Part shown: piece after piece, positions 1 through 64,000 of the stretch | Layout: each line of letters opens with the position of its first letter | Position numbering within the stretch: the first letter of the stretch is position 1 | Origin: a bacterium | GTDB lineage: Bacteria > Bacteroidota > Bacteroidia > B-17B0 > Aurantibacillaceae | DNA: 64,000 nt | Assembly: GCA_029945625.1 (NCBI GenBank) | Contig: JAQSCW010000035.1 | Span: 1-64,000, forward strand | Direction of reading: 5' to 3' | Position numbers and translations under genes: made by a program | Notes under the pieces: model-generated | The model's input: the letters and a program-made list of their open reading frames with translations, nothing else | The model's database searches: none | What the model was told of the DNA's origin: nothing

Positions 1-3
1 AGT

Positions 4-49
4 GAGGGGTCAGTTTAGAGTGAAATGTAGGGGTCTGTTTGAGTGAAAT
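4..49. repeat. IS21-type terminal repeat pair (remnant)
   Basis: Two imperfect copies of a unit of about 21 bases lie in tandem (4-25 and 29-49). Each reads AGGGGTC, then GTTT, then GAGTGAAAT. Repeated GGGGTC-type units near the tip are characteristic of IS21-family (istA/istB) ends. No transposase gene is visible, so this is either the edge of an element lying left of the window or a remnant. The assignment rests on motif memory, not on a database match. Confidence 0.5.
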
Positions 50-341
50 TTCCAATAGTTCAGAAGAATACGGACTTTTAGGAAAGAAACCTATTAGAAG
101 AGAACAATATGATGATGGAGCAACAGTTATAAAGGACAAAGTAGTAGATGCCACAGGTGCCGATTTACGTATAAGATATCTTTCGGACTACAACTTTCTT
201 ATAGCAGCCAAACAATCTCCATATAACTCTAATAAATTCAGTAGAGAATCCAAGGATTTTCTTAATGATATTTTGCAAGGCAAGCAGACAACTGAAAAGT
301 TTTTTGAATTTTTGGAAACATTTGAAAAACGTGATGATTAA
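39..341 (+). CDS. Small hypothetical protein, possibly truncated by an insertion
   Basis: This 100-residue frame opens with TTG inside the second IS-type repeat unit, with an upstream stop at 21-23. It has no signal peptide or membrane segment and is charged, with a C-terminal Phe/Glu-rich helix. I recognise no family. Because its 5' end lies within the repeat and a second IS-like end follows at 374, it is probably the 3' part of a gene cut by an insertion. A short native gene with a TTG start is the alternative. Confidence 0.4.
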   Translation: MSEISNSSEEYGLLGKKPIRREQYDDGATVIKDKVVDATGADLRIRYLSDYNFLIAAKQSPYNSNKFSRESKDFLNDILQGKQTTEKFFEFLETFEKRDD

Positions 342-373
342 TACTACCACTAACAGCAAACAATGGCGTCATA

Positions 374-420
374 CCGGGCCATTGTCTATTTTGGTACTTT
401 GGTGGCCATTTGTCTATTTA
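374..420. repeat. Second IS-type terminal repeat pair
   Basis: Two near copies of GGCCATTTGTCTATTT occur about 25 bases apart (near 378-391 and 403-417), separated by TTGGTACTTTGGT. Tandem GGCCA-type units of this kind occur at ends of IS21-like elements. No transposase is attached. The rest of the gap to 658 is AT-rich and I see no gene or clear promoter in it. Confidence 0.4.
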
Positions 421-658
421 TAACAACTTGCTAGTCCGGCACAAAAGCTCGTTTGCAAAACGTTAACAAAATCCCCCCTAGCGCCATCTAATTTAGAATC
501 CTTCTAAATACAACTTTTTTGCAGTCTTCTAATTCAATTATTACCTTTAATGAAACTCAAAACAATCCTTTTATTCGATTAAATGCTTTTAATCGTTTGT
601 AAATGATTATACTCGCGCTTATGCAATAGTTGCCGGCAATGCTTAAACCGAACCCAAA

Positions 659-2506
659 TTGAAGACTGTGGACGAAATTTACAAGACAATAGATGACCCT
701 AAGTTTGTCGTAAGCCGTGAGTTCAAGAACAACGTCACCCTTCTTTTTAAAGAATTTGTAGAGAACCACAAAGAAAATCTCAGTACTGAAATTCTACGAC
801 AGTCTCAGATTGAGATCGATCTACAAAATTTTCAAATCAACAGCAATAAACTATCTCCTATTTTTACACAGACAAGTGAAAACGGAGACTATTACGAATT
901 CCCTTCCCTTAGAAACTATGACGATTCAGACTATAATTATGTCAAAGACCGCTTCGAGAAAACAAAAAACACATTTCTAAAGGTTCGTTACGGACAGATA
1001 CTATGGCTTAGCCCAAAAAAGCACATCAAATACGGAGATGGTGCATTTCAAGAACTAGCCCAGCAATGCCGACAATTAAACAAAACTGTTTGGTCGGATC
1101 CCGATAAGATGGCACTTGTCTTTTTTAAGCATTTACTTCTTAATCTATTTTATCTGTCTACGACAATAAAGAAGGCTGATAATATTAAGTCCACAATTAT
1201 TAGGTTGTCAAAAACCAAAAAGACCAATGAAAAGACTTCATATTTCAACCTGTCAATGGTTCAATTAATGCTAGCGAATCCAAGAATCTTTGCAAAGAAG
1301 GACTTTCAATCCATAGAAAAACTCTGCGTTAAGCTTGCAGAAGCGACCGGGAACTTAGAAGGCAAAATAGATATATATAAAATTGGCGAACAGGTTAATT
1401 TGAAACTGGAAAAGAGAACCCCATTTTGGAACAACAAACTTGCTGAGGTTCATGAAATGCTGAGTAAACCGTCCGAAAACGGTGATAATTTTGGCGCACT
1501 AATTCATTGCAAAAATTCAATCAAGTACTATCGGAAAACAAAGAACAAAGCGAAAATTTCTGAGCTTGAATCGCTTTATAAGACGCTCAAACAGACAATG
1601 AAGCTCGGAGGGTTTCCAATAAACTTTGATATTACGGAGACCGTAAAGAATATAGAAAAGGCAACAGACGAGATAACGACTTGGAAATCTGATAAGATTA
1701 TTGCCTATTTGGCCAATTCCAAAGAAATTTTTCCATCCTATGAAAGTATCTACCAAGAAAGTCTCGCAGAAAAGAAGCAGAATTATTCACACTTCATTTT
1801 TGGTGTTTCGGTTTTTGACGACTTGGGCCACACTTCAGCTCACTTTAATGACGATGACGAGAAGATGCACTATGCAATAATGAAAAATTTGAGTATTCAG
1901 ATTCATATTGCGATTCATTTTATCAATTCATTAGTTTGGAAATGCGTGAGGAAAAACAAACTCACACCTCTAAAAATAGTTCAATATCTAAGACAGAACT
2001 CATGGCTGGGTCAAGATATTACTATCCTGTATTCTCAACAGGAAAACAAGAACTATAATTGGTTAGAACTAATTTCCCCCGGTATCAACGATTTCCTGAG
2101 CCAATTGTATTTTTATTCCATTAGCTCAACAAATGTTCCCAATTATGTGCTTTGTACCGACAGCCTTACCCTAAAAATAGAAGGGATATTTAGAGATATC
2201 TGCGAATTGCGAGGGGCTACAACTTTTTTTCAAACCGAAGATCAAAAAGGGCGAACGGTAGTTAGGGAAAAGGACATTAATCTTCTTTTTAGAGAACAGA
2301 CTATAATTGATACTATTCAACGGGACGACCTTTATGTTTTTCAATTCATTTTAGTTGACAAAGTTGGTTTCAACTTAAGGAACCTAATTGCACATTCACT
2401 TATCCGAGAAGGCAGTACATACGGCATTTCATATCCGCTATTGTTACTCATAATTATCTTAAGGCTATCGAAAAACGAATATGGTCCTCCCACAAAGGAG
2501 AAATAA
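659..2506 (+). CDS. DUF4209-type protein with C-terminal HEPN-like Rx4H motif
   Basis: A 615-residue, largely helical soluble protein. Its architecture resembles DUF4209 proteins: an N-terminal region with an RYGQILW segment near residue 105, then a C-terminal domain ending in NLRNLIAH. That segment gives R574-N575-x3-H579, the Rx4H signature (polar residue after Arg) of HEPN ribonucleases and toxins. The only start available after the upstream stop at 644 is TTG at 659. There is no operon partner: 265 bases separate it from the TIR gene downstream. A role in defence or stress is inferred only from the motif and the neighbourhood. Family assignment is moderately sure; nuclease activity is unproven. 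Confidence 0.6.
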   Translation: MKTVDEIYKTIDDPKFVVSREFKNNVTLLFKEFVENHKENLSTEILRQSQIEIDLQNFQINSNKLSPIFTQTSENGDYYEFPSLRNYDDSDYNYVKDRFEKTKNTFLKVRYGQILWLSPKKHIKYGDGAFQELAQQCRQLNKTVWSDPDKMALVFFKHLLLNLFYLSTTIKKADNIKSTIIRLSKTKKTNEKTSYFNLSMVQLMLANPRIFAKKDFQSIEKLCVKLAEATGNLEGKIDIYKIGEQVNLKLEKRTPFWNNKLAEVHEMLSKPSENGDNFGALIHCKNSIKYYRKTKNKAKISELESLYKTLKQTMKLGGFPINFDITETVKNIEKATDEITTWKSDKIIAYLANSKEIFPSYESIYQESLAEKKQNYSHFIFGVSVFDDLGHTSAHFNDDDEKMHYAIMKNLSIQIHIAIHFINSLVWKCVRKNKLTPLKIVQYLRQNSWLGQDITILYSQQENKNYNWLELISPGINDFLSQLYFYSISSTNVPNYVLCTDSLTLKIEGIFRDICELRGATTFFQTEDQKGRTVVREKDINLLFREQTIIDTIQRDDLYVFQFILVDKVGFNLRNLIAHSLIREGSTYGISYPLLLLIIILRLSKNEYGPPTKEK

Positions 2507-2771
2507 AGCACTTCCAGTAACACGGGGCAGTTGCGCCAGCCGGACATAGGCAGCAGTCCATATGCACGCTCTGTTTATTAAAGCGGTGCGGCTCCGCCGC
2601 GGGACATTTTGGCGCACGTGCGTAAATTATTGTAACTTCACGGTGGACATCGGGACACTTTAGCAGCCGGCGGCACCTGAAGATGCGGCCGGCGCAAGCC
2701 CCGAAACCGTTAGCAGCAAATTTAAGGACGGAGCAATCGTTACGAATAATGTAAAATTAAGACACAAAAAC
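2507..2771. other. GC-rich gap with imperfect hairpin (2666-2693)
   Basis: The 265 bases between the DUF4209 gene and the TIR gene are much richer in G+C than either gene. They include a GCGG-CTC-CGCC hairpin near 2585. A second stem has arms 2666-2677 and 2682-2693, pairing 10 of 12 around loop TGAA. No ORF is convincing. The composition suggests foreign DNA or a recombination or cassette boundary, but no integron attC core was identified. Confidence 0.45.
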
Positions 2772-3167
2772 ATGAAAATATTTTTAAGCTGGTCGGAAGA
2801 AAGAAGCAAATTTATTGCCGAAGCGCTGCGCAATTGGTTGCCTAATGTAATTCAAGTGATCGAACCATGGATGTCGAAAGAAGACATTAAATCTGGCGGT
2901 AGATGGTCACCAGAAATAATGACTCATCTAGAATCGTCTAAATTTGGTATCATTTGCTTAACACCCGAAAATCAAAATAACCCTTGGATAATGTTTGAGT
3001 CTGGCGCTCTTTCCAAAACAATTGCTCAAACATTTGTGTGTCCATTGCTTTTTGAAATGAATCCATCAGAAATTGTTGGTCCACTTTCACAATTTCAAGC
3101 TAATCAATTTGACAAAGACGGCCTTTTTCGAATCATAAACTCAATAAACCATGCATTAGGCTCATAA
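2772..3167 (+). CDS. TIR-domain protein, N-terminal part (ends at an in-frame stop)
   Basis: 131 residues forming nearly a whole TIR-like domain. It starts MKIFLSWSEERS (first strand and box 1), continues through WMSKEDIKSGGRW, and has PWIMFESGAL at 71-80. E76 of the WxxxE arrangement is the likely NADase glutamate by analogy with TIR enzymes. TIR proteins of this kind cleave NAD+ or bind nucleotides in immunity. The reading frame stops at TAA 3165-3167, but the family-typical tail continues in the same frame immediately afterwards (see next entry). The gene is therefore probably nonsense-mutated. The TIR core itself looks intact. Confidence 0.75.
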   Translation: MKIFLSWSEERSKFIAEALRNWLPNVIQVIEPWMSKEDIKSGGRWSPEIMTHLESSKFGIICLTPENQNNPWIMFESGALSKTIAQTFVCPLLFEMNPSEIVGPLSQFQANQFDKDGLFRIINSINHALGS

Positions 3168-3566
3168 GGTCTTAAGCAAGACAAACTTGACGAAACATAT
3201 TCTGTTTGGTGGCCTCAGTTAGAAGAGAAAATGAAAGATTGTCCACCCTCTGACGGTAAAAAAGTACCAAAGAGGACTCAAGAAGATTTATTAAATGAAA
3301 TCGTGAATAACACGCGAGAGCAGCTTCGCAGAGAAGAAGTTCGTCTAACACGAGGAACAGAAATGGAAACAAGGTTGAAAGACCTTCTTGGAGTATTCAG
3401 TACGATTGTCGGACAAATGCAAAATGCAAATGATGTTCAGCAAATTCAGCTTGACCCTAGTACTAATTTGACAAAGGTGGCAGATAATTTCAACTCTTTG
3501 CAGCAATTAGACGATAGGTTTACAAAAGAACTTTTAAAGAAACCAAGAACTAAGAAAAAGAAATAA
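3168..3566 (+). pseudogene. C-terminal remainder of the TIR gene, cut off by an in-frame TAA
   Basis: Directly after the stop, in the same frame, codons 3168 onward read GLKQDKLDETYSVWWPQLEEK. This is the helical WWPxLEE tail expected at the end of such TIR proteins. It is followed by a charged coiled-coil-like segment to 3566 ending in a Lys-rich tail. An internal ATG at 3231 would give a 111-residue product, but it would begin inside the tail. Restored, the gene would be about 263 residues (2772-3566). A genuine nonsense mutation, a sequencing error or stop readthrough cannot be told apart here. Confidence 0.65.
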
Positions 3567-3575
3567 ACACAGGCT

Positions 3576-3645
3576 AAAACACGAGATTTGCGTTAATGAT
3601 CGGGAAATATCTGTTTCAAATGAAAACACGGATTTTGCGTTAGTG
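3576..3645. repeat. 23-bp direct repeat after the TIR gene
   Basis: Two copies, 3576-3598 and 3623-3645, match at 19 of 23 positions. Both begin AAAACACG and share TTTGCGTTA. They lie in the 218-base gap between the TIR gene and the convergent metalloprotease gene, at the apparent right edge of the accessory segment. Function unknown. Confidence 0.5.
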
Positions 3646-3784
3646 GGCGGACAGTGCAAATAGAAACATTGAGCAATTAATAATCTTTGGTGCTGGAAGA
3701 CCCGCCTTCACTTCGTTGCGGACGGGCTGGCAGTTTAAGGTTTCAAAAACCTACCAACGAATTGCCCGAAACCTTTACCCCCCC

Positions 3785-6061
3785 CTACTCCAACACCAAT
3801 TTCCGCACCATCTCATGAGCAGAATTACTTCTCAACTTTACAACATAAATTCCCCTTGCCCAGTTCTGGCAGGAAAGGAAAAGTGTTTCTGCATTTGTAA
3901 AATCATGAGAATAGATGAGTTCGCCCATGGTATTATAAATTTCAAGACTCCTGTAGTTTCCTTTCTGCTCAACAAACAATTTTCCATTGGCAGGGTTGGG
4001 ATAAATTAAAACCTCTTCCTCAACGGCTAGCTTTCTGATGCCTGTGAGATTACAATCGCTCACTCCAATCTGAATCACCGTATCCATGCTGCAAGCAGGA
4101 CTATTAGATACCGTAATGGTATAATTAGTAGTAACCGTGGGAGACACCACCGCGGGATTAAGGGTAATGTTTCCGGGGTTTACTGTATAATTATTGGCAC
4201 TCGATCCCGCAAAAAAAGCAGATTTTCCCGCGCAAATTGTCGGACTAAAAACCGTGATGTCGGAAGTGATGTATGGATTCACATTGATCACACTCAAGGT
4301 ACTGCTTAAACAGGCGCCGCTATTTCCGGTAACAGTATAGGTAGTAGTGGTGGTTGGTGACACCACCGCAGGATTTAGGATCATACTTCCCGGCTCAAAT
4401 GTATAGCTGCTGGCTCCTCCTGCAGTTAACATACTCGTTTGTCCGTAACAAATAAAAGGACTCGATGCACTCACGCTTACCGTAAAAGAAGGGGTGACGC
4501 TCACTGTGGTTAAGGCCGAACTTGAACACATGCCATTGTACCCGGTAATCGTGTATTGCGTGGTTACAGCAGGACTAATAATTTGCGAACTGCCTCCGAA
4601 TCCTCCGGGCATCCATACATAAGAAGAAGCTCCGCTCACGCTCAGGTTTCCCTTTTTAAAAGGACAAATAATGCCATTGGGATTTACCACCGTAATTGTA
4701 GGCGTATTGCCCACATTTAAGGTAATGGTTACCGGACAACTTAAAGAGGAAGAATTCGTAGCAAGCAGAGTAACTGTGTAAAATCCGGCAGTAGTAAAAA
4801 CGAAGGCCGGGTTTTGCGCCGTTGAGGTGTTACTGCTTGTACCCGTAATCGTCCATTGCCACGAGCTTGGTACGCCGTTAGAAGTGGAACTGAACGTGCT
4901 GAGTTGACCTGCACATAGGGCGGGACTCGTTACAATGGTATTGGCCAGAGCGGGAGGATTAGTTGCCTTAATGCTGATATAGTACATGCCCATACTTCCA
5001 TAATCAGAATAATAATTCGATCTTCCTCCATCTACTGTAAAATAATAATCGCCCGCCGTTAGATTCATTCCAACTAATGTGCTGAGGCGAATTAAAGAGG
5101 TATCGGTTGCAAGTAATACATTTGAAGAATTATACAAGGCAAAACGAATGTCGAGATCGGCGCCCGAGTAATTCACGGTATCGAGCGCCCAGGGTTTCAC
5201 CGCAAAAGAAACATAACGGCTATTGCAAATGGTAAAACGAAAGGCATCCACATCTGAAGGTTGCCCGATCAAACCCGAATCCAACGTGGTGATCGTATTC
5301 AAATTCAAAAATTTTGCAGTGGCATAGGTACCGCCAATATCATCGGGCAAAAAATTAAGGTACCCCGGACCTCTTATACCTGCTGCCGAAACGCTGTGAT
5401 CTAATTGAATGATGGTGCAAGAAGAACTGGTTCCATTGTACCAGGTAGTTACATTTTTAGAATAACCCACTCCCATGATAGGTGCCCAGGAAGTAACACC
5501 GGTTCCTATTCCCGGATGATATTCGTTGGTTTTATTGCAAGCAATATCGTAAGTACTTTGATGGCGCAAGGTTAAACAATGTCCTACCTCATGCGCGGCC
5601 GCTTCCGCAATATTTTTGGTGCTATTTCCCAATTGATTTTCAAATACCCAGTTGGGGGTGCCGGGAGTACCACCCCAATTGAAGCTCCCAAGATAAGATA
5701 CGCCACCCGCCGCGGCATACCAAGAGCTGGTGGGAGTAATGATGGTACGCTGACGCGAAATGGGATTTGCATTATTGTACCGCATAGAGTCGGTGGTGAG
5801 GTTAACATCAAAGGCACGATAGTCTTCACGCATGCGTTTCCAAATTAAAATAATATTGGCGGGGCTCATGGTTGAAGGAGCCGCATTCACCAAATTACCA
5901 TTGTTCCAGCCGGTACCAATTACTTTCTGTCCATCAAAATCGAGATAGATCACTTTATCGGTGATGGGAGGATTGCTATTTAGAATGGGAATCTGCCCAA
6001 AACAGGTGCTTGTGAGAACCAGAATAAAAAACAGGAAGGTATTTTTAATTTGCATGTTCAT
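3785..6061 (-). CDS. T9SS-secreted zinc metalloprotease with PKD/Ig-like domains
   Basis: 758 residues. A signal peptide (1-22) precedes a metzincin-like catalytic domain with H157-E158-x2-H161-x5-H167 and a candidate Met-turn (APIMG) further on. The usual Gly of HExxHxxGxxH is Thr here. After a jelly-roll-like stretch come a PKD-like domain (about 390-450) and three Ig-like units of the C-x-G...GA..Y.W.PG type. The C-terminus is a T9SS type A sorting domain (YPNPANGKL... then GIYVVKL...KLVLE). It is expected to be exported and anchored or released by the type IX system. It converges on the TIR gene. Substrate unknown. Confidence 0.82.
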   Translation of the reverse strand: MNMQIKNTFLFFILVLTSTCFGQIPILNSNPPITDKVIYLDFDGQKVIGTGWNNGNLVNAAPSTMSPANIILIWKRMREDYRAFDVNLTTDSMRYNNANPISRQRTIITPTSSWYAAAGGVSYLGSFNWGGTPGTPNWVFENQLGNSTKNIAEAAAHEVGHCLTLRHQSTYDIACNKTNEYHPGIGTGVTSWAPIMGVGYSKNVTTWYNGTSSSCTIIQLDHSVSAAGIRGPGYLNFLPDDIGGTYATAKFLNLNTITTLDSGLIGQPSDVDAFRFTICNSRYVSFAVKPWALDTVNYSGADLDIRFALYNSSNVLLATDTSLIRLSTLVGMNLTAGDYYFTVDGGRSNYYSDYGSMGMYYISIKATNPPALANTIVTSPALCAGQLSTFSSTSNGVPSSWQWTITGTSSNTSTAQNPAFVFTTAGFYTVTLLATNSSSLSCPVTITLNVGNTPTITVVNPNGIICPFKKGNLSVSGASSYVWMPGGFGGSSQIISPAVTTQYTITGYNGMCSSSALTTVSVTPSFTVSVSASSPFICYGQTSMLTAGGASSYTFEPGSMILNPAVVSPTTTTTYTVTGNSGACLSSTLSVINVNPYITSDITVFSPTICAGKSAFFAGSSANNYTVNPGNITLNPAVVSPTVTTNYTITVSNSPACSMDTVIQIGVSDCNLTGIRKLAVEEEVLIYPNPANGKLFVEQKGNYRSLEIYNTMGELIYSHDFTNAETLFLSCQNWARGIYVVKLRSNSAHEMVRKLVLE

Positions 6062-6091
6062 TTTCTTGATGTTGGTAAAATTTAATTAGAA

Positions 6092-6511
6092 TTATTCCGA
6101 GATGATTTCTTCTTCCGCGCATTTGCTCATAATAAATCCTTCTCCCTCCACTTTATTTTTGTAGAAAATAGATTTATCATCCGATAACACAAAGATTTGT
6201 GTTGAATACTCACCATTTACCTGTATGGTTAAATACGAATTAGCAAAATAACGCAGTTTCAGTCGCATATATTTTGTGTCTCCATTTTTGGTATTTAGAA
6301 GCAGTTCCGCCTTATTCAGGTATTTATTTTTCTTTAGCGCAATCACTTCGCCGGCTTTGTAAGTGGCTATTTTATCGATCTCCACTTTTGAAATAAAAAA
6401 TGTGGCGGGATATTTTTTGACGTTATTTTTTGCCGATTTGGAACTTTGTCCGCTCAAACTGAGTCCCGCGAGAATAATGAATAAGAAAGAAATCTGTTTT
6501 ACTATGTTCAT
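6092..6511 (-). CDS. Small secreted hypothetical protein
   Basis: 139 residues with a clear Sec signal peptide (positively charged start, hydrophobic core, cleavage near residue 21 before QSSK). The mature part is Lys-rich with alternating beta-type segments and a single Cys near the end. No family recognised. It lies 30 bases upstream of the T9SS metalloprotease gene on the same strand, so the two may be co-transcribed. Confidence 0.65.
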   Translation of the reverse strand: MNIVKQISFLFIILAGLSLSGQSSKSAKNNVKKYPATFFISKVEIDKIATYKAGEVIALKKNKYLNKAELLLNTKNGDTKYMRLKLRYFANSYLTIQVNGEYSTQIFVLSDDKSIFYKNKVEGEGFIMSKCAEEEIISE

Positions 6512-6544
6512 GATTGATGTGATTATGTTAGCTAAATGCTCCCT

Positions 6545-6575
6545 CTATATTTATGCAGGAAGCCCATAAATATAG
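6545..6575. repeat. Perfect 11-bp AT-rich hairpin
   Basis: Arms CTATATTTATG (6545-6555) and CATAAATATAG (6565-6575) enclose a 9-base loop and are followed on the plus strand by TGTTTTT. It lies between the stop of the MFS gene and the start of the next minus-strand gene. It could terminate MFS transcription, but on the minus strand it lacks a downstream T-run. Confidence 0.45.
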
Positions 6576-6612
6576 TGTTTTTCCCACTAATTTTGTTCAG
6601 GAATTCGGTCGT

Positions 6613-7797
6613 TCAGAACCCATTTCTTACCCAATTTATCTTCTCACCCTTTACAAGCGCGATGAGTCCGAGCACTGGTCCGATGGCCAGCAACATATAG
6701 ATATACTGCTGACTTATTTGATGGCCCATGGCATTAATAAATTGAATACTCAAAATGGTAATAAAAAAGCCAATGCAATTTACGATAGTGAGGGCCGTGC
6801 CCCGCGCTATCTCGGGTGCACTCTGAGCTATAAGTGTTGAAAATAAAGGCGAATCGGCAATAACGACCCAGGCCCAGAAAAACAAAAAACAGAGCAAAAC
6901 GAATGAAGATTCATTTTGTAGAAAAAAGGGAGAGACGAGACAACAGGTGCATGACAGAACCAAAGAACTTGTGGCCACGCTTTTGGCTCCGAATTGTTGC
7001 GAAAGAAACCCTCCTACTACGCAAGCAGGACCGCCGGAAGCAATTATGAGAAACGACATGAGCGGAACATTTAACACATGCTGAACATGATGCGTATTGT
7101 AATTAAGAAGCATGAGCGGTACAAACGCCCAGAAGGTATATAGTTCCCACATATGTCCGAAATAACCAAACGCCGCCGAACGAAATGCCGGTAAGCGAAA
7201 GCCTTGCGTGAATGTGCTTAACTTCAATTTTTGTCCAACTTTACGATAAGGCCCATCGGGCACAAATAAAATAATACATAATCCGCCAAGTATTGATAAG
7301 GCGGAAGTACCATATACCACATATTTATAGGGAAGGCCTGAAACAAGATCGCGTAATAAATGAGGGAAGGCGGTGCCGATTACCAGGGCACCAACCAAGA
7401 AGCCAAGTGATCGTCCAAGTCCGCTTTGAAAATAATCGGAAGCAATTTTCATGCCTACCGGGTAAATACCGGCTAAAAAAAATCCCGTCAAAAATCGAAA
7501 CAGGAGAAGTTCTGTGGCATCAATGGAATGGAGACTGATCCCCAGATTAAACGCCGCGGCCAGCACTGAGCTCCAAAAGAAAACAGAGGAAGGAGAATAG
7601 CGATCTGAAATAGTAAATAATGCAAAGATCAGTGTGCCGCTAATGAACCCAAATTGAATGGCGCTTGTTTGGTAGGCGAGAAAATCATGGCTGAGGTGCA
7701 GGTCTCTAGCTATGTCAGAAATAATTGCATTGCCCGCAAACCATAGGGAGGTGCAAAAAAACTGAGAGAACACAATGATGGCCAGAATTGATCTCAT
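6613..7797 (-). CDS. MFS transporter
   Basis: 394 residues with about 12 hydrophobic segments in two six-helix halves, typical in length for the major facilitator superfamily. The first helix carries FFCTSLWFAGNAI, and a cytoplasmic loop after helix 2 contains DRYSPSS, a weak form of the MFS motif A. It probably moves a small organic solute across the inner membrane by proton coupling. Substrate cannot be read from sequence. The preceding lipoprotein gene ends 27 bases upstream, suggesting a shared transcript. Confidence 0.8.
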   Translation of the reverse strand: MRSILAIIVFSQFFCTSLWFAGNAIISDIARDLHLSHDFLAYQTSAIQFGFISGTLIFALFTISDRYSPSSVFFWSSVLAAAFNLGISLHSIDATELLLFRFLTGFFLAGIYPVGMKIASDYFQSGLGRSLGFLVGALVIGTAFPHLLRDLVSGLPYKYVVYGTSALSILGGLCIILFVPDGPYRKVGQKLKLSTFTQGFRLPAFRSAAFGYFGHMWELYTFWAFVPLMLLNYNTHHVQHVLNVPLMSFLIIASGGPACVVGGFLSQQFGAKSVATSSLVLSCTCCLVSPFFLQNESSFVLLCFLFFWAWVVIADSPLFSTLIAQSAPEIARGTALTIVNCIGFFITILSIQFINAMGHQISQQYIYMLLAIGPVLGLIALVKGEKINWVRNGF

Positions 7798-7824
7798 TCA
7801 AGAATTTATGCCGGCGCATGCACC

Positions 7825-8520
7825 TTATTGTTCAGTTATTTTTACCCCATTTGGGACTTCAAATTTATCGCCGGGTATCGTGGCATTCTCGCTAATGGTT
7901 TTCGCCACTGTTTCGGTTTTCATCGATTCATTTTCGACACGGGTTTTCAATACAATGCGATTCCAGCCGCACATACTTATTTTACCCGAAGGCGTTTCCA
8001 TTGAAAAGGCATTACACACCTTGCCGCATACCGTTTCATCGGGCAATTTCTTAAATTTATTTTCTTTCATTGATTCTGCCTCCGACATATTAAACAGAGC
8101 AGCCACGCCATACCCGTTTTGTTTGGTTTTTATTCCGCCCTTGTTCTCTACTGAACAAATATAATGGTACCCGTCCTTCACAAAATTGCGATCGGTTAAA
8201 ACCTCTTTTCCGGTAGCAGCATCCACATCATACTGTTCTTCACATTCTTTAATGCCGTAATCGTCAAAATAGAGAATGGATTTCTTTTTTATAACCATGC
8301 CGCTCATTTCCATTTTCGTTTCGAAGGTCACAATACCACTCTTAATGTCGTATTTTTTAAAATCTGAAACGGTTTCAACCGGAGCAGCGGCCGAAGCACC
8401 GTTCGTCATTTCAACGGCCTTGTCGGCGGCCGCATCCTGATTGCCTGTTGTACTTGGTTCTTTTGAACCGCCGCATGATAAAAGTGCGGCCAAAGAAAAG
8501 ATCGTTGCTGTTTTTTTCAT
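7825..8520 (-). CDS. Hypothetical lipoprotein
   Basis: 231 residues with a lipoprotein signal: charged MKK start, hydrophobic core, and lipobox LLSC with lipidated Cys16 followed by GGSKEPST. The mature protein begins with an Ala/Asp linker and then forms a beta-rich domain with several Cys. One stretch, FETKMEMSGM, resembles DUF4412-like periplasmic domains, but I would not assign it. It likely sits at the periplasmic or outer face of the envelope. It lies directly upstream of the MFS gene. Confidence 0.65.
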   Translation of the reverse strand: MKKTATIFSLAALLSCGGSKEPSTTGNQDAAADKAVEMTNGASAAAPVETVSDFKKYDIKSGIVTFETKMEMSGMVIKKKSILYFDDYGIKECEEQYDVDAATGKEVLTDRNFVKDGYHYICSVENKGGIKTKQNGYGVAALFNMSEAESMKENKFKKLPDETVCGKVCNAFSMETPSGKISMCGWNRIVLKTRVENESMKTETVAKTISENATIPGDKFEVPNGVKITEQ

Positions 8521-8782
8521 AGCTTAGGTTTTTAAATGATGACTACTTAAAAAGAATCGGGAACAGTATAATTTATTTTGTCTTCCTTATTGAGATTTCA
8601 AAATAATTTATCGCGAGAAAAGAGAGGCATCGGTAAAGGGCTTTTCCAACGAGTATAAATATATGATTTACTTAGTCAGAAACAAATATTAAGAAATTAC
8701 CTTCCCTTTCGTAATTCACTTTGGAAATTAATTTCTTTTCCTATTGGCAAGAATCATCACGGCCAATTCCCGATTGGGCAGC

Positions 8783-9091
8783 TTATCTTGGTGATAAAGT
8801 GAGGTAACGAGTTTGGATGAAATATTTATTTTTTCCAGCGTTCCAATTTTTTGGAATGCCCTTAGAAAAGAACCCGGCGAGAAAACCGGGAAATCCCATT
8901 TCTTTCATTTTACTTTTTGAAAATTCCTGCATCTGAGTTGCTGTCCAGTCGGGCTGTTTAAAAGCTCCTTGTTCATAACAATAACTGCAATATAAGGTAC
9001 TTTTAGATCCGTCTTTATTTGTTCCGCCTCGTTGCGGGTCTCTTTTGAGGGGCATGCCGCAGCTTTGGCAATTTTTGTAGGTCTTTTCCAT
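8783..9091 (-). CDS. Putative zinc-ribbon protein
   Basis: 102 residues starting MEKTYKNCQSCGMPLKRDP. Cys pairs CxxC (near 8-11) and CSYC (near 37-40) form a zinc ribbon as in the small zinc_ribbon_2-type proteins that occur alone in many bacteria. The frame can be opened as far as 9253, but that extension would translate the 21-bp tandem repeat (SFVNSFVSFVDSFVSFV). I therefore chose the ATG at 9091, which is preceded by AGGGA. Function unknown. Confidence 0.75.
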   Translation of the reverse strand: MEKTYKNCQSCGMPLKRDPQRGGTNKDGSKSTLYCSYCYEQGAFKQPDWTATQMQEFSKSKMKEMGFPGFLAGFFSKGIPKNWNAGKNKYFIQTRYLTLSPR

Positions 9092-9199
9092 TCCCTGATA
9101 GTTTTTATAAAGATAGAAATTGTCTCCGGAAAAAACGTAACCAATAGAGGCAGAAACCCTGCCCGACCAGGCCAACACGCCTTCTGTCGTTCGGGCGGG

Positions 9200-9260
9200 C
9201 ACAAAGGACACAAAGGAATCCACAAAGGACACAAAGGAATTCACAAAGGACACGAAGAGA
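9200..9260. repeat. 21-bp tandem repeat (about 2.9 units)
   Basis: CACAAAGGACACAAAGGAAT(C/T) is repeated at 9200-9220, 9221-9241 and partly at 9242-9260. The following 9270-9420 contains related degenerate text (CTTTGTG, CTTAGTGTCTTAGTGGTTT). The same CTTAGTGTCTTAGTGG phrase recurs near 53240 and 53340. This belongs to a dispersed intergenic repeat type and fills the gap between the zinc-ribbon gene and the lycopene cyclase gene. Confidence 0.75.
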
Positions 9261-9451
9261 AAAGCATTTTATTTTTCTTTGTGCCTCTTTGTGCTGCCTC
9301 TTTCTTTGTGGCCTTAGTGGTTTCTGTTCCTTCTTAACCGCAAAGAGCGCGAAGTCTTGGGCAAAGGTCGAAGAAAGATCTTTGTGCTTCTTGGTGCTCT
9401 TAGTGTCTTAGTGGTTTATGCAGTAAGAACCCCAGGTTGTAACTTATCAAT

Positions 9452-10156
9452 TCAAAAATCCTTGATCTTTCTTCCGAAATACTCATACAGACTCACGTTC
9501 ATGAGGAGCAGCAGCATACCGTAAAACGTATCTTCAAAAGGAATCGTGAACATTCGGATGCCCAGATTATATTTTGAATTATAGAGCACCACCGGCTCGG
9601 CGATAAAACTTCCGGTTAAAATTCCATTCGACAAGAAGAAAAAGGGAAGAATGAGGATGAAACTCAAGAAGAACACATCTAAAAATTTGACGTTTTTTGA
9701 AACCAGAAAAAATAAGAAACCGGCCAGCAACACAAAAGTCACGGAAGTATACCACTTTGGCGCATTAAAAATTGCTACGAGGAGTAATACTGTGATTCCC
9801 GCGAAAACTGCTCTCCGAAGGAGTGTCTCTGACGCTTTGAACTTCACATATTTTTTTACGCAAAAATAGGTAAATACGCAGGCGTAGGGGATACACACAA
9901 AAAACAGAATTTCTTCAAGGGGAAGGCCCATGAAGCGATAGGGTAAGGTATATTTGGGATTAAAACTCCATACGGCGAGATGTGTAAACAGCGCATCCCA
10001 GAGGATGAAAAACAACGTGGTGATCACCACCGCCGGTACAAAAGATTTCCAAGTTTTATAAAAATTAAATGCCGGAAAAAAAGAAAACAACAATGGGAAA
10101 AAAATGCAGAACAAATCTACCAAAAGGTATGTATAGCGTGGCTCCAAATTAAACAC
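9452..10156 (-). CDS. Lycopene cyclase, fused CrtYcd type
   Basis: 234 residues with about six to seven transmembrane helices. It looks like two tandem copies of the small lycopene-cyclase domain (CrtYc and CrtYd fused), each with a FxWDxxF or PxExxFF-type motif: FFILWDALF then PLEEILFF in the first half, and PFEDTFYGMLL in the second. The predicted reaction is cyclisation of lycopene ends to beta-carotene. The start is GTG at 10156, overlapping the crtZ stop by 8 bases, which implies translational coupling. It is the last gene of the carotenoid operon. Confidence 0.85.
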   Translation of the reverse strand: MFNLEPRYTYLLVDLFCIFFPLLFSFFPAFNFYKTWKSFVPAVVITTLFFILWDALFTHLAVWSFNPKYTLPYRFMGLPLEEILFFVCIPYACVFTYFCVKKYVKFKASETLLRRAVFAGITVLLLVAIFNAPKWYTSVTFVLLAGFLFFLVSKNVKFLDVFFLSFILILPFFFLSNGILTGSFIAEPVVLYNSKYNLGIRMFTIPFEDTFYGMLLLLMNVSLYEYFGRKIKDF

Positions 10157-10604
10157 GCTTTAATTCTTCTCTAAAATATTTGAGCGGCACCCATAACATT
10201 CCAAAACACTCTCCATCTTCAGGACCCAAATGTTTGTGGTGCATTTTATGTGCTTTACGAATGGCGCGGAGGTAAAAATTATTACTTCGCGTAAATAATT
10301 TGAAACGCTGATGGATAAAAATATCATGCACCAAAAAATAACCTAAGCCATAGAAGAAAATTCCTAAACCAATATACAAAGCGGTACTCCAGCCGGGCAA
10401 AAAGGTTCCTGCTGCAAAAAGCAAGATGGAAGGAATGGCAAAAATGATAAAGAAGGTATCGTTGCGTTCCAAAATACTTCCTGCTTTTTTATTATGATGA
10501 TCTTCATGAAGGTTCCACAACCAGCCATGCATTAAGAATTTATGGCTTAACCAGGTTACCCCTTCCATGGTGAGAAATGTGGTGATGGTGATGAGAAAAG
10601 GCAT
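10149..10604 (-). CDS. crtZ: Beta-carotene hydroxylase
   Basis: 151 residues of the fatty-acid hydroxylase/sterol desaturase superfamily. Histidine clusters for the di-iron site are visible: HKFLMHGWLWNLHEDHH near 22-38, HDIFIH near 93-98, and HKMHHKH near 117-123. It should add 3-OH groups to the rings of beta-carotene to give zeaxanthin. Length is typical of CrtZ. It lies between the unknown 168-residue gene (12 bases) and the lycopene cyclase gene (overlapping). Confidence 0.88.
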   Translation of the reverse strand: MPFLITITTFLTMEGVTWLSHKFLMHGWLWNLHEDHHNKKAGSILERNDTFFIIFAIPSILLFAAGTFLPGWSTALYIGLGIFFYGLGYFLVHDIFIHQRFKLFTRSNNFYLRAIRKAHKMHHKHLGPEDGECFGMLWVPLKYFREELKRV

Positions 10605-10616
10605 TGTGTATGATAT

Positions 10617-11123
10617 TTAATTTAAATGAATCAATTTTTTTTCCTCTGCCGAACAATATTCAGAATTGAGCATAAATGTATAAATTTTGTCATAAAGATC
10701 TTGGTCGCCGGCCTGAACCCCTGACTTTAGTTGTTTTAGAATCCGGGCTTTGTCATCAGCCATCGAATTCTTGTATCCTAAAAAATTGGGCGTATTACTT
10801 TGCGTCGAAAATCTCAAAAACCGCAACTCCATATTATCGGGCGATAGTGCAATAGCTTCCTCCAACTCTTTTCTACCCTCCTTAAAATACGAGATCTTTG
10901 AAAGAGGACCCGTCACATGTTTACTCATCATAAAACAGGACATGGCTTTATAGCCTCTTTTTACAGCAGCGCTTTCGTTAGTGAGCGAACGCGTGATGGT
11001 GTAAAATGAAGTTGCCATGGTCGCGCTTTTTTCCGACGCATACAGCATGCGGCGATAAGTGAGTACCTCTGCATCGGGAGCTGAAAACAAGGAGAGCCAG
11101 GATATCAGAATCAGTAGTTTCAT
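10617..11123 (-). CDS. Unknown protein embedded in the carotenoid operon
   Basis: 168 residues with an apparent short signal peptide (MKLLILISWLSLFSAPDA) and a helical mature part resembling a TPR-like fold (KELEEAIALSPDNMELRFLRFSTQ). The ATG overlaps the crtB stop by 4 bases (ATGA), so it is translated with crtB and lies before crtZ. Its position suggests a periplasmic or membrane-associated accessory role in carotenoid metabolism, but no function can be stated. A partner of the same size is, as I recall, often present in Bacteroidota carotenoid operons. Confidence 0.7.
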   Translation of the reverse strand: MKLLILISWLSLFSAPDAEVLTYRRMLYASEKSATMATSFYTITRSLTNESAAVKRGYKAMSCFMMSKHVTGPLSKISYFKEGRKELEEAIALSPDNMELRFLRFSTQSNTPNFLGYKNSMADDKARILKQLKSGVQAGDQDLYDKIYTFMLNSEYCSAEEKKLIHLN

Positions 11124-11956
11124 ATCATACGCAAGGAATGACGGAAAAAGGAAGTCATTAATAAACTTACTTTCTCAGTATTGGGAACACGTACGCGTTC
11201 CGATAAAATTCGTCCGGGAGGAACCGCCTTAATTTTATTAAAAAGACTGCGGTAATACACATAGGCAACATAAACGCCAAAACGTGAGGAAGACGGAAGT
11301 TGTTTAATTCCCTTTAGTGCTTCATCAAAATCACTTTCGATTTCTTTCTCAATCTCATTTTTTTCGGCCTTACTAAAATTGCGCATATTAATTTGGGGGA
11401 AATAAGTTCTGCCCAATGCTTCAAAATCATTTTTAAGATCTCTCAAAAAATTCACCTTTTGAAAGGCGGCCCCTAATTTCATGGCCGTAGGTTTGAGGTG
11501 TTGGTATTGGTTATCGTTACCTTCGGTGAAAACACGCAGACACATAAGGCCCACCACCTCAGCCGAACCAAGAATGTACTGACTGTAAGAGTGCTGTGAA
11601 TGAAAATTCTGATCCAGATCCATTTCCATGCTGTCTAAAAAACGATCAATAAGTTCCCTGTCAATATGATACTGATTCACTACTTCCTGAAAACTATTCA
11701 AGATTGGATTTAAACTTATTTTACGATCTATGGCCTTGTACGTGTCTTGCCTGAATTCTTTAAGAAGCGCCGCCTTGTCGTACTCGTGAAAACTATCCAC
11801 GATCTCATCCGCAAAGCGTACAAATCCGTAGATATTGTAAATGGCCCTGTGAAACCGTTGATTTAAACAATAAATTCCCAACGAAAAACTTGTGCTGTAA
11901 GTTTTGGTGGTGAATTTGCTGGCATGTGCCGATACATCATCGAACAATTGTTTCAT
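11120..11956 (-). CDS. crtB: Phytoene synthase
   Basis: 278 residues of the squalene/phytoene synthase family. Both aspartate-rich Mg-diphosphate motifs are present: D50-E-I-V-D54 and D173-L-K-N-D177. The protein condenses two geranylgeranyl diphosphates to phytoene. Its ATG lies 11 bases after the crtI stop. The GGPP synthase gene is not in the window. Sequence length and motif spacing are normal. Confidence 0.92.
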   Translation of the reverse strand: MKQLFDDVSAHASKFTTKTYSTSFSLGIYCLNQRFHRAIYNIYGFVRFADEIVDSFHEYDKAALLKEFRQDTYKAIDRKISLNPILNSFQEVVNQYHIDRELIDRFLDSMEMDLDQNFHSQHSYSQYILGSAEVVGLMCLRVFTEGNDNQYQHLKPTAMKLGAAFQKVNFLRDLKNDFEALGRTYFPQINMRNFSKAEKNEIEKEIESDFDEALKGIKQLPSSSRFGVYVAYVYYRSLFNKIKAVPPGRILSERVRVPNTEKVSLLMTSFFRHSLRMI

Positions 11957-11967
11957 GTGTTTTGGAA

Positions 11968-13464
11968 TTAAGCGTTAATAACTGATTGGTTGGTTTTCTT
12001 TAAATATTTTTGGGTCTGTTCAGCGGCAATTTGTCCGGATATAAGGGCAGGCGGAACTCCGGGACCGGGTACGGTTAACTGACCTGCATAAAATAAATTC
12101 TTTAAATGTTTGTTTTGCATGCTTGGCTTTAATACGGCAGTTTGCATGAGTGTATTTGCTAATCCGTAGGCGTTTCCTTTATAGGCATTGTAATCTTTTT
12201 CGAAATCGGACACACAATAGCTGCGCTTCACCACAATACTGTCTCTAATGGAATGTCCACAGGTTTTTTCCATGCGGGTCATAATTTTATCGAAATACAG
12301 TTCCCTTAATTCCGGTGTATCGTTAATTCCTGCTGCAAGAGGAATGAGTACAAATAAATTTTCGTGGCCTTCGGGAGCTACTGCCGGATCTGTTTTAGAA
12401 GGAGCGCATACATAAAATAAAGGATCTTCGGGCCAGCGAGGTTCTTTGTAGATGTCGGCTGCGTGCTGCTTAAAATCGGCATCAAAAAATAAATTATGAT
12501 GCACCAGTTTGTCAATTTTTTTAGTTGTGCCCAAATAGAAAATCAAACTGGTAGGTGCCATGGTTCTTTCATTCCAATATGATTCCTTGTAATTACGGTG
12601 CTCCTCATCTAACAAGTGCTGTTCTATATGATGGTAGTCTCCTGTCGCAATAGTGGCGTCGGCTCTATATATGCCCCTAGTGGTGGCAAGCTCCTGCACT
12701 TTATGATGGGCCGTCAGTATTTTCTGCACTTCGGTATGGGTGTGGATTTCTACGCCCAATGATTTTGCCAGATCGGCCATACCTTCCACCACCTTATACA
12801 TGCCCCCCATGGGGTACCAAGTGCCCATTTGAAAGGCCGCATAATTCATTAAACTATAGAGTGCGGGAATTTGTTGCGGCATGGCCCCTAAAAACAACAC
12901 CGGAAATTCCATAAGCGCAATGAGGCGTTCGTCTTTAAAAAAACTTCGCACGTAAGAGCTCATGGATTTAAAGATGTGGGTTTTAAAAACACCTTTCACG
13001 ACGTTAAACGTGGCATACTCCGACCAGGATAAAGCCGGTTTATAGATCAATTGATCCATGGCAATCGCATATTTAAGACCGCCCTCCTTCATGAATTTCT
13101 TTAGTTGCTGCGCACTTCCCGGCTCAATAGATTCAAAGAGTTGGTAAATCCCCTCGAGTTCATTTGGCACCTTAAGGGGACTACTGCCGGAAAAAAACAC
13201 CTGGAAAGCGGGATCTGTTTTAACGAGGGTATAATAATCGGAAGGGGATTTGCCGAATTGCCCGAAAAAATTCTCAAAAACATCGGGCATCCAATACCAG
13301 CTTGGCCCCATATCGAACAAAAACTCTTGTTCTTTAAAATAGCGCGAACGGCCGCCAATACTAGCGTTCTTCTCAAACACGTGCACGGTGTTTCCCTTCT
13401 TAGCCGCAAAACATGCCGCCGAAAGTCCGGAATAACCACTGCCTATAATGTTGATTGTTGCCAT
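11968..13464 (-). CDS. crtI: Phytoene desaturase (CrtI family)
   Basis: 498 residues. An N-terminal dinucleotide-binding fold (IIGSGYSGLSAACFAA, then VFEKN and GGRSRYF) binds FAD, and the C-terminal carotenoid-oxidase signature LFYAGQLTVPGPGVPPALISGQ is intact. It should desaturate phytoene to lycopene. It is the first biosynthetic gene after the regulator. A perfect inverted repeat at 13468-13503 ends four bases from its ATG, so transcription or translation of the whole crt block could be controlled here. Confidence 0.92.
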   Translation of the reverse strand: MATINIIGSGYSGLSAACFAAKKGNTVHVFEKNASIGGRSRYFKEQEFLFDMGPSWYWMPDVFENFFGQFGKSPSDYYTLVKTDPAFQVFFSGSSPLKVPNELEGIYQLFESIEPGSAQQLKKFMKEGGLKYAIAMDQLIYKPALSWSEYATFNVVKGVFKTHIFKSMSSYVRSFFKDERLIALMEFPVLFLGAMPQQIPALYSLMNYAAFQMGTWYPMGGMYKVVEGMADLAKSLGVEIHTHTEVQKILTAHHKVQELATTRGIYRADATIATGDYHHIEQHLLDEEHRNYKESYWNERTMAPTSLIFYLGTTKKIDKLVHHNLFFDADFKQHAADIYKEPRWPEDPLFYVCAPSKTDPAVAPEGHENLFVLIPLAAGINDTPELRELYFDKIMTRMEKTCGHSIRDSIVVKRSYCVSDFEKDYNAYKGNAYGLANTLMQTAVLKPSMQNKHLKNLFYAGQLTVPGPGVPPALISGQIAAEQTQKYLKKTNQSVINA

Positions 13465-13467
13465 TTA

Positions 13468-13503
13468 TTTTGTTTAATCTTTTTGTAAAAGTATTAAACA
13501 AAA
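13468..13503 (-). promoter_or_regulatory. Putative operator/promoter of crtI: perfect 11-bp inverted repeat
   Basis: TTTTGTTTAAT (13468-13478) and ATTAAACAAAA (13493-13503) are exact reverse complements separated by 14 bases. The repeat lies in the 55-base gap between the regulator stop and the crtI ATG. On the minus strand a TACTTTTA, close to the Bacteroidota -7 box, starts at the inner edge of the first arm and runs through the spacer. The obvious candidate binder is the MerR/B12 protein encoded next door, but this is inference. Confidence 0.6.
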
Positions 13504-13519
13504 CTGAATTTCCGAAATT

Positions 13520-14395
13520 CTATAGAAATTTTAACAAATCGTGGGGGGAATGGAGGATTTGGACGTGTTTTTCGTTTTTGAGGGCATTCATGAGATCGTG
13601 ATTACCCGACACCAACAGTTTGGTTTCGGGAGGTAATCCCATTTTTTTTCGCAGATTTTTTACTTCTCCTTCATCTTTACGTGCAATGAAAAATGCCAGT
13701 ACTGCGTCGGCTTTGGTGTAGTTGAGCACGGCGGCAACATTCTCATAAGGTACATTTTGACCCAAATAAATGGTTTCGCCTCCTTTAACTTTTATGATGT
13801 AATTCGAAAAAAGAAGCCCAATTTCGTGCCATTCGTCGGGCGGGAGCATTAAAATGAACTTCCTGCCTTTCTTTGCATTGATGGGCAGAGCATCGGTAGA
13901 GGCCATCAGTTTTCGACGAATGATACTGGAGGCAAAATGTTCCTGAACAGGCATGCTATTGTCGATAATCCACATCAACCCTACTTTATTAAGGAAGGGA
14001 TAAAATACCTGAATCATGGCTTCGAATACACCGAAACGCGTAACGGCTGCCGAAAATGTTTTTTCAAAAGCAAGTTCACTGAAGGTGAGCATCGAAGCAG
14101 TGAGGTCGTTCACAAAAGATAACGCGATGGCATCGCCTTCATTCTCCACTTGCAAGTCCATAATAGCTTTGTGTATGGCGCTCTCATTAAGCGCAGCAAT
14201 TTTTGAGATCTTTAAGCCTCCGGCCAATAAGGTGGATACATTGAGTAATTTGCGCACCTGTTTGTCGTCGTACATCCGAATGTTTGTGCTGGTGCGATCG
14301 GGTTCAATCAAATTATAACGTTTTTCCCAAATGCGAATGGTATGTGCTTTTATTCCCGAGAGGTGTTCAAGGTCTGCGATCTGATAGGATTTCAT
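13520..14395 (-). CDS. MerR-family regulator with B12-binding domain (CarH-like photoreceptor)
   Basis: 291 residues from ATG 14395; a TTG 21 bases upstream is less likely. Residues 1-70 are a MerR winged helix (YQIADLEHLSG, HTIRIWEKRY). The middle is a four-helix B12 cap with W142-x9-E152-H153, the motif that packs on adenosylcobalamin in CarH. A cobalamin-binding domain follows with E188-x-H190-x2-G193, where His is the expected lower Co ligand. CarH proteins repress carotenoid genes in the dark and release DNA on light. Placement 55 bases before crtI fits that role exactly. Light response here is inferred, not shown. Confidence 0.87.
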   Translation of the reverse strand: MKSYQIADLEHLSGIKAHTIRIWEKRYNLIEPDRTSTNIRMYDDKQVRKLLNVSTLLAGGLKISKIAALNESAIHKAIMDLQVENEGDAIALSFVNDLTASMLTFSELAFEKTFSAAVTRFGVFEAMIQVFYPFLNKVGLMWIIDNSMPVQEHFASSIIRRKLMASTDALPINAKKGRKFILMLPPDEWHEIGLLFSNYIIKVKGGETIYLGQNVPYENVAAVLNYTKADAVLAFFIARKDEGEVKNLRKKMGLPPETKLLVSGNHDLMNALKNEKHVQILHSPHDLLKFL

Positions 14396-14442
14396 GGACG
14401 AATTAATGTGGTTCAAAATTAGAAATTATTCTTCGTGTGCCC

Positions 14443-14892
14443 TTAACTATTAACCGGTTCTTCAACGCCGGATGTTTTGATGATCTCCCAGGTATGATCA
14501 CTGAGTAATTTTACACTACTCACATATTCCAGATCCTTCTTTTTGCTCCGCCCCCATTCATCGGGACCAATCATCATGAGCTGATGACCTTCTTCTCTTT
14601 TGTAGAGATGATAGGTGTGTCCCACAAAAGGCTCGAAGGAAATCCGCGCCTCATAAATGAGCTCACTGGTATCTGCCCGATGTTTTATTGCTTTGGCTTG
14701 CCTAGCGAGCAACTCCACTTGTTTTTGAATCTGTTGCAGGGCCATCGCTGTTTGCTCCCTCATGGCAGACAAAGCACGTGATTTTAATTTCCCCTCATCT
14801 TCAGGCCTCACCACCACGCTTCCCAAATGGTGGGGGTAGATTAATAGTCCGGGAAATTCCGCTACTTTCTCTTTATCAATGGGATTTATCAT
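14443..14892 (-). CDS. DUF2452-domain protein
   Basis: 149 residues without signal peptide. It carries the family's FPGLLIYPHHLGSVVVRPEDEGKLKSRA-type N-terminus, a central helix (MREQTAMALQQIQKQVELL) and a C-terminal region with FEPFVGHTYHLY and GPDEWG. The role of this family is unknown. It lies 47 bases upstream of the CarH-like regulator in the same direction and may be the first gene of the carotenoid transcript. Confidence 0.75.
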   Translation of the reverse strand: MINPIDKEKVAEFPGLLIYPHHLGSVVVRPEDEGKLKSRALSAMREQTAMALQQIQKQVELLARQAKAIKHRADTSELIYEARISFEPFVGHTYHLYKREEGHQLMMIGPDEWGRSKKKDLEYVSSVKLLSDHTWEIIKTSGVEEPVNS

Positions 14893-14957
14893 GCTTTATA
14901 AAGTACACCTAGCTATAGAAATGCTCTTGTTTCACACCTATAACCTCCGAGATGCCA

Positions 14958-14993
14958 AATTGTTTAAAAAGTGCCGCAATAAACTAAACAATT
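14958..14993. promoter_or_regulatory. Inverted repeat in divergent DUF2452/SRPBCC intergenic region
   Basis: AATTGTTTA (14958-14966) and TAAACAATT (14985-14993) are exact reverse complements 18 bases apart. TGCCGCAA occurs twice around it (14972-14979 and 14993-15000). The TTGTTTA/TAAACAA core is the same as in the repeat before crtI. This suggests one regulator acting on both the carotenoid operon and the divergent SRPBCC gene. Confidence 0.5.
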
Positions 14994-15048
14994 GCCGCAA
15001 GAGCGGGTTATGATACCAGACAACTAATTAAAACACCATTTAATCAAC

Positions 15049-15510
15049 ATGCTGCACACCCTCAAAACACGTCAGTTCATCAAAAGCGATCTTAACACCG
15101 TTTGGCGCTTTATTAGCTCGCCTAAAAACCTTGCCCTCATCACACCTGCTTATATGGGTTTTAACATTCTTGATAAGGATCTTCTTAATGAAGAGATGTA
15201 TGCCGGTCAAATTATTGAGTACACAGTTTCCCCGGTACTGGGCATCAAACTTCATTGGGTTACCGAAATTACGCACGTACAGGATCTTGTGTATTTTGTA
15301 GACGAGCAGCGCATGGGACCCTACGCCTTTTGGCACCACCGCCATTTTCTGAAAGAAGTTCCCGGCGGAATTGAAATGACCGATGTGGTGCATTATAAAT
15401 TGCCGCTCGGTATTTTGGGTAGGATTCTCAACTTACTTTTTGTGAGACATAAACTCAAAGAGATTTTTGATTACCGTTTCGAGAAACTCAATGAGATTTT
15501 TAATAAGTAA
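15049..15510 (+). CDS. SRPBCC-family protein
   Basis: 153 residues with the START/Bet v1-like layout: an N-terminal strand TLKTRQFIKSDLNTVWRFISSPKNLALITP, then a run of strands including GQIIEYTVSPVLGIKLHWVTEI, and a C-terminal helix. Such proteins bind hydrophobic ligands in a deep pocket. It is transcribed away from the carotenoid operon and shares its control region. A link to carotenoid or membrane-lipid handling is plausible but unproven. Confidence 0.75.
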   Translation: MLHTLKTRQFIKSDLNTVWRFISSPKNLALITPAYMGFNILDKDLLNEEMYAGQIIEYTVSPVLGIKLHWVTEITHVQDLVYFVDEQRMGPYAFWHHRHFLKEVPGGIEMTDVVHYKLPLGILGRILNLLFVRHKLKEIFDYRFEKLNEIFNK

Positions 15511-15569
15511 CTTATCGCGTTAAAAAAAATTCCCGATCAGTTTGTTCTCGTTAATCCTCCGGCAGACTC

Positions 15570-17153
15570 TTAACTCGATACCCCCAAAATGGCTTGCACT
15601 AAGCCCAGGTCGTCAAAGGTTGGCGGCATGGTAAAATTTCTGACTTTCATTTTTGTGAGCGCCTTGCCGGTACTCTCGCCCATGGCAATGACTTTTTGAT
15701 GCGCATGAATTTTGTTTTTTTCCAAATACGCCTCCAAATTACTTGGACTGGTAAACACCAAAATTTCGTGGTCGGGTGAAACTTCAATGCTATTTTTTAA
15801 GGTGGCATACACTTCCAAATTAAACACGTTTTCACGTTTCACCATCTGCCATTGAATGCTTTGCATGCTGCCGCGCGCAATGGGGAATAATACTCTGCCG
15901 CTTCCTACTTTGCTGCTGAACTGTTTTCCCACCAATTTAATATCGGTGCTTTGTCCTATAAAATCAGCGCGACGGTTAAACTTGCGTAACTCCGCACTGG
16001 TAGAAGTACCAATGCAGCCAAATTTGGCATGATCTACTTTTGGATTCTGATTAAAGAAATAACGCACCGAATGTTTGCTGCTAAAAAAAATCCAGTCAGT
16101 TTGCGGCAATTCCTTAATTCGAATTTGTTTGAACTCAATTAAACTTTTTCCTTCCACCTCAAATTCCAAACGCTTTAAAGCTCTTGGTAAATAATCGTCT
16201 TCTCTAAATGTTTTGCTGAGAAATACTTTTTTTGGACGAATATTTTTAATCTGATCCACAATCTGATCGCTGAACCCATCGGTATCGAGCGTCTCAAAAT
16301 ACAATTGTTTGGGCTGTTTGTCCCAGGCATCGGCCATACTCACCCATACTTTAAATCTCAAACGGTCTTCATCATCTTCTTCATTATCACAATACACACC
16401 GAGGGGTAATTGACAACCGCCATCAAACATTTGTAAAACCTGACGTTCAATATTTATCTTAATCAACACATCCAAATCGCTGATCTCATCAATCACTTCC
16501 AGTAATTCTGTATCGTCTTCCCGAGCCTGCCAGGCCAAGACTCCCTGCGCAGGAGCAGGCACAAATTCAGCGGTATTTAAATGCTCCACATGCAGATCGT
16601 CCAAATCCAACTCCAAACGTTCCACCCCTGCCGTGGCCAACATAATGGCATCATAATCTCCCTTGCGTAATTTAGCGACACGGGTTGGTACATTGCCACG
16701 CATATCTTTTATTTGTACATCGGGCCGGAATGCCAGAAGCTGCGATTTACGTCGTGCGGAAGAAGTCCCCACGATGGCGCCCTTTTTTAGTCCGAATTTC
16801 ATGGTATCGTCCATCACTTCCTTGCTCATCACCAGCATATCGCTGGGATCCTGGCGTTTCGAAACGCCTGCTACCATCAACCCATCCGGCATTTCGGTTT
16901 GCAAATCTTTATGAGAATGCACGGCCAGATCGATGCTTTTATTCAGCAAAGATTCTTCCAGTTCTTTGGTAAAAAAACCTTTGCCTTCCAATTTATCAAA
17001 ACTGGTGTCCCATTCCTGACTGCGATCGCCTTCGGTTGAAATGATTTTTATTTCTACCGCATGACCTTTTTCTTCCAATAATTTTTTGGTATAATTGGCT
17101 TGCCAAAGAGCAAGGTCACTGCCGCGCGTGCCTATAATAATTTTTCTTTCCAC
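15570..17153 (-). CDS. hemCD: Fused hydroxymethylbilane synthase / uroporphyrinogen-III synthase
   Basis: 527 residues from GTG 17153. The frame extends to 17234, but the family begins at ERKIIIGTRGSDLALWQA. Residues 1 to about 295 are HemC (porphobilinogen deaminase), with SHKD and ARR motifs and the dipyrromethane-cofactor Cys247 in FDGGCQLPLG. The remainder is a HemD domain (FLSKTFRE... IFFSSKHSVRYFF... IGTSTSAELRKF... FTSPSNLEAYL). Together they make uroporphyrinogen III in the heme pathway. The fusion is full length. hemA lies 2.5 kb away on the same strand. Confidence 0.92.
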   Translation of the reverse strand: MERKIIIGTRGSDLALWQANYTKKLLEEKGHAVEIKIISTEGDRSQEWDTSFDKLEGKGFFTKELEESLLNKSIDLAVHSHKDLQTEMPDGLMVAGVSKRQDPSDMLVMSKEVMDDTMKFGLKKGAIVGTSSARRKSQLLAFRPDVQIKDMRGNVPTRVAKLRKGDYDAIMLATAGVERLELDLDDLHVEHLNTAEFVPAPAQGVLAWQAREDDTELLEVIDEISDLDVLIKINIERQVLQMFDGGCQLPLGVYCDNEEDDEDRLRFKVWVSMADAWDKQPKQLYFETLDTDGFSDQIVDQIKNIRPKKVFLSKTFREDDYLPRALKRLEFEVEGKSLIEFKQIRIKELPQTDWIFFSSKHSVRYFFNQNPKVDHAKFGCIGTSTSAELRKFNRRADFIGQSTDIKLVGKQFSSKVGSGRVLFPIARGSMQSIQWQMVKRENVFNLEVYATLKNSIEVSPDHEILVFTSPSNLEAYLEKNKIHAHQKVIAMGESTGKALTKMKVRNFTMPPTFDDLGLVQAILGVSS

Positions 17154-17157
17154 GCGG

Positions 17158-17165
17158 CAAAGATA
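17158..17165 (-). promoter_or_regulatory. -7 box (TATCTTTG) immediately upstream of hemCD
   Basis: The minus strand reads TATCTTTG, a perfect match to the Bacteroidota -7 element TAnnTTTG, four bases before the GTG start of hemCD. A start site about seven bases downstream would give an mRNA with almost no leader. Confidence 0.5.
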
Positions 17166-17267
17166 AAATATTATGCTATACCGCCTTCCAAAACCGCAGA
17201 TTAAATGGGCCTCCGAGCTTTCAAAACCGGGCAAATTTTCGTAATTTTAGTCGTAGAAATTACATCC

Positions 17268-19076
17268 GTGCGGGTTCTGAGCTATCTTATCCTTTTTTTA
17301 ACGTCTTCCGGCCTCAGCACGGCTCAACTCGTATTTTCAAAAATCCCGAATACCTATCAAATGTTCCCAAGAGATAGCAACAATTTTGGTCATTTTGTGG
17401 TGGAAGGCAAAACAAAAGCAACTGCCACCGTACGAACATCGCTAGTTGATATGCAGAGTGCTGAAGTGATAGAATCATTTTCGCAGCATATCGACAGCGG
17501 CAAAACGTTTTTATTCAATCACAAGGTTCCCGCCGGATTGCATGAATTTAATCTTGAAGTGTATATCTCCGATCCCGATTTCACAGAGTTAAAGGTAGAG
17601 GTGATTCCCCATTTGGTAGCAGGCGATTTTTACATCGTTGCAGGTCAATCCAATGCCGTATGCGGCTGGTCAAAAGGCGGACGCGAACATGACAGTCTTC
17701 ATTACAGTCCTTTTAATCGAGCCCTTGGTGGTAATTTTACCTGGGCCACCGAATGGTATCCCGATTTTTCTCGAACCAATTATCCCATCGATGAAGATTG
17801 TCGTTTTGGTCTTCCTTGGTCATACCTTACCGCCGATCTTTTTAATACGTATTCAGGAATTTGGCCCATTCAATTACAATACGAATTGCTGAAACAAACC
17901 GGCATTCCCGTATGCATCGTTAACGGTAGTTGTCCGGGTATAAGCATTGCCGAAAATTATGCCTCGCATACGCCTTCCAAACCCGATTCATTGAGACATA
18001 GTGCCGGGCCAAAAAATAATCCTCCGGCGCTCCCCTACGATCGTGTGTACAAAAAATTACTTGAAAACGATGCCATTGCAGGTGTTAAAGGCATTTTCTG
18101 GTATCAGGGAGAAACGGATGGCACGTATTCATTAGACAGCAGCAGAAACTACGATACACGTTTTCATAAATTGTATTCTTCCTGGAAGGCAGATTATCCC
18201 AACCTCAAAAAAATATTTGTGATGCAACTCAATGCCGGATGTGGCGGCGAGAATCTTGGGTTGATCCGTGAGATCCAACGCAAATTTCCGGAAGTATACA
18301 AAGATGTTGTGGTCATGTCAACTGTTGGTAATCCGCTCTCAGACCGATCGCCCGACAACTGCCATTATTCGGTTCCGGGTTATGCGCACCTCGCCGATAA
18401 ATTACTGCCTTTGGTGAAAAAGCATATTTACAATTTTCCCATCTCTGATGAACAGATGATGCCGGCAAATATCAAAAAGGCGTATTATTCAAGTGCAAAA
18501 CAAATCTGCATTGAATTCGATAAAAATATTATTGCCCAACAATATTGTTATTATTCGTTGCCCGACAGTGGTACAGCTTATTTGAAAGATTATTTTTTCG
18601 CTCCACAGAAAAGACCCATTGCCCTGGTTTCAGTTTCGGCGAAGGCCAATAAATTATTTTTAAATCTTGCCGACAAAGAACCTGCTCTCGAAAAGATTAC
18701 CTATTTGCCTGATGTGTTTTCAAAACTCCCCAGTCTGTATGCAGGGCCGTGGATCTTAACCGAGAGCAATCCCGATTTGGGCGCCTATTCTTTTTTTGAA
18801 TTTCCGGTGGAGCAGATGTTGAATACGGAAGTCCCTGAACAAACGGAAGAAGTTGTCGTCGCTCCTAATCCCAGCAAAGATGCCTTCGACATCACGTTTA
18901 AAGAAGCAAAGTGGAGAACCATTTCGGTATATGATCTTTATGGGAAACAGGTGTTTACCGCTGAGACTACTTCTGCAAAGGTAAGGGTGGATGCCACTAA
19001 TTTATGTGGGGGGATTTACCTTTTGAGAATGGATGATGAGAGCAGTCACACGGTTACAAAAATTGTGCTGGAATAG
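17268..19076 (+). CDS. T9SS-secreted SGNH/sialate O-acetylesterase-like protein
   Basis: 602 residues from GTG 17268, chosen because it places a good signal peptide (VRVLSYLILFLTSSGLSTA) at the very start; the frame is open to 17205. The esterase domain has the GQSN block with likely nucleophile Ser128, then IVNGSCPGISI and FWYQGETDG, as in carbohydrate esterases that remove O-acetyl groups. A late His in DNCHYSVPGYAHL is the probable general base. The C-terminus is a T9SS sorting domain (APNPSKDAF... GIYLLRM... KIVLE). It probably deacetylates extracellular polysaccharide. It is divergent from hemCD. Confidence 0.8.
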   Translation: MRVLSYLILFLTSSGLSTAQLVFSKIPNTYQMFPRDSNNFGHFVVEGKTKATATVRTSLVDMQSAEVIESFSQHIDSGKTFLFNHKVPAGLHEFNLEVYISDPDFTELKVEVIPHLVAGDFYIVAGQSNAVCGWSKGGREHDSLHYSPFNRALGGNFTWATEWYPDFSRTNYPIDEDCRFGLPWSYLTADLFNTYSGIWPIQLQYELLKQTGIPVCIVNGSCPGISIAENYASHTPSKPDSLRHSAGPKNNPPALPYDRVYKKLLENDAIAGVKGIFWYQGETDGTYSLDSSRNYDTRFHKLYSSWKADYPNLKKIFVMQLNAGCGGENLGLIREIQRKFPEVYKDVVVMSTVGNPLSDRSPDNCHYSVPGYAHLADKLLPLVKKHIYNFPISDEQMMPANIKKAYYSSAKQICIEFDKNIIAQQYCYYSLPDSGTAYLKDYFFAPQKRPIALVSVSAKANKLFLNLADKEPALEKITYLPDVFSKLPSLYAGPWILTESNPDLGAYSFFEFPVEQMLNTEVPEQTEEVVVAPNPSKDAFDITFKEAKWRTISVYDLYGKQVFTAETTSAKVRVDATNLCGGIYLLRMDDESSHTVTKIVLE

Positions 19077-19231
19077 AACGTGGCGGAAAAAATCATTAGG
19101 ACTAATTAATTTCTGTTCATGATAAATCTTTTTCTATTATTTTATGCATTCTCCGTTCCTTCTCTCTGTTCTCAGCAGTAAACGCGATTTGAAGAAACGG
19201 GTCATGCGGAAAAGTTTTGGGGAAAGTTTTT

Positions 19232-19370
19232 GGGCGTGCCCCCTGAAGCGAAAAACCTACCAAAAACAATTCCTGGTTTTTCTGCTTCAGGGGTCGCGCT
19301 TTCCGTTCCAAGTCCTCGCCACGCAAAGAGACAGGCGTGGCTGTGGGCTTTCCACTACAATCGCTCACGC
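19232..19370 (+). repeat. Composite hairpin repeat, family R1, copy 1
   Basis: Begins GGGCGTGCCCCCTGAAGCG and ends CGCTCACGC. The first stem pairs CCCCTGAAGCGAAAAACC with GGTTTTTCTGCTTCAGGGG. A second short stem pairs GCCACGC with GCGTGGC around the loop AAAGAGACAG. Then comes GGGCTTTCCACTACAATCGCTCACGC. Copies 2 (19459-19633) and 3 (54593-54735) share the ends and the stem layout but not all stem sequences. Confidence 0.8.
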
Positions 19371-19458
19371 AGCATTCAATTTGTTTCCATTTAAAAAAAT
19401 CCAGGGAATAAATTAGTTGCATTTCCCAAACAATTCCGATTGATCGGAAGAATCTCCT

Positions 19459-19633
19459 GCGTGAGGGACGCGCAGGTTTTAGCTTTTTTTCATCGGCCTT
19501 TTCGGCTGATGAAAAAAGCCGTAGCGAAGCGGAGCCTCCCTCCATTCGTCGGGATAAATTTCGCGGCCCGACCCATGAAGCAGAAAGGCAAAACTAAACT
19601 ATTAGAAAGCCTTTCGCTTCAGGGGGCACGCCC
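19459..19633 (-). repeat. Composite hairpin repeat, family R1, copy 2 (inverted)
   Basis: Opposite orientation to copy 1, so the pair faces inward across about 90 bases. The first stem here is CCCCTGAAGCGAAAGGC with GCCTTTCTGCTTCATGGG; the ACC/GGT pairs of copy 1 have become GGC/GCC. The second stem is GCTTTTTTCATCAGCC with GGCCGATGAAAAAAGC, one mismatch in 16. It ends CCTCACGC at the left side. Copies 1 and 2 occupy most of the 580-base gap between the esterase and hemA. Confidence 0.8.
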
Positions 19634-19656
19634 ACAAAATTTAAAAAAAAGGATTA

Positions 19657-20883
19657 CTATTTATTGGAAAGAAAAACTTCCTTCGCGGTTTTAATCGCCA
19701 CCGCATTGTATTTTTTTTCCATATAGGTAAGCACTTTTTCAAGCACTTCTTTACTGTGGAGATCGAGTAAATCTATTTCTTTCGCAAAAATTTCATTCAC
19801 CGCCAAATCTTTGATGGCCTTTACTTGTTTGGGGACCTCACCAAAAGCCAATTCAATTTTACGTTCTGCATAAAGTGAATCAAAGTCAGAGGCCTTGGTG
19901 CTAATGATCTCTTCGCATTTTACAATTTCATTTCTCCGGAGTTGCAAATTTGCTTCTGCTTGTGCTCTCAAGGAATTGATGTCGATATAATGCACCTGTT
20001 TATTTTTTGAAACGGCTTCATCCACATTGGCAGGCAGACTCAAATCAATGATCACTTTTTTAGAAGTTTCGTTTCGCAACAAACTTTCATATACCTGTGG
20101 CGTGATAAGAGACTGCGAACTCGAAGTACATACCACCAACACATCAAATCCACCTTCAAAATTCATGATGGATGCCAGGTCGATGGCTTTTCCGTGAAGG
20201 ATCGCGGCCAATTTCTCGGCATGTGCCTGTGTGCGGTTAAACACGGTAAAATTTGAAAATTCGTGTTTTTGAAAATAGCTGGCCAAAACCGTATTGGTTT
20301 CTCCACTTCCTACAAATACAATTCGCGCATCGTTCTTAATGCCCAAGTGACGTAATTGACGGTAAGCCAAACTGGCCACTGAAACCGGATTTTTTGCGAT
20401 ATCGGTATCGGTATAAATTTCTTTAGCCGTAATAATGGTTTGTTTAATAAGCAAACGCAAGAAATCGCCGGTGAGACCCAAGGCATGAGAAAAATCATAC
20501 GACTTTCTCACCTGAGTTATGATCTCACGTTCACCAACTACCATGCTGTCGAGAGAGGAAGCTACGCGGAGCATGTGCTCAACTGCCAGTTTTCCCTGAT
20601 GCACCGCAGCTGTTTGTGCAAGAATTTGGGCTTCTTCGGTGCTTAATGTTTTATTGAGAAAAAGAGCGATGTCCGCCACCAAAGTCTCGTTGATCTCTGT
20701 AGCGGATGTAAGCAGCAATTCAATGCGGTTGCAGGTGCTTAGGAACATGAGCTCCGTGAAGCCAAATCGGACTTTAAGTTCAGGCAAAATAAATGACTGA
20801 TCTTCCTGAGTCAGGTGCAATTTTCCAATGAGTTCCAGAGGAAGACTTTTGTGTGTGAAGGCTATGACTTTTAAAGAATTCAT
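19657..20883 (-). CDS. hemA: Glutamyl-tRNA reductase
   Basis: 408 residues from ATG 20883; a TTG 12 bases upstream is unlikely. It carries FLSTCNRIELLL with the catalytic Cys, the VVGEREIITQVRKSY substrate-tRNA segment, the NADPH-binding IVFVGSGETN, and a C-terminal dimerisation helix. It reduces glutamyl-tRNA to glutamate-1-semialdehyde, the first step of C5 heme synthesis. A CATCTTTG (one mismatch to the -7 box) lies 9 bases before the ATG, as for hemCD. The gene is normal in length. Confidence 0.92.
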   Translation of the reverse strand: MNSLKVIAFTHKSLPLELIGKLHLTQEDQSFILPELKVRFGFTELMFLSTCNRIELLLTSATEINETLVADIALFLNKTLSTEEAQILAQTAAVHQGKLAVEHMLRVASSLDSMVVGEREIITQVRKSYDFSHALGLTGDFLRLLIKQTIITAKEIYTDTDIAKNPVSVASLAYRQLRHLGIKNDARIVFVGSGETNTVLASYFQKHEFSNFTVFNRTQAHAEKLAAILHGKAIDLASIMNFEGGFDVLVVCTSSSQSLITPQVYESLLRNETSKKVIIDLSLPANVDEAVSKNKQVHYIDINSLRAQAEANLQLRRNEIVKCEEIISTKASDFDSLYAERKIELAFGEVPKQVKAIKDLAVNEIFAKEIDLLDLHSKEVLEKVLTYMEKKYNAVAIKTAKEVFLSNK

Positions 20884-20968
20884 TTGCTCGCACAAAGATG
20901 TGTTTTCCCAAAATTTTAATTGTCATGGAACTGTCATGTACGGTAAAACATGACCAAGATCAGTCAGA

Positions 20969-21403
20969 CTAATCGTCGGTAGGATCGGCGGCCACTGTTG
21001 GTTTGGCCTTTTTTGCTTTGATGTGACTTGGCCACAATACATTGATCAATTCCCCGTGAACAGAAATCATGCTTTTGCTGATGCCATTGGAAATGGTCAC
21101 ATTTTTTTCGGAATTATTTTTCCAGGTACGTTTCACTTCTTCGTGCGACCCATCGTTGAGTAAAATATAAAATTTTATGATAATTCCATTGCGTACTTCC
21201 GCTTTTCCATTCAGGCAGGTGGCTTTAGAACCCTGACGGTTAGTAATGATCACATCTTCATACACCCCATCTTTTACAGGCTCAGCTCCTCTATCTTCAA
21301 ATTTAGCGGCCCATTTATTATAACAATTCAATTCCGGCCCGTTTTCCTGTGAAAAACCTGCTACTGATAGAATGATTGCACTGAATACTAATAATTTTTT
21401 CAT
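20969..21403 (-). CDS. Small secreted hypothetical protein
   Basis: 144 residues with a Sec signal peptide (MKKLLVFSAIILSVAGFS, cleavage before QENG). The mature part has two Cys (LNCYNKW and KATCLNGKAEVRNG), enough for one disulphide, and a Lys/Pro-rich acidic tail. No family recognised. It lies 85 bases upstream of hemA on the same strand. Confidence 0.6.
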   Translation of the reverse strand: MKKLLVFSAIILSVAGFSQENGPELNCYNKWAAKFEDRGAEPVKDGVYEDVIITNRQGSKATCLNGKAEVRNGIIIKFYILLNDGSHEEVKRTWKNNSEKNVTISNGISKSMISVHGELINVLWPSHIKAKKAKPTVAADPTDD

Positions 21404-21485
21404 AATATGGTGTGAAGACCAAACTTACAAAAAAAATTAAAAAATCAAAAATTAAAATCTCTGATAAAATGGTTAATTTGCATCG

Positions 21486-23027
21486 ATGTTGGTAAAGACA
21501 TACGGATATGCTGTGCAGGGGATAAGTGCCACAAAAGTGACCGTGGAGGTGAGCATTGGCGTGGGCATTAACTTTTACCTCGTGGGTTTGCCCGATAACG
21601 CGGTAAAAGAAAGTCAGCACCGCATTCACACCGCGCTCAAACAATTTGGATTTAAAGTTCCCGGAAAACAAATTACGGTGAACATGGCTCCTGCCGACAT
21701 TCGTAAAGAAGGATCTGCTTACGACCTCAGCATTGCCATTGGCATTTTAGCGGCCAGTGAGCAAATTGTTGCCGAAAAAATTTCTGATTATGTAATTATG
21801 GGAGAGCTCGCGCTGGACGGGGAATTGCGTCCCATTAAAGGCGCATTGCCCATTGCCATTCATGCGCGGCAAGATGGGTTCAAAGGCATTATCCTTCCCA
21901 CCGAGAATGCTCAGGAAGCAGCGGTAGTAAGCGGTTTAGAGGTGCTCTATGCCAATAACCTGAAACAGGTGATCGATTTTTTTGAAGGAAAAGAACAATT
22001 GCCCCGGGCAGAAATAGATCTCGATGCAGCTTTTTTGAACGAAACCCAGGCCATTGAATTTGATTTTGCCGATGTAAAAGGACAGGAAAATATTAAACGC
22101 GCTTTAGAAATTGCAGCCGCAGGCGGACACAATGCCATTTTAATTGGACCTCCGGGAGCCGGCAAAACCATGCTGAGCAAACGTTTGCCAAGTATTTTGC
22201 CACCGCTCACTATTGAAGAGGCCCTCGAAACAACCAAGATTCACAGTGTGGCAGGCAAAACGGGGAAACGCGGAACGGGTTTGGTCACCCAACGCCCTTT
22301 CAGAACTCCGCACCATACGATTTCAGATATTGCCTTAGTTGGAGGCGGCAATAATCCGCAACCCGGCGAAATTAGTTTAGCGCACAACGGCGTTTTATTT
22401 TTGGATGAATTGCCTGAATTTAAACGTACGGTTTTGGAAGTGATGCGTCAGCCAATTGAAGACAGGGTGGTGACCATTAGCCGCGCAAAATTCAGCGTAG
22501 AATATCCTGCCAGTTTTATGTTGATTGCCAGCATGAATCCTTGTCCCTGCGGTTATTACAACCACCCTGAAAAAGACTGCGTATGTGCTCCGGGAATTGT
22601 GCAAAAATATTTAAATAAAATCAGCGGTCCCCTGCTCGATCGCATTGATCTTCATATTGAAGTAACTCCGGTTCCATTTAGTGAACTCAATAAACAACAA
22701 AGTGCCGAATTGAGTAAAGACATTCGTGCCAGAGTGGTAAAAGCACGCCGTTTGCAGGGAGAGCGGTACAAACATGAAAAACAAATTCATTGCAATGCAC
22801 AAATGAGCAGCAAAGATTTGAAGACCTATTGCCAACTCAGCGATGCCGGCAACGCCTTGTTGAAGAACGCCATGGAACGATTGGGATTAAGTGCCCGTGC
22901 TTACGATCGTATTTTAAAGGTGGCCAGAACGGTTGCTGATTTGGACAATTCAGAGAATATTGAAACCAATCATCTGGCTGAAGCCATTCAGTACCGCAGT
23001 CTCGATCGTGAAGGCTGGGCGGGGTAG
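21486..23027 (+). CDS. YifB/ComM-family Mg-chelatase-like AAA+ ATPase
   Basis: 513 residues. An N-terminal ChlI-like domain (about 20-140, with GLPDNAVKESQHRI) is followed by an AAA+ core with Walker A GPPGAGKT (221-228), Walker B VLFLDELPEF, and the motif SMNPCPCGY with paired Cys. A C-terminal helical domain follows. In competent bacteria ComM is a helicase that drives branch migration of incoming DNA; in others the role is less clear. It is a solitary gene, divergent from the small secreted protein. Confidence 0.9.
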   Translation: MLVKTYGYAVQGISATKVTVEVSIGVGINFYLVGLPDNAVKESQHRIHTALKQFGFKVPGKQITVNMAPADIRKEGSAYDLSIAIGILAASEQIVAEKISDYVIMGELALDGELRPIKGALPIAIHARQDGFKGIILPTENAQEAAVVSGLEVLYANNLKQVIDFFEGKEQLPRAEIDLDAAFLNETQAIEFDFADVKGQENIKRALEIAAAGGHNAILIGPPGAGKTMLSKRLPSILPPLTIEEALETTKIHSVAGKTGKRGTGLVTQRPFRTPHHTISDIALVGGGNNPQPGEISLAHNGVLFLDELPEFKRTVLEVMRQPIEDRVVTISRAKFSVEYPASFMLIASMNPCPCGYYNHPEKDCVCAPGIVQKYLNKISGPLLDRIDLHIEVTPVPFSELNKQQSAELSKDIRARVVKARRLQGERYKHEKQIHCNAQMSSKDLKTYCQLSDAGNALLKNAMERLGLSARAYDRILKVARTVADLDNSENIETNHLAEAIQYRSLDREGWAG

Positions 23028-23294
23028 TATAGGATTATTTTCCCTTTTGTTTAATCCTGTTTCCTAATACTTTGTTATTTACTGATGGATCTGCAAGGCT
23101 TGATGCAACTATTCATCCGTTGCAATAATTATTATGTCTCAATGTGCCATTTTTTATGGAGGAACACATCTTTCTTAAAAAAAACACTGCGTGAATCAGA
23201 AATCATCCATGGTCATCACTAGGTGTTCATTCGACACTTCTTCAAAATATTTAATTAGTTAAGCATCAAAATATACTTTTTCCTTTCTTTTTTT

Positions 23295-23470
23295 GGCGCC
23301 CGGGCGGGCCACTACGGACTCGGCTGCTTTCGCACAATCTCGCTCAAAAGTTCACTGAACTTTTGCCGCCACTTTTTGCTGCGCCAAGAGAGACAGGCGC
23401 AGCAAAAGAGCACATCAACACTTAGGCTCGCTCCAAAGCCCACTGGGCTTTGGCCGTGTCCCTGGCGCTG
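23295..23470 (+). repeat. Composite hairpin repeat, family R2, copy 1
   Basis: Runs from GGCGCCCGGGCGGGCCAC to CCCTGGCGC with three internal stems. The first is CAAAAGTTCACTGAACTTTTG. The second is TTTTGCTGCGCC/GGCGCAGCAAAA with loop AAGAGAGACA. The third is CCAAAGCCCACTGGGCTTTGG. It is the main content of the 606-base gap between yifB and the next T9SS gene; the remainder of that gap is AT-rich without a gene. A second copy lies inverted at 56702-56872. Confidence 0.82.
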
Positions 23471-23633
23471 AACCACCCTAAAAAATAATCGAATTATCTG
23501 GGTATTTTTAAAATAACACAATTGAAAACTTGCCGATTTCGAAAGTCATTATACAATTTTCTTGCACTATAGGATGTCAATATTTTCACTGAAATAAAAT
23601 ATTAAAACAACTTTTAGGATTTTAGAGGTTTGG

Positions 23634-25814
23634 CTAATTACCCACCACAAACTTTTTTTCCACCTGTGAATTATCAGTTTTGTAAATGCGCAGCAAATAG
23701 AATCCCGGAGCCAAATTGAGTTTTAATTGTGTTTGATCAGTATCGCCGTTAACTTGCATCATCAATTCGCCAGCAACAGTAATCACTTCAACTTTAAATA
23801 AATTGTCCATTTGTATATTAAGCACATCGCGGGCCGGGTTTGGCCAAATTATTACCTTGCTCCCACTTTCATTCGGAGAAATTCCGGTACACAGATCCAT
23901 AATTAACTGAAGGGTACTGCTTGAAGTGCAGGAATTACTATCGGTGCCATAGATGGTGCAAAGCGTATTGCCATTTGGCGCTACTACTAGCGAATTACTG
24001 AAGGTAGAGGTGCCGAGCACATAGGTTGAAGCCCCGCTTGGTGTTAATGTAAGAGTTTCGCCAAAACAATAACTAGTTTTGCTCACCGAGATATTTATGG
24101 TGGGCGTTGGAAATACAGAAACCTGCACCAGTGCAGGAGGAAAACTCTCGGCGCATGTATTAGAGGCCGCGGCATAAAATGAATAATTGCCTGCGGTTAA
24201 AAGGCTGGAAGTAAAGGATGCTCCAAAACCCAGATAGGAATTTGACATTAGAGAGCTCCGCCATGAAATACTTGAAGTGGGACTCGCTGAAAAATTAAAA
24301 ACACCGGAGCCGCAAGAAGTTAAAGCACTTGAAGTAATTATTGGGGCAAGAGCACTACCACAAGTTGACAATTTAAGCACAAAGGCATCCTGATAATTGG
24401 CGGACAGATTGTAAACACCGGGACCTACATCAAAATCAGTATTTGAGCCCAAATATTGCCCTGTTGAATAAATATCCCCCAAGGTATTTGTGGTCAAAGC
24501 AACAATATCATCACCAGCCGGCCCTTCAATTTGCCGGGCCCAAACAAAAATACCATTTGAATTAAGTTTGGCTATAAAACTGTTGGCATTATTATTCGCA
24601 TTAGTTGTCAAAGTATATGTTCCAGGACCAAAATCAAAATCCATGGTACCATTATAAGAGCCACCCAGGTAGATCCCCCCGGTATTATCAAGTTTCAAAG
24701 CAAATACGGCAACGGCAAATCCGGGCGCTACATGTCTCGCCCAAAGAAGTGAACCGTTTGAGTTATACTCTCCTACAAAGTAATTAGACCCTAGTCCTGT
24801 TGGGTTGAATATGAGAAGGCCGGGACCCGGATCTGCATCCACACTTGTATTGAAACTTACGAATAATACATTATTTCCGTTACCGGCAATTCGTATTTGC
24901 ACGGGTGTAGAAGCGGAGTTACCCACTTGCCAGGCATTTACAAACGAGCCGGCATTTGATAAAGTGCATACAAAGGCGCTTCCATTCGCGCCATTCATGG
25001 TATAAGTTCCGGGTCCGGGGTCAAAGTCGGCGCCCGCTGTAAATTTACCGCAGACAATCAGGCGCCCTCCTGCATCGAGGGCGATTGAAGTTGGATTGTC
25101 ATCACCAGACCCTCCCAACTGTTTTGCCCACATAAAATTTCCGGCCGAGGATAATTTACAAACATAGCCGTCCCTCCCACCAAAAGGAGATAGGGAATAA
25201 GTTGACGGCCCCGGATCGAAATCATTATTGGCGCTCGAAAACGATCCAATGATTAGAATGTCTCCATTTCCATCTACAATCAAGTCGGCGCCTCCATGAC
25301 CCGAATCAGCGATCTGCCTCGCCCAAAGAAAATTACCATTTGGGTCTAGTTTGCAGATAAATGCGTCGCGCGCGCCTGGCCCCATTGTATAAGTGCCCGG
25401 ACCCGGATCAAAGTCAAGAATATCCGAAATAATACCGGTACAATAAACATTGCCAATGTTGTCCACATCGAACTTTGTAGGACGAGTATTAGAGCCAGAG
25501 AGTGAGGTAAAATAGTTCCTAAAGTGCCTTGCCCAGATAAGATTTCCCGATGCATCAAATTTTGTTATGTAAGGAGCATCCCCCAAACTGTTGAGTGTAT
25601 AGGTGCCGGGTCCCGGATCAAAATCAACAGTATTTAAAAACCACCCATAGGAAAGCACATTACCCTGGTAATCTTCTTTGATAGCAGTTCCTTTACTCAC
25701 GGCCCCACTTTGGCCTAAAAGAGGTTTAACCCAGGTCAGGCCCACTTGTTGCGCGCCTGCCTGGGTAAAGTGGAGAAGCAAAATTGATATTCTCAAGAAA
25801 TTAATTGGTTTCAT
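23634..25814 (-). CDS. T9SS-secreted beta-propeller repeat protein (DFDPGPGTYTL repeats)
   Basis: 726 residues from ATG 25814 with a signal peptide (MKPINFLRISILLLHFTQAGA). Seven units of about 55-60 residues each carry a DFDPGPGTYTLN-type loop followed by AFICKLDxNGNFLWARQ. This is the SBBP/NHL-like beta-propeller pattern seen in Bacteroidota surface proteins. After the propeller come two Ig-like stretches and a T9SS sorting domain (WPNPARDVLNIQ... FYLLRIYKT). The Asp-rich loops could bind calcium. Ligand unknown. Confidence 0.8.
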   Translation of the reverse strand: MKPINFLRISILLLHFTQAGAQQVGLTWVKPLLGQSGAVSKGTAIKEDYQGNVLSYGWFLNTVDFDPGPGTYTLNSLGDAPYITKFDASGNLIWARHFRNYFTSLSGSNTRPTKFDVDNIGNVYCTGIISDILDFDPGPGTYTMGPGARDAFICKLDPNGNFLWARQIADSGHGGADLIVDGNGDILIIGSFSSANNDFDPGPSTYSLSPFGGRDGYVCKLSSAGNFMWAKQLGGSGDDNPTSIALDAGGRLIVCGKFTAGADFDPGPGTYTMNGANGSAFVCTLSNAGSFVNAWQVGNSASTPVQIRIAGNGNNVLFVSFNTSVDADPGPGLLIFNPTGLGSNYFVGEYNSNGSLLWARHVAPGFAVAVFALKLDNTGGIYLGGSYNGTMDFDFGPGTYTLTTNANNNANSFIAKLNSNGIFVWARQIEGPAGDDIVALTTNTLGDIYSTGQYLGSNTDFDVGPGVYNLSANYQDAFVLKLSTCGSALAPIITSSALTSCGSGVFNFSASPTSSISWRSSLMSNSYLGFGASFTSSLLTAGNYSFYAAASNTCAESFPPALVQVSVFPTPTINISVSKTSYCFGETLTLTPSGASTYVLGTSTFSNSLVVAPNGNTLCTIYGTDSNSCTSSSTLQLIMDLCTGISPNESGSKVIIWPNPARDVLNIQMDNLFKVEVITVAGELMMQVNGDTDQTQLKLNLAPGFYLLRIYKTDNSQVEKKFVVGN

Positions 25815-25901
25815 CACTTCTCAGATTTGCTAAATTAAAGGTAAGAATTGCTATTGACCATGGAATAATTTCTCTCCCTACTACCTTTGAGAATTGGATT
25901 A

Positions 25902-26342
25902 TTACCAAAAAATCCAATAAAGGGTACCATCAAACCATAATTGAGGCATATTGGCCACTACCAAGTTGTTATTGTTCCAACAAGTACTTGATACCGCACT
26001 CACATCGGGAGCCACAGGGCCCGGATTTGATACACTAACAACATTTGGAGGACCGACTGACCAACCATTCCAACCTACAATCTTTACTGACATATCACAG
26101 GGACTGCAGGGATTTGGTAAATAGCTTGGCCAGGTAGGAGTATAGGTAGTTTTCTTTGTAATATTAATTGGGGCATTATTTGTTAATTGTTGTCCGCCGC
26201 ACCAAAAGTCAATGACCACGGCAACGTCGCATTCGGTGCTATTTTCGACATTATTTGTGCATTGCGCCTTTCCGCTTCTATAGCAAGCGAAAAACAAGAG
26301 CAGGGTGATGATCACCTGAGGTGTTCTTACAGAGTTTTTCAT
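25902..26342 (-). CDS. Small secreted hypothetical protein
   Basis: 146 residues with a signal peptide ending GKA before QCTNN. The mature protein has seven Cys, including paired PCSPC, and is rich in Trp, Pro and Asn; it ends LYWIFW. No sorting domain is present. It lies 87 bases upstream of the beta-propeller gene on the same strand. No family recognised. A disulphide-rich secreted beta protein is the most that can be said. Confidence 0.6.
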   Translation of the reverse strand: MKNSVRTPQVIITLLLFFACYRSGKAQCTNNVENSTECDVAVVIDFWCGGQQLTNNAPINITKKTTYTPTWPSYLPNPCSPCDMSVKIVGWNGWSVGPPNVVSVSNPGPVAPDVSAVSSTCWNNNNLVVANMPQLWFDGTLYWIFW

Positions 26343-26773
26343 GTTTAGGTTTTTTAGGTTAAAAAAAATTGATTGAGTTTTGGATATCCGTAGCTAAGGT
26401 ATATCGAATAAATTCGTTTTTTTTTTTTTTGTTTTCAACTATTTTACATAGTTATGAACTAGTTAGATGCATTCACTTATTATTTCCTCGCTCACATCCT
26501 TTTCCTCACTCAATTTTTTTCCTTTGTCTAGCAGCACTAAAACCGGGTTCCGAAAATCAATAGTATAAAGAAGATTAACCAGTGCCTTGTTTGGGTTGCC
26601 ACTTTCATGCTGGTTCAGGTTTTTTGAAACGCGAGAAATGAGCCCGCGTTCAACATAAGATTCGAAAATCTACTATTGACATTCGCTATTCATTTCCAAT
26701 TCAAAACTGTATTTTTAAAGGCAGGTTTCATTCATCAGTGGAGATGGAAACAAAGCCCGTAATTATTTAAATT
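26343..26773. other. AT-rich gap with 14-T homopolymer (26417-26430)
   Basis: The 431 bases between the divergent small secreted protein and holA hold no convincing gene or hairpin. A run of 14 T lies about 75 bases upstream of the secreted-protein start. Such tracts can vary in length and so alter promoter spacing, but nothing here shows that. Confidence 0.5.
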
Positions 26774-27841
26774 TTGAAAGAAGCCGATCAAATACTTTTA
26801 GACCTGAAGCGGAAGATCTACAAACCTATTTATTTTTTAAGTGGGGAAGAGCCTCATTATATTGATGTGATCAGTGATTACATTGAGCAACATGTTTTGT
26901 CGGAGACGGACCGAGAGTTTAACCAAACAGTGGTTTACGGAAAAGATGTAGACCTGGGTGGAATTCTTGCTTTGGCAAAACAGTTCCCCATGATGAGTGA
27001 ATACAATGTGGTAATTGTTAAGGAGGCACAGAACATAAAAGAGCTCAACAAAAAAGCAGATGAAGAACCTGAACCCGGCGACGCATCAAAAACAAGTACC
27101 AGCTCGGGCACACAGCAGTTTCTACACTACATCAATAATCCGCAGCCTTCCACCATTTTGGTTTTTGGTTTCAAATACAAAACGCTCGATAAAAGAAGTG
27201 CCCTTGCAAAAGCTCTTCAAAAAAAAGCCGTGTATCTGGAGTCTGCAAAATTATACGATAACCAGGTGCCCGAATGGGTGGGCAACTATGTAAAGGAAAA
27301 AGGGTATACGATTGGGCCAAAAGCAATATTTTTATTGTCCGAATTTTTAGGGAGCGAATTGAGTAAGATCTCCAACGAGATTGATAAACTTTTGATTAGT
27401 CTGCCCGCCGGTAAAGAGATTACTGCCGAATTGGTGCAAGATAATATTGGCATCAGCAAAGACTTTAATGTGTTTGAGTTGCAGGATGCCCTTGCCAAAA
27501 AAGACGTGTTGAAAGCCAATCGCATCATTAATTATTTTGCCTCCAACGAAAAACAACATGCTGCGCCCATGGTATTGGGGATGTTGTACAGCTATTTTAG
27601 TAAAATATTCAGATACCACTTTTTGGCTGACAAAAGTAAATTTGGCGCCGCAAAGGAGCTAGGGGTAAATCCTTATTTTGTAGATGGCCTTTCGAGAGCA
27701 GCTGCCAATTATAATTCACAAAAACTTCGTTATATTTTTTCTTGTCTCAAAGAATACGACCTCAAGTCGAAGGGAGTAGACAATACCTCTATTACTTACG
27801 GCGAGTTAATGAAGGAGCTGGTGTTTAAGATTCTGCATTAG
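26774..27841 (+). CDS. holA: DNA polymerase III subunit delta
   Basis: 355 residues. The N-terminal domain begins KEADQILLDLKRKIYKPIYFLSGEEPHYIDVISDYI, the standard opening of Bacteroidota HolA, and the C-terminal helical domain ends with the ELVFKIL region. Delta opens the sliding clamp within the clamp-loader complex. TTG at 26774 is the only plausible start, because a stop lies at 26768-26770 in frame. An insertion rich in Asp, Lys and Ser (about residues 95-115) separates two parts of the first domain. Single gene, no operon partner. Confidence 0.87.
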   Translation: MKEADQILLDLKRKIYKPIYFLSGEEPHYIDVISDYIEQHVLSETDREFNQTVVYGKDVDLGGILALAKQFPMMSEYNVVIVKEAQNIKELNKKADEEPEPGDASKTSTSSGTQQFLHYINNPQPSTILVFGFKYKTLDKRSALAKALQKKAVYLESAKLYDNQVPEWVGNYVKEKGYTIGPKAIFLLSEFLGSELSKISNEIDKLLISLPAGKEITAELVQDNIGISKDFNVFELQDALAKKDVLKANRIINYFASNEKQHAAPMVLGMLYSYFSKIFRYHFLADKSKFGAAKELGVNPYFVDGLSRAAANYNSQKLRYIFSCLKEYDLKSKGVDNTSITYGELMKELVFKILH

Positions 27842-28013
27842 GCAAAATAAAATTACAAGTTAATAATAGGGGCTTTTGCATTGCAGGCCAAATGATTTTT
27901 TAGCCGACCCTCAAAAAGTCCTTTTTTATTTCTTGGCTCCTGCGCTGAGGCTTTGGCGGCAAGCGTGGGTGCTCATTATCACAAAATAATGGTGTTTTCG
28001 TTATACCCCGGTG

Positions 28014-28040
28014 TTTAAAAAGCACTGAGGCTTTTTTAAA
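28014..28040 (+). repeat. AT-rich inverted repeat downstream of holA
   Basis: TTTAAAAAG (28014-28022) pairs with CTTTTTTAAA (28031-28040) across CACTGAGG. It is a weak terminator candidate 170 bases after holA. The rest of 27842-28110 shows no gene. Confidence 0.3.
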
Positions 28041-28110
28041 CTGAACCATTTTAAATTAGAACACAAAGCCAATCTTAATAAGTTAATAAATGTTTGGTTC
28101 AATCCCAAAC

Positions 28111-28141
28111 AAAAAAACCCTGTCGGGATGCCGACAGGGTT
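28111..28141 (-). terminator. Rho-independent terminator of the M43 metalloprotease gene
   Basis: AACCCTGTCGG (28116-28126) and CCGACAGGGTT (28131-28141) form a perfect 11-bp stem with loop GATG. Read on the minus strand it is followed by a T-run (A-tract at 28111-28117). It lies 18 bases beyond the stop of the gene ending at 28160. Confidence 0.85.
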
Positions 28142-28159
28142 CTTTCAAAAAAAAGCATT

Positions 28160-31100
28160 TTAGTTTATGACTACTTTCAACACGGCATAACCACTTTCAT
28201 GGCGGATCACCGCATAATAAATTCCTGCAGAAACCGCACTTATATTGACAGGAATGGTTTCTTCCATAGAGCTGAGAGCAATAACACGTCTTCCCAATCC
28301 GTCATATACTTCTACTGTTTTATTTCCCGATTCTCTGAGAGTAACCATAAATTCTCCTTTGTTTGGATTGGGAGAAAGTGTGAGTCCGGCAAGAGTCCCC
28401 TTCACGTTACTAATGCCTGTATCGAAGGTCACACAAACGGTGTCAACTCCCTTACATCCGATGGCGTCTCTAACTATTACCCCATAACAACCCAAGTCCA
28501 CATTATTTACTTGTTGGGTAGAATATCCGCCGGGCTGCCAGAAATACGTATAGGGTGCAGTTCCATTGGATGAATTCGCAAACAAGGTCCCGTTGGCACA
28601 GGTGCTGCAACTCACGTTTGTAGCTGTAGTTGTTACAAACAGAACGCCGGTTCCGGGAACCACCGAAAATTGTGAGGTAATCTGACAACCGTTATTGTCG
28701 GTAAGCATGTAAGTATATGGGCCTGCGCAGAGATTCAGATCTGTACCTGATGAACTTCCGCCCGGAAACAGGACGAATGCATAAGGTGAAACGCCTCCTA
28801 TGGCAGAAATACCTGCAGTACCGTCGCATGAGGCGGCACAGGTTGTACTTCCGGATTGGATGGAGGCCGCCAGTTGTGTTGGCTGTGTGATTAACACCGT
28901 ATTTGTGCTCAGACATCCCTTAGTATCACCGGTGATGACTGTATGGATTCCGGCACTTAAACCCGAAGGCCCATTGCTATAGGTGTACGAGAATGGTGCC
29001 GAACCAATGGAGGAAACTGAAATCTGACCATTTGATCCGCCAAAGCAACTCACTTGAGAGGCGGTGATGCTTGTAATCGGTGAATTATTTACTGCTATGG
29101 AAGTACTGCTAATACCCGGACAGGTGCCGGCGCTGCCCGATACCGTGTAACCTGTTCCCGAAAGAGGAGAAACAATAATGCTGTTGCTGTTGCTTCCTGT
29201 ATTCCAGGTATACGAATTTGCACCGCTCGCCGTGAGCGTAACGGAATTTCCGCTACAAATAACTGAGGCGGTTTTAGTAATGAGCATGCTGAGCGCGCTT
29301 CCAATAGTAACTGACACGTTCGTTGATCCGGTGCACGTGCTGTTTGATCCGGTAACTGCATACACCGTATTTCCGGCAGGACTCACCAAAATAGATGCGC
29401 CGTTAGCTCCGGTACTCCAGGTATATGAAATGGCGCCTGCCGCAGTAAGCGTAGCAGTGCCTCCTGAACAAATAGTTTGATTATTTGCTGTTAGTGTAGG
29501 CGACGGCAATATGGAAAGCGTAGAAACCTTACTGGCCACACAGGCAAGTGTATTTGTAGCCGAGACTGTGTAATTGGCTGTGTTTAGAGAAGCAACAACA
29601 ATGGAAGAAGTAGTGGCGCCTGTACTCCAGGTGAAATTTGTTGCACCTGAAGCCGTTAAGGTCGCCGACACTCCTGCACAAACGCTGGGACTGTTCACTA
29701 CCAAAGTTGGTCCGGGAGTTACAAATACAGTGGTGGTTTGAGATACCGAACACACCGTATTGGAGCCGGTAACAGTATACACGGTGGTAACCACGGGGTT
29801 TACTGTGACAGTAGCACCGCTTCCTACGCCACTACTCCAGCTATAGGTGAGAGCTCCACTCGCTGTTAATACAGCGGGAGCTCCTGCACAACTGCTGGCT
29901 GAAGTAACCGACAGGTTAAGAATATTTGCAACTGTGAACACCTGATTATTGTTGTTGTTAGAAGAATTATTGTCTAGTCCGCCATTAGGCGAAGAAACAT
30001 TAACACTAAATGAATGCAGCCCTGCGCTAAGTCCCGAAATTTGCGCCAAACCAACGGTGAAGGAGGTATTGGGGCTAACGGTTCCCGTCCAAGTGGCGGT
30101 TTGTGTGTTTACACCATCCACATTATAAGTAAGAATTAAACTGTTGAGTACAGTACTTCCATAATTCGTAAGGTTGATTACCGGATTAATAAAGTTGGCG
30201 CAATTAACGGCTTCCGAATACGTTGGTCGTGCTACAAACGTAATGCCAACATCGGTTCCAACAGTGGGCAAATTGCATACGGTTGAGGTGATCAACGCTG
30301 CTCTCATGGGTGAATTCACCATAATGAGCTGCGACCGAACCTTTTGATCTCTCGTGAACATATACATACAGGCATCGTTGGTATAATCCATATAATTCAT
30401 CGTCATTTCGCCGGTGGTATTACCGGTGCAGGTTCCCAGCTTATAGGGAAACGAAGGGCAATTAAAGTTTGAAGTTTGAGCAGGAGGTGTATCATTACAA
30501 TAATCAGTGGCACAGGTGCCATCGCCCCACATATGTCTCAATCCCATCCAATGTCCTATTTCATGCGTTGAAGTTCTCCCTTTGTTGTACACCCCGCTAG
30601 AAGCCGTGCCAATGCTTCCGAACGCGGTATTCAAGATCACCACGCCATCACTTGTTGTAGTGCCATAGGGTGCTGATAAGCCGCCCAGTCCGGATGTGCC
30701 GGGATTGGGAAATGTAGCATAGCCTAAAATTCCACCGCTCATCCCGCATACCCAAATGTTGAGGTATTTGTTTGGGTCCCAAATACTATTCGGTTTAACG
30801 GTCGCGTCAATGTAAGTAGTGGTATAAGGGGGGGCCGTCCAGCCTTTTGTTACTCGGTTAATTCGATCGATGCCCGGTTCGGCCAGAATACCTCCCGTAG
30901 GATTGACAACTGCAAGACAGAAGTTCACTTGAAACTTACCTAAAAGTGGTTTGAATACGGAAGGGATCAAACTAGTATCAGCGTTCAAACCGTTATAATC
31001 GATATTCAAAATATTTATTTGATTTTGGATTTGTGCTGTATTCAGGTTATTGCCGGTGGTAGCGCTAATTGAATTTACGGTTTCATTATTATGAATCACA

Positions 31101-31303
31101 TGCACGATAACCGGGATGTTGAATACCGATTGCACCGATGAACTTCCATATTTGGAAGAACCTTGAACCGGAGTCACGCTCTGCAACCAGGTTTCAAACT
31201 GTTGCGGCAAAATTGGGGTGGCACATACGCGGGGTGCTTGCACCGATTGCGAAAAAATAGCGAGTTCTGATAAAACCAGAACGGAGATTAGGATTTTCTT
31301 CAT
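28160..31303 (-). CDS. T9SS-secreted M43 (pappalysin-type) metalloprotease with Ig and SprB repeats
   Basis: 1047 residues from ATG 31303; TTG nine bases upstream is rejected. After the signal peptide comes an M43 domain with HEIGHWMGLRH (about 247-257), a Cys-rich loop (GTCATDYCNDTPP), and the Met-turn MNYMDYTNDACMYMF. A CARDB-like domain (about 355-460) follows, then four to five Ig-like units (C-x-G...L-x-ASGA..Y-x-W), one SprB repeat (ASQVSCFGGSNGQI...), and the T9SS sorting domain (LSPNPNKGEFMV... GIYYAVIRHESG). It is probably a secreted gelatinase or pappalysin-like enzyme. Followed by a strong terminator. Confidence 0.88.
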   Translation of the reverse strand: MKKILISVLVLSELAIFSQSVQAPRVCATPILPQQFETWLQSVTPVQGSSKYGSSSVQSVFNIPVIVHVIHNNETVNSISATTGNNLNTAQIQNQINILNIDYNGLNADTSLIPSVFKPLLGKFQVNFCLAVVNPTGGILAEPGIDRINRVTKGWTAPPYTTTYIDATVKPNSIWDPNKYLNIWVCGMSGGILGYATFPNPGTSGLGGLSAPYGTTTSDGVVILNTAFGSIGTASSGVYNKGRTSTHEIGHWMGLRHMWGDGTCATDYCNDTPPAQTSNFNCPSFPYKLGTCTGNTTGEMTMNYMDYTNDACMYMFTRDQKVRSQLIMVNSPMRAALITSTVCNLPTVGTDVGITFVARPTYSEAVNCANFINPVINLTNYGSTVLNSLILTYNVDGVNTQTATWTGTVSPNTSFTVGLAQISGLSAGLHSFSVNVSSPNGGLDNNSSNNNNNQVFTVANILNLSVTSASSCAGAPAVLTASGALTYSWSSGVGSGATVTVNPVVTTVYTVTGSNTVCSVSQTTTVFVTPGPTLVVNSPSVCAGVSATLTASGATNFTWSTGATTSSIVVASLNTANYTVSATNTLACVASKVSTLSILPSPTLTANNQTICSGGTATLTAAGAISYTWSTGANGASILVSPAGNTVYAVTGSNSTCTGSTNVSVTIGSALSMLITKTASVICSGNSVTLTASGANSYTWNTGSNSNSIIVSPLSGTGYTVSGSAGTCPGISSTSIAVNNSPITSITASQVSCFGGSNGQISVSSIGSAPFSYTYSNGPSGLSAGIHTVITGDTKGCLSTNTVLITQPTQLAASIQSGSTTCAASCDGTAGISAIGGVSPYAFVLFPGGSSSGTDLNLCAGPYTYMLTDNNGCQITSQFSVVPGTGVLFVTTTATNVSCSTCANGTLFANSSNGTAPYTYFWQPGGYSTQQVNNVDLGCYGVIVRDAIGCKGVDTVCVTFDTGISNVKGTLAGLTLSPNPNKGEFMVTLRESGNKTVEVYDGLGRRVIALSSMEETIPVNISAVSAGIYYAVIRHESGYAVLKVVIN

Positions 31304-31423
31304 GAATTGCAAAAAAAATAAGACCCATGAAGGTAGTGATTTTTTACCAAACGCCGCTTGCAGAAGCGGTAATTAATGAAAAAATAAGGTGTAAATATCT
31401 ACAACTCCCTATATTAGGATGGA

Positions 31424-31963
31424 TCAGGGAATAAAGGAATTCACCTCTTTTTGTACAATTGAAGCCTCTTCATCGTTGAGTTGCATGCCCAAAAGCACCT
31501 TTTTTGACTGCGCCATAAATTGCAAGCGCTCTCCCCCCTTCACCCAAAAACTTTGATTGAGGGTATCGGCCAAACGGCTGTGTTTTAGTTCAAGAACTTG
31601 CAATTTACTAATGAGATCAAGATGGTATTCTTCGATTTTCCCTCTCCCATTAAGTTCGCGTTGATAATGGAGAATCCCCTCGCGGATCCAGAGTTTTTCT
31701 TTTCCCGAACGTTTCCATCTAAAAGCGCGAATGATACTGAATTCAAAATAGGTCCAGAATGAAAGGTAGATCAACATAAATAATTTAAGATCGGCCTTCG
31801 TTTCTTTAAAATAATTAATGAAGACAATGACGCCGCAAACCGACCATGCCAGGATCCAGAAGAAGATAATGGCCAAGCGCTTTTTATCAAGACCCGGCAA
31901 AATAACAATACTCAGAATATTTTCCTTTTTTAAAATACTTATTCGTTCAGAGATCACTTTCAT
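31424..31963 (-). CDS. Hypothetical membrane protein with two TM helices
   Basis: 179 residues. Two hydrophobic helices near 30-50 (IIFFWILAWSVCGVIVFI) and 60-82 form a hairpin in the membrane. The remainder is a soluble PH-like beta domain ending in a helix with MQLNDEEASIVQKEVNSFI. No family recognised with certainty. It is divergent from the permease gene, 58 bases apart. Confidence 0.6.
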   Translation of the reverse strand: MKVISERISILKKENILSIVILPGLDKKRLAIIFFWILAWSVCGVIVFINYFKETKADLKLFMLIYLSFWTYFEFSIIRAFRWKRSGKEKLWIREGILHYQRELNGRGKIEEYHLDLISKLQVLELKHSRLADTLNQSFWVKGGERLQFMAQSKKVLLGMQLNDEEASIVQKEVNSFIP

Positions 31964-31999
31964 TGCCCTATAATTCTTATTTTGTGTGGCAAATTTAAG

Positions 32000-32007
32000 T
32001 ATCTTTC
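32000..32007 (+). promoter_or_regulatory. Candidate -7 box of the permease gene
   Basis: TATCTTTC, one mismatch to TAnnTTTG, lies 15 bases before the ATG at 32022. A TTTTG at 31980-31984 is a possible -33 element. Confidence 0.35.
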
Positions 32008-32021
32008 GATCTAATAGCTAT

Positions 32022-33461
32022 ATGACTGAAGTAAAAAGAAGTCTGAACTTATTTGATACCATTATGCTGGTGTCGGGAAGCATGATTGGCTCGGGGATCT
32101 TTATTGTAACGGCCGACATGACCAGAGTTCTGGGTTCTCCTGCTCTCGTGCTTCTTTGCTGGGTTATTAGTGGGGTTATTACTCTTTTTGCGGCTTTAAG
32201 TTATGGTGAACTGGCAGCTATGATGCCCAGTGCCGGCGGGCAATTCATTTACATCAAAAGGGCGTATGGCAAATTAACCTCATTTGTATATGGATGGACC
32301 GTTTTTACAGTTATTCAAACCGGCGTGATAGCCGCAGTGGCTGTAGCCTTCGCCAAATACGTGGGCGTGTTCATTCCTTTTTTTAACGAAAAAAATGTGC
32401 TGGTCTCCATGGGAACATTTAGTATGACAAGCCCACAACTCTTGGGTGTTGGTTCCATTCTTTTCCTTACCTACTTAAATACGCATGGCATCAATAATGG
32501 AAAAATAATTCAACGCATTTTTACCAGCGCCAAACTTCTTGCCCTGTTTGGACTCATTGTGCTTGGCATCATTTATGGTTCAACAACAGGGCTTTGGCAA
32601 AATAATATGAGTCTTCCTTTTCATAGTTACGCCCTAGGAGCGGCTCAACAGGATAATTCCTTAAGCGTAATCATTGGAGCCATAGGCGTGGCACTCATTG
32701 GTTCGTTGTTTAGCAGTGATGCCTGGAACAACGTGACATTTATTGCGGGAGAAATAAAAGAACCGCAAAAAAATCTGCCACTTGGTTTATTGATTGGCGT
32801 GGTACTTGTGACAGTTCTTTACATTCTGGCTAACGTGGCGTATTATATGCTCTTGCCAGCATGGGGTGACCCCCACGGTCAAACTGTTATGGAACGCGGC
32901 ATCGCCTTTGCCGAAAACGATCGGGTGGGTTCCGCGGCTTTGTATCCCGTATTTGGGGAAGTGTCTTCATCGGTGATGGCTCTGCTCATTATCATCTCCA
33001 CTTTTGGCTGCAATAATGGTTTAATCCTTCAAGGCGGGCGCTTGTTTCAGGCCATGGCAGGTGAAGAATTGTTCTTTAAAGCAACAGCCCGCATCAATCG
33101 TTATCAGGTGCCCGAGCGCGCTCTTTGGCTGCAGGCAGGCTGGGCTTCGGTGTTAACACTCAGCGGATCTTATGGCTCACTTCTTGATTATTGTACGTTT
33201 GCTTCTCTTGTTTTTTACGTCGTTACCATTAGTGCTTTATTTTATTTGAGAAAAAAGGAACCAAACACGCTGCGCCCCTATAAGGCCCTTGGATACCCTG
33301 TTATACCTGCTTTGTACATAGTATTAGCCGGCGGTATTTGCATCGACCTCCTCATCTTTAAACCTCAAAATACATTTTTAGGTTTACTCATCATGGCCCT
33401 TGGAATTCCAATTTTTTACCTTTTTAATAAAAGCAAAGATGCCCGGAAACTTCGTGAATAA
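32022..33461 (+). CDS. APC-family amino-acid permease
   Basis: 479 residues from ATG 32022; a GTG 36 bases upstream is in frame but falls across the candidate promoter. About 12 membrane helices. Helix 1 carries the GSMIGSGIF signature of APC transporters, where substrate backbone atoms bind, and the sequence is closest in style to LAT/SteT-like amino-acid exchangers. It moves amino acids across the inner membrane. The next gene overlaps its 3' end by 23 bases. Confidence 0.85.
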   Translation: MTEVKRSLNLFDTIMLVSGSMIGSGIFIVTADMTRVLGSPALVLLCWVISGVITLFAALSYGELAAMMPSAGGQFIYIKRAYGKLTSFVYGWTVFTVIQTGVIAAVAVAFAKYVGVFIPFFNEKNVLVSMGTFSMTSPQLLGVGSILFLTYLNTHGINNGKIIQRIFTSAKLLALFGLIVLGIIYGSTTGLWQNNMSLPFHSYALGAAQQDNSLSVIIGAIGVALIGSLFSSDAWNNVTFIAGEIKEPQKNLPLGLLIGVVLVTVLYILANVAYYMLLPAWGDPHGQTVMERGIAFAENDRVGSAALYPVFGEVSSSVMALLIIISTFGCNNGLILQGGRLFQAMAGEELFFKATARINRYQVPERALWLQAGWASVLTLSGSYGSLLDYCTFASLVFYVVTISALFYLRKKEPNTLRPYKALGYPVIPALYIVLAGGICIDLLIFKPQNTFLGLLIMALGIPIFYLFNKSKDARKLRE

Positions 33462-34341
33462 TTATTTTGGTTTCAACAAACAACAGCGCAGCGGCCTCCT
33501 GGTGTTATGCGGCATTAGTTTTGTTCTTTTGGTGATCCGAATTACCTATCCCTTTTTTATTGAACCTGATGCCATTATTCTGAAAGATTTGGCGGTATAC
33601 GAAACCAAATTGGCGAGTTTGGAAACTAATTCGAATGCTGCTGTTTTTCACAAAGGAGAACCCTCAACGACAAGCGCACCCCGCACTCTTTTTACGTTTG
33701 ACCCCAACCATGTTTCACGTGAACAATTGCTGCAACTGGGTTTTAAGGAGAAGACGGCCGGCATTTTTATCAAGTTCCGATCAAAAGGGTTTATTTTTAA
33801 AGAAAAAGAAGATCTCAAAAAAGTATACGGCATTTCAGAACAATTTTATGCCCAACTCGAACCTTATGTATTGATTGAAAAAGTAACCTCCTCTGAACCC
33901 ATAAAACCGGCAGCTAGTAAAACACCCACAGCACTCAAACAGTCTGTTGCCGAAAAAATCGAACTCAATGCAGCCGATAGTAGTTCGCTTCTTTCTCTTT
34001 CCGGTGTTGGGAACGGAACCGCAAAACGAATCCTTAAATACCGCTCCATGCTGGGTGGATATGCCGACGTAGCCCAGCTAAAAGAAGTGTACGGCCTATC
34101 GGAAGAACTGTATCAAAAACTAAAAGATCAGGTGTGTGTGAATACCGTACTTATTAAAAAAATCGATCTGAATAAAGACGATTTCAAAGTCATAAACAAT
34201 CACCCCTATATCAGTTACGAACTCACTAAATTAATTTTCGACTGGCGACGTAAAACCATTCTTACTGCAAACAATTTTATGGGCATTACCAACGATTCAA
34301 CATTATACGCGAAACTGCTGCCCTATTTAGACTTCCATTGA
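33439..34341 (+). CDS. Helix-hairpin-helix protein (ComEA-like) with N-terminal anchor
   Basis: 300 residues from ATG 33439. One transmembrane helix near the start (SGLLVLCGISFVLLVIRIT) is followed by three HhH-type units. The first contains FDPNHVSREQLLQLGF, the second IELNAADSSSLLSLSGVGNGTAKRILKYR, and the third IDLNKDDFKVINNHPYISYELTKLIF. ComEA-like proteins bind double-stranded DNA outside the membrane during uptake. The GVGxGTAKRIL hairpin is the best DNA-binding candidate. It overlaps the permease gene, so the two are likely co-translated. Competence itself is not shown. Confidence 0.8.
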   Translation: MPGNFVNNYFGFNKQQRSGLLVLCGISFVLLVIRITYPFFIEPDAIILKDLAVYETKLASLETNSNAAVFHKGEPSTTSAPRTLFTFDPNHVSREQLLQLGFKEKTAGIFIKFRSKGFIFKEKEDLKKVYGISEQFYAQLEPYVLIEKVTSSEPIKPAASKTPTALKQSVAEKIELNAADSSSLLSLSGVGNGTAKRILKYRSMLGGYADVAQLKEVYGLSEELYQKLKDQVCVNTVLIKKIDLNKDDFKVINNHPYISYELTKLIFDWRRKTILTANNFMGITNDSTLYAKLLPYLDFH

Positions 34342-34400
34342 GAAAAAGTGACCATTTAGGGTTATTTTGCTATCTTTAAAAACTTTTTATTTGATACAAC

Positions 34401-35831
34401 ATGAGCGATAAACAGCGAACCATAAAGAAAGCCGTTTCAATTTCAGGAGTGGGATTACATACCGGCAAACCCGTTACTTTGACTTTTAATCCTGCTGAAG
34501 AGGATCATTGGTTCAAATTCCAGCGTGTTGATCTTGAAGGTCACCCCATTATTGACGCCGATGCTGATTTGGTTATTGATACGTCACGCGGAACCACCTT
34601 GGAAAAAAACGGAGCACGTGTTCATACCACAGAGCACGTTTTGGCTGCACTCATGGGTCTTGGAATCGACAATTGTTTGATCCAGGTTACCGGACCCGAA
34701 ATGCCCATCATGGATGGAAGTTCACTAAAATTCATAGAACTGCTGGAGGAAGCCGGAATTGTAGAACAAAATGCCGAACGCGATTATTATGAACTCACAG
34801 AAAATCTCACCTTTGAAGACCCCGCTAAAAAAGTAGAAATGCTCGCTGTGCCACAAGATGAATTTCGTGTAACGGTGATGGTGGATTATGGCAGCGAAGT
34901 ATTGGGCACACAACACGCTTCCATGTATCACATGGGTGAATTTAAAACTGAAATTGCTCCTTGTAGAACATTTGTTTTCTTAAGAGAATTAGAAGCCTTG
35001 CTTGCGCACGATCTCATTAAAGGGGGGGACTTGGATAATGCCATAGTTTTGGTGGACAGCGAATTGCCAAAAGAAAAACTCGATCATTTACGAAAGGTAT
35101 TTAATAAACCCAACGTAGAAGTTAAAGGTCGCGGGGTATTAAATAATACCAAATTACATTTTTACAATGAACCTGCCCGTCATAAATTACTGGACATTGT
35201 TGGCGATTTAGCTCTGGTGGGCAAACCCATGAAGATCCACGTGCTGGCTGCTCGTCCGGGACATGCCGGCAATATTGATTTTGCAAAAAAATTAAAAGCG
35301 CTTGCCAAAAAGCAGAAAGCAGAACGTGATTATCCGAAAATTGATCCCAACGGTCCTGCCTTATTAAATGTAAATGATATCATGAAGATTCTGCCACACC
35401 GTCAACCAATGTTGTTGGTAGATAAAATCATGGAGCTTTCCCCTCAACATGTGATAGGTGTAAAAAATGTGACCCTCAACGAAGATTTCTTCAGAGGCCA
35501 CTTCCCCGATTTTCCTGTGATGCCGGGTGTCTTATTAATTGAAGCGATGGCACAATGTGGCGGAGTACTTGTTTTAAAAACTGTTCCCGATCCGCAAAAT
35601 TACCTCACTTATTTTATAAAGATCGACGGCGTTAAATTCCGTCAACAGGTAGTGCCGGGAGATACAGTGGTGTTTAGTCTTAACCTCGTTACTCCTATTC
35701 GAAGAGGTATCTGCCACATGCGCGGCGTAGCTTATGTGAGCAATAAACCTGTGATGGAAGCAGAGATGATGGCCCAGATCGTGAAAGTAAAAAACACAGA
35801 AGTTAAAAGTAGCGAAACGCAACTAGCCTAA
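34401..35831 (+). CDS. lpxC-fabZ: Bifunctional UDP-3-O-acyl-GlcNAc deacetylase / 3-hydroxyacyl-ACP dehydratase
   Basis: 476 residues, the fusion usual in Bacteroidota. LpxC (1 to about 305) has zinc ligands H79, H261 and D265. FabZ (about 323-470) has [11 protein letters not shown], catalytic H367 in [12 protein letters not shown], and E381. The first activity commits UDP-GlcNAc derivatives to lipid A; the second dehydrates 3-hydroxyacyl-ACP for fatty-acid elongation. A TATCTTTA at 34371-34378 may be the -7 box. lpxA follows after 11 bases, so they form an operon. Confidence 0.95.
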
Positions 35832-35842
35832 TCTCTTAATTT

Positions 35843-36616
35843 ATGATTTCACCTCTTGCAAATGTTAGTCCCAAAGCCAAAATTGGCAAGAACGTTACCA
35901 TCGAACCATTTGCTACCGTGTATCATGATGTTGAGATTGGAGATGATACCTATATTCACCCCAATGCGGTAATTTATCCTGATACAATTATTGGCAGTGG
36001 TTGCAAGATTTTCCCGGGTGCTATCATCGGAATTATTAATCAGGATCTCAAATATAAAGGCGAAAAGTCGAATACCGTTATTGGAAACAATACCACCATT
36101 CGCGAGTACGCCACCATTCATAAAGGCACCGCCGATCGCATGACCACCAAAGTGGGCGATAATTGCCTCATAATGTGTTATACGCATTTAGGTCATGATA
36201 CCATCATTGGTAATAATGTGATAGTGGCAAATAATGGGAGTCTGGCCGGACACATCACCATTGAAGATTACGCGATTTTGGAAGGAGTGGTGGCTGCTCA
36301 ACAATTTGTGACCATCGGAAAACACTCTTTTGTAGCCGGTGCATCGCTGGTAAGAAAGAGCATTCCTCCCTATATCCGTGTGGCCCGTGAGCCCCTTCAG
36401 TTCATCGGGGTAAATACCATTGGCTTGTCTCGCCGGGGTTTCGACAAGGACACTATTAAACAAATTGAAGATATTTACCGCATTATTTTTGTACGTGGTC
36501 ATAATCTTTCCAATGCATTAGATATTGTTGAAAGCGAAATGCCCGATACACCTATCCGCCGCGAGATCGTTGATTTTATTAGAAAACAGGAAGACGGCAT
36601 TGTGCGTGGCATCTAG
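35843..36616 (+). CDS. lpxA: Acyl-ACP--UDP-N-acetylglucosamine O-acyltransferase
   Basis: 257 residues. Left-handed beta-helix hexapeptide repeats fill the N-terminal two thirds (IGKNVTIEPFATVYHDVEIGDD...). The catalytic-His region is CYTHLGHD with NNGSLAGH following, and a helical C-terminal domain ends RKQEDGIVRGI. It transfers a 3-hydroxyacyl chain to UDP-GlcNAc, the first lipid A step, acting just before LpxC. It lies directly downstream of lpxC-fabZ. Confidence 0.94.
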   Translation: MISPLANVSPKAKIGKNVTIEPFATVYHDVEIGDDTYIHPNAVIYPDTIIGSGCKIFPGAIIGIINQDLKYKGEKSNTVIGNNTTIREYATIHKGTADRMTTKVGDNCLIMCYTHLGHDTIIGNNVIVANNGSLAGHITIEDYAILEGVVAAQQFVTIGKHSFVAGASLVRKSIPPYIRVAREPLQFIGVNTIGLSRRGFDKDTIKQIEDIYRIIFVRGHNLSNALDIVESEMPDTPIRREIVDFIRKQEDGIVRGI

Positions 36617-36665
36617 TTGATGAATTATTGAATTTACGATTTTTACACCTCCTCACAAAACTGCA

Positions 36666-37310
36666 TTGTATAGTATTACGTTAGATAATCTTGGTAAAAA
36701 ATTCAACAGAGAATGGATCTTTCGAAATTTAAATTACCAAATACAAGCAAAAGATAAACTGGTCATACTGGGAGGAAATGGGTCCGGTAAATCCACATTG
36801 CTGCAAGTAATTAGTTCGTATGTAACTCCAAATGAAGGAAAGTTGCGATACATCGATGCCTCCGGAAAAGAATGTGATCAGGAAGAAATCAAAAATGTGA
36901 TAGCCTTCGCTTCGCCCTATATTCAGTTGGTGGAAGACTTCACTGCACCCGAACTCATAGAACACATTGGCATTTATAAACCCTTTATAAATAGTTTGTC
37001 GGCCGTCGAATTGCTCGAGATCACTGAATTGAGTCATGCCAAACACAAATTTATTCGTCAGTATTCCAGTGGCATGAAACAACGGTTGAAGCTGGCGCTG
37101 GCCATTCTGGCCGATACTCCTATATTATTATTGGATGAGCCCCTCTCTAATTTAGACAAAAATGCCATCGCCTGGTATAAAACCATGATGGAAACTTACG
37201 GCAAGGATAAAACAGTGATAGTATGCTCTAATGCCATTGCCGACGAATATTTTTTTTATACTAAAGAAGTGAATGTGATGGAGTATAAAACGCTAAAGCC
37301 GGTCAAATAA
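36666..37310 (+). CDS. ABC transporter ATP-binding protein
   Basis: 214 residues with Walker A GGNGSGKST (about 38-46), signature YSSGMKQRLKLA (a variant of LSGGQ), Walker B ILLLDEP and the following D-loop SNLD. No permease is encoded next to it, so the partner is unknown; short ATPases like this serve CcmA-like or lipid exporters. It starts with TTG 49 bases after lpxA and may be part of the same transcript. Confidence 0.82.
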   Translation: MYSITLDNLGKKFNREWIFRNLNYQIQAKDKLVILGGNGSGKSTLLQVISSYVTPNEGKLRYIDASGKECDQEEIKNVIAFASPYIQLVEDFTAPELIEHIGIYKPFINSLSAVELLEITELSHAKHKFIRQYSSGMKQRLKLALAILADTPILLLDEPLSNLDKNAIAWYKTMMETYGKDKTVIVCSNAIADEYFFYTKEVNVMEYKTLKPVK

Positions 37311-37380
37311 ATGACGCTCAACTAATAATAAACTAAAACAAATCGAAGAAAGTCGATAGGTTTAAAGATCAGAAGAATGA

Positions 37381-37500
37381 AATTCTTATTTATAAACACA
37401 GAGAAACAAAGGAACAGAGATTCACGGAATTTGTATAATTATTCTTTGTGCGGCTCTGTATCTCCCATGTCTCCGTGTTTAATTTTTATAGAAAAGAATT
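37381..37500. repeat. Long imperfect inverted repeat (MITE/REP-like)
   Basis: The left arm 37381-37419 (AATTCTTATTTATAAACACAG..., ending AACAGAG) pairs imperfectly with the right arm 37454-37500 (CTCTGTATCTCCC..., ending AAAAGAATT). It fills half of the 239-base gap before the SDR gene. The arm text, with AAACACAGAGAAACAAAGG, resembles dispersed intergenic sequences of this phylum. Confidence 0.5.
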
Positions 37501-37549
37501 CTAGCACTGAAATCGCATTTTTTAAAAACAATTAAAAATAAATAATATC

Positions 37550-38479
37550 ATGCAAACACTATTAGGAGGCAACGGTACCATAGGAACAGTTCTGGCAACA
37601 GAACTAACGAAGTACACTGATAAGATTCGTCTTGTGAGCAGGACCCCCAAAAAAGTTAATCCCAATGACGAATTATTTCCGGCCGATCTGTCAGACCCGG
37701 CACAAGTGGAGAAAAGCATTGCAGGTTCAGAAGTTGTGTATTTGTTGGTGGGCTTTGATTATAACATAAAAACATGGCGGGAAAAATGGCCCCGGCTGAT
37801 GCGCGCTACCTTGGATGCCTGCATTAAACACAAAGCTAAATTAGTTTTTTTTGACAATGTTTACCTCTATGATATTTCTGCCATAGGTCACATGACCGAA
37901 GAGTCTCTGCAAAATCCACCAAGTGAAAAAGGGAAAGTGCGCAAAGAAATTGCCGATATGATGATGAACGAAATTAAGTCAGGAAAATTAACCGGACTCA
38001 TTGCCCGTTCGGCCGATTTTTACGGGCCTTATAACGACAAGAGTTTCTTAATTGAAGTTGCGTATAAAAATATCAAAAAAGGAAAAACACCAAACTGGTT
38101 TATGAGTGCCGACAAAAAACACTCCTTCACTTATACTCCTGACGCAGCTAGAGCCACCGCACTCCTCGGAAACACGCCTGATGCCTTTGATCAGGTGTGG
38201 CATTTACCAACCGATAAAAATACACTTACAGGTCGTGAAATCATTGAATTGTTTACAAAGGGAATGGGAGCCAAAAATAAAGTGAGTGTCTTACAGGTCT
38301 GGCTCCTAAAAATTCTTGGCATATTTGTCCCGATTATGCGTGAGTTTCCTGAAATGATGTATCAATATGACCGCGACTACTTTTTCGATTCTTCCAAATT
38401 CGATAAACGATTTTCTTTTAAAACCACCACCTATCAGGAGGGTGTAAAAGAAACGGTGGAATTGATGAAAGGAAAATAG
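37550..38479 (+). CDS. NAD(P)-dependent epimerase/dehydratase-type (SDR) protein
   Basis: 309 residues. An N-terminal Rossmann motif GGNGTIG (6-12) binds NAD(P). SRTP near residue 30 hints at NADP preference. Later VYLLVGFDYN, FFDNVYLYD and ARSADFYGPY match the extended or atypical SDR layout. The substrate is unknown; nearest styles are NmrA-like or nucleoside-sugar epimerase-like. The catalytic YxxxK is not clear (expected near residues 106-125), so it may be an atypical SDR. Single gene. Confidence 0.78.
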   Translation: MQTLLGGNGTIGTVLATELTKYTDKIRLVSRTPKKVNPNDELFPADLSDPAQVEKSIAGSEVVYLLVGFDYNIKTWREKWPRLMRATLDACIKHKAKLVFFDNVYLYDISAIGHMTEESLQNPPSEKGKVRKEIADMMMNEIKSGKLTGLIARSADFYGPYNDKSFLIEVAYKNIKKGKTPNWFMSADKKHSFTYTPDAARATALLGNTPDAFDQVWHLPTDKNTLTGREIIELFTKGMGAKNKVSVLQVWLLKILGIFVPIMREFPEMMYQYDRDYFFDSSKFDKRFSFKTTTYQEGVKETVELMKGK

Positions 38480-38560
38480 TAGACAAATCGGTATTTTGTG
38501 GTCTTTGGCCCCGCATCAAAAATTAATTCACAATACGAGATTCACCTAAATTATTCCTTT

Positions 38561-40246
38561 TTAATCACCCACTATCAGAACTTTTCGATTCACAGGATGA
38601 TGCTGATCAATCGTAATGTTCAACACGTATATTCCCTCCGGTAATTCAGAAAGATCGAGTCGTGATCTGTTTTCAAACTGCAGCCAATATTTACCTGTAG
38701 CATCGTATACCTTTACCAAAACGAAGGAGTGGTTGAGGTAATTAAAATTTAGATCTACTACATCATGGGAAGGATTGGGATAAATAGAAACAGACTCCTC
38801 CACCAATTCTTCTATTGAGTTTGTGTTCACGTAACTATAGGCAGCGGAATAAACATACACACAGCCATTTGCGTCGGTAGTTCTCACCACATACATGCCG
38901 TTTCCTATGGGCGTAAAGTTTTGTGACGTGGCTGCGGGCATCAAGTTACCGTTATAGTACCATTGATACGTACTTGCCGATGTTGACACCAAATCACTGC
39001 CGGTTGCTGAAATGGAAGGTTGAACCGGCGCCGGATTGTTGATATAACAGGTGGAATAGCGATGCGCTTGCGCCGTTTTGGAACCTGTTGTAATGGTAAA
39101 AATGGGTGTGCCTGTCGGATTTAGTTCATAAATTTTTCCTGCAATAGCCACACAAACTAATTGATTGCCATTTGGATATTGTTCAGAATTTCCCTCATTG
39201 CTGCTATAACCAAATCCCGACAAACGTTGCAAATAACTTGAGGGTTGATACCCCGCACCGGGTGTAATGGTATAATTATAATTATTTCGCGGAGGCATAA
39301 TCTGATCTATTGACGAGGCTGTAAGTGACACTCCCTGGTTGTTGAATCCCACGAGGCGACCGGCATTCGGGTGACCTTCAGGAATCCAGTGTGCATCGTG
39401 AACGACATTAAAGATCTTAGTTCCGGCAGCCTGATACGCTGCGGGATTTCCCCAACGGTATAAAAAATCTCCCCCCTTGCCGGCATTTCCGCCGGTGTGT
39501 GAGGCAGCCTGAGCACTGGTGGTACTGTGATCAAGAACATAAAACTCATTCATAAAATGGGAGCTCAAGGTGATTTGATCAAGCATGGGATTATAATCCA
39601 AACCATTGCAATGCAACCAGTCTTTTGACGGAACGTAATTAATATTTAATAATTCGGGATGGTTAACAATGGAGCTTTGATAATTCGCCTTAAGCGGATC
39701 TACATTCTGCACCAAATGGTCCCATGAATGCCACTCCCACACAATGCTTCCCGTACTAGCACCTGTAGGTTGTACTTCAATAATTTTGTCGGGCCACATA
39801 CTGGCAAGATTGGCTGTTCCACCGGCCGCAGCCAGTTCGGCATTGGTTTTTAATTCGTATGAAATCAAGAGCACATTTCCATTGGGTAATACACAATGAT
39901 CGTGGTGCGTATAATATGTATTGGATGAATAGGTGAAATCCCAGGTAATAGCCCCGCTGTAATTTACTTTTTGAATTCGACCGCAAGCTCCCCCACCCAT
40001 AAACGTAGTATTTGGCACAGTGACACTGCGCACCAAAGTACCTCCGGGCTCGAGGTAGGAAGAGTACCCTGTTCCTCCGCTTAAACCCGACCAGGTCTTC
40101 ACTGTAACATTATTTGTGTCTACCAATAATGCCGTATTGGCGTTGCTCACGCTATATAGGGTAAGGCCGCTCCATTTCTGGGCCAACGTGGGCAAGAAGC
40201 AAAATAAAGCTCCTGTGAGCAAAAGTTCCCTGATCTGAATCTTCAT
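38561..40246 (-). CDS. T9SS-secreted arylsulfotransferase-like protein
   Basis: 561 residues from ATG 40246. Signal peptide MKIQIRELLLTGALFCFLPTLA. The body is a six-bladed propeller as in aryl-sulfate sulfotransferases, with several His in loop positions (HHDHCVLPNGNVLLISYE, WHSWDHLVQ, HCNGLDYNP, HDAHWIPEGHPNAGR). Such enzymes transfer sulfate between phenols, or act as propeller adhesins when degenerate. An Ig-like segment and a T9SS sorting domain (YPNPSHDVVDLN... EGIYVLNI) follow. Enzyme activity is unproven. It converges on the SDR gene. Confidence 0.75.
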   Translation of the reverse strand: MKIQIRELLLTGALFCFLPTLAQKWSGLTLYSVSNANTALLVDTNNVTVKTWSGLSGGTGYSSYLEPGGTLVRSVTVPNTTFMGGGACGRIQKVNYSGAITWDFTYSSNTYYTHHDHCVLPNGNVLLISYELKTNAELAAAGGTANLASMWPDKIIEVQPTGASTGSIVWEWHSWDHLVQNVDPLKANYQSSIVNHPELLNINYVPSKDWLHCNGLDYNPMLDQITLSSHFMNEFYVLDHSTTSAQAASHTGGNAGKGGDFLYRWGNPAAYQAAGTKIFNVVHDAHWIPEGHPNAGRLVGFNNQGVSLTASSIDQIMPPRNNYNYTITPGAGYQPSSYLQRLSGFGYSSNEGNSEQYPNGNQLVCVAIAGKIYELNPTGTPIFTITTGSKTAQAHRYSTCYINNPAPVQPSISATGSDLVSTSASTYQWYYNGNLMPAATSQNFTPIGNGMYVVRTTDANGCVYVYSAAYSYVNTNSIEELVEESVSIYPNPSHDVVDLNFNYLNHSFVLVKVYDATGKYWLQFENRSRLDLSELPEGIYVLNITIDQHHPVNRKVLIVGD

Positions 40247-40348
40247 ACTTCTTGAAAAAATAAAACTGTATCTTCCCACTAAAGTTAATGGTTTTATGTG
40301 AAAGTCCCTTAATCGCCAGAACAGAATTTAACTAATAATTAGCTAGAT

Positions 40349-40963
40349 CTATTTAAAGAACTTATTAAACAAATAATAAAAAAGAACCAGCGCCCCCAGC
40401 GATACCAAGAGAATAATCACCATTTGATTAAAATTGGGACGGGTATTTCTTCCCCCCATTTCATATTTATTATCCGACAAAAAACGGTGCAATCCCAATT
40501 TCTCCTTCAAGAATTTAGCTTCATCGTCATAATCATTGCCGTAATTGACGGTGTAAAAATCTTCGTTTTGGTTTCTAAAAAACTTACGACTTCTGCTGCA
40601 CCAGTCCATTTTGGCATTGTCGATCTGTTTATATCGGCTATAAATGATCCATTCTTCTCCCACATTAAAATTGCCGCTACACTCTCCCACACATTCAAAT
40701 AATACCTTAAAGTTTTTGGTGGCATTGCCTTTATACAATTCCTCCACTTCAAAAATTGCTTCTCCAAAGGCACTGCCGCAAGATTTTACCGCACTAACCT
40801 TCCCTTTAAAAATGATCTCGTATTTATCGCATTCCTTCAGACTGAGGTCTGATGGCGGACATTGACAAGCACTTCCACGCATGAGTGAAAAACAAAAAAT
40901 TAGAACCGCAATCTTTTTGACGACCAAATTCAATTCTATACCCCGGAAACTAATCAAGTGCAT
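40349..40963 (-). CDS. TIMP/NTR-like secreted protein with C-terminal membrane anchor
   Basis: 204 residues. The N-terminal hydrophobic segment ends at SACQCPPS, giving the Cys-x-Cys start characteristic of netrin-like (TIMP-type) domains. Further Cys occur at ECDKYEIIFKGKV, SCGSAF, FECVGEC and DWCSRSRKF. A C-terminal helix (MVIILLVSLGALVLFYYLF) anchors it. In animals TIMPs inhibit metalloproteases; bacterial relatives have no assigned role. The start overlaps the hutH stop by 14 bases, so it is probably co-transcribed with hutH and hisS. Confidence 0.6.
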   Translation of the reverse strand: MHLISFRGIELNLVVKKIAVLIFCFSLMRGSACQCPPSDLSLKECDKYEIIFKGKVSAVKSCGSAFGEAIFEVEELYKGNATKNFKVLFECVGECSGNFNVGEEWIIYSRYKQIDNAKMDWCSRSRKFFRNQNEDFYTVNYGNDYDDEAKFLKEKLGLHRFLSDNKYEMGGRNTRPNFNQMVIILLVSLGALVLFYYLFNKFFK

Positions 40964-42443
40964 GTGTTTTTATAAATTGCTGAGAGGCATGCATCCGTAA
41001 ATACAACACCTCATCGTGCAACATGGGAGGAACGGCTTTCCGGAAATCGGAAACAAATTGTTCTACTTTTGGAGAAGAACGTAATGGTCGTCTGAATTCA
41101 AGGGCTTGAGCCGCGTTCAGCAATTCAATGGCCAGAACTTTTTCGGTATTATGTACCACTTGAAAACATTTGGTGGCAGCATTAGCTCCCATACTCACAT
41201 GATCTTCCTGTCCATTACTACTCACAATACTATCCACACTTGCAGGAGTACATAATTGTTTGTTCTGACTCACCACGCTCGCGGCAGTATATTGTGTGAT
41301 CATGAATCCGGAATTTAATCCGGGATTTGGTGCTAAATACATTGGCAATCCACGCTGACCCGAAATCAACAAATAGGTTCTGCGTTCGGAAATACTTCCT
41401 AACTCGGCCATGGCAATGCACAAAAAATCAAACGCCAATGCTAATGGTTGTCCGTGAAAATTACCGCCACTTAAAATCTCATCTTCTTCTTCAAAAATGG
41501 TAGGATTATCCGTCACCGAATTAATCTCAATCTCAACTACCGAACTCACATAATTGAGAGCGTCTTTACTTGCGCCATGTACTTGTGGCACGCAGCGAAA
41601 GGAATAGGGATCCTGCACCTGTTTCTTTTCTTTCTTTGTGATTTCAGATCCCTCTAAATGCCGGCGAATACTTCCGGCAGTTTCTAATTGGCCGGCATGC
41701 GCACGAATGGTATGCAGTTGCTCTTTAAATGGATCGATGCGCGCATCAAAGGCATCCATTGAAACCGCAGTGATTAGATCGGCCGCCTTGCTTAGTTGTT
41801 TTGCTTGTAATACACAATAAATGCCGTACGCACTCATAAATTGAGTCCCATTCAACAAGGCCAGCCCTTCTTTTGATTTAAGGGTTATGGCTTTAAATTT
41901 ATAAAGCCCGAAAACAGTGGCAGTTTTTTGTTTGGAACCGCGGTAATTCACTTCTCCCAATCCCAACAAAGGCAAACACAAATGTGCCAGAGGAGCCAGG
42001 TCGCCACTCGCGCCCAAAGAACCTTGCTGATACACCACCGGATAAATTTGATGATTGATGAGCTCGCATAATTTTTCAACAGTCTGTAATTGCACGCCAC
42101 TTTTTCCGTACGACAAAGACTGAATCTTTAAAAACAACATCAGCTTAACAATGGGTTTAGGCACTTCTTCTCCAAAACCACAGGCATGACTCTTCACCAA
42201 ATTTTCCTGTAATTGTTCAAGATCTTCCTCCGAAATCTTCACATTACACAAGGAGCCAAAACCGGTATTGATGCCATAAATTGGTCCTTTATTTGTTTTT
42301 AATTTCTTATCAAGGTAGTTTCTGCAATTGGTGATGGCTTTTTTGGAAACGTCAGATAACACAATCTTTGCTTCATCATCGTGTAAAAATTCATTCAGTA
42401 TCTCAAAACTCAAACGTTTGGTATGGTCAATGGTGAAAATCAT
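40950..42443 (-). CDS. hutH: Histidine ammonia-lyase
   Basis: 497 residues. The Ala145-Ser146-Gly147 triad that cyclises to the MIO cofactor lies in GSLGASGDLAPLAHL. The selectivity loop reads NLVKSHACGFG, with Ser-His as in histidine lyases rather than tyrosine or phenylalanine lyases. QEDHVSMG is also conserved. It converts histidine to urocanate and ammonia. The rest of the hut pathway (hutU, hutI, hutG) is not nearby. It follows hisS by a single base. Confidence 0.88.
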   Translation of the reverse strand: MIFTIDHTKRLSFEILNEFLHDDEAKIVLSDVSKKAITNCRNYLDKKLKTNKGPIYGINTGFGSLCNVKISEEDLEQLQENLVKSHACGFGEEVPKPIVKLMLFLKIQSLSYGKSGVQLQTVEKLCELINHQIYPVVYQQGSLGASGDLAPLAHLCLPLLGLGEVNYRGSKQKTATVFGLYKFKAITLKSKEGLALLNGTQFMSAYGIYCVLQAKQLSKAADLITAVSMDAFDARIDPFKEQLHTIRAHAGQLETAGSIRRHLEGSEITKKEKKQVQDPYSFRCVPQVHGASKDALNYVSSVVEIEINSVTDNPTIFEEEDEILSGGNFHGQPLALAFDFLCIAMAELGSISERRTYLLISGQRGLPMYLAPNPGLNSGFMITQYTAASVVSQNKQLCTPASVDSIVSSNGQEDHVSMGANAATKCFQVVHNTEKVLAIELLNAAQALEFRRPLRSSPKVEQFVSDFRKAVPPMLHDEVLYLRMHASQQFIKTHALD

Positions 42444-42444
42444 A

Positions 42445-43830
42445 TTATCCTCTTAAGTGTTCTATCAATTCCTTTTTTGTCAATTTTTGTTGCTGTCCGT
42501 CTTCCATGTTTTTTAGCGACAGGTTTCCGCTAGCCATCTCATCGCTTCCCACAGTGCAAACATAGGGGATGCCCTTTTTATTCGCGTAATCAAATTGTTT
42601 CGCCAGTTTTTTGGTGAGTTCGGGGTAGACTTCACAGGAAATCCCATGATCATGTAATTCTTTTGCAAGTGTAAGGCAAAATAATTGGGTGTCCCGGTCA
42701 AAGTGCGTGAACAATAATTTGGTGCCCGATGTTTTTGTGATCTTCTCGGGAAACAAACTGAGCTCCTCCATGATATCGTAGATGCGATCAATTCCAAATG
42801 ATACGCCCACACCACTCATATTGGGTAAACCAAAATTTCCGGTGAGATCGTCGTAGCGACCACCTCCTAAAATACTTGAACTTAGTGTGCCAACTTTTGC
42901 CTTTGCTTCAAAAATAGTTCCGGTATAATAATTTAAACCGCGGGCCAGAGTAATGTCGAGTTCAAACTCCAGGTGTTGTAATCCCAGTACTTTTGTTTGT
43001 TCCAATAAAAAATTAAGTTCTTCAATTCCTTTTTTTCCTGCTTCTGTAGCGCCAAGTAATTCATTCAATACCTTTATTTTATCGGCATTGCTGCCTTTAA
43101 AATCGAGGAGAGGCAAAAGTTTCGTGATGGCACTTTCGGAAATTCCTTTTTCTCTGAGTTCTTTTATCACGCCGTCCTTACCTACTTTATCGAGCTTATC
43201 AATAGCCACGGTAATGTCACTAATTTTGGAGGGTTCTTGAATTACCTCGGCCAGAGCAGTAAGAATTTTTCGGTTATTAAATTTTAAGATGGCAGGGATC
43301 TTAAGTTCTTTAAACGTCTTATCCATTAAGGTGATCAGATCGAGTTCGTTCAGCAGTGAATCGGACCCAATCACGTCGGCATCGCATTGGTAAAATTCGC
43401 GGTAACGACCTTTTTGCGGTCGATCGGCACGCCACACCGGTTGAATTTGAAAACGTTTAAAAGGGAACACCAGATTATTTTGATTCATTACCACAAAACG
43501 CGCAAAAGGCACGGTGAGGTCGTAACGAAGAGCTCTTTCGGAAATAAATTTGGTGAATGTTTTTTCTCCCTTGTTCTTTTCTTCAAGCAACTGTTGATCG
43601 TCTTTAAATTCTGAAAAATAATTTCCGCTGTTTAAGATCTTAAAGATCAGTTTATCTCCTTCTTCGCCATACTTTCCGGTAAGAGTATCTAAGGTCTCCA
43701 TGGCGGGGGTCTCAATACACTGATAACCAAAAAGCTCAAAGTTTCGGCGAACGATTCCCAGAATATACTGTCTCTTCTGCATCTCAGCAGGTCCAAAATC
43801 GCGCGTTCCCCTTGGTAATGAAGGTTTCAT
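42445..43830 (-). CDS. hisS: Histidyl-tRNA synthetase
   Basis: 461 residues of the class II synthetase family. Seen are PSLPRGTRDFGP at the start, RYDLTVPFARFV (motif 2 region with the histidine-A type sequence), RGLNYYTGTIFEA (histidine-binding) and GGGRYDDL with the C-terminal GVSFGIDR. A C-terminal anticodon-binding domain follows. It charges tRNA-His. Placement directly before hutH puts charging and breakdown of histidine in one operon. Confidence 0.95.
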   Translation of the reverse strand: MKPSLPRGTRDFGPAEMQKRQYILGIVRRNFELFGYQCIETPAMETLDTLTGKYGEEGDKLIFKILNSGNYFSEFKDDQQLLEEKNKGEKTFTKFISERALRYDLTVPFARFVVMNQNNLVFPFKRFQIQPVWRADRPQKGRYREFYQCDADVIGSDSLLNELDLITLMDKTFKELKIPAILKFNNRKILTALAEVIQEPSKISDITVAIDKLDKVGKDGVIKELREKGISESAITKLLPLLDFKGSNADKIKVLNELLGATEAGKKGIEELNFLLEQTKVLGLQHLEFELDITLARGLNYYTGTIFEAKAKVGTLSSSILGGGRYDDLTGNFGLPNMSGVGVSFGIDRIYDIMEELSLFPEKITKTSGTKLLFTHFDRDTQLFCLTLAKELHDHGISCEVYPELTKKLAKQFDYANKKGIPYVCTVGSDEMASGNLSLKNMEDGQQQKLTKKELIEHLRG

Positions 43831-43977
43831 TTATTTAGAATTTCGGCACAAACTTAAAAAAAACTAGTCATTCATTTTCATTTATTTACGGGTTGAGCGA
43901 TAAAAAGCACACTAATTTTTAATAAAATCCTTTAGCATTCGGTAAATTAGCTGCTTTTAGCGAAGCTCGAAACGGGT

Positions 43978-45207
43978 ATGAGAAAATGGCGCCTCTTTAT
44001 GAATTTCTCCCTGATAAAGGAATACAAAGGCTATGTGCTTTTCGCAGCGCTGGTTTTAGGGGGTATTTTTACGATCGAGAACATCAACGATCGTTTTTGG
44101 CTGAACGATTTTAAAGTGTATTACCTTGCCGCAAAGAACCTGCTGGCCGGCGATCCCGTATACGGTGTGGTATTGGGACTTGATACCGGATTTTACAAAT
44201 ATTCGCCTTCAATTCTCCTCGCGTTTGTTCCATTTACCTTTATGAGTTATTATGCCGCCTCAGTCGTTCACTTCTGCGCGATTGCCTTGGCAGCCCTGTT
44301 TTGCACCTTGCTTGTTCAGCGCACTCTCATGCTGTATGTCCTTCCGGCGCAGCACCGTCCTGCCTCCTACCTGTTGCCGGTAGCTTTTGTGTGTGTGCTC
44401 AATCATTTGTTTCGCGAATTGCATTTAGGAAATGTGAACATGATTATTGTGTGTTTTCTGAGTGCCGCCCTCTATTTCCTCATGTCCGGCAAAGACGTTA
44501 AATGCGGTATTTTGCTTGGCATAGTGGTACTGATAAAACCTTATCTCCTGCTTTTGAGTCTGCCTCTTTTTCTGCATCAAAAATTCAGAAGTTTATTCTC
44601 TCAGGTACTCACGTTACTGTTTTCGGTTGTTCCGGTATTTGTGTTTTTTGGTTTCAGCAAAACAATCGCTTTGCATACTCAATGGGTAAAGGCAGTGCTG
44701 TATCACAGCGAATACCTCACCAGCGAACATACCCTGGTGGCGCTTATCCGAAAGTACCTCCATGTGGGTATGCCTGATAGCTATCAGTTTTATGTTCTCA
44801 TTTTTTTCACACTAACTTACCTACTGGTATTCGCCTTTTTTATCCGACCACGTATTAAGAAAGATCCCGCCAAAGAAAATGGATTTTTGTTTCTGTCATA
44901 CTTCACTCTGCTAGCGCTAATTCCAAGCATACTTATTACCGATACCGAACACTTTTTATTTGCCTCACCCTTATTGATTTTTGCATTCAATCACCTGTGG
45001 GTGCCAAAAAGCACCTTTTTAAAAAGTCTTTTTGTTTTTATTGTTTTAGTATATGGAACGGCGGGAGGCGGGATCTTTGGATCAAATGTGAACGAACGCT
45101 TTGAAGAACTGGGCCTGTTGGGAATCGCTAATTTGGGCATTATTATCTTTGTACTCTTTGTTTTTTCGAAAGACCTATATAAAAAAACCAGTTCCGCAAA
45201 CGCATGA
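43978..45207 (+). CDS. Glycosyltransferase family 87-type membrane protein (DUF2029)
   Basis: 409 residues with about ten hydrophobic helices. A periplasmic loop after helix 1 reads FWLNDFKVYYLAAKNLLAGDPVYG, which is the GT87 signature including the catalytic Asp-type residues. These enzymes add a hexose or mannose from a polyprenyl-phosphate donor. It ends with the 4-base ATGA overlap into the next gene. Confidence 0.75.
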   Translation: MRKWRLFMNFSLIKEYKGYVLFAALVLGGIFTIENINDRFWLNDFKVYYLAAKNLLAGDPVYGVVLGLDTGFYKYSPSILLAFVPFTFMSYYAASVVHFCAIALAALFCTLLVQRTLMLYVLPAQHRPASYLLPVAFVCVLNHLFRELHLGNVNMIIVCFLSAALYFLMSGKDVKCGILLGIVVLIKPYLLLLSLPLFLHQKFRSLFSQVLTLLFSVVPVFVFFGFSKTIALHTQWVKAVLYHSEYLTSEHTLVALIRKYLHVGMPDSYQFYVLIFFTLTYLLVFAFFIRPRIKKDPAKENGFLFLSYFTLLALIPSILITDTEHFLFASPLLIFAFNHLWVPKSTFLKSLFVFIVLVYGTAGGGIFGSNVNERFEELGLLGIANLGIIIFVLFVFSKDLYKKTSSANA

Positions 45208-46877
45208 GATGGCTGATTGACAAATACGCTTCGTGGATCATTGTGCTGGCTGCAGCCGTCCTGTATTTGCCATTCCTTGGCTCGGTACGTTTGTTTGATT
45301 GGGACGAGATTAATTTTGCGGAATGTGCCCGGGAGATGCTGCTCACAAAAAATTATCTGAGTCTTCAAATGAATTTCCTTCCATTTTCAGAAAAACCACC
45401 GCTCTTTATTTGGCTTTCGGCTTTGAGCATGCACTTTTTTGGTGTGAATGAGTTTGCTGCCCGTTTGCCGAACGCAGTATGTGGTATGCTCACCTTGGTG
45501 ATTCTCTTTAAAATTGGTAGCAGGGTGTATTCGCCCCGCATGGGCTGGCTCTGGGTGCTAAGTTATGCCGGCTCAACGCTTCCCATGTTTTATTTTAAAT
45601 CGGGCATCATCGACCCTTGGTTTAATCTCTTTATTTTTCTGGGCATTTATTTCTTTGTACTTTTTTCATATTCCAATTCCTCGGAAGCAAAAAATAGGTC
45701 GATCAAACATGTTTTTCTTTCAGCTTTATTCATCGGCCTCGCTATTCTCACCAAAGGTCCGGTAGCATTGCTTATCTATGGCGGCTGTGTGGCGGTGTTT
45801 CTGGTTTTCAAAAAATTTAAGAAAGTACTTTCCTTAAAGCAGTTTTTTATACTTGCCGGCGTAATAGCTTTTGTTGGGGGTCTCTGGTTTTTGCTCCTGG
45901 TTATAGATGGAAAACTGACACTCATTACACATTTTGTGAGTTACCAAATTCATTTGCAACAAACTGAAGATTCGGGTCATGGCGGGCCTTTCTATTATCA
46001 TTTTATTGTCTTGCTCCTTGGTTGTTTTCCCGCTTCTGTCTTCGCCCTCAGAGCATTTAAGTTTTTAGGCACCGAAAACGGATTGCAAAAACAATTTAGG
46101 GAACTGATGCTCGTCTTATTTTGGGTGGTATTTCTTTTATTTTCCTTTGTGGTAAAAACCAAAATTGTGCATTACTCTTCTTTGTGCTACTTTCCCCTCA
46201 CTTTTTTAGCTGCACTGGGCATTCAACAACTAATTTCGGGCGAATTAGCTTGGAAAAAGTGGATGAGCTTTTTTTTGATCTTTGTTGGTCTTATTTTTGG
46301 CCTTGCCTTGTCGGCATTGCCATTGGTGGAACCTTTTAAACAGCAGCTCATCGCCAGTGGATGGATTAAGGATGCCTTTGCGATTGAAAATTTAAAAGCC
46401 TCGGTACATTGGTCGGGATTTGACTATTTCATTGGTCTACTCACCATCAGCTCTGTCATTTATTCGGGAATCGAACTTCGCAAAAAAAACTACCTAAAGG
46501 CCGTCCTCATTGTCTTTCTGGCAAATATGCTGGTGGTTGAACTGGCTTCCCTTGTTTTAGCCCCAAAAATTGAACAATACTCACAGGCAGCGGCCATCGA
46601 TTTTTACGAATCAAAACAAAACGAATCGTGCTATATCAGCGCCCTAGGGTACCACAGTTACGCTCAGTATTTTTATCCCCGCAGAGCAGTCGATTCAAAC
46701 CCCCAACATCTTTCCACCGATTGGATGCTTGCAGGCCCCATCGACAAAAGGGCCTATTTTGTGGCAAAAATTGATAACGTTGAAGAGCACCTCATTCAGC
46801 ACCCCTCCTTAAAGGAGATTGGGAGAAAAAACGGGTATGTATTTCTTTTACGTGAACGGGTTACTACACCGCATTAA
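45204..46877 (+). CDS. ArnT/PMT-like glycosyltransferase (GT39/GT83 type)
   Basis: 557 residues with about 12 transmembrane helices. The first periplasmic loop reads RLFDWDEINFAECAREML, with the WDE and E motifs of ArnT-like lipid-linked transferases, and LPFSEKPPLFIWL follows. It should move a sugar (for example aminoarabinose or mannose) from undecaprenyl phosphate to lipid A or another acceptor. Acceptor unknown. Coupled by overlap to the GT87-type gene, so they form a two-gene unit. Confidence 0.8.
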   Translation: MRWLIDKYASWIIVLAAAVLYLPFLGSVRLFDWDEINFAECAREMLLTKNYLSLQMNFLPFSEKPPLFIWLSALSMHFFGVNEFAARLPNAVCGMLTLVILFKIGSRVYSPRMGWLWVLSYAGSTLPMFYFKSGIIDPWFNLFIFLGIYFFVLFSYSNSSEAKNRSIKHVFLSALFIGLAILTKGPVALLIYGGCVAVFLVFKKFKKVLSLKQFFILAGVIAFVGGLWFLLLVIDGKLTLITHFVSYQIHLQQTEDSGHGGPFYYHFIVLLLGCFPASVFALRAFKFLGTENGLQKQFRELMLVLFWVVFLLFSFVVKTKIVHYSSLCYFPLTFLAALGIQQLISGELAWKKWMSFFLIFVGLIFGLALSALPLVEPFKQQLIASGWIKDAFAIENLKASVHWSGFDYFIGLLTISSVIYSGIELRKKNYLKAVLIVFLANMLVVELASLVLAPKIEQYSQAAAIDFYESKQNESCYISALGYHSYAQYFYPRRAVDSNPQHLSTDWMLAGPIDKRAYFVAKIDNVEEHLIQHPSLKEIGRKNGYVFLLRERVTTPH

Positions 46878-47130
46878 ACCAGAATCTAGTTGACATCCAA
46901 GATTTTTCAATTTCTTAACATTTATTTTGATACTTCCTCGCCATTCGCTAAACCTTCTGCCCCGAGCTATGTTTTGTCTGCAATGTTGCCTATTCACCAA
47001 TTTATTCGAAGTAAATCGACTCAAACTACATGAAAGGTGAAAATATAATTTGGAAACTTGCTGAAGAAAAATAGTTTCCATACGTTTGTGCCCGATTCCA
47101 AACAAAAATGACACGTCACATAAAATTAAT

Positions 47131-49482
47131 ATGACATTTAAACTTACGGTCCTGTTCTTATTCTCTTGCTTACTCGGTTTTAGTCAGGAAAAAGCCACAC
47201 TAAGTGGTTATATAAAAGACGTCGAAAATGGAGAATCACTTATTGGCGCAACAGTTGTTAAGCAGGGCACCAATTTAGGGGCCCAGGCCAATGAGTATGG
47301 GTTCTATTCCATCACCCTGCCAAAAGGGCAACATACCATTGATGTTTCATTAATCGGCTACCAAACCTTTACCTTTGCCATCGATCTTCAGAAAAGCATT
47401 ACCAAAAATTTTGAACTCGGCGAAGCAGGTCAGGATTTGGAAGAAGTTGTGATTACCGGCGAAGCGGCCGATAAAAACATTAGCAGTGTTGAGATGAGCG
47501 TCGCCAAGCTCGACATCAAACAAATTAATAAAATTCCGGCCTTGTTAGGGGAGGTGGATGTGATTCGGGCTATTCAGCTACTTCCGGGTGTGACCACCAT
47601 TGGGGAAGGCGCCAGCGGATTTAACGTACGTGGCGGAAATATCGACCAAAATCTCATCTTAATGGATGAAGCTCCGGTATACAATTCTTCCCACTTATTT
47701 GGTTTTTTCTCAGTGTTTAATCCCGATGCCGTTAAAGATGTAAAACTCATCAAGGGGGGCATTCCATCGCAATATGGCGGTCGTGTGTCGTCCATTTTGG
47801 ATGTGCGCATGAAAGAAGGAAACAGCAAGCGCATGGCCGTTACCGGCGGCATAGGCACCATTTTCAGCAGATTGAGCATTGAAGGGCCCCTCGTAAAAGA
47901 TAAAGTTAGTTTCATTATTGCAGGACGCAGAAGTTATATCGATGCCCTGGTGAAACCCTTCTTAAAAGCAAGTAGCCCCATCAAAAAGGCAGATTTTTAT
48001 TTTTACGATCTTACGGCAAAAATTAATTGGCGCATCAACGACAAGAATACAGTATTCGCCAGCGGCTATATGGGCCGCGATATTTTTGGCTCCACTGTGT
48101 TTAAATTCGACTGGGGAAATGCCACTGCTACCACGCGATGGAACCATATCTTTAATAAACGTTTGTTTATGAACCTTACCGCGTTTTATAGCAATTATAA
48201 CTATTATCTGGCGTTTACGGCCAATAACGGTCAGGGTTTTAAATGGAATAGCAATATTATTAATTACAGCGGCAAGGCCGACTTTATCTTCTATCTCAAC
48301 ACCCGCAATACCATCCGTTATGGCGCACAAGCCTTGTTTTATGATTTCCTTCCTTACAACGCTACGGGCACATTCGATAATGCCACCGTAAAATTTTTAG
48401 CCGATAAACGGTATGGCGTTGAGTCGTCGGTATATGTTGGGAACGAGCAAAAACTCACTCAAAAACTCACTGTGGAATATGGCCTCCGTTTAAGCGTGTA
48501 CAGTTATGTGGGCAAAGGCAAAGCTTACTATTTTAGAGATACCATTCCCAATACCACTCTGCCACTTGAATCCACCAAACAATTCAGTAAAGGAGAACTC
48601 ATTCAACAGTATGTAACGCCCGAGCCACGCTTCTCCATGAACTACATGATCAATAAAAAAAGTTCGTTCAAGGCCAGTTATAATCGCATGGCTCAATACA
48701 TCCAGTTAATCAGTAATACCGCTGCCAGCACCCCACTCGATGTATATACCATCGCCTCCAATAATTTGAAGCCTCTTATCGCCGACCAGGGCAGTGTAGG
48801 TTACTTCCGAAATTTCAGAGATAATTCCATCGAAACTTCTGTGGAAGTTTATTATAAGTATTTGCAAAATCAATTGGACTATATTGACAATGCCGATCTC
48901 TTCATCAACCCCACGGTTGAAAACCAACTCGTGCAGGGACTTGGACGCGCCTATGGCAGTGAATTCTACATCCGCAAGTCACAAGGCCGATGGCAGGGTT
49001 GGGTGAGTTACACCTTGAGTCAAACCAAACGCTTGGTGCGTGGCATCAGCAACGACGATTGGTTTTTTAGTCGTTACGACCGAACACACGTGTTAAACAC
49101 AAGCATTAATTACGACATCACCAAACGTTTGAATGTGTCGGTAAATTTTGTGTACCTCACCGGAGTTCCGGGCACCTTCCCGAATTCAAAACTACAGGTC
49201 CAAACTCTTAACATTCCCTATAACACAGATAATATTCGTAACAACTACCGCATCACCCCCTACCATCGTATGGACATTGGTGCCACGTATAATTTTAACG
49301 TTGCCCCCGGAGCCCGTTATAAGAGCTCATTGGTATTCAGTGTTTACAATGTGTATAACCGTCGTAATGCTTTTAGTATTTATTTCCGCACTGCACCGGG
49401 TGATCCTCTGCAAACACAGGCCGTTCGCTTCTCGGTAGTGGGATCTTTTGTGCCGGCACTCACCTATAATTTTAATTTCTAA
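47131..49482 (+). CDS. TonB-dependent outer-membrane receptor
   Basis: 783 residues from ATG 47131; the frame is open to 47086, but the signal peptide begins here (MTFKLTVLFLFSCLLGFS). Domains: carboxypeptidase-regulatory-like beta sandwich (about 25-110, SGYIKDVENGESLIGATV), plug (about 120-230, GFNVRGGNIDQNLILMDEAPVYN), then a 22-strand barrel to the end. It imports a large nutrient, driven by TonB. It is immediately followed by a DUF4249 gene, a pairing common in this phylum. Substrate unknown. The preceding 250-base gap has no gene. Confidence 0.9.
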   Translation: MTFKLTVLFLFSCLLGFSQEKATLSGYIKDVENGESLIGATVVKQGTNLGAQANEYGFYSITLPKGQHTIDVSLIGYQTFTFAIDLQKSITKNFELGEAGQDLEEVVITGEAADKNISSVEMSVAKLDIKQINKIPALLGEVDVIRAIQLLPGVTTIGEGASGFNVRGGNIDQNLILMDEAPVYNSSHLFGFFSVFNPDAVKDVKLIKGGIPSQYGGRVSSILDVRMKEGNSKRMAVTGGIGTIFSRLSIEGPLVKDKVSFIIAGRRSYIDALVKPFLKASSPIKKADFYFYDLTAKINWRINDKNTVFASGYMGRDIFGSTVFKFDWGNATATTRWNHIFNKRLFMNLTAFYSNYNYYLAFTANNGQGFKWNSNIINYSGKADFIFYLNTRNTIRYGAQALFYDFLPYNATGTFDNATVKFLADKRYGVESSVYVGNEQKLTQKLTVEYGLRLSVYSYVGKGKAYYFRDTIPNTTLPLESTKQFSKGELIQQYVTPEPRFSMNYMINKKSSFKASYNRMAQYIQLISNTAASTPLDVYTIASNNLKPLIADQGSVGYFRNFRDNSIETSVEVYYKYLQNQLDYIDNADLFINPTVENQLVQGLGRAYGSEFYIRKSQGRWQGWVSYTLSQTKRLVRGISNDDWFFSRYDRTHVLNTSINYDITKRLNVSVNFVYLTGVPGTFPNSKLQVQTLNIPYNTDNIRNNYRITPYHRMDIGATYNFNVAPGARYKSSLVFSVYNVYNRRNAFSIYFRTAPGDPLQTQAVRFSVVGSFVPALTYNFNF

Positions 49483-49486
49483 GAAC

Positions 49487-50377
49487 ATGAAAATAAAATC
49501 GGCATCTGCTTTTTTCCTTCTCATCTCTGCCCTCGCTTTTTTTACTTCCTGTGAAGACGTGGTGCAGATAAAACTCGACGAAGGCTCTAAACTTTATGTG
49601 ATTGATGCGTTTGTGAATGATATGGCCGGCAAACAAATAATTCGCATTACCACCAACGACAGTTACTTTAGTAATTCTCTGGCACCCGCTGTGCCAAATG
49701 CCGATGTGATTCTGAAAGATCTTACACGTAACAAACAATTCAAGTTCGATTATATCTCAAATGGTAATTACGTGATGAATGTGAGCCCATCCGATTCTTT
49801 AGGTCTCGTCGACCACCAATACGAATTACGCGTTACCATTGATGGAGATGTGTATACCTCCCTTTCCATCCTCAAACGTAAAGCCTCCATCGATAGTATT
49901 TCTTCTCAGTATTTCGACGGCAACAGCGGATTTGGCCCTCCGGGACCACCCTATTACCTTTGTTATTTAAATGCAAAAGATAAAACCGATGCAAATCCCG
50001 ATTATTATTGGATCAAAACATTCCGCAACGACAGTCTGATCTTTAGTTCTTCCGACATCAATGTTGCCATCGACGGCAGCAATGGTGCCTTTAATATAGA
50101 AGGCGTGGACTCTACCTTGTTTACCCCACCCATGACCTTTTTAGGATTTAATCAATTTAGTAAGGGGTCGACGTGCACCGTGGAAATTCATTCCATATCA
50201 CACGACACATATTTCTTTTTTATCCAAGCTGCCGCGCAAATTAATAACGGCGGACTTTTTGCCACCACACCCGAAAATGTGAAAACAAACATCATCAGTC
50301 CTTCAAACGCTAAAACACGGGCAGTAGGTTGGTTCAACATGGCAGGAGTGGCTAGAAAAACGACTACGGTTGACTGA
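49487..50377 (+). CDS. DUF4249-domain lipoprotein
   Basis: 296 residues from ATG 49487, four bases after the TonB receptor stop. Lipobox FTSC (Cys22) follows a hydrophobic leader. The family start EDVVQIKLDEGSKLYVIDAFVND is typical. DUF4249 proteins are predicted outer-membrane lipoproteins accompanying a TonB receptor, perhaps serving as a surface substrate-capture subunit. A GFGPPGPPYY segment in the middle may form a loop. Confidence 0.87.
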   Translation: MKIKSASAFFLLISALAFFTSCEDVVQIKLDEGSKLYVIDAFVNDMAGKQIIRITTNDSYFSNSLAPAVPNADVILKDLTRNKQFKFDYISNGNYVMNVSPSDSLGLVDHQYELRVTIDGDVYTSLSILKRKASIDSISSQYFDGNSGFGPPGPPYYLCYLNAKDKTDANPDYYWIKTFRNDSLIFSSSDINVAIDGSNGAFNIEGVDSTLFTPPMTFLGFNQFSKGSTCTVEIHSISHDTYFFFIQAAAQINNGGLFATTPENVKTNIISPSNAKTRAVGWFNMAGVARKTTTVD

Positions 50378-50543
50378 TTTAGTCATTAATTTCTATACAA
50401 AGTTAGTCGCTTTTATTTTTTCGTCCCTTGGGTTAAAAGTGGCAAGGGTGATCATCTCTCCACCTCTCAAAAATATTCACTACCGATGGAACCGGTGAAT
50501 ATCCAAATTTTTCTTACCTTAGTTTCTCCAACCCATTCATTCT

Positions 50544-52034
50544 ATGAAACAACTGATTCTTGTGTTCATCCATGGTTACAGCGTTAGTGATTTGGATACC
50601 TACGGCGAATTGCCACTTCGTTTAAAAAATGAAGCGTCCGCCCGGGGACTGCAAATTCAAATTGAAAACATCTTTTTGGGCCGTTATATTTCCTTTAGTG
50701 ACGATGTAAAATTAGAGGATGTGGCAAAAGCACTCGAATTTGCAGTTCAACAACAGATTCCGAAAGATCAACATTTCGTTTGCATAACCCATTCAACAGG
50801 CGGGCCTTTGGCCAGACTCTGGTGGCACTTGTATTATCAGCAAACTAACCGTTCATGTGCCATGAGTCACCTCATCATGCTCTCGCCCGCAAATTTTGGA
50901 TCGGCTCTGGCACAATTAGGCAAAACACGTTTGAGTCGTGTCAAATCCTGGTTTAATGGTATTGAGCCCGGACAAGGAATACTAAATTGGCTGGAACTGG
51001 GCAGTAGCGGGTCATGGGAGCTGAACAAAAACTGGATCCTGAACGGTGAAGTACCGGAAAAAGAAAATAAAGTTTTCTCATTTGTGATCACCGGCCAAAG
51101 CATCGACCGTAAATTATATGACCATGTGAATTCCTACACCGGCGAAATTGGCTCCGATGGCGTGGTGCGGGTATGCTCGGCCAATCTTAACTCTACTTTC
51201 ATCAAACTTCAGCAACATGCGCCCACATTTGAAAACGACGTGGCACGTGCCGATCAGTTAGAGATCGCTCACTATCAGGAATCCTCAGCAAGCGCCATTC
51301 GCATTGTTAAGAACAAGTCACATTCGGGAAATGATATGGGCATTATGCGCTGCGTAAAAAAAGAGACTGACGATCATAAAAACGATGAATTGGTGCAGAG
51401 CATTTTCGAATGTATTTCGGTAAACAACCGTGATACTTACCACGAGCTGAGTGCCAAATTCGCTCAGGAAACAGTGGCTGTTCAGGCCGAATTGAAAATT
51501 GAGACTGACGGCGGGCTGCTCAACAAAACGCGGTATATCCACGACCGTTATGCCATGGTTATTTTTCGGGTAACAGATACGGAAGGCAATGCCATCAGCG
51601 ATTTTGACCTTTTACTCACCGCCGGAAACAATGACGATCCCGACCAACTCCCTCCCGGGTTTTTTGCCGACCGTCAACGCAATTCTCTCAATAAAAATAC
51701 ACTCACTTATTTTTTTAACTACGATCTGTTAATTGGTACTGCTGAAGTGAAAACGAAGGAAGGAGAGGTGCTGCGCAAAAAAACAGAGGGGATTGATGCT
51801 CTGGGTTTAAAACTGATTGCTCATCCCGATAAGGGCTTTATCCGCTATTTACCCTGCCGGATAAGGGCTTCCAAAGAGCTCTTTCAAAAAGCACTGCAGG
51901 CAAACAGAACTACCCTGATTGAAATTTGTTTGCAACGGATAGTCAGTGATCAGGTCTTTCGTTTTGAAAAAACGCCCGAAGATAAGATTGCCGGCGATTT
52001 TAAGGATGTAAAACCGGGTAACGTCATTATATAG
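50544..52034 (+). CDS. Alpha/beta-hydrolase (lipase-like) with C-terminal unknown domain
   Basis: 496 residues without signal peptide. Residues 1-230 form an alpha/beta-hydrolase domain: HGYSVSD oxyanion loop (10-16) and nucleophile S84 in THSTGGP, as in class 2 or DUF676 lipases. A Gly-rich LIMLSPANFGS follows. The acid may be Asp in SDGVVRV and the His in KSHSG. The C-terminal 200 residues (VAVQAELKIETDGG... DFDLLLTAGNNDDP) form a beta-rich domain I cannot assign. The product may be a cytosolic or effector-like lipase. Single gene; the 166-base gap upstream shows no gene. Confidence 0.7.
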   Translation: MKQLILVFIHGYSVSDLDTYGELPLRLKNEASARGLQIQIENIFLGRYISFSDDVKLEDVAKALEFAVQQQIPKDQHFVCITHSTGGPLARLWWHLYYQQTNRSCAMSHLIMLSPANFGSALAQLGKTRLSRVKSWFNGIEPGQGILNWLELGSSGSWELNKNWILNGEVPEKENKVFSFVITGQSIDRKLYDHVNSYTGEIGSDGVVRVCSANLNSTFIKLQQHAPTFENDVARADQLEIAHYQESSASAIRIVKNKSHSGNDMGIMRCVKKETDDHKNDELVQSIFECISVNNRDTYHELSAKFAQETVAVQAELKIETDGGLLNKTRYIHDRYAMVIFRVTDTEGNAISDFDLLLTAGNNDDPDQLPPGFFADRQRNSLNKNTLTYFFNYDLLIGTAEVKTKEGEVLRKKTEGIDALGLKLIAHPDKGFIRYLPCRIRASKELFQKALQANRTTLIEICLQRIVSDQVFRFEKTPEDKIAGDFKDVKPGNVII

Positions 52035-52086
52035 AAATTAAATATGATAATTATTTAATACCTTTAGATTACGTTTTGTACTCTTT

Positions 52087-52094
52087 TAATTTTG
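52087..52094 (+). promoter_or_regulatory. -7 box of the following T9SS gene
   Basis: TAATTTTG, a perfect TAnnTTTG match, lies nine bases before the ATG at 52104. A TTTAG at 52063-52067, about 19 bases upstream, is a possible -33 element. Confidence 0.5.
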
Positions 52095-52103
52095 CCCATA
52101 GCC

Positions 52104-52994
52104 ATGAAAACACTGACTCAAATTTTTTTCATTTTTGCATTTTCCCATCTGTGCATTGCTCAAAAATTTTATCCCTATCCTGACAGTAATTGTGTTTGGT
52201 CAGTGAGCACTTTGAATTATTTTGTTAAGGGTGACAGCATTGTCAATTCGCAGAAGTATCAAAAATACTTCTATACTCCCGACTCAACTCTGTTAACGAA
52301 CGTCACTTACTGGGGCTTGATAAGAAATGATACCTCACAAAAGAAAATATTCTTCAAAGGGGGGCTTAATCCCGGCACTGAAAAACTTCTCTATAATTAC
52401 AATTTCTCATTGCATGACACGCTACCACCATACACTCTGTCTTATAATCAGAAATATAGCGCTTTGATCCTTTCAGTCGACTCGGTCCTGGTTTCCGGCA
52501 GTTATCGAAAAAGATGGGGGATGCGAGCTATTTACCCTGATTTTGGCTATGCACAATGGATTGAGGGAGTCGGCTCTACTAGAGGCCCTTTAAGAACGGG
52601 ATTTGAATTTTGGAATTATTTTGATTATGTCGATAACGACTTTCTCTTATGCCTACATATTAATGGAGTTCTTGTTTATCCGGCAGGCTTGAGTACCGGC
52701 TGTTATTACTTACCGGTAAACATAAATGAATATAGTAAAGACGCTAAATTCGTTTCAATTTATCCCACACTCGCTCAGGACGTTTTATATATTGCATTTG
52801 TCGCTGAAATGAAGAGCTCGTCTACAAACTATCAATATACAATTTGTGATTACAAAGGTTCGGTACTCAGGTCGTTTTCAGAAAGCCGGAAAACATTTGA
52901 GGTGCCGATAGGGGATTTAAGTCCCGGCATTTATGTGATTGAAATTAGAAGTGGAAGTAAAAGTCTGGGGAGAAAGAAATTTGTAAAACAATAA
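52104..52994 (+). CDS. Small T9SS-sorted secreted protein
   Basis: 296 residues from ATG 52104; TTG 12 bases upstream is inside the -7 box. Signal peptide MKTLTQIFFIFAFSHLCIA. The mature part is Tyr/Asn-rich with no domain I recognise. A T9SS sorting domain is at the end (YPTLAQDVLYIAF... GIYVIEIRSGSKS... KFVKQ), with Thr in place of the usual Asn of YPNP. Probably a cell-surface protein of unknown function. Confidence 0.72.
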   Translation: MKTLTQIFFIFAFSHLCIAQKFYPYPDSNCVWSVSTLNYFVKGDSIVNSQKYQKYFYTPDSTLLTNVTYWGLIRNDTSQKKIFFKGGLNPGTEKLLYNYNFSLHDTLPPYTLSYNQKYSALILSVDSVLVSGSYRKRWGMRAIYPDFGYAQWIEGVGSTRGPLRTGFEFWNYFDYVDNDFLLCLHINGVLVYPAGLSTGCYYLPVNINEYSKDAKFVSIYPTLAQDVLYIAFVAEMKSSSTNYQYTICDYKGSVLRSFSESRKTFEVPIGDLSPGIYVIEIRSGSKSLGRKKFVKQ

Positions 52995-53041
52995 ATTACT
53001 TGATGACCTAGTCTGCCAAAAACCCAAACTTCGCCGCAACT

Positions 53042-53108
53042 GAGACTCTTCGACCGCCGCGGTTAAACATGGTAAAGCGGTCTCTGAGTGACGGTCATTT
53101 GTAAGATT
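53042..53108 (+). repeat. 67-bp direct repeat, copy 1
   Basis: Starts GAGACTCTTCGACCGCCGCGG and ends TCATTTGTAAGATT. GACCGC pairs with GCGGTC across the middle to form a hairpin. Copy 2 lies at 53408-53474 in the same direction. Differences between copies fall mainly in the hairpin loop (AACATGG versus TTGTTGC). Confidence 0.8.
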
Positions 53109-53158
53109 TACGATTTTCTTATTGTCGATTGACGATTGAACGGCAAACCGCTATTGCA

Positions 53159-53400
53159 AACTGCGGCTGCTTACTGCCAACTGCCCCTGCCTCCTGCTGC
53201 TGCCCGCTGCCCAAGCCTACTCCTAAGTGTTCCTAAGTGTCCTTAGTGTCTTAGTGGTAGAGCCAACTGCCCCTGCCTTCTGCCTCCTGCCAACTTCCTT
53301 CTGCCAACTAAAACCTCCCTTAGTGCTCCTTCATGCCCTCAGTGTCTTAGTGGTCCCCGCCCATTGCACCTGCCTACTGCATTCTCATTCATAATATCCC
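53159..53400. repeat. Low-complexity CTGCC-rich stretch with CTTAGTGTCTTAGTGG motifs
   Basis: The stretch between the two 67-bp repeats is made of degenerate CTGCC(A/T)ACTGCCCCTGCC phrases, plus two CTTAGTGTCTTAGTGG-type phrases near 53240 and 53340. The same phrase also occurs near 9400. No ORF is credible. Confidence 0.65.
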
Positions 53401-53407
53401 CGGAACA

Positions 53408-53474
53408 GAGACTCTTCGACCGCCGCGGTTATTGTTGCTAAAGCGGTCTCTGAGTGACGATCATTTGTAGGATT
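53408..53474 (+). repeat. 67-bp direct repeat, copy 2
   Basis: Same element as 53042-53108, with GATCATTTGTAGGATT at the end. It is followed to 53520 by more CTTAGTG phrases, directly against the 3' end of the pirin gene. Confidence 0.8.
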
Positions 53475-53520
53475 CTCTTAGTGATTCTTAGTGCTCTGAG
53501 CGCCTAAGTGGTCCCCTACT

Positions 53521-54495
53521 TCAGTCCGCTAAAAACCCGAATTTTCCCTGATTATAATCCTCTATCGCCTGTCTGATCTCCTCCTCGGTATTCATCACAA
53601 AAGGACCATATCCCACAAAAGGTTCATTTAACGGTTCACCGCTAAGCAACAGCAAAATACTTTTTTTTGTTGCTTCAATATGAATTTCTCCTGCGGCATT
53701 CGCAAACTGAACATAGTGATTCTCCTCCACTGTTTGTGACTCATTCACCACAATACTTCCGTCAATAACCAACAAACAAGAATTAAAATTAGCGGGTAAT
53801 GTAAAATCTACTTTACCATTTTCATTTAAATGAAAATCGTAAATATTTACCGGTGAAAAAGCAGAGGCAATTCCTTTAAGTCCCTTGTACTCCCCCGCTA
53901 CTATATGCACACTGCCCATATTGTTAGGAAGGTCGATTTTGGGTTTGTTTTTATGCAGAATGCTTTGGTATTTTGCCGGGGTCATCTTATGTTTCTTAGG
54001 AAGGTTGATCCATAATTGCACCATCTCAAAAGCACCGCCTGCCTTATCAAAATTCTTTTCATGGTATTCTTTATGCAGCACGCCTCCACCTGCCGTCATC
54101 CATTGCACATCGCCCGGATTGATCACACCTTGATTGCCGGCACTGTCGTGATGTGCCACACTTCCTTTATACGCAAAAGTAATGGTCTCTATGCCGCGGT
54201 GAGGATGCACACCCACCCCTCTCGAAATTTCGGAAGGCGGGAAATTGACCTCGGCATTAAAATCAAGCAAAAAAAACGGACTCATCCGTTCCTCAAATCC
54301 TTTCCCGTTTGGGAAAAAATTCATCACTTTAAATCCGTCACCTACCATATGAGTGTTAGTTGGAGCATACACTCCTTCTACAGGCCGGTATTTGCCAACG
54401 CCGGAACTTGCATGTACTAAATTATCAAATGCCGACGTGATGCTTAGAAGAAAGGTACTCAACGCGCCTTTCTTTAAAAACTCTTTTCTATCCAT
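53521..54495 (-). CDS. Pirin-family protein with export-like leader
   Basis: 324 residues. The cupin core has HPHRGIETITFAYKG and AGGGVLHKEYHE, the metal-binding His/Glu set of pirins. The C-terminal cupin half is complete. Unlike ordinary cytosolic pirins it starts MDRKEFLKKGALSTFLLSITSA, a Tat/Sec-like leader with Arg-Lys rather than Arg-Arg. Pirins oxidise quercetin-type flavonols or act as redox sensors; substrate here unknown. It is a single gene next to repeat-rich spacer DNA on both sides. Confidence 0.85.
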   Translation of the reverse strand: MDRKEFLKKGALSTFLLSITSAFDNLVHASSGVGKYRPVEGVYAPTNTHMVGDGFKVMNFFPNGKGFEERMSPFFLLDFNAEVNFPPSEISRGVGVHPHRGIETITFAYKGSVAHHDSAGNQGVINPGDVQWMTAGGGVLHKEYHEKNFDKAGGAFEMVQLWINLPKKHKMTPAKYQSILHKNKPKIDLPNNMGSVHIVAGEYKGLKGIASAFSPVNIYDFHLNENGKVDFTLPANFNSCLLVIDGSIVVNESQTVEENHYVQFANAAGEIHIEATKKSILLLLSGEPLNEPFVGYGPFVMNTEEEIRQAIEDYNQGKFGFLAD

Positions 54496-54592
54496 ATAAC
54501 ATTAAACTGGTGTAAATCAAAATTACGAAATTTTAAAGATTTCTGTTTGGTGTTTGATTGTCGTCAAAGGGGAATTTGAAGAGATGTTTTTT

Positions 54593-54735
54593 GGGCGTGC
54601 CCCCTGAAGCGAAAAACTATTCAAAAAAATTCCTTGTTTTTCTGCTTCAGGGGTCAGGCTTTCGCCACTCGCTCTTTTTGCCAGAGTCAATTTTGGAGCA
54701 AAAAGGAGCTCAAACAATGGCTCAATCCTTCACGC
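54593..54735 (+). repeat. Composite hairpin repeat, family R1, copy 3
   Basis: Starts GGGCGTGCCCCCTGAAGCG and ends CTTCACGC. The first stem pairs CCCCTGAAGCGAAAAAC with GTTTTTCTGCTTCAGGGG. The second stem here is GCTCTTTTTGC with GCAAAAAGGAGC, a different sequence in the same place. It sits in the 396-base gap between the pirin and PD40 genes. Confidence 0.8.
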
Positions 54736-54891
54736 GGAACCATGCATCCTATCAAGAGTAAAATCCTTCTTTCATTCTACCTCCAAACAAATTCCGATTG
54801 TTCTATTGATTGTCCTTGATTGATTGAAGTTAACAGAACTTGTTTATGCCGCCTCTAGCGCTACTTGAGTGAAAATCTTCTTTACAAAAGC

Positions 54892-56451
54892 CTACCTGGG
54901 TTTCTTAAGAATAATGTCCTTATGTCGCTCCATATTAATACGACCCATATCCGACACGAGCAGATCTTCCTCGTAGTTGGCATCCCCGTTCACAGTAGTG
55001 CTGAGCTTGTAGGTGCCAGCAGGTAATGCCATCATAAAATGTCCGGTTTTTGCCTGGGGCGTAAAAACGTATTCATCGTTTGTTTTGGTATTGGTGACTG
55101 TGAGGCTGATATCATAATTACTGATAGCACTTTGTTGTGTGCTGTCACCCACCAACAACTGCCCTGTATAAATTACACGTATGGGTTCGTCTTCTTCAAA
55201 TTTGACCCGGTAAATATCCAAATCACCAAATCCCCCGGCTCTGAAAGAACTCACATAGGCCAATCGGTTATCGCGGGTCACACAAATACTACGATCATCG
55301 TCGGTAGAGTTAATGGGACATCCCAAATTTACAGGAGGTTTAAAAGTATTCGTTTCCTGATCCCATTCCGATTTAAAGAGATCAAATCCACCCATCGAAT
55401 TATGCCCCTCACTCGCAAAATACAAGGTTTTTCCATCATACGACAAATAGGGCATGTCTTCGTTGTAAGGGGAGTTCACACAATCCGGCAATCGTTGTGG
55501 TATGCCCCATTTTCCGTTGGGCAATCGTCGGCAGGTATATAAATCACTGTTATCATTCAGTTTATTTCTTCGCGCAAACACCATCAATTCACCATCTTCG
55601 CTCAAACAACCCGCCGTTTCAATTTCTTCATTAATAATGGGATCACATACCTTGGGTCGTAAAAATTCGCTGAGTACATCCGGCCGGCGCGACACGTACA
55701 CATCTCCATATTTATCGATATGATCGAGGTACATGTAGAGCTCCAGGCCGTCAGATCTTAGGCCCACCGACTGTTCATCCAAATTGCCGTTTACATTCCT
55801 GCCCACATTTTTTGCTTCGGTCCAGTTACCATTTTGCATGGTACTAATGTAAATGTCGCTGCTGCGGTACCCATCCATTTCAATTCTTCTTCCACCAAAA
55901 TTTTCCTTCCTCCTACTCGTAAAAACAAGCGTCATTTCATCTCTATCGATATAAGGATAATAATCGGGTTCGGAACTGTTGATCTCCGTTCCTAAATTCT
56001 GAAATGTTATTTTAACCGGACTTTTCAAAAATGCTTCGGCATTGGCACACTGCTCCAAAAAGTGCTCTACCTCATCGGCTCTGCGAGGTTTTAATGACAT
56101 AAATTTTTCGAAACATTTTACAGCGTCCTCAATTCTGTTGGTTAAAAGATAGGCATGCCCCAGGTGAATCCACACATCACTCTCGGTACTCTTGTCTTTA
56201 GAAAGTTCTTCCAGATACGTGATGGCGGTTTCGCGGTTAATACGGGTATTTAAATAACAAAGGCCGAGACGGTATTTCAATTCATTATTCCAGGGATCCT
56301 TTTTTAATTCCGATTTATAAATGGGAATAGCAGAGAGAAAATTTTTATTCTGATAATGTTCGTTGCCATTCTCCAACATGTCAAAACGTGTCGATTGGGC
56401 CTTTAAGAGGCCCTGGGCAAGAACTATACAGACAAGCAGGGTTTTGAACAT
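54892..56451 (-). CDS. TPR and PD40 (WD40-like) propeller protein
   Basis: 519 residues with signal peptide MFKTLLVCIVLAQGLLKA. Four TPR-like helices follow (about 25-130, including YRLGLCYLNTRINRETAITYLEEL and WIHLGHAYLLTNRIEDAVKCFEKF). A PD40 propeller (about 150-420) has repeated SxDGxTLYFAS-type units, such as SYDGKTLYFASEGHNSMGGFDLF and CLSEDGELMVFARRN. A C-terminal beta sandwich (about 425-510) ends it. In this phylum such proteins often precede an OmpA-like domain (PorE-like); that domain is missing here. It probably sits at the outer membrane. Confidence 0.8.
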   Translation of the reverse strand: MFKTLLVCIVLAQGLLKAQSTRFDMLENGNEHYQNKNFLSAIPIYKSELKKDPWNNELKYRLGLCYLNTRINRETAITYLEELSKDKSTESDVWIHLGHAYLLTNRIEDAVKCFEKFMSLKPRRADEVEHFLEQCANAEAFLKSPVKITFQNLGTEINSSEPDYYPYIDRDEMTLVFTSRRKENFGGRRIEMDGYRSSDIYISTMQNGNWTEAKNVGRNVNGNLDEQSVGLRSDGLELYMYLDHIDKYGDVYVSRRPDVLSEFLRPKVCDPIINEEIETAGCLSEDGELMVFARRNKLNDNSDLYTCRRLPNGKWGIPQRLPDCVNSPYNEDMPYLSYDGKTLYFASEGHNSMGGFDLFKSEWDQETNTFKPPVNLGCPINSTDDDRSICVTRDNRLAYVSSFRAGGFGDLDIYRVKFEEDEPIRVIYTGQLLVGDSTQQSAISNYDISLTVTNTKTNDEYVFTPQAKTGHFMMALPAGTYKLSTTVNGDANYEEDLLVSDMGRINMERHKDIILKKPR

Positions 56452-56701
56452 GTTTGGCGAATCTGATAAATATACCCAAAACTCACCCTTGCGTCCCTTG
56501 CACGCCGCGGAATTATTAACAATGGAACTTTAATTAGTAGACCCTCAAAAAGCATGAGCGCTTTAACAGAACTAATGCATTAACGAAAATATTGAGGACC
56601 TGGTTTGTTGGAAAAGTTCAATGTTGATTTGAAAGCCTAGTATAATTTCAACATCGTCATATTTAAAAATATATAGATAATTTCAATTTCTATGAATCGA
56701 C

Positions 56702-56872
56702 GCTCTGCGCCAGGGACACACGGCCAAAGCCCGGTGGGCTTTGGAGCGAGCATGCGGGTTGGCTAGTTCTTTTCGGCCATTTCGGCCGAAAAAACCACGG
56801 CAAAAGTTCAGTGAACTTTTGAGCGAGCAAGTGCGCAAGCAGCGAAGCCCGAAGTGGCCCGCTCGGGCGCCC
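56702..56872 (-). repeat. Composite hairpin repeat, family R2, copy 2 (inverted)
   Basis: Reverse complement of the copy at 23295-23470, beginning GGGCGCCCGAGCGGGCCAC. CAAAAGTTCACTGAACTTTTG and CCAAAGCCCACCGGGCTTTGG are kept. The central stem is TTTTCGGCC/GGCCGAAAA, replacing the TTTTGCTGCGCC stem of copy 1. It occupies much of the 472-base gap between the PD40 and rhomboid genes. Confidence 0.82.
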
Positions 56873-56923
56873 AAAAAATAAAAAAAGACTTTTGATGATC
56901 GACTAAATGAACACGCGGATTAC

Positions 56924-57751
56924 CTACTTCTTTTGAGACAATTTAAACAACTCGTCCTTTTCGGTCTTGTTCAGACTTTCATACCCGCTCTTGGAGATCT
57001 TATCCAGCAAGGCATTCATGATCTCGTCATCGCTTCTGCCTTTTGGATTGGCACTTTTTGCAAAGGAGGTATTGTAACTTACCACTTTCAGCTTTTTCTT
57101 CTTTTTAAATGAAAAAGAAATGTTCGATAAATCCTTTCCTTGTTTCAAAAAATAGCCGTAAGCCAAACCAAACAAAGCGCCTCCGATATGTGAAATTTTT
57201 CCTCCCGTGTTTACAGAGAGGTCGATAATGGTACTGGCGGCAAAGGTGAGCAAATAAAAATATTTGTATTTCATTTCAAAAGCCCCAAACAAAAACACTG
57301 AATAATTGGGCGAATATAGTGCCATAACTGCCCCCACCCCCAATACTGCCGCGGAGGCACCCAACAAAATTGAATTACCAAACGACTCGGGAAAGATCAT
57401 GCCGAGAATGAGTACCAAAGCCCCGCCGCTTAAACCACTCATCACATATACGTACAACATCTTTTTCTCTCCCATAATGGTGAAGAAGATTTGCGACATA
57501 AAATAAAAAAGAAACATGTTCCAGAATAAATGCATGAGCCCGGCATGCGTAAACATATACGTGAACAGCGTCCAGAATTTAAATAGGAAGCTTGTCCCGC
57601 CAATGGGGAGGGCCGTATAGGGCAGAAGGTCAACATGTGAAATATTTCCAACCAGGTTAACGGTTAGGAACATGGCAACATTCAGAATAATTACCTGGGT
57701 AAGAATCCCCTGTTGCTGAAACTTGCTTTTTATTTCAGTTAAGAAACTCAT
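56924..57751 (-). CDS. Rhomboid-family intramembrane serine protease (first of two)
   Basis: 275 residues with six membrane helices. Catalytic Ser133 lies in GASAAVLG and His188 in SHIGG. The H74-x3-N78 (HLFWN) site supports the oxyanion. A cytosolic tail with KGRSDDEIMNALLDKI follows helix 6. It should cut membrane proteins within their helices. It lies three bases after the second rhomboid gene and ends the mutL operon. Confidence 0.88.
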   Translation of the reverse strand: MSFLTEIKSKFQQQGILTQVIILNVAMFLTVNLVGNISHVDLLPYTALPIGGTSFLFKFWTLFTYMFTHAGLMHLFWNMFLFYFMSQIFFTIMGEKKMLYVYVMSGLSGGALVLILGMIFPESFGNSILLGASAAVLGVGAVMALYSPNYSVFLFGAFEMKYKYFYLLTFAASTIIDLSVNTGGKISHIGGALFGLAYGYFLKQGKDLSNISFSFKKKKKLKVVSYNTSFAKSANPKGRSDDEIMNALLDKISKSGYESLNKTEKDELFKLSQKK

Positions 57752-57754
57752 AAA

Positions 57755-58483
57755 CTAATAAAAATTGTTGCGGTCTTTTCGCCAAATCAATACCAGAACT
57801 ACTCCCACCAACAAACCCCCTATATGCGCAAAATGCGCCACAGGATCATTGGGGTCGTTTTGAATTCCGGAAATAATTTCAAACCCTCCATAGGCAATCA
57901 CTAACCATTTTGCCTTTATGGGAAATAAAAAATAGAGATATAATTTCTGATTGGGAAACAACATTCCAAAAGCTCCCAATAAACCAAACAAAGCTCCTGA
58001 TGCCCCAACAATCACATGACGATTTAAATAATCAAACTTCTGGTTAATGAGATCGGCCTTCTCCAAAGCACTTAAAGCGGGATTTGCTATTTCATTATTC
58101 ACTGCCCTGAGCACATCGCTGATTTCAAAGTGCATGATGATGTATTGCGCCAATGCCGCGCCCAAACCGGTTACCATATAAAAGATCAGGTAGCGTTTAG
58201 GGCCCCATACTTGTTCAAGCACCTGTCCGAAAATATACACCCCCAGCATATTGAAAAGAATATGACTGAAACTTCCGTGCATAAAAATATAGGTCACAAA
58301 TTGATGCGGCTTAAAATTGGAGGCTAAATAATAGTGAAGGCCCAAATAGTCGTCGAGGTTTATTCCCCTTCCCTCCAGCACAACTTTAAGGAGGTATAAA
58401 ACCACATTGATGATGATGATGTTTTTGGTGACAAGTGGCAGGTGGCCGAAGCCCCCGGGGCGGTACTGGCTGTTGAAGTTCAT
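57755..58483 (-). CDS. Rhomboid-family intramembrane serine protease (second of two)
   Basis: 242 residues with six membrane helices. Ser162 in VGASGALFG and His220 in HFAHIGG form the dyad, with H74-x3-N78 upstream. A 30-residue loop (about 122-152) of charged residues sits before the active Ser, as in GlpG-like forms. The start overlaps the mutL stop by one base. Two rhomboids encoded back to back may cleave different substrates. Confidence 0.9.
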   Translation of the reverse strand: MNFNSQYRPGGFGHLPLVTKNIIIINVVLYLLKVVLEGRGINLDDYLGLHYYLASNFKPHQFVTYIFMHGSFSHILFNMLGVYIFGQVLEQVWGPKRYLIFYMVTGLGAALAQYIIMHFEISDVLRAVNNEIANPALSALEKADLINQKFDYLNRHVIVGASGALFGLLGAFGMLFPNQKLYLYFLFPIKAKWLVIAYGGFEIISGIQNDPNDPVAHFAHIGGLLVGVVLVLIWRKDRNNFY

Positions 58484-60309
58484 TATCTTTTAAAGAATTT
58501 TTCTATATCGTGGTAATCCACATCCATCATTACCACTTTTCCGTTGGCGGTATAAAGGGGATTTTCACATTGAATTAAATGATTGAGTAATAATTTCATT
58601 TCCGATGATTCGAGCACCTTGCCCGATTTTATGGAAATGTTTTTGGCGATGGCTCTGCACAAATTATCGCGCTTTTCAATCTTGGCATCTATCGTGTTTA
58701 ATTTATAAGTTTCAATAATTCCTTCTACCGTTTCAATCACGTTAAAATCCTGCATATCAGAGGGAGCCCCATTTACCACAATGCTGTTTTTGCCAAACAC
58801 CTCAATGTCAAAACCCAAAACTTTAAATTCTTCAAGCAGGCCTTTTACCAAAGAAAAATCATTGGCACTCATTTCTATTTGCTCGGGAAACAATAATTGC
58901 TGCGAACTGATACGACTTTCTCTTTTCGACTGAAGATAATGTTCATACACAATGCGCTCATGTGCCCGCTGTTGATCTACGATCAATACATTTTGATTGT
59001 ACATGGTGACAATGTACTTTTGATTCAGTTGAAATACTTCAAATTCGAGACTTTCTTTTTTCAGAGTTTCAATAGCCTGCTGCTCTTCTGTAGGTGCTAC
59101 CATCACCGCTCCTGAGCTGGTTTTAAATCCTTCAAAGAGCGTGTCCCAGTTTTGTTTATTGGCTTTTTGTAATGAATCCACTCCCAATGACGGGCCCTGA
59201 TTAAACGGATTATAGGTAGTATCAAAACTTATTTTTGGCTGCGCATACACTCTGCCGGGAATGCCTGGATCGGTGCTTCCAATGCTTCCCGAATCAAAAT
59301 CGAGCGTTGGTCCCACATTGGCTTTCCCCAAAGCGCGTTTAATGGAACTCAAAAGCAACATGTATACCGTTTTATCATCGGTAAATTTTACTTCTGTTTT
59401 AGTGGGGTGAATATTAATATCGATATGTTTTGGGTCGAGTTCTAAAAAAATAAAATAGCGTGGATGCGATTGAAAACCGATCAACTCTTTGTAAGCCTCG
59501 TAAATAGCATGATTTAAAAATGGATTTTTTACAAAACGATTATTCACAAAAAAGTATTGTTCTTTTTTGGTTTTAATGGCAAATTCAGGCAGACTCACAT
59601 ACCCCGAAATGTTTACAAATGAAGTGGCTTCATCAATATGCACCAGTTCTTTTTGAATGTAGCTCCCCAGCAGAGATTTGATGCGCTGCATGAGGTTGCC
59701 GGGCGGTAAATTCAAAATTTCATTTCCGTTACTCACCAATATAAAATGAATATCGGTATGTGGAATGGCCACACGTTCTATTTCATCGATGATGTGTTTT
59801 TGTTCGATGGAATCATTTTTCAGGAAGTTGCGTCGTGCCGGCACATTGAAAAAAAGATTTTTTACCGTGATGGAGGTCCCGGTAGCTGTTTGGCATTCAC
59901 TTTGTGACATCACCTTTCCACCCTCAATAATAATTTGCTGACCCACCACATCTTCCGAACGCTTGGTCTTTAATTCAACTTGTGCAATGGCGGCAATGCT
60001 GGCCAGAGCTTCACCGCGGAAACCTTTGGTAGTCAATTTAAAAAGATCGTCGGCGCTGCTTATTTTCGAGGTGGCGTGTCTTTCAAAACACATTCGGGCA
60101 TCAAAGGGATTCATGCCATTTCCATTGTCGATCAACTGAATCAAACTTTTTCCGGCATCTTTAATGATGAGTTTAAGGTGTGTGGCGCCGGCATCAATGG
60201 CGTTTTCTAACAGCTCCTTCACCACGCTGGCCGGCCGTTGCACTACTTCTCCGGCGGCAATTTGGTTGGCCACATGCTCAGGCAAAAGCGCTATGATGTT
60301 TTCTGACAT
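58483..60309 (-). CDS. mutL: DNA mismatch repair protein MutL
   Basis: 608 residues. The GHKL ATPase domain (about 1-210) has ELLENAIDAG, DNGNGM and GFRGEALASIA, and the transducer domain ends near 330. The C-terminal dimerisation/nuclease domain has D445-Q-Q-R-A-H-E-R-I-V-Y-E, a weak form of the DQHA(x)2E(x)4E metal motif. Near the end CENPLYTANGKV stands where nicking MutLs have CPHGRP. MutL couples MutS mismatch recognition to strand removal. First gene of an operon with two rhomboids. Confidence 0.93.
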   Translation of the reverse strand: MSENIIALLPEHVANQIAAGEVVQRPASVVKELLENAIDAGATHLKLIIKDAGKSLIQLIDNGNGMNPFDARMCFERHATSKISSADDLFKLTTKGFRGEALASIAAIAQVELKTKRSEDVVGQQIIIEGGKVMSQSECQTATGTSITVKNLFFNVPARRNFLKNDSIEQKHIIDEIERVAIPHTDIHFILVSNGNEILNLPPGNLMQRIKSLLGSYIQKELVHIDEATSFVNISGYVSLPEFAIKTKKEQYFFVNNRFVKNPFLNHAIYEAYKELIGFQSHPRYFIFLELDPKHIDINIHPTKTEVKFTDDKTVYMLLLSSIKRALGKANVGPTLDFDSGSIGSTDPGIPGRVYAQPKISFDTTYNPFNQGPSLGVDSLQKANKQNWDTLFEGFKTSSGAVMVAPTEEQQAIETLKKESLEFEVFQLNQKYIVTMYNQNVLIVDQQRAHERIVYEHYLQSKRESRISSQQLLFPEQIEMSANDFSLVKGLLEEFKVLGFDIEVFGKNSIVVNGAPSDMQDFNVIETVEGIIETYKLNTIDAKIEKRDNLCRAIAKNISIKSGKVLESSEMKLLLNHLIQCENPLYTANGKVVMMDVDYHDIEKFFKR

Positions 60310-60538
60310 AAACGCCCAAATGTAATCAATATGCGCGTTTTTTGACCGTAATTTTCTTCAAAATTTTATTTCAAATTCTCTTTGGACTGCCCCATGCAGT
60401 TATTCATCGAACTAAAAAGGCATTTTAGCCCTAATTCTTCGTTCTGCTTCCCTAATTAATTGTATGATTTTGATCATTTAGCCAAAAAAGATTAAAAAAA
60501 ATAGTGTAAGTTAGTTGTCCCTATTTACGGGGTTTTAT

Positions 60539-63500
60539 ATGAAAATATCACAGTTACGCATATCAACAATCTTACTTTTCTTTTTTTTCAGTTTCCAAGT
60601 ATTTTCTCAGGATGGCTCGGGTTCTTTTAAGGGGATTTTTTCACCCGATTCTATTGCCGGATTTGACGAGGTGTTGGAGAAAAATAATGCCCTGGCCATT
60701 GGACTTTACGGTCCTGAGTTTAATGCTTATATGTTTCAAAAGAAACGTCAGTTTATCAATGAGAAATACAAGTTTCCCTTTGTAGATCCTGAGCCTGCGA
60801 TAGCCGCTCATTACAGGTATTCGAGCTCAAGTATTAACGCCGCGCCCTGTGTGAATGAAGGATTTGAATTAGGAAACTTCACCGGCTGGGCTATTTCTCA
60901 AGGCACAAACGGATCCATTCTTTCCGGTACCGTATCAAACTCTGCTTGTAATAATAATCCCTGCCCCACCACTATTGGTGTAGGGGCTTTTGCATCTGTT
61001 GTCACTACCCCGTACTTCGATGCCTTCATGAACTTAAGTATTCCAAATTCCCCTTTTTCGGGCTCAAAAGTGGCAAAACTTAATAACAGCACTCCCAGCT
61101 TTGCCCCCGTAATTCGTATTACGCAAAATTTCCCTGTAACTGTAAATAATTCGCTTTATGATTTTGCGTATTACGCGGTGATGCAGGCCAATTCTCCGCA
61201 TTTGTGTTGTGAGCAGCCTTATATGTATGTAAAAATGCGAGACTGTTTTGGAAACCTCTTGCCTACTTGTCCGGTCTTTAGTATCACTTTACCTGGCACG
61301 GGTTGTCCGGGCACCGGACCAACTTCTTGGGTGATAACATCCACTTTTGCCCGCAGCAATGGCTGGCAGCGCTATTCTATAGATCTTGCCCAGTACATAG
61401 GATGTAGTATTACTATGGAAATCACAGTAGGCCACTGTCAATATACGGGCCATTATGGGTATGCTTATTTCGATTCCGGCTGCAATACCATGGATTTTTC
61501 GGTGAACAGCAATACAGTAAGCGCCCCTTCACCGGCTCCTGTCACAGCTACGGTACCTTGTGCCTCTACCGCTACAATTAACGGTCCATCTGGTTTAGGT
61601 CCGTATTTGTGGAATGGCCCTCCGGGCAGTGGGGTTACCACCAATACCAATCAGGCCATTGTTGTAACGGCTGCAGGTCAATACTCGGTCTCCATGACCC
61701 CTGTAGGAATTTGTAATCCAATTAACCGGATTATCAACTTAAACTTTCCTCCTCCCACCACCATCAACGTATCGCCCACCAGCAGTATTTGTACCTCCGG
61801 CTCCGTCACCACATCTACCATTACAGCCAGTGGTCCGTTCATTTATTCCTGGACTCCGGGAGGTTCCACTTCGCCCAGCATTGTGGTGAGTCCATCCGTC
61901 ACAACCATTTACACCCTAGAAGCAAAAACCGGCACCTGCAATGGTACATTTACCCGGCAAATTTCGGTAAATACTACACCTACCGTCAATATTTTGCCAA
62001 GTAATACCGCTTTATGTCCGGGCCAAACCGGTACACTTTCCGCCATTGGTGCCAGTACCTATGTCTGGTTCCCGGGAGGTTTAGTTGGTTCAACAGTGTC
62101 AATCACCCAAACGGCAACCACCACGTATACCGCCATAGGCACTTCTTCTGCAGGATGTACTGATACAGAAACGGTCACCATTGGCATGAATGGGGCCCCC
62201 GTTGTATCGGCCATTGTGTTTGGGTCTACCCTCGTGTGCGCAGGAAGCGTCGTCACACTCGCGGGTTTTGGTGCGGCATCCTTTACCTGGATGCCGGGAC
62301 TCCTCACGTCTAATCCTCAAACAGTAACGCCATACGTTACTACTACTTATACGGCCATTGGTGCCTCCGGAACTTGCACCAACCTGGCAACCGTTACCGT
62401 ATCGGCTGACCCCGGACCATCACTTACAGTGGCTGCCAGTCCTACCCTCATTTGTCCCGGTTATAATTCAACCTTAACCGCTTTTGGCAGTGCTGCCCTC
62501 GGTTATACCTGGGCTCCGGGCTCCACTATTTCTCCATCCATCGTGGTTGCGCCCTTTGTTCCCACCACATACTCTGTTTTTTCAAATAATGCGCTTAGCT
62601 GTATATCACTTTATACGCTGGCTCCTGTCATAAACCCGGTGCCTATCATGACTATTTCACCGGCAACCCCTTCGGTTTGTTATGGAAGTACATTTACCCT
62701 CACGGCCGCAGGTGGGTCCACCTACACCTGGAATCCCGGAAGTGTTACCGGCTCCGCCATTGCCGTGAGTCCAAGCACAAGTACCACCTATACGATAGTA
62801 GGTAGTAATGGGACTTGTACCAGTTCTATTAATTCTTCCCTGACCGTCGTACCCTTGCCAACCGTTAGTGCCAGCAGTTCTACCGCTTCTATTTGTTCGG
62901 GACAAACACTTACCTTAAGTGCAACCGGGGCAGCGCAGTACACCTGGATGCCGGGCACCATGACGGCTTCAAGTGTTGTAATTTCTCCAACCATTACTAC
63001 TACCTATACCGTAACAGGAAATACTGCCGCCTGTGAAACTACTGATACGATCACCATTGTAGTCAATAACGGCCCTACGCTCACCGCAGTGGCGTCACCC
63101 ACCGCCATTTGTCCGGGCTTTACTTCCACGCTGTCTTCTTCGGGTGCAGTATCGTATACCTGGAACCCTTCCTTTATTAATTTCTCGGTTGTAGCCGCCA
63201 GTCCAACTGCAAACACTATTTACACGGTGACTGGAGAAACGATATTTGGCTGTTTGAGTTCTAAGACAGTCGGTCTTATAGTAAATCCTGTTCCTACTGT
63301 TAACCCTGCTTCATCAACGCCCTCCATTTGTGTGGGCAGCACCGCGAGCTTAACGGCAACAGGAGCTGTAACTTATACCTGGAACCCGGGAAGTCTCACA
63401 GGATCCAATGTGCCGGTGAGTCCTGCCACTACCACCAATTATACAGTTGTGGGTTCAAATTCATTGGGCTGCACCGATCAAAAGACGATTACACTTATTG

Positions 63501-64000
63501 TTGTTCCTAATCCAACGGTTTCCCCCGTGGCGAATTCTGCAAGTATTTGTACCGGCTTCTCTTCCACGCTTTCTGCTACGGGCGCCACTACGTATACGTG
63601 GAATCCCGGTGCTCTCACAGGCTCCAGTGCTATTGTGTCGCCAACCATTAGTACCAATTACACCCTTGTTGGAAACTCTGCGGGTTGTACCAATTCCTCC
63701 ACCGTATTGCTTACGGTGAATAACGGACCAACATTAACACCGGTGGCTTCACCAACTGCTATTTGTCCCGGCTTTACCTCTACTTTATCCTCTACCGGTG
63801 CAGTTTCTTATACGTGGAATCCCGGAGCCTTAAGTGCTTCTGCCATAGCGGTGAGTCCTGCTGTCACCACAAATTATTCAGTAACTGGCGCCACCGCTTT
63901 TGGTTGTTTAACTACCAGAACTTTAGGCCTTGTAGTGAGCCCAATTCCAACCGTTAATCCTGTGGCTTCATCGCCGTCAATTTGTATCGGTGGTACTTCC
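60539..64000 (+). CDS. Giant Ig-repeat surface protein, 5' part (runs off the window)
   Basis: An uninterrupted frame of 1154 codons that is still open at base 64000; no 3' end is visible. ATG 60539 precedes a signal peptide (MKISQLRISTILLFFFFSFQ, cleavage near residue 24). Residues about 90-310 form a Cys-bearing beta domain (VNEGFELGNFTGWAI...). At least ten Ig-like units of about 72-80 residues follow, each with an Ile-Cys-x-Gly, a GA..Y.W.PG core and a TTxYTV strand. A T9SS sorting domain is expected beyond the edge. It is probably an adhesin or gliding-related filament. The 229-base gap upstream contains TATTTACG, a weak -7 box. Confidence 0.85.
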   Translation, partial: MKISQLRISTILLFFFFSFQVFSQDGSGSFKGIFSPDSIAGFDEVLEKNNALAIGLYGPEFNAYMFQKKRQFINEKYKFPFVDPEPAIAAHYRYSSSSINAAPCVNEGFELGNFTGWAISQGTNGSILSGTVSNSACNNNPCPTTIGVGAFASVVTTPYFDAFMNLSIPNSPFSGSKVAKLNNSTPSFAPVIRITQNFPVTVNNSLYDFAYYAVMQANSPHLCCEQPYMYVKMRDCFGNLLPTCPVFSITLPGTGCPGTGPTSWVITSTFARSNGWQRYSIDLAQYIGCSITMEITVGHCQYTGHYGYAYFDSGCNTMDFSVNSNTVSAPSPAPVTATVPCASTATINGPSGLGPYLWNGPPGSGVTTNTNQAIVVTAAGQYSVSMTPVGICNPINRIINLNFPPPTTINVSPTSSICTSGSVTTSTITASGPFIYSWTPGGSTSPSIVVSPSVTTIYTLEAKTGTCNGTFTRQISVNTTPTVNILPSNTALCPGQTGTLSAIGASTYVWFPGGLVGSTVSITQTATTTYTAIGTSSAGCTDTETVTIGMNGAPVVSAIVFGSTLVCAGSVVTLAGFGAASFTWMPGLLTSNPQTVTPYVTTTYTAIGASGTCTNLATVTVSADPGPSLTVAASPTLICPGYNSTLTAFGSAALGYTWAPGSTISPSIVVAPFVPTTYSVFSNNALSCISLYTLAPVINPVPIMTISPATPSVCYGSTFTLTAAGGSTYTWNPGSVTGSAIAVSPSTSTTYTIVGSNGTCTSSINSSLTVVPLPTVSASSSTASICSGQTLTLSATGAAQYTWMPGTMTASSVVISPTITTTYTVTGNTAACETTDTITIVVNNGPTLTAVASPTAICPGFTSTLSSSGAVSYTWNPSFINFSVVAASPTANTIYTVTGETIFGCLSSKTVGLIVNPVPTVNPASSTPSICVGSTASLTATGAVTYTWNPGSLTGSNVPVSPATTTNYTVVGSNSLGCTDQKTITLIVVPNPTVSPVANSASICTGFSSTLSATGATTYTWNPGALTGSSAIVSPTISTNYTLVGNSAGCTNSSTVLLTVNNGPTLTPVASPTAICPGFTSTLSSTGAVSYTWNPGALSASAIAVSPAVTTNYSVTGATAFGCLTTRTLGLVVSPIPTVNPVASSPSICIGGTS
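63065..64000 (+). repeat. 654-bp higher-order repeat within the adhesin
   Basis: The Ig units recur with a 654-base (218-codon, three-unit) super-period. AATAACGG at 63065 returns at 63719, and ACTGG at 63230 returns at 63884. Protein sequence is nearly identical (GPTLTxVASPTAICPGFTST) while third-codon bases differ often. Confidence 0.75.

Follow-up and report, generated by a model that had tools for sequence, protein, structure and literature searches.

The locus raises the question of whether the inverted repeat between crtI and the gene of a CarH-like regulator is a site at which this regulator acts, and whether light is the signal. Light-induced carotenoids have been reported from a Bacteroidota isolate in which no car or lit operon was located and for which its authors proposed a regulator not yet known (PMC7064467). 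The stretch of 64 000 nucleotides (the window) was analysed as a whole and was compared with its own genome (4.1 Mb), with loci carrying relatives of the regulator, and with genomes of the family and the phylum.

The palindrome before crtI and its surroundings

The inverted arms TTTTGTTTAAT (13468-13478) and ATTAAACAAAA (13493-13503) match at 11/11 positions over a loop of 14 bases, as stated in the first-pass annotation; the spacer to the crtI start codon (13462-13464, minus strand) is three bases long (13465-13467) and not four, as was given there. With a loop of 8-20, this exact pair of arms is found once in the window and in 0/100 shuffles. Counted anonymously, the palindrome is less striking: five matches with perfect 11-base arms and a loop of 3-30, corresponding to four distinct palindromes, were found in the whole window, against a mean of 0.9 in first-order simulations (n = 200; five were reached in 1/200), and longer, imperfect palindromes are present as well. 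Its size is uncommon yet not unique in the window, and for this reason related genomes were compared. The significance of the palindrome comes from its conservation in these genomes and not from generic palindrome statistics, which are weak evidence; the earlier view that an 11/11 match in this place is notable holds for the exact pair and its conservation, less so for the palindrome as such.

The unit that is conserved is not the pair of 11-bp arms originally put forward. It is a 32-bp element, TTGTTTAA-N16-TTAAACAA, in which two inverted copies of TTAAACAA enclose a fixed centre of 16 bases and both arms contain TAAACA, a form of the half-site TnnACA. For searches, the element was written either as 7-base arms with a gap of 18 or as the exact 16-base pattern with N16. 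The features of the region are as follows.

9452-10156, minus strand: lycopene cyclase (PF18916, TIGR03462 domain)
10149-10604, minus strand: protein of the fatty-acid-hydroxylase family (Pfam family), which we take to be probably crtZ
10617-11123, minus strand: 168-aa protein without a Pfam family, between crtB and the hydroxylase gene
11120-11956, minus strand: crtB-like phytoene synthase (SQS_PSY)
11968-13464, minus strand: crtI, phytoene desaturase (NCBIfam CrtID, 717.8 bits, cut-off 640)
13468-13503, no strand: Operator 1 (predicted), before crtI, with the core TTGTTTAA-N16-TTAAACAA at 13470-13501
13520-14395, minus strand: CarH/LitR-like MerR regulator, 291 aa from the ATG at 14395 (298 aa from a TTG start at 14416)
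14443-14892, minus strand: DUF2452 gene (PF10504, E 4.5e-17), directly upstream of the regulator gene and on the same strand
14960-14991, no strand: Operator 2 (predicted), TTGTTTAA-N16-CTAAACAA, 15/16, in the divergent gap
15049-15510, plus strand: 153-aa gene, divergent from the regulator unit (Pfam Polyketide_cyc, E 0.13, below cut-off), presumably SRPBCC-like

Operator 2 lies between the DUF2452 gene upstream of the regulator gene, at a distance of 67 bp, and the divergent 153-aa gene, at a distance of 57 bp, a position from which this predicted site could control the regulator unit. A third copy is located on another contig, 37 bp before the gene of an ECF sigma factor. When the own genome was searched with 7-base arms and a free gap of 12-24, these three matches were obtained, all with a gap of 18; two are exact and one is 15/16. 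With up to two mismatches, 15 matches were found in the own genome versus 17 in the control, i.e. nothing beyond the three sites above chance.

Other features of the window were recorded by the way. The ORFs at 15570-17234 and 19657-20895, judged by eye, look like fused hemC-hemD and hemA; if this identity holds, tetrapyrrole genes lie near the carotenoid unit. A dispersed 54-nt repeat (19227-19280 and 54588-54641, 83% identity), each copy with an imperfect hairpin with 22-nt arms, has the look of an intergenic repeat element. A 78-nt repeat is present twice (53031-53108 and 53397-53474), its copies being 87% identical and 366 bp apart from start to start, and a perfect 12-bp G+C-rich inverted repeat with a loop of 10 bases (23374-23407) is perhaps a terminator.

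Recurrence of the element and the genes behind it

Eighty named loci with relatives of the regulator (1.39 Mb) were scanned for exact arm pairs at gaps of 0-44. Of the 44 pairs found, 37 had a gap of 18, four a gap of 19 and three another gap; reversed arms, used as control, gave three pairs over all gaps. An exact pair at gap 18 was present in 31/80 loci, and a pair with at most one mismatch in 55/80. Carriers of the element include Algoriphagus winogradskyi (L096) and Dyadobacter crusticola (L090). The remaining 25 named loci had no site even at this tolerance, and a search of them for other symmetric arms gave no clear peak (two at gap 18, one at gap 19, 0-2 elsewhere). Among the variants, L139:5107 is symmetric with both arms changed (TTGTCTA/TAGACAA, gap 18) and is located directly before the regulator gene. 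A gap of 19, that is one extra central base, is the second commonest spacing in the 80 loci; sites of this kind adjoin the regulator gene at L005:2374 and L013:2378, where they precede it, and at L007:2395, where the site has one mismatch and follows it.

The exact 16-base pattern was found at 102 places in 87 genomes of the family and at two in the backward control. With relatives of the regulator called at E 1e-3, the exact element was present in 54/59 regulator-bearing and in 1/28 regulator-lacking family genomes (Fisher 2e-16; since sites and genomes are related by descent, Fisher values overstate independence and give orders of magnitude only). In the single exception the element lies inside an ORF, and five of the 59 regulator-bearing family genomes were without an exact site. 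Within the genus of the window, the element was found in 29/31 genomes with the regulator versus 1/9 without it. One genome (G050) gave seven matches to a looser arm pattern with 0 in the control; the exact element and the regulator were not found in it.

A sample of 247 genomes from the phylum contained the exact element at 71 places, against five in the control. Relatives of the regulator, called here at E 1e-20, were present in 56 of these genomes, and the element was found in 32/56 with such a relative versus 0/191 without, as all 32 site-bearing genomes fall among the 56 regulator-positive ones; the other 24/56 regulator-bearing genomes had no exact site. In its family, genome G313 alone among the sampled members has the element or the regulator, and it has both on one contig, which suggests that they were transferred together; on this contig (C4:129928-132046), site and regulator relative are 1.2 kb apart. 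The first-pass annotation had named a lack of conservation in orthologous gaps as the observation that would speak against it. This comparison was run, and in other Bacteroidota, too, the element is found in front of crtI and of the regulator gene, with its spacing unchanged. The annotation was right about the place and the regulator, and the element tracks the presence of the regulator.

For the genes behind the element, 193 sites were compiled, 126 with exact 7-base arms and 67 with one mismatch; target labels and gene order were taken from a simple ORF caller and from BLAST to the proteins of the window. As the arm pattern served to select the sites, and in part to fetch them, the logo and the following shares hold for this set and cannot be taken as those of a random sample: 82 of the 193 precede a gene of the same ECF family as that in the own genome, 31 crtI (one of them also faces a homologue of the 168-aa gene), 29 the regulator gene, six a DUF2452 or 153-aa homologue and 32 other genes, while nine are inside ORFs and four have no gene within 350 bp. 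For the 126 exact sites alone, the corresponding numbers are 44 (ECF), 26 (crtI), 13 (regulator), six (DUF2452 and/or 153-aa gene), 28 (other genes), seven (inside an ORF) and two (no gene within 350 bp).

Twenty proteins picked from 41 groups of other neighbours were subjected to a Pfam scan. Besides TonB receptors and DUF4397 proteins, this identified GTP cyclohydrolase I (folE; a group of six loci), 6-pyruvoyl tetrahydropterin synthase (PTPS; three), fasciclin-domain proteins (six) and a bacteriorhodopsin-like protein (two), with TspO, DUF2805, a nitroreductase, a flavin oxidoreductase and others as single examples. The largest neighbour group, with 24 entries, is that of a class II tRNA synthetase whose gene adjoins the ECF gene; this group and several others may simply happen to lie nearby. 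The carotenoid operon proposed as target at the outset is represented by crtI among the genes behind the element, but the gene set is wider than carotenoids. Elements also occur in close pairs, 41-45 bp apart in 16/30 and 62-64 bp apart in 6/30, which is near whole turns.

The −7 box of Bacteroidota promoters has the consensus TAnnTTTG. Its position was determined at 145 oriented sites, which were kept from a 195-entry list (two of the window's own sites counted twice) if just one of their two sides carried a recognised gene and each side offered 80 bases of flank. The box was found at offsets −4, 17, 6, 10 and 9 in 34, 16, 11, 11 and 10 of the 145 sites, respectively, with a flank background of 0.29 per position. 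These peak offsets overlap the element, and the peak at −4 is partly built in because the left arm supplies the TTG of the box. The window's own copy has imperfect −7 boxes only, CAGTTTTG and TACTTTTA. A protein bound on the element would cover the transcription start, a placement as for a repressor.

The regulator and its predicted mode of action

The MerR domain of the regulator (PF13411) was recognised with 54.3 bits (cut-off 21.6). Both motifs attributed to the protein at first reading, W-x9-E-H and E-x-H-x2-G, are present as W142-x9-E152-H153 and E188-x-H190-x2-G193; in 43 aligned relatives, W142, E152 and E188 are each kept in 43, H190 in 42, H153 in 41 and the final G193 in only 25. The sequence matches CarH of Thermus thermophilus over both domains (best E 6e-17). 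A structure model (pLDDT 89.8, pTM 0.75) contains the helices of the four-helix bundle and the Rossmann fold, and its best fold match is CarH (5c8d; E 2.7e-16, TM 0.57 for the whole chain) with the domains rotated relative to one another; taken by itself, the B12 domain aligns with that of CarH at about 3.5 Å. The NCBIfam model TransRegCarH gave 91.2 bits with a cut-off of 400, i.e. the regulator is CarH-like and not CarH itself. The helix-bundle Pfam domain reached 19.2 bits (cut-off 23; above cut-off in L027 and L029), and the Rossmann B12 domain (PF02310) 14.7 bits (cut-off 32.1) with E-x-H kept. With a score far below the NCBIfam CarH cut-off and scores below the Pfam B12 cut-offs, the protein is a distant relative of CarH. 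In T. thermophilus CarH, W131, E141, H142 and H177 are listed among the residues that bind AdoCbl (PMC11796333). The own genome encodes a cobalamin adenosyltransferase.

The element is very probably a DNA docking site, common to many Bacteroidota, for a light sensor of the vitamin B12 type, and the genes marked by it are probably switched on in light. Judged from sequence, the palindrome is likely to be the operator of the adjacent CarH/LitR-like MerR repressor, which would hold a light-response regulon off in the dark. As a putative operator the conserved element is well supported, and its predicted link to the regulator is strong; control of the regulon by B12 and light would rest on homology. 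In the dark, with adenosylcobalamin, an oligomer of the regulator would bridge the two half-sites, which at a distance of about 21 bp (two turns) are on the same face of the DNA, and would thereby cover the −7 promoter box. Light would break the Co-C bond and the oligomer would fall apart; the crt operon, the regulator unit, the 153-aa gene and the ECF sigma gene would then be transcribed, and the ECF sigma factor would possibly pass the signal on.

It is possible, with a distinctly smaller probability, that the element is the operator of the CarH-like protein but that this protein works without B12, or that a partner protein or singlet oxygen acts as its switch, as for CarA or class II LitR. 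According to published accounts, B12 is not needed for DNA binding by CarA, and a LOV partner acts as the switch of class II LitR; in addition, the Rossmann part of the regulator is weak as a B12 domain and G193 is found in only 25/43 relatives. The residues of the AdoCbl type are kept, however, with W142, E152 and E188 invariant, H153 in 41/43 and H190 in 42/43 (cf. the available text of PMC11796333), and the gene for cobalamin adenosyltransferase in the genome also argues against a B12-independent signal.

A site of another transcription factor that shares the neighbourhood and the species range of the CarH-like regulator is improbable. Co-occurrence alone cannot separate the regulator from co-inherited factors such as the ECF sigma factor, but the regulator is favoured because the arm contains TnnACA, the CarH half-site in the available text of the published accounts, and because the element is located before the regulator's own gene in 29/193 sites. 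ECF sigma factors are not known to recognise symmetric 32-bp palindromes, which also counts against another factor of this kind.

That the element works as RNA, as a leader hairpin or terminator, is very improbable: the window copy does fold as RNA (−11.5 kcal/mol, z −4.1) and the symmetric arm variant L139:5107 bears on this reading, but pairing among the inner 16 bases does not exceed that after column shuffling (3.13 versus 3.14 of 8, sd 0.11; exact sites, 128-entry list with two double counts of own sites), the arm letters and not just their pairing are conserved, no U tract follows the window copy, and only 9/126 exact sites are inside an ORF or without a gene start within 350 bp.

If the element is the operator of the CarH-like repressor, as preferred here, then it would be readable from sequence, and candidate light regulons, including rhodopsin and ECF sigma genes, would be obtained in many species at once.

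Comparison with known light-responsive regulators

CarH operators are described in published accounts as three or four tandem 11-bp direct repeats, nnnnTnnACAn. Of three such repeats in Thermus, the first and the last, 22 bp apart, are contacted by a single head-to-tail dimer. Divided into 11-bp modules, the element reads 11-10-11, with half-site centres 21 bp apart, which is two helical turns; the central TnnACA position is filled in 2/126 exact sites. The half-site distance in the predicted operator is thus familiar from Thermus CarH (22 bp), whereas the orientation is not. Tandem 11-bp direct repeats were not found in the three window gaps searched; two tandem repeats are present, as a raw count, within 80 bp of 13/190 sites. 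At first reading, the operator had been called unlike any that could be named: this does not apply to the half-site, as TnnACA is the published half-site of CarH, but it does apply to the inverted, widely spaced layout, and the predicted operator is a new variant in layout on the familiar CarH/LitR half-site. Among the literature matches listed, with subscription journals mostly outside, no description of the element as a Bacteroidota operator was found. Further literature used for the comparisons, in its available parts, was PMC9304148, PMC8156234, PMC9758184, PMC6739363, PMC5241685 and PMC12627116; the following likenesses and differences refer to published accounts to the same extent.

CarH of Thermus thermophilus and Bacillus megaterium (class I LitR) shares with the regulator the MerR domain, the four-helix bundle, the Rossmann fold and the AdoCbl-contact residues, and with the element the half-site TnnACA and an operator that overlaps a crt promoter; it differs in that the half-sites are tandem direct repeats there and a single inverted pair with a 16-base centre here. 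CarA of Myxococcus xanthus is a CarH paralogue, and the site proposed for it at a crt promoter has inverted repeats, one of them perfect. These are degenerate in relatives, and the operator of about 55 bp is read as 11-bp direct repeats, whereas here one inverted pair at constant spacing recurs through a phylum.

The operator of class II LitR of Pseudomonas (PplR1, PmlR2), T(G/A)TACA-N12-TGTA(C/T)A, can be read as TGTnnA-N12-TnnACA, and the regulon of class II LitR includes folE and photolyase; FolE and photolyase of Pseudomonas putida are light-induced through it. There, 12 bases separate the hexamers and a Rossmann domain is absent, as opposed to 18 bases and a Rossmann domain here. Membership of the regulator in class II LitR was ruled out by the Rossmann domain in the model and by the lack of gap-12 arm pairs (0 exact pairs at gap 12 versus 37 at gap 18 in the 80 loci). 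CtMerR of Chloracidobacterium thermophilum is a MerR-family protein with a B12-binding domain that matches the regulator model (8jbt) and was reported to be light-responsive; unlike here, an alternative DNA site was suggested by its authors.

In Streptomyces coelicolor, the ECF sigma factor LitS reportedly directs light-dependent transcription of carotenoid genes, and LitR is said to have a part in it. This system belongs to another phylum, and the ECF gene here is linked only through the shared site. MliR was considered as a published member of the group and was rejected as a different protein, of 109 residues and without an effector domain according to the available text (PMC9478572).

Taken as a dyad, the layout would point to a symmetric oligomer. 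We lean slightly towards the view that a Bacteroidota branch of the CarH type grips DNA differently, at a dyad of TnnACA half-sites two turns apart that is often repeated at 41-45 or 62-64 bp, which would imply a symmetric oligomer unlike the direct-repeat tetramer of Thermus and a widespread light regulon comprising an ECF sigma factor, carotenoids, rhodopsin, pterin synthesis and TspO; on this view, sequence would reveal how non-phototrophic Bacteroidota respond to light. This raises the question of how a family of DNA-binding domains came to use inverted instead of direct half-sites, a point that matters for the quaternary structure of the B12 photoreceptor employed in optogenetics.
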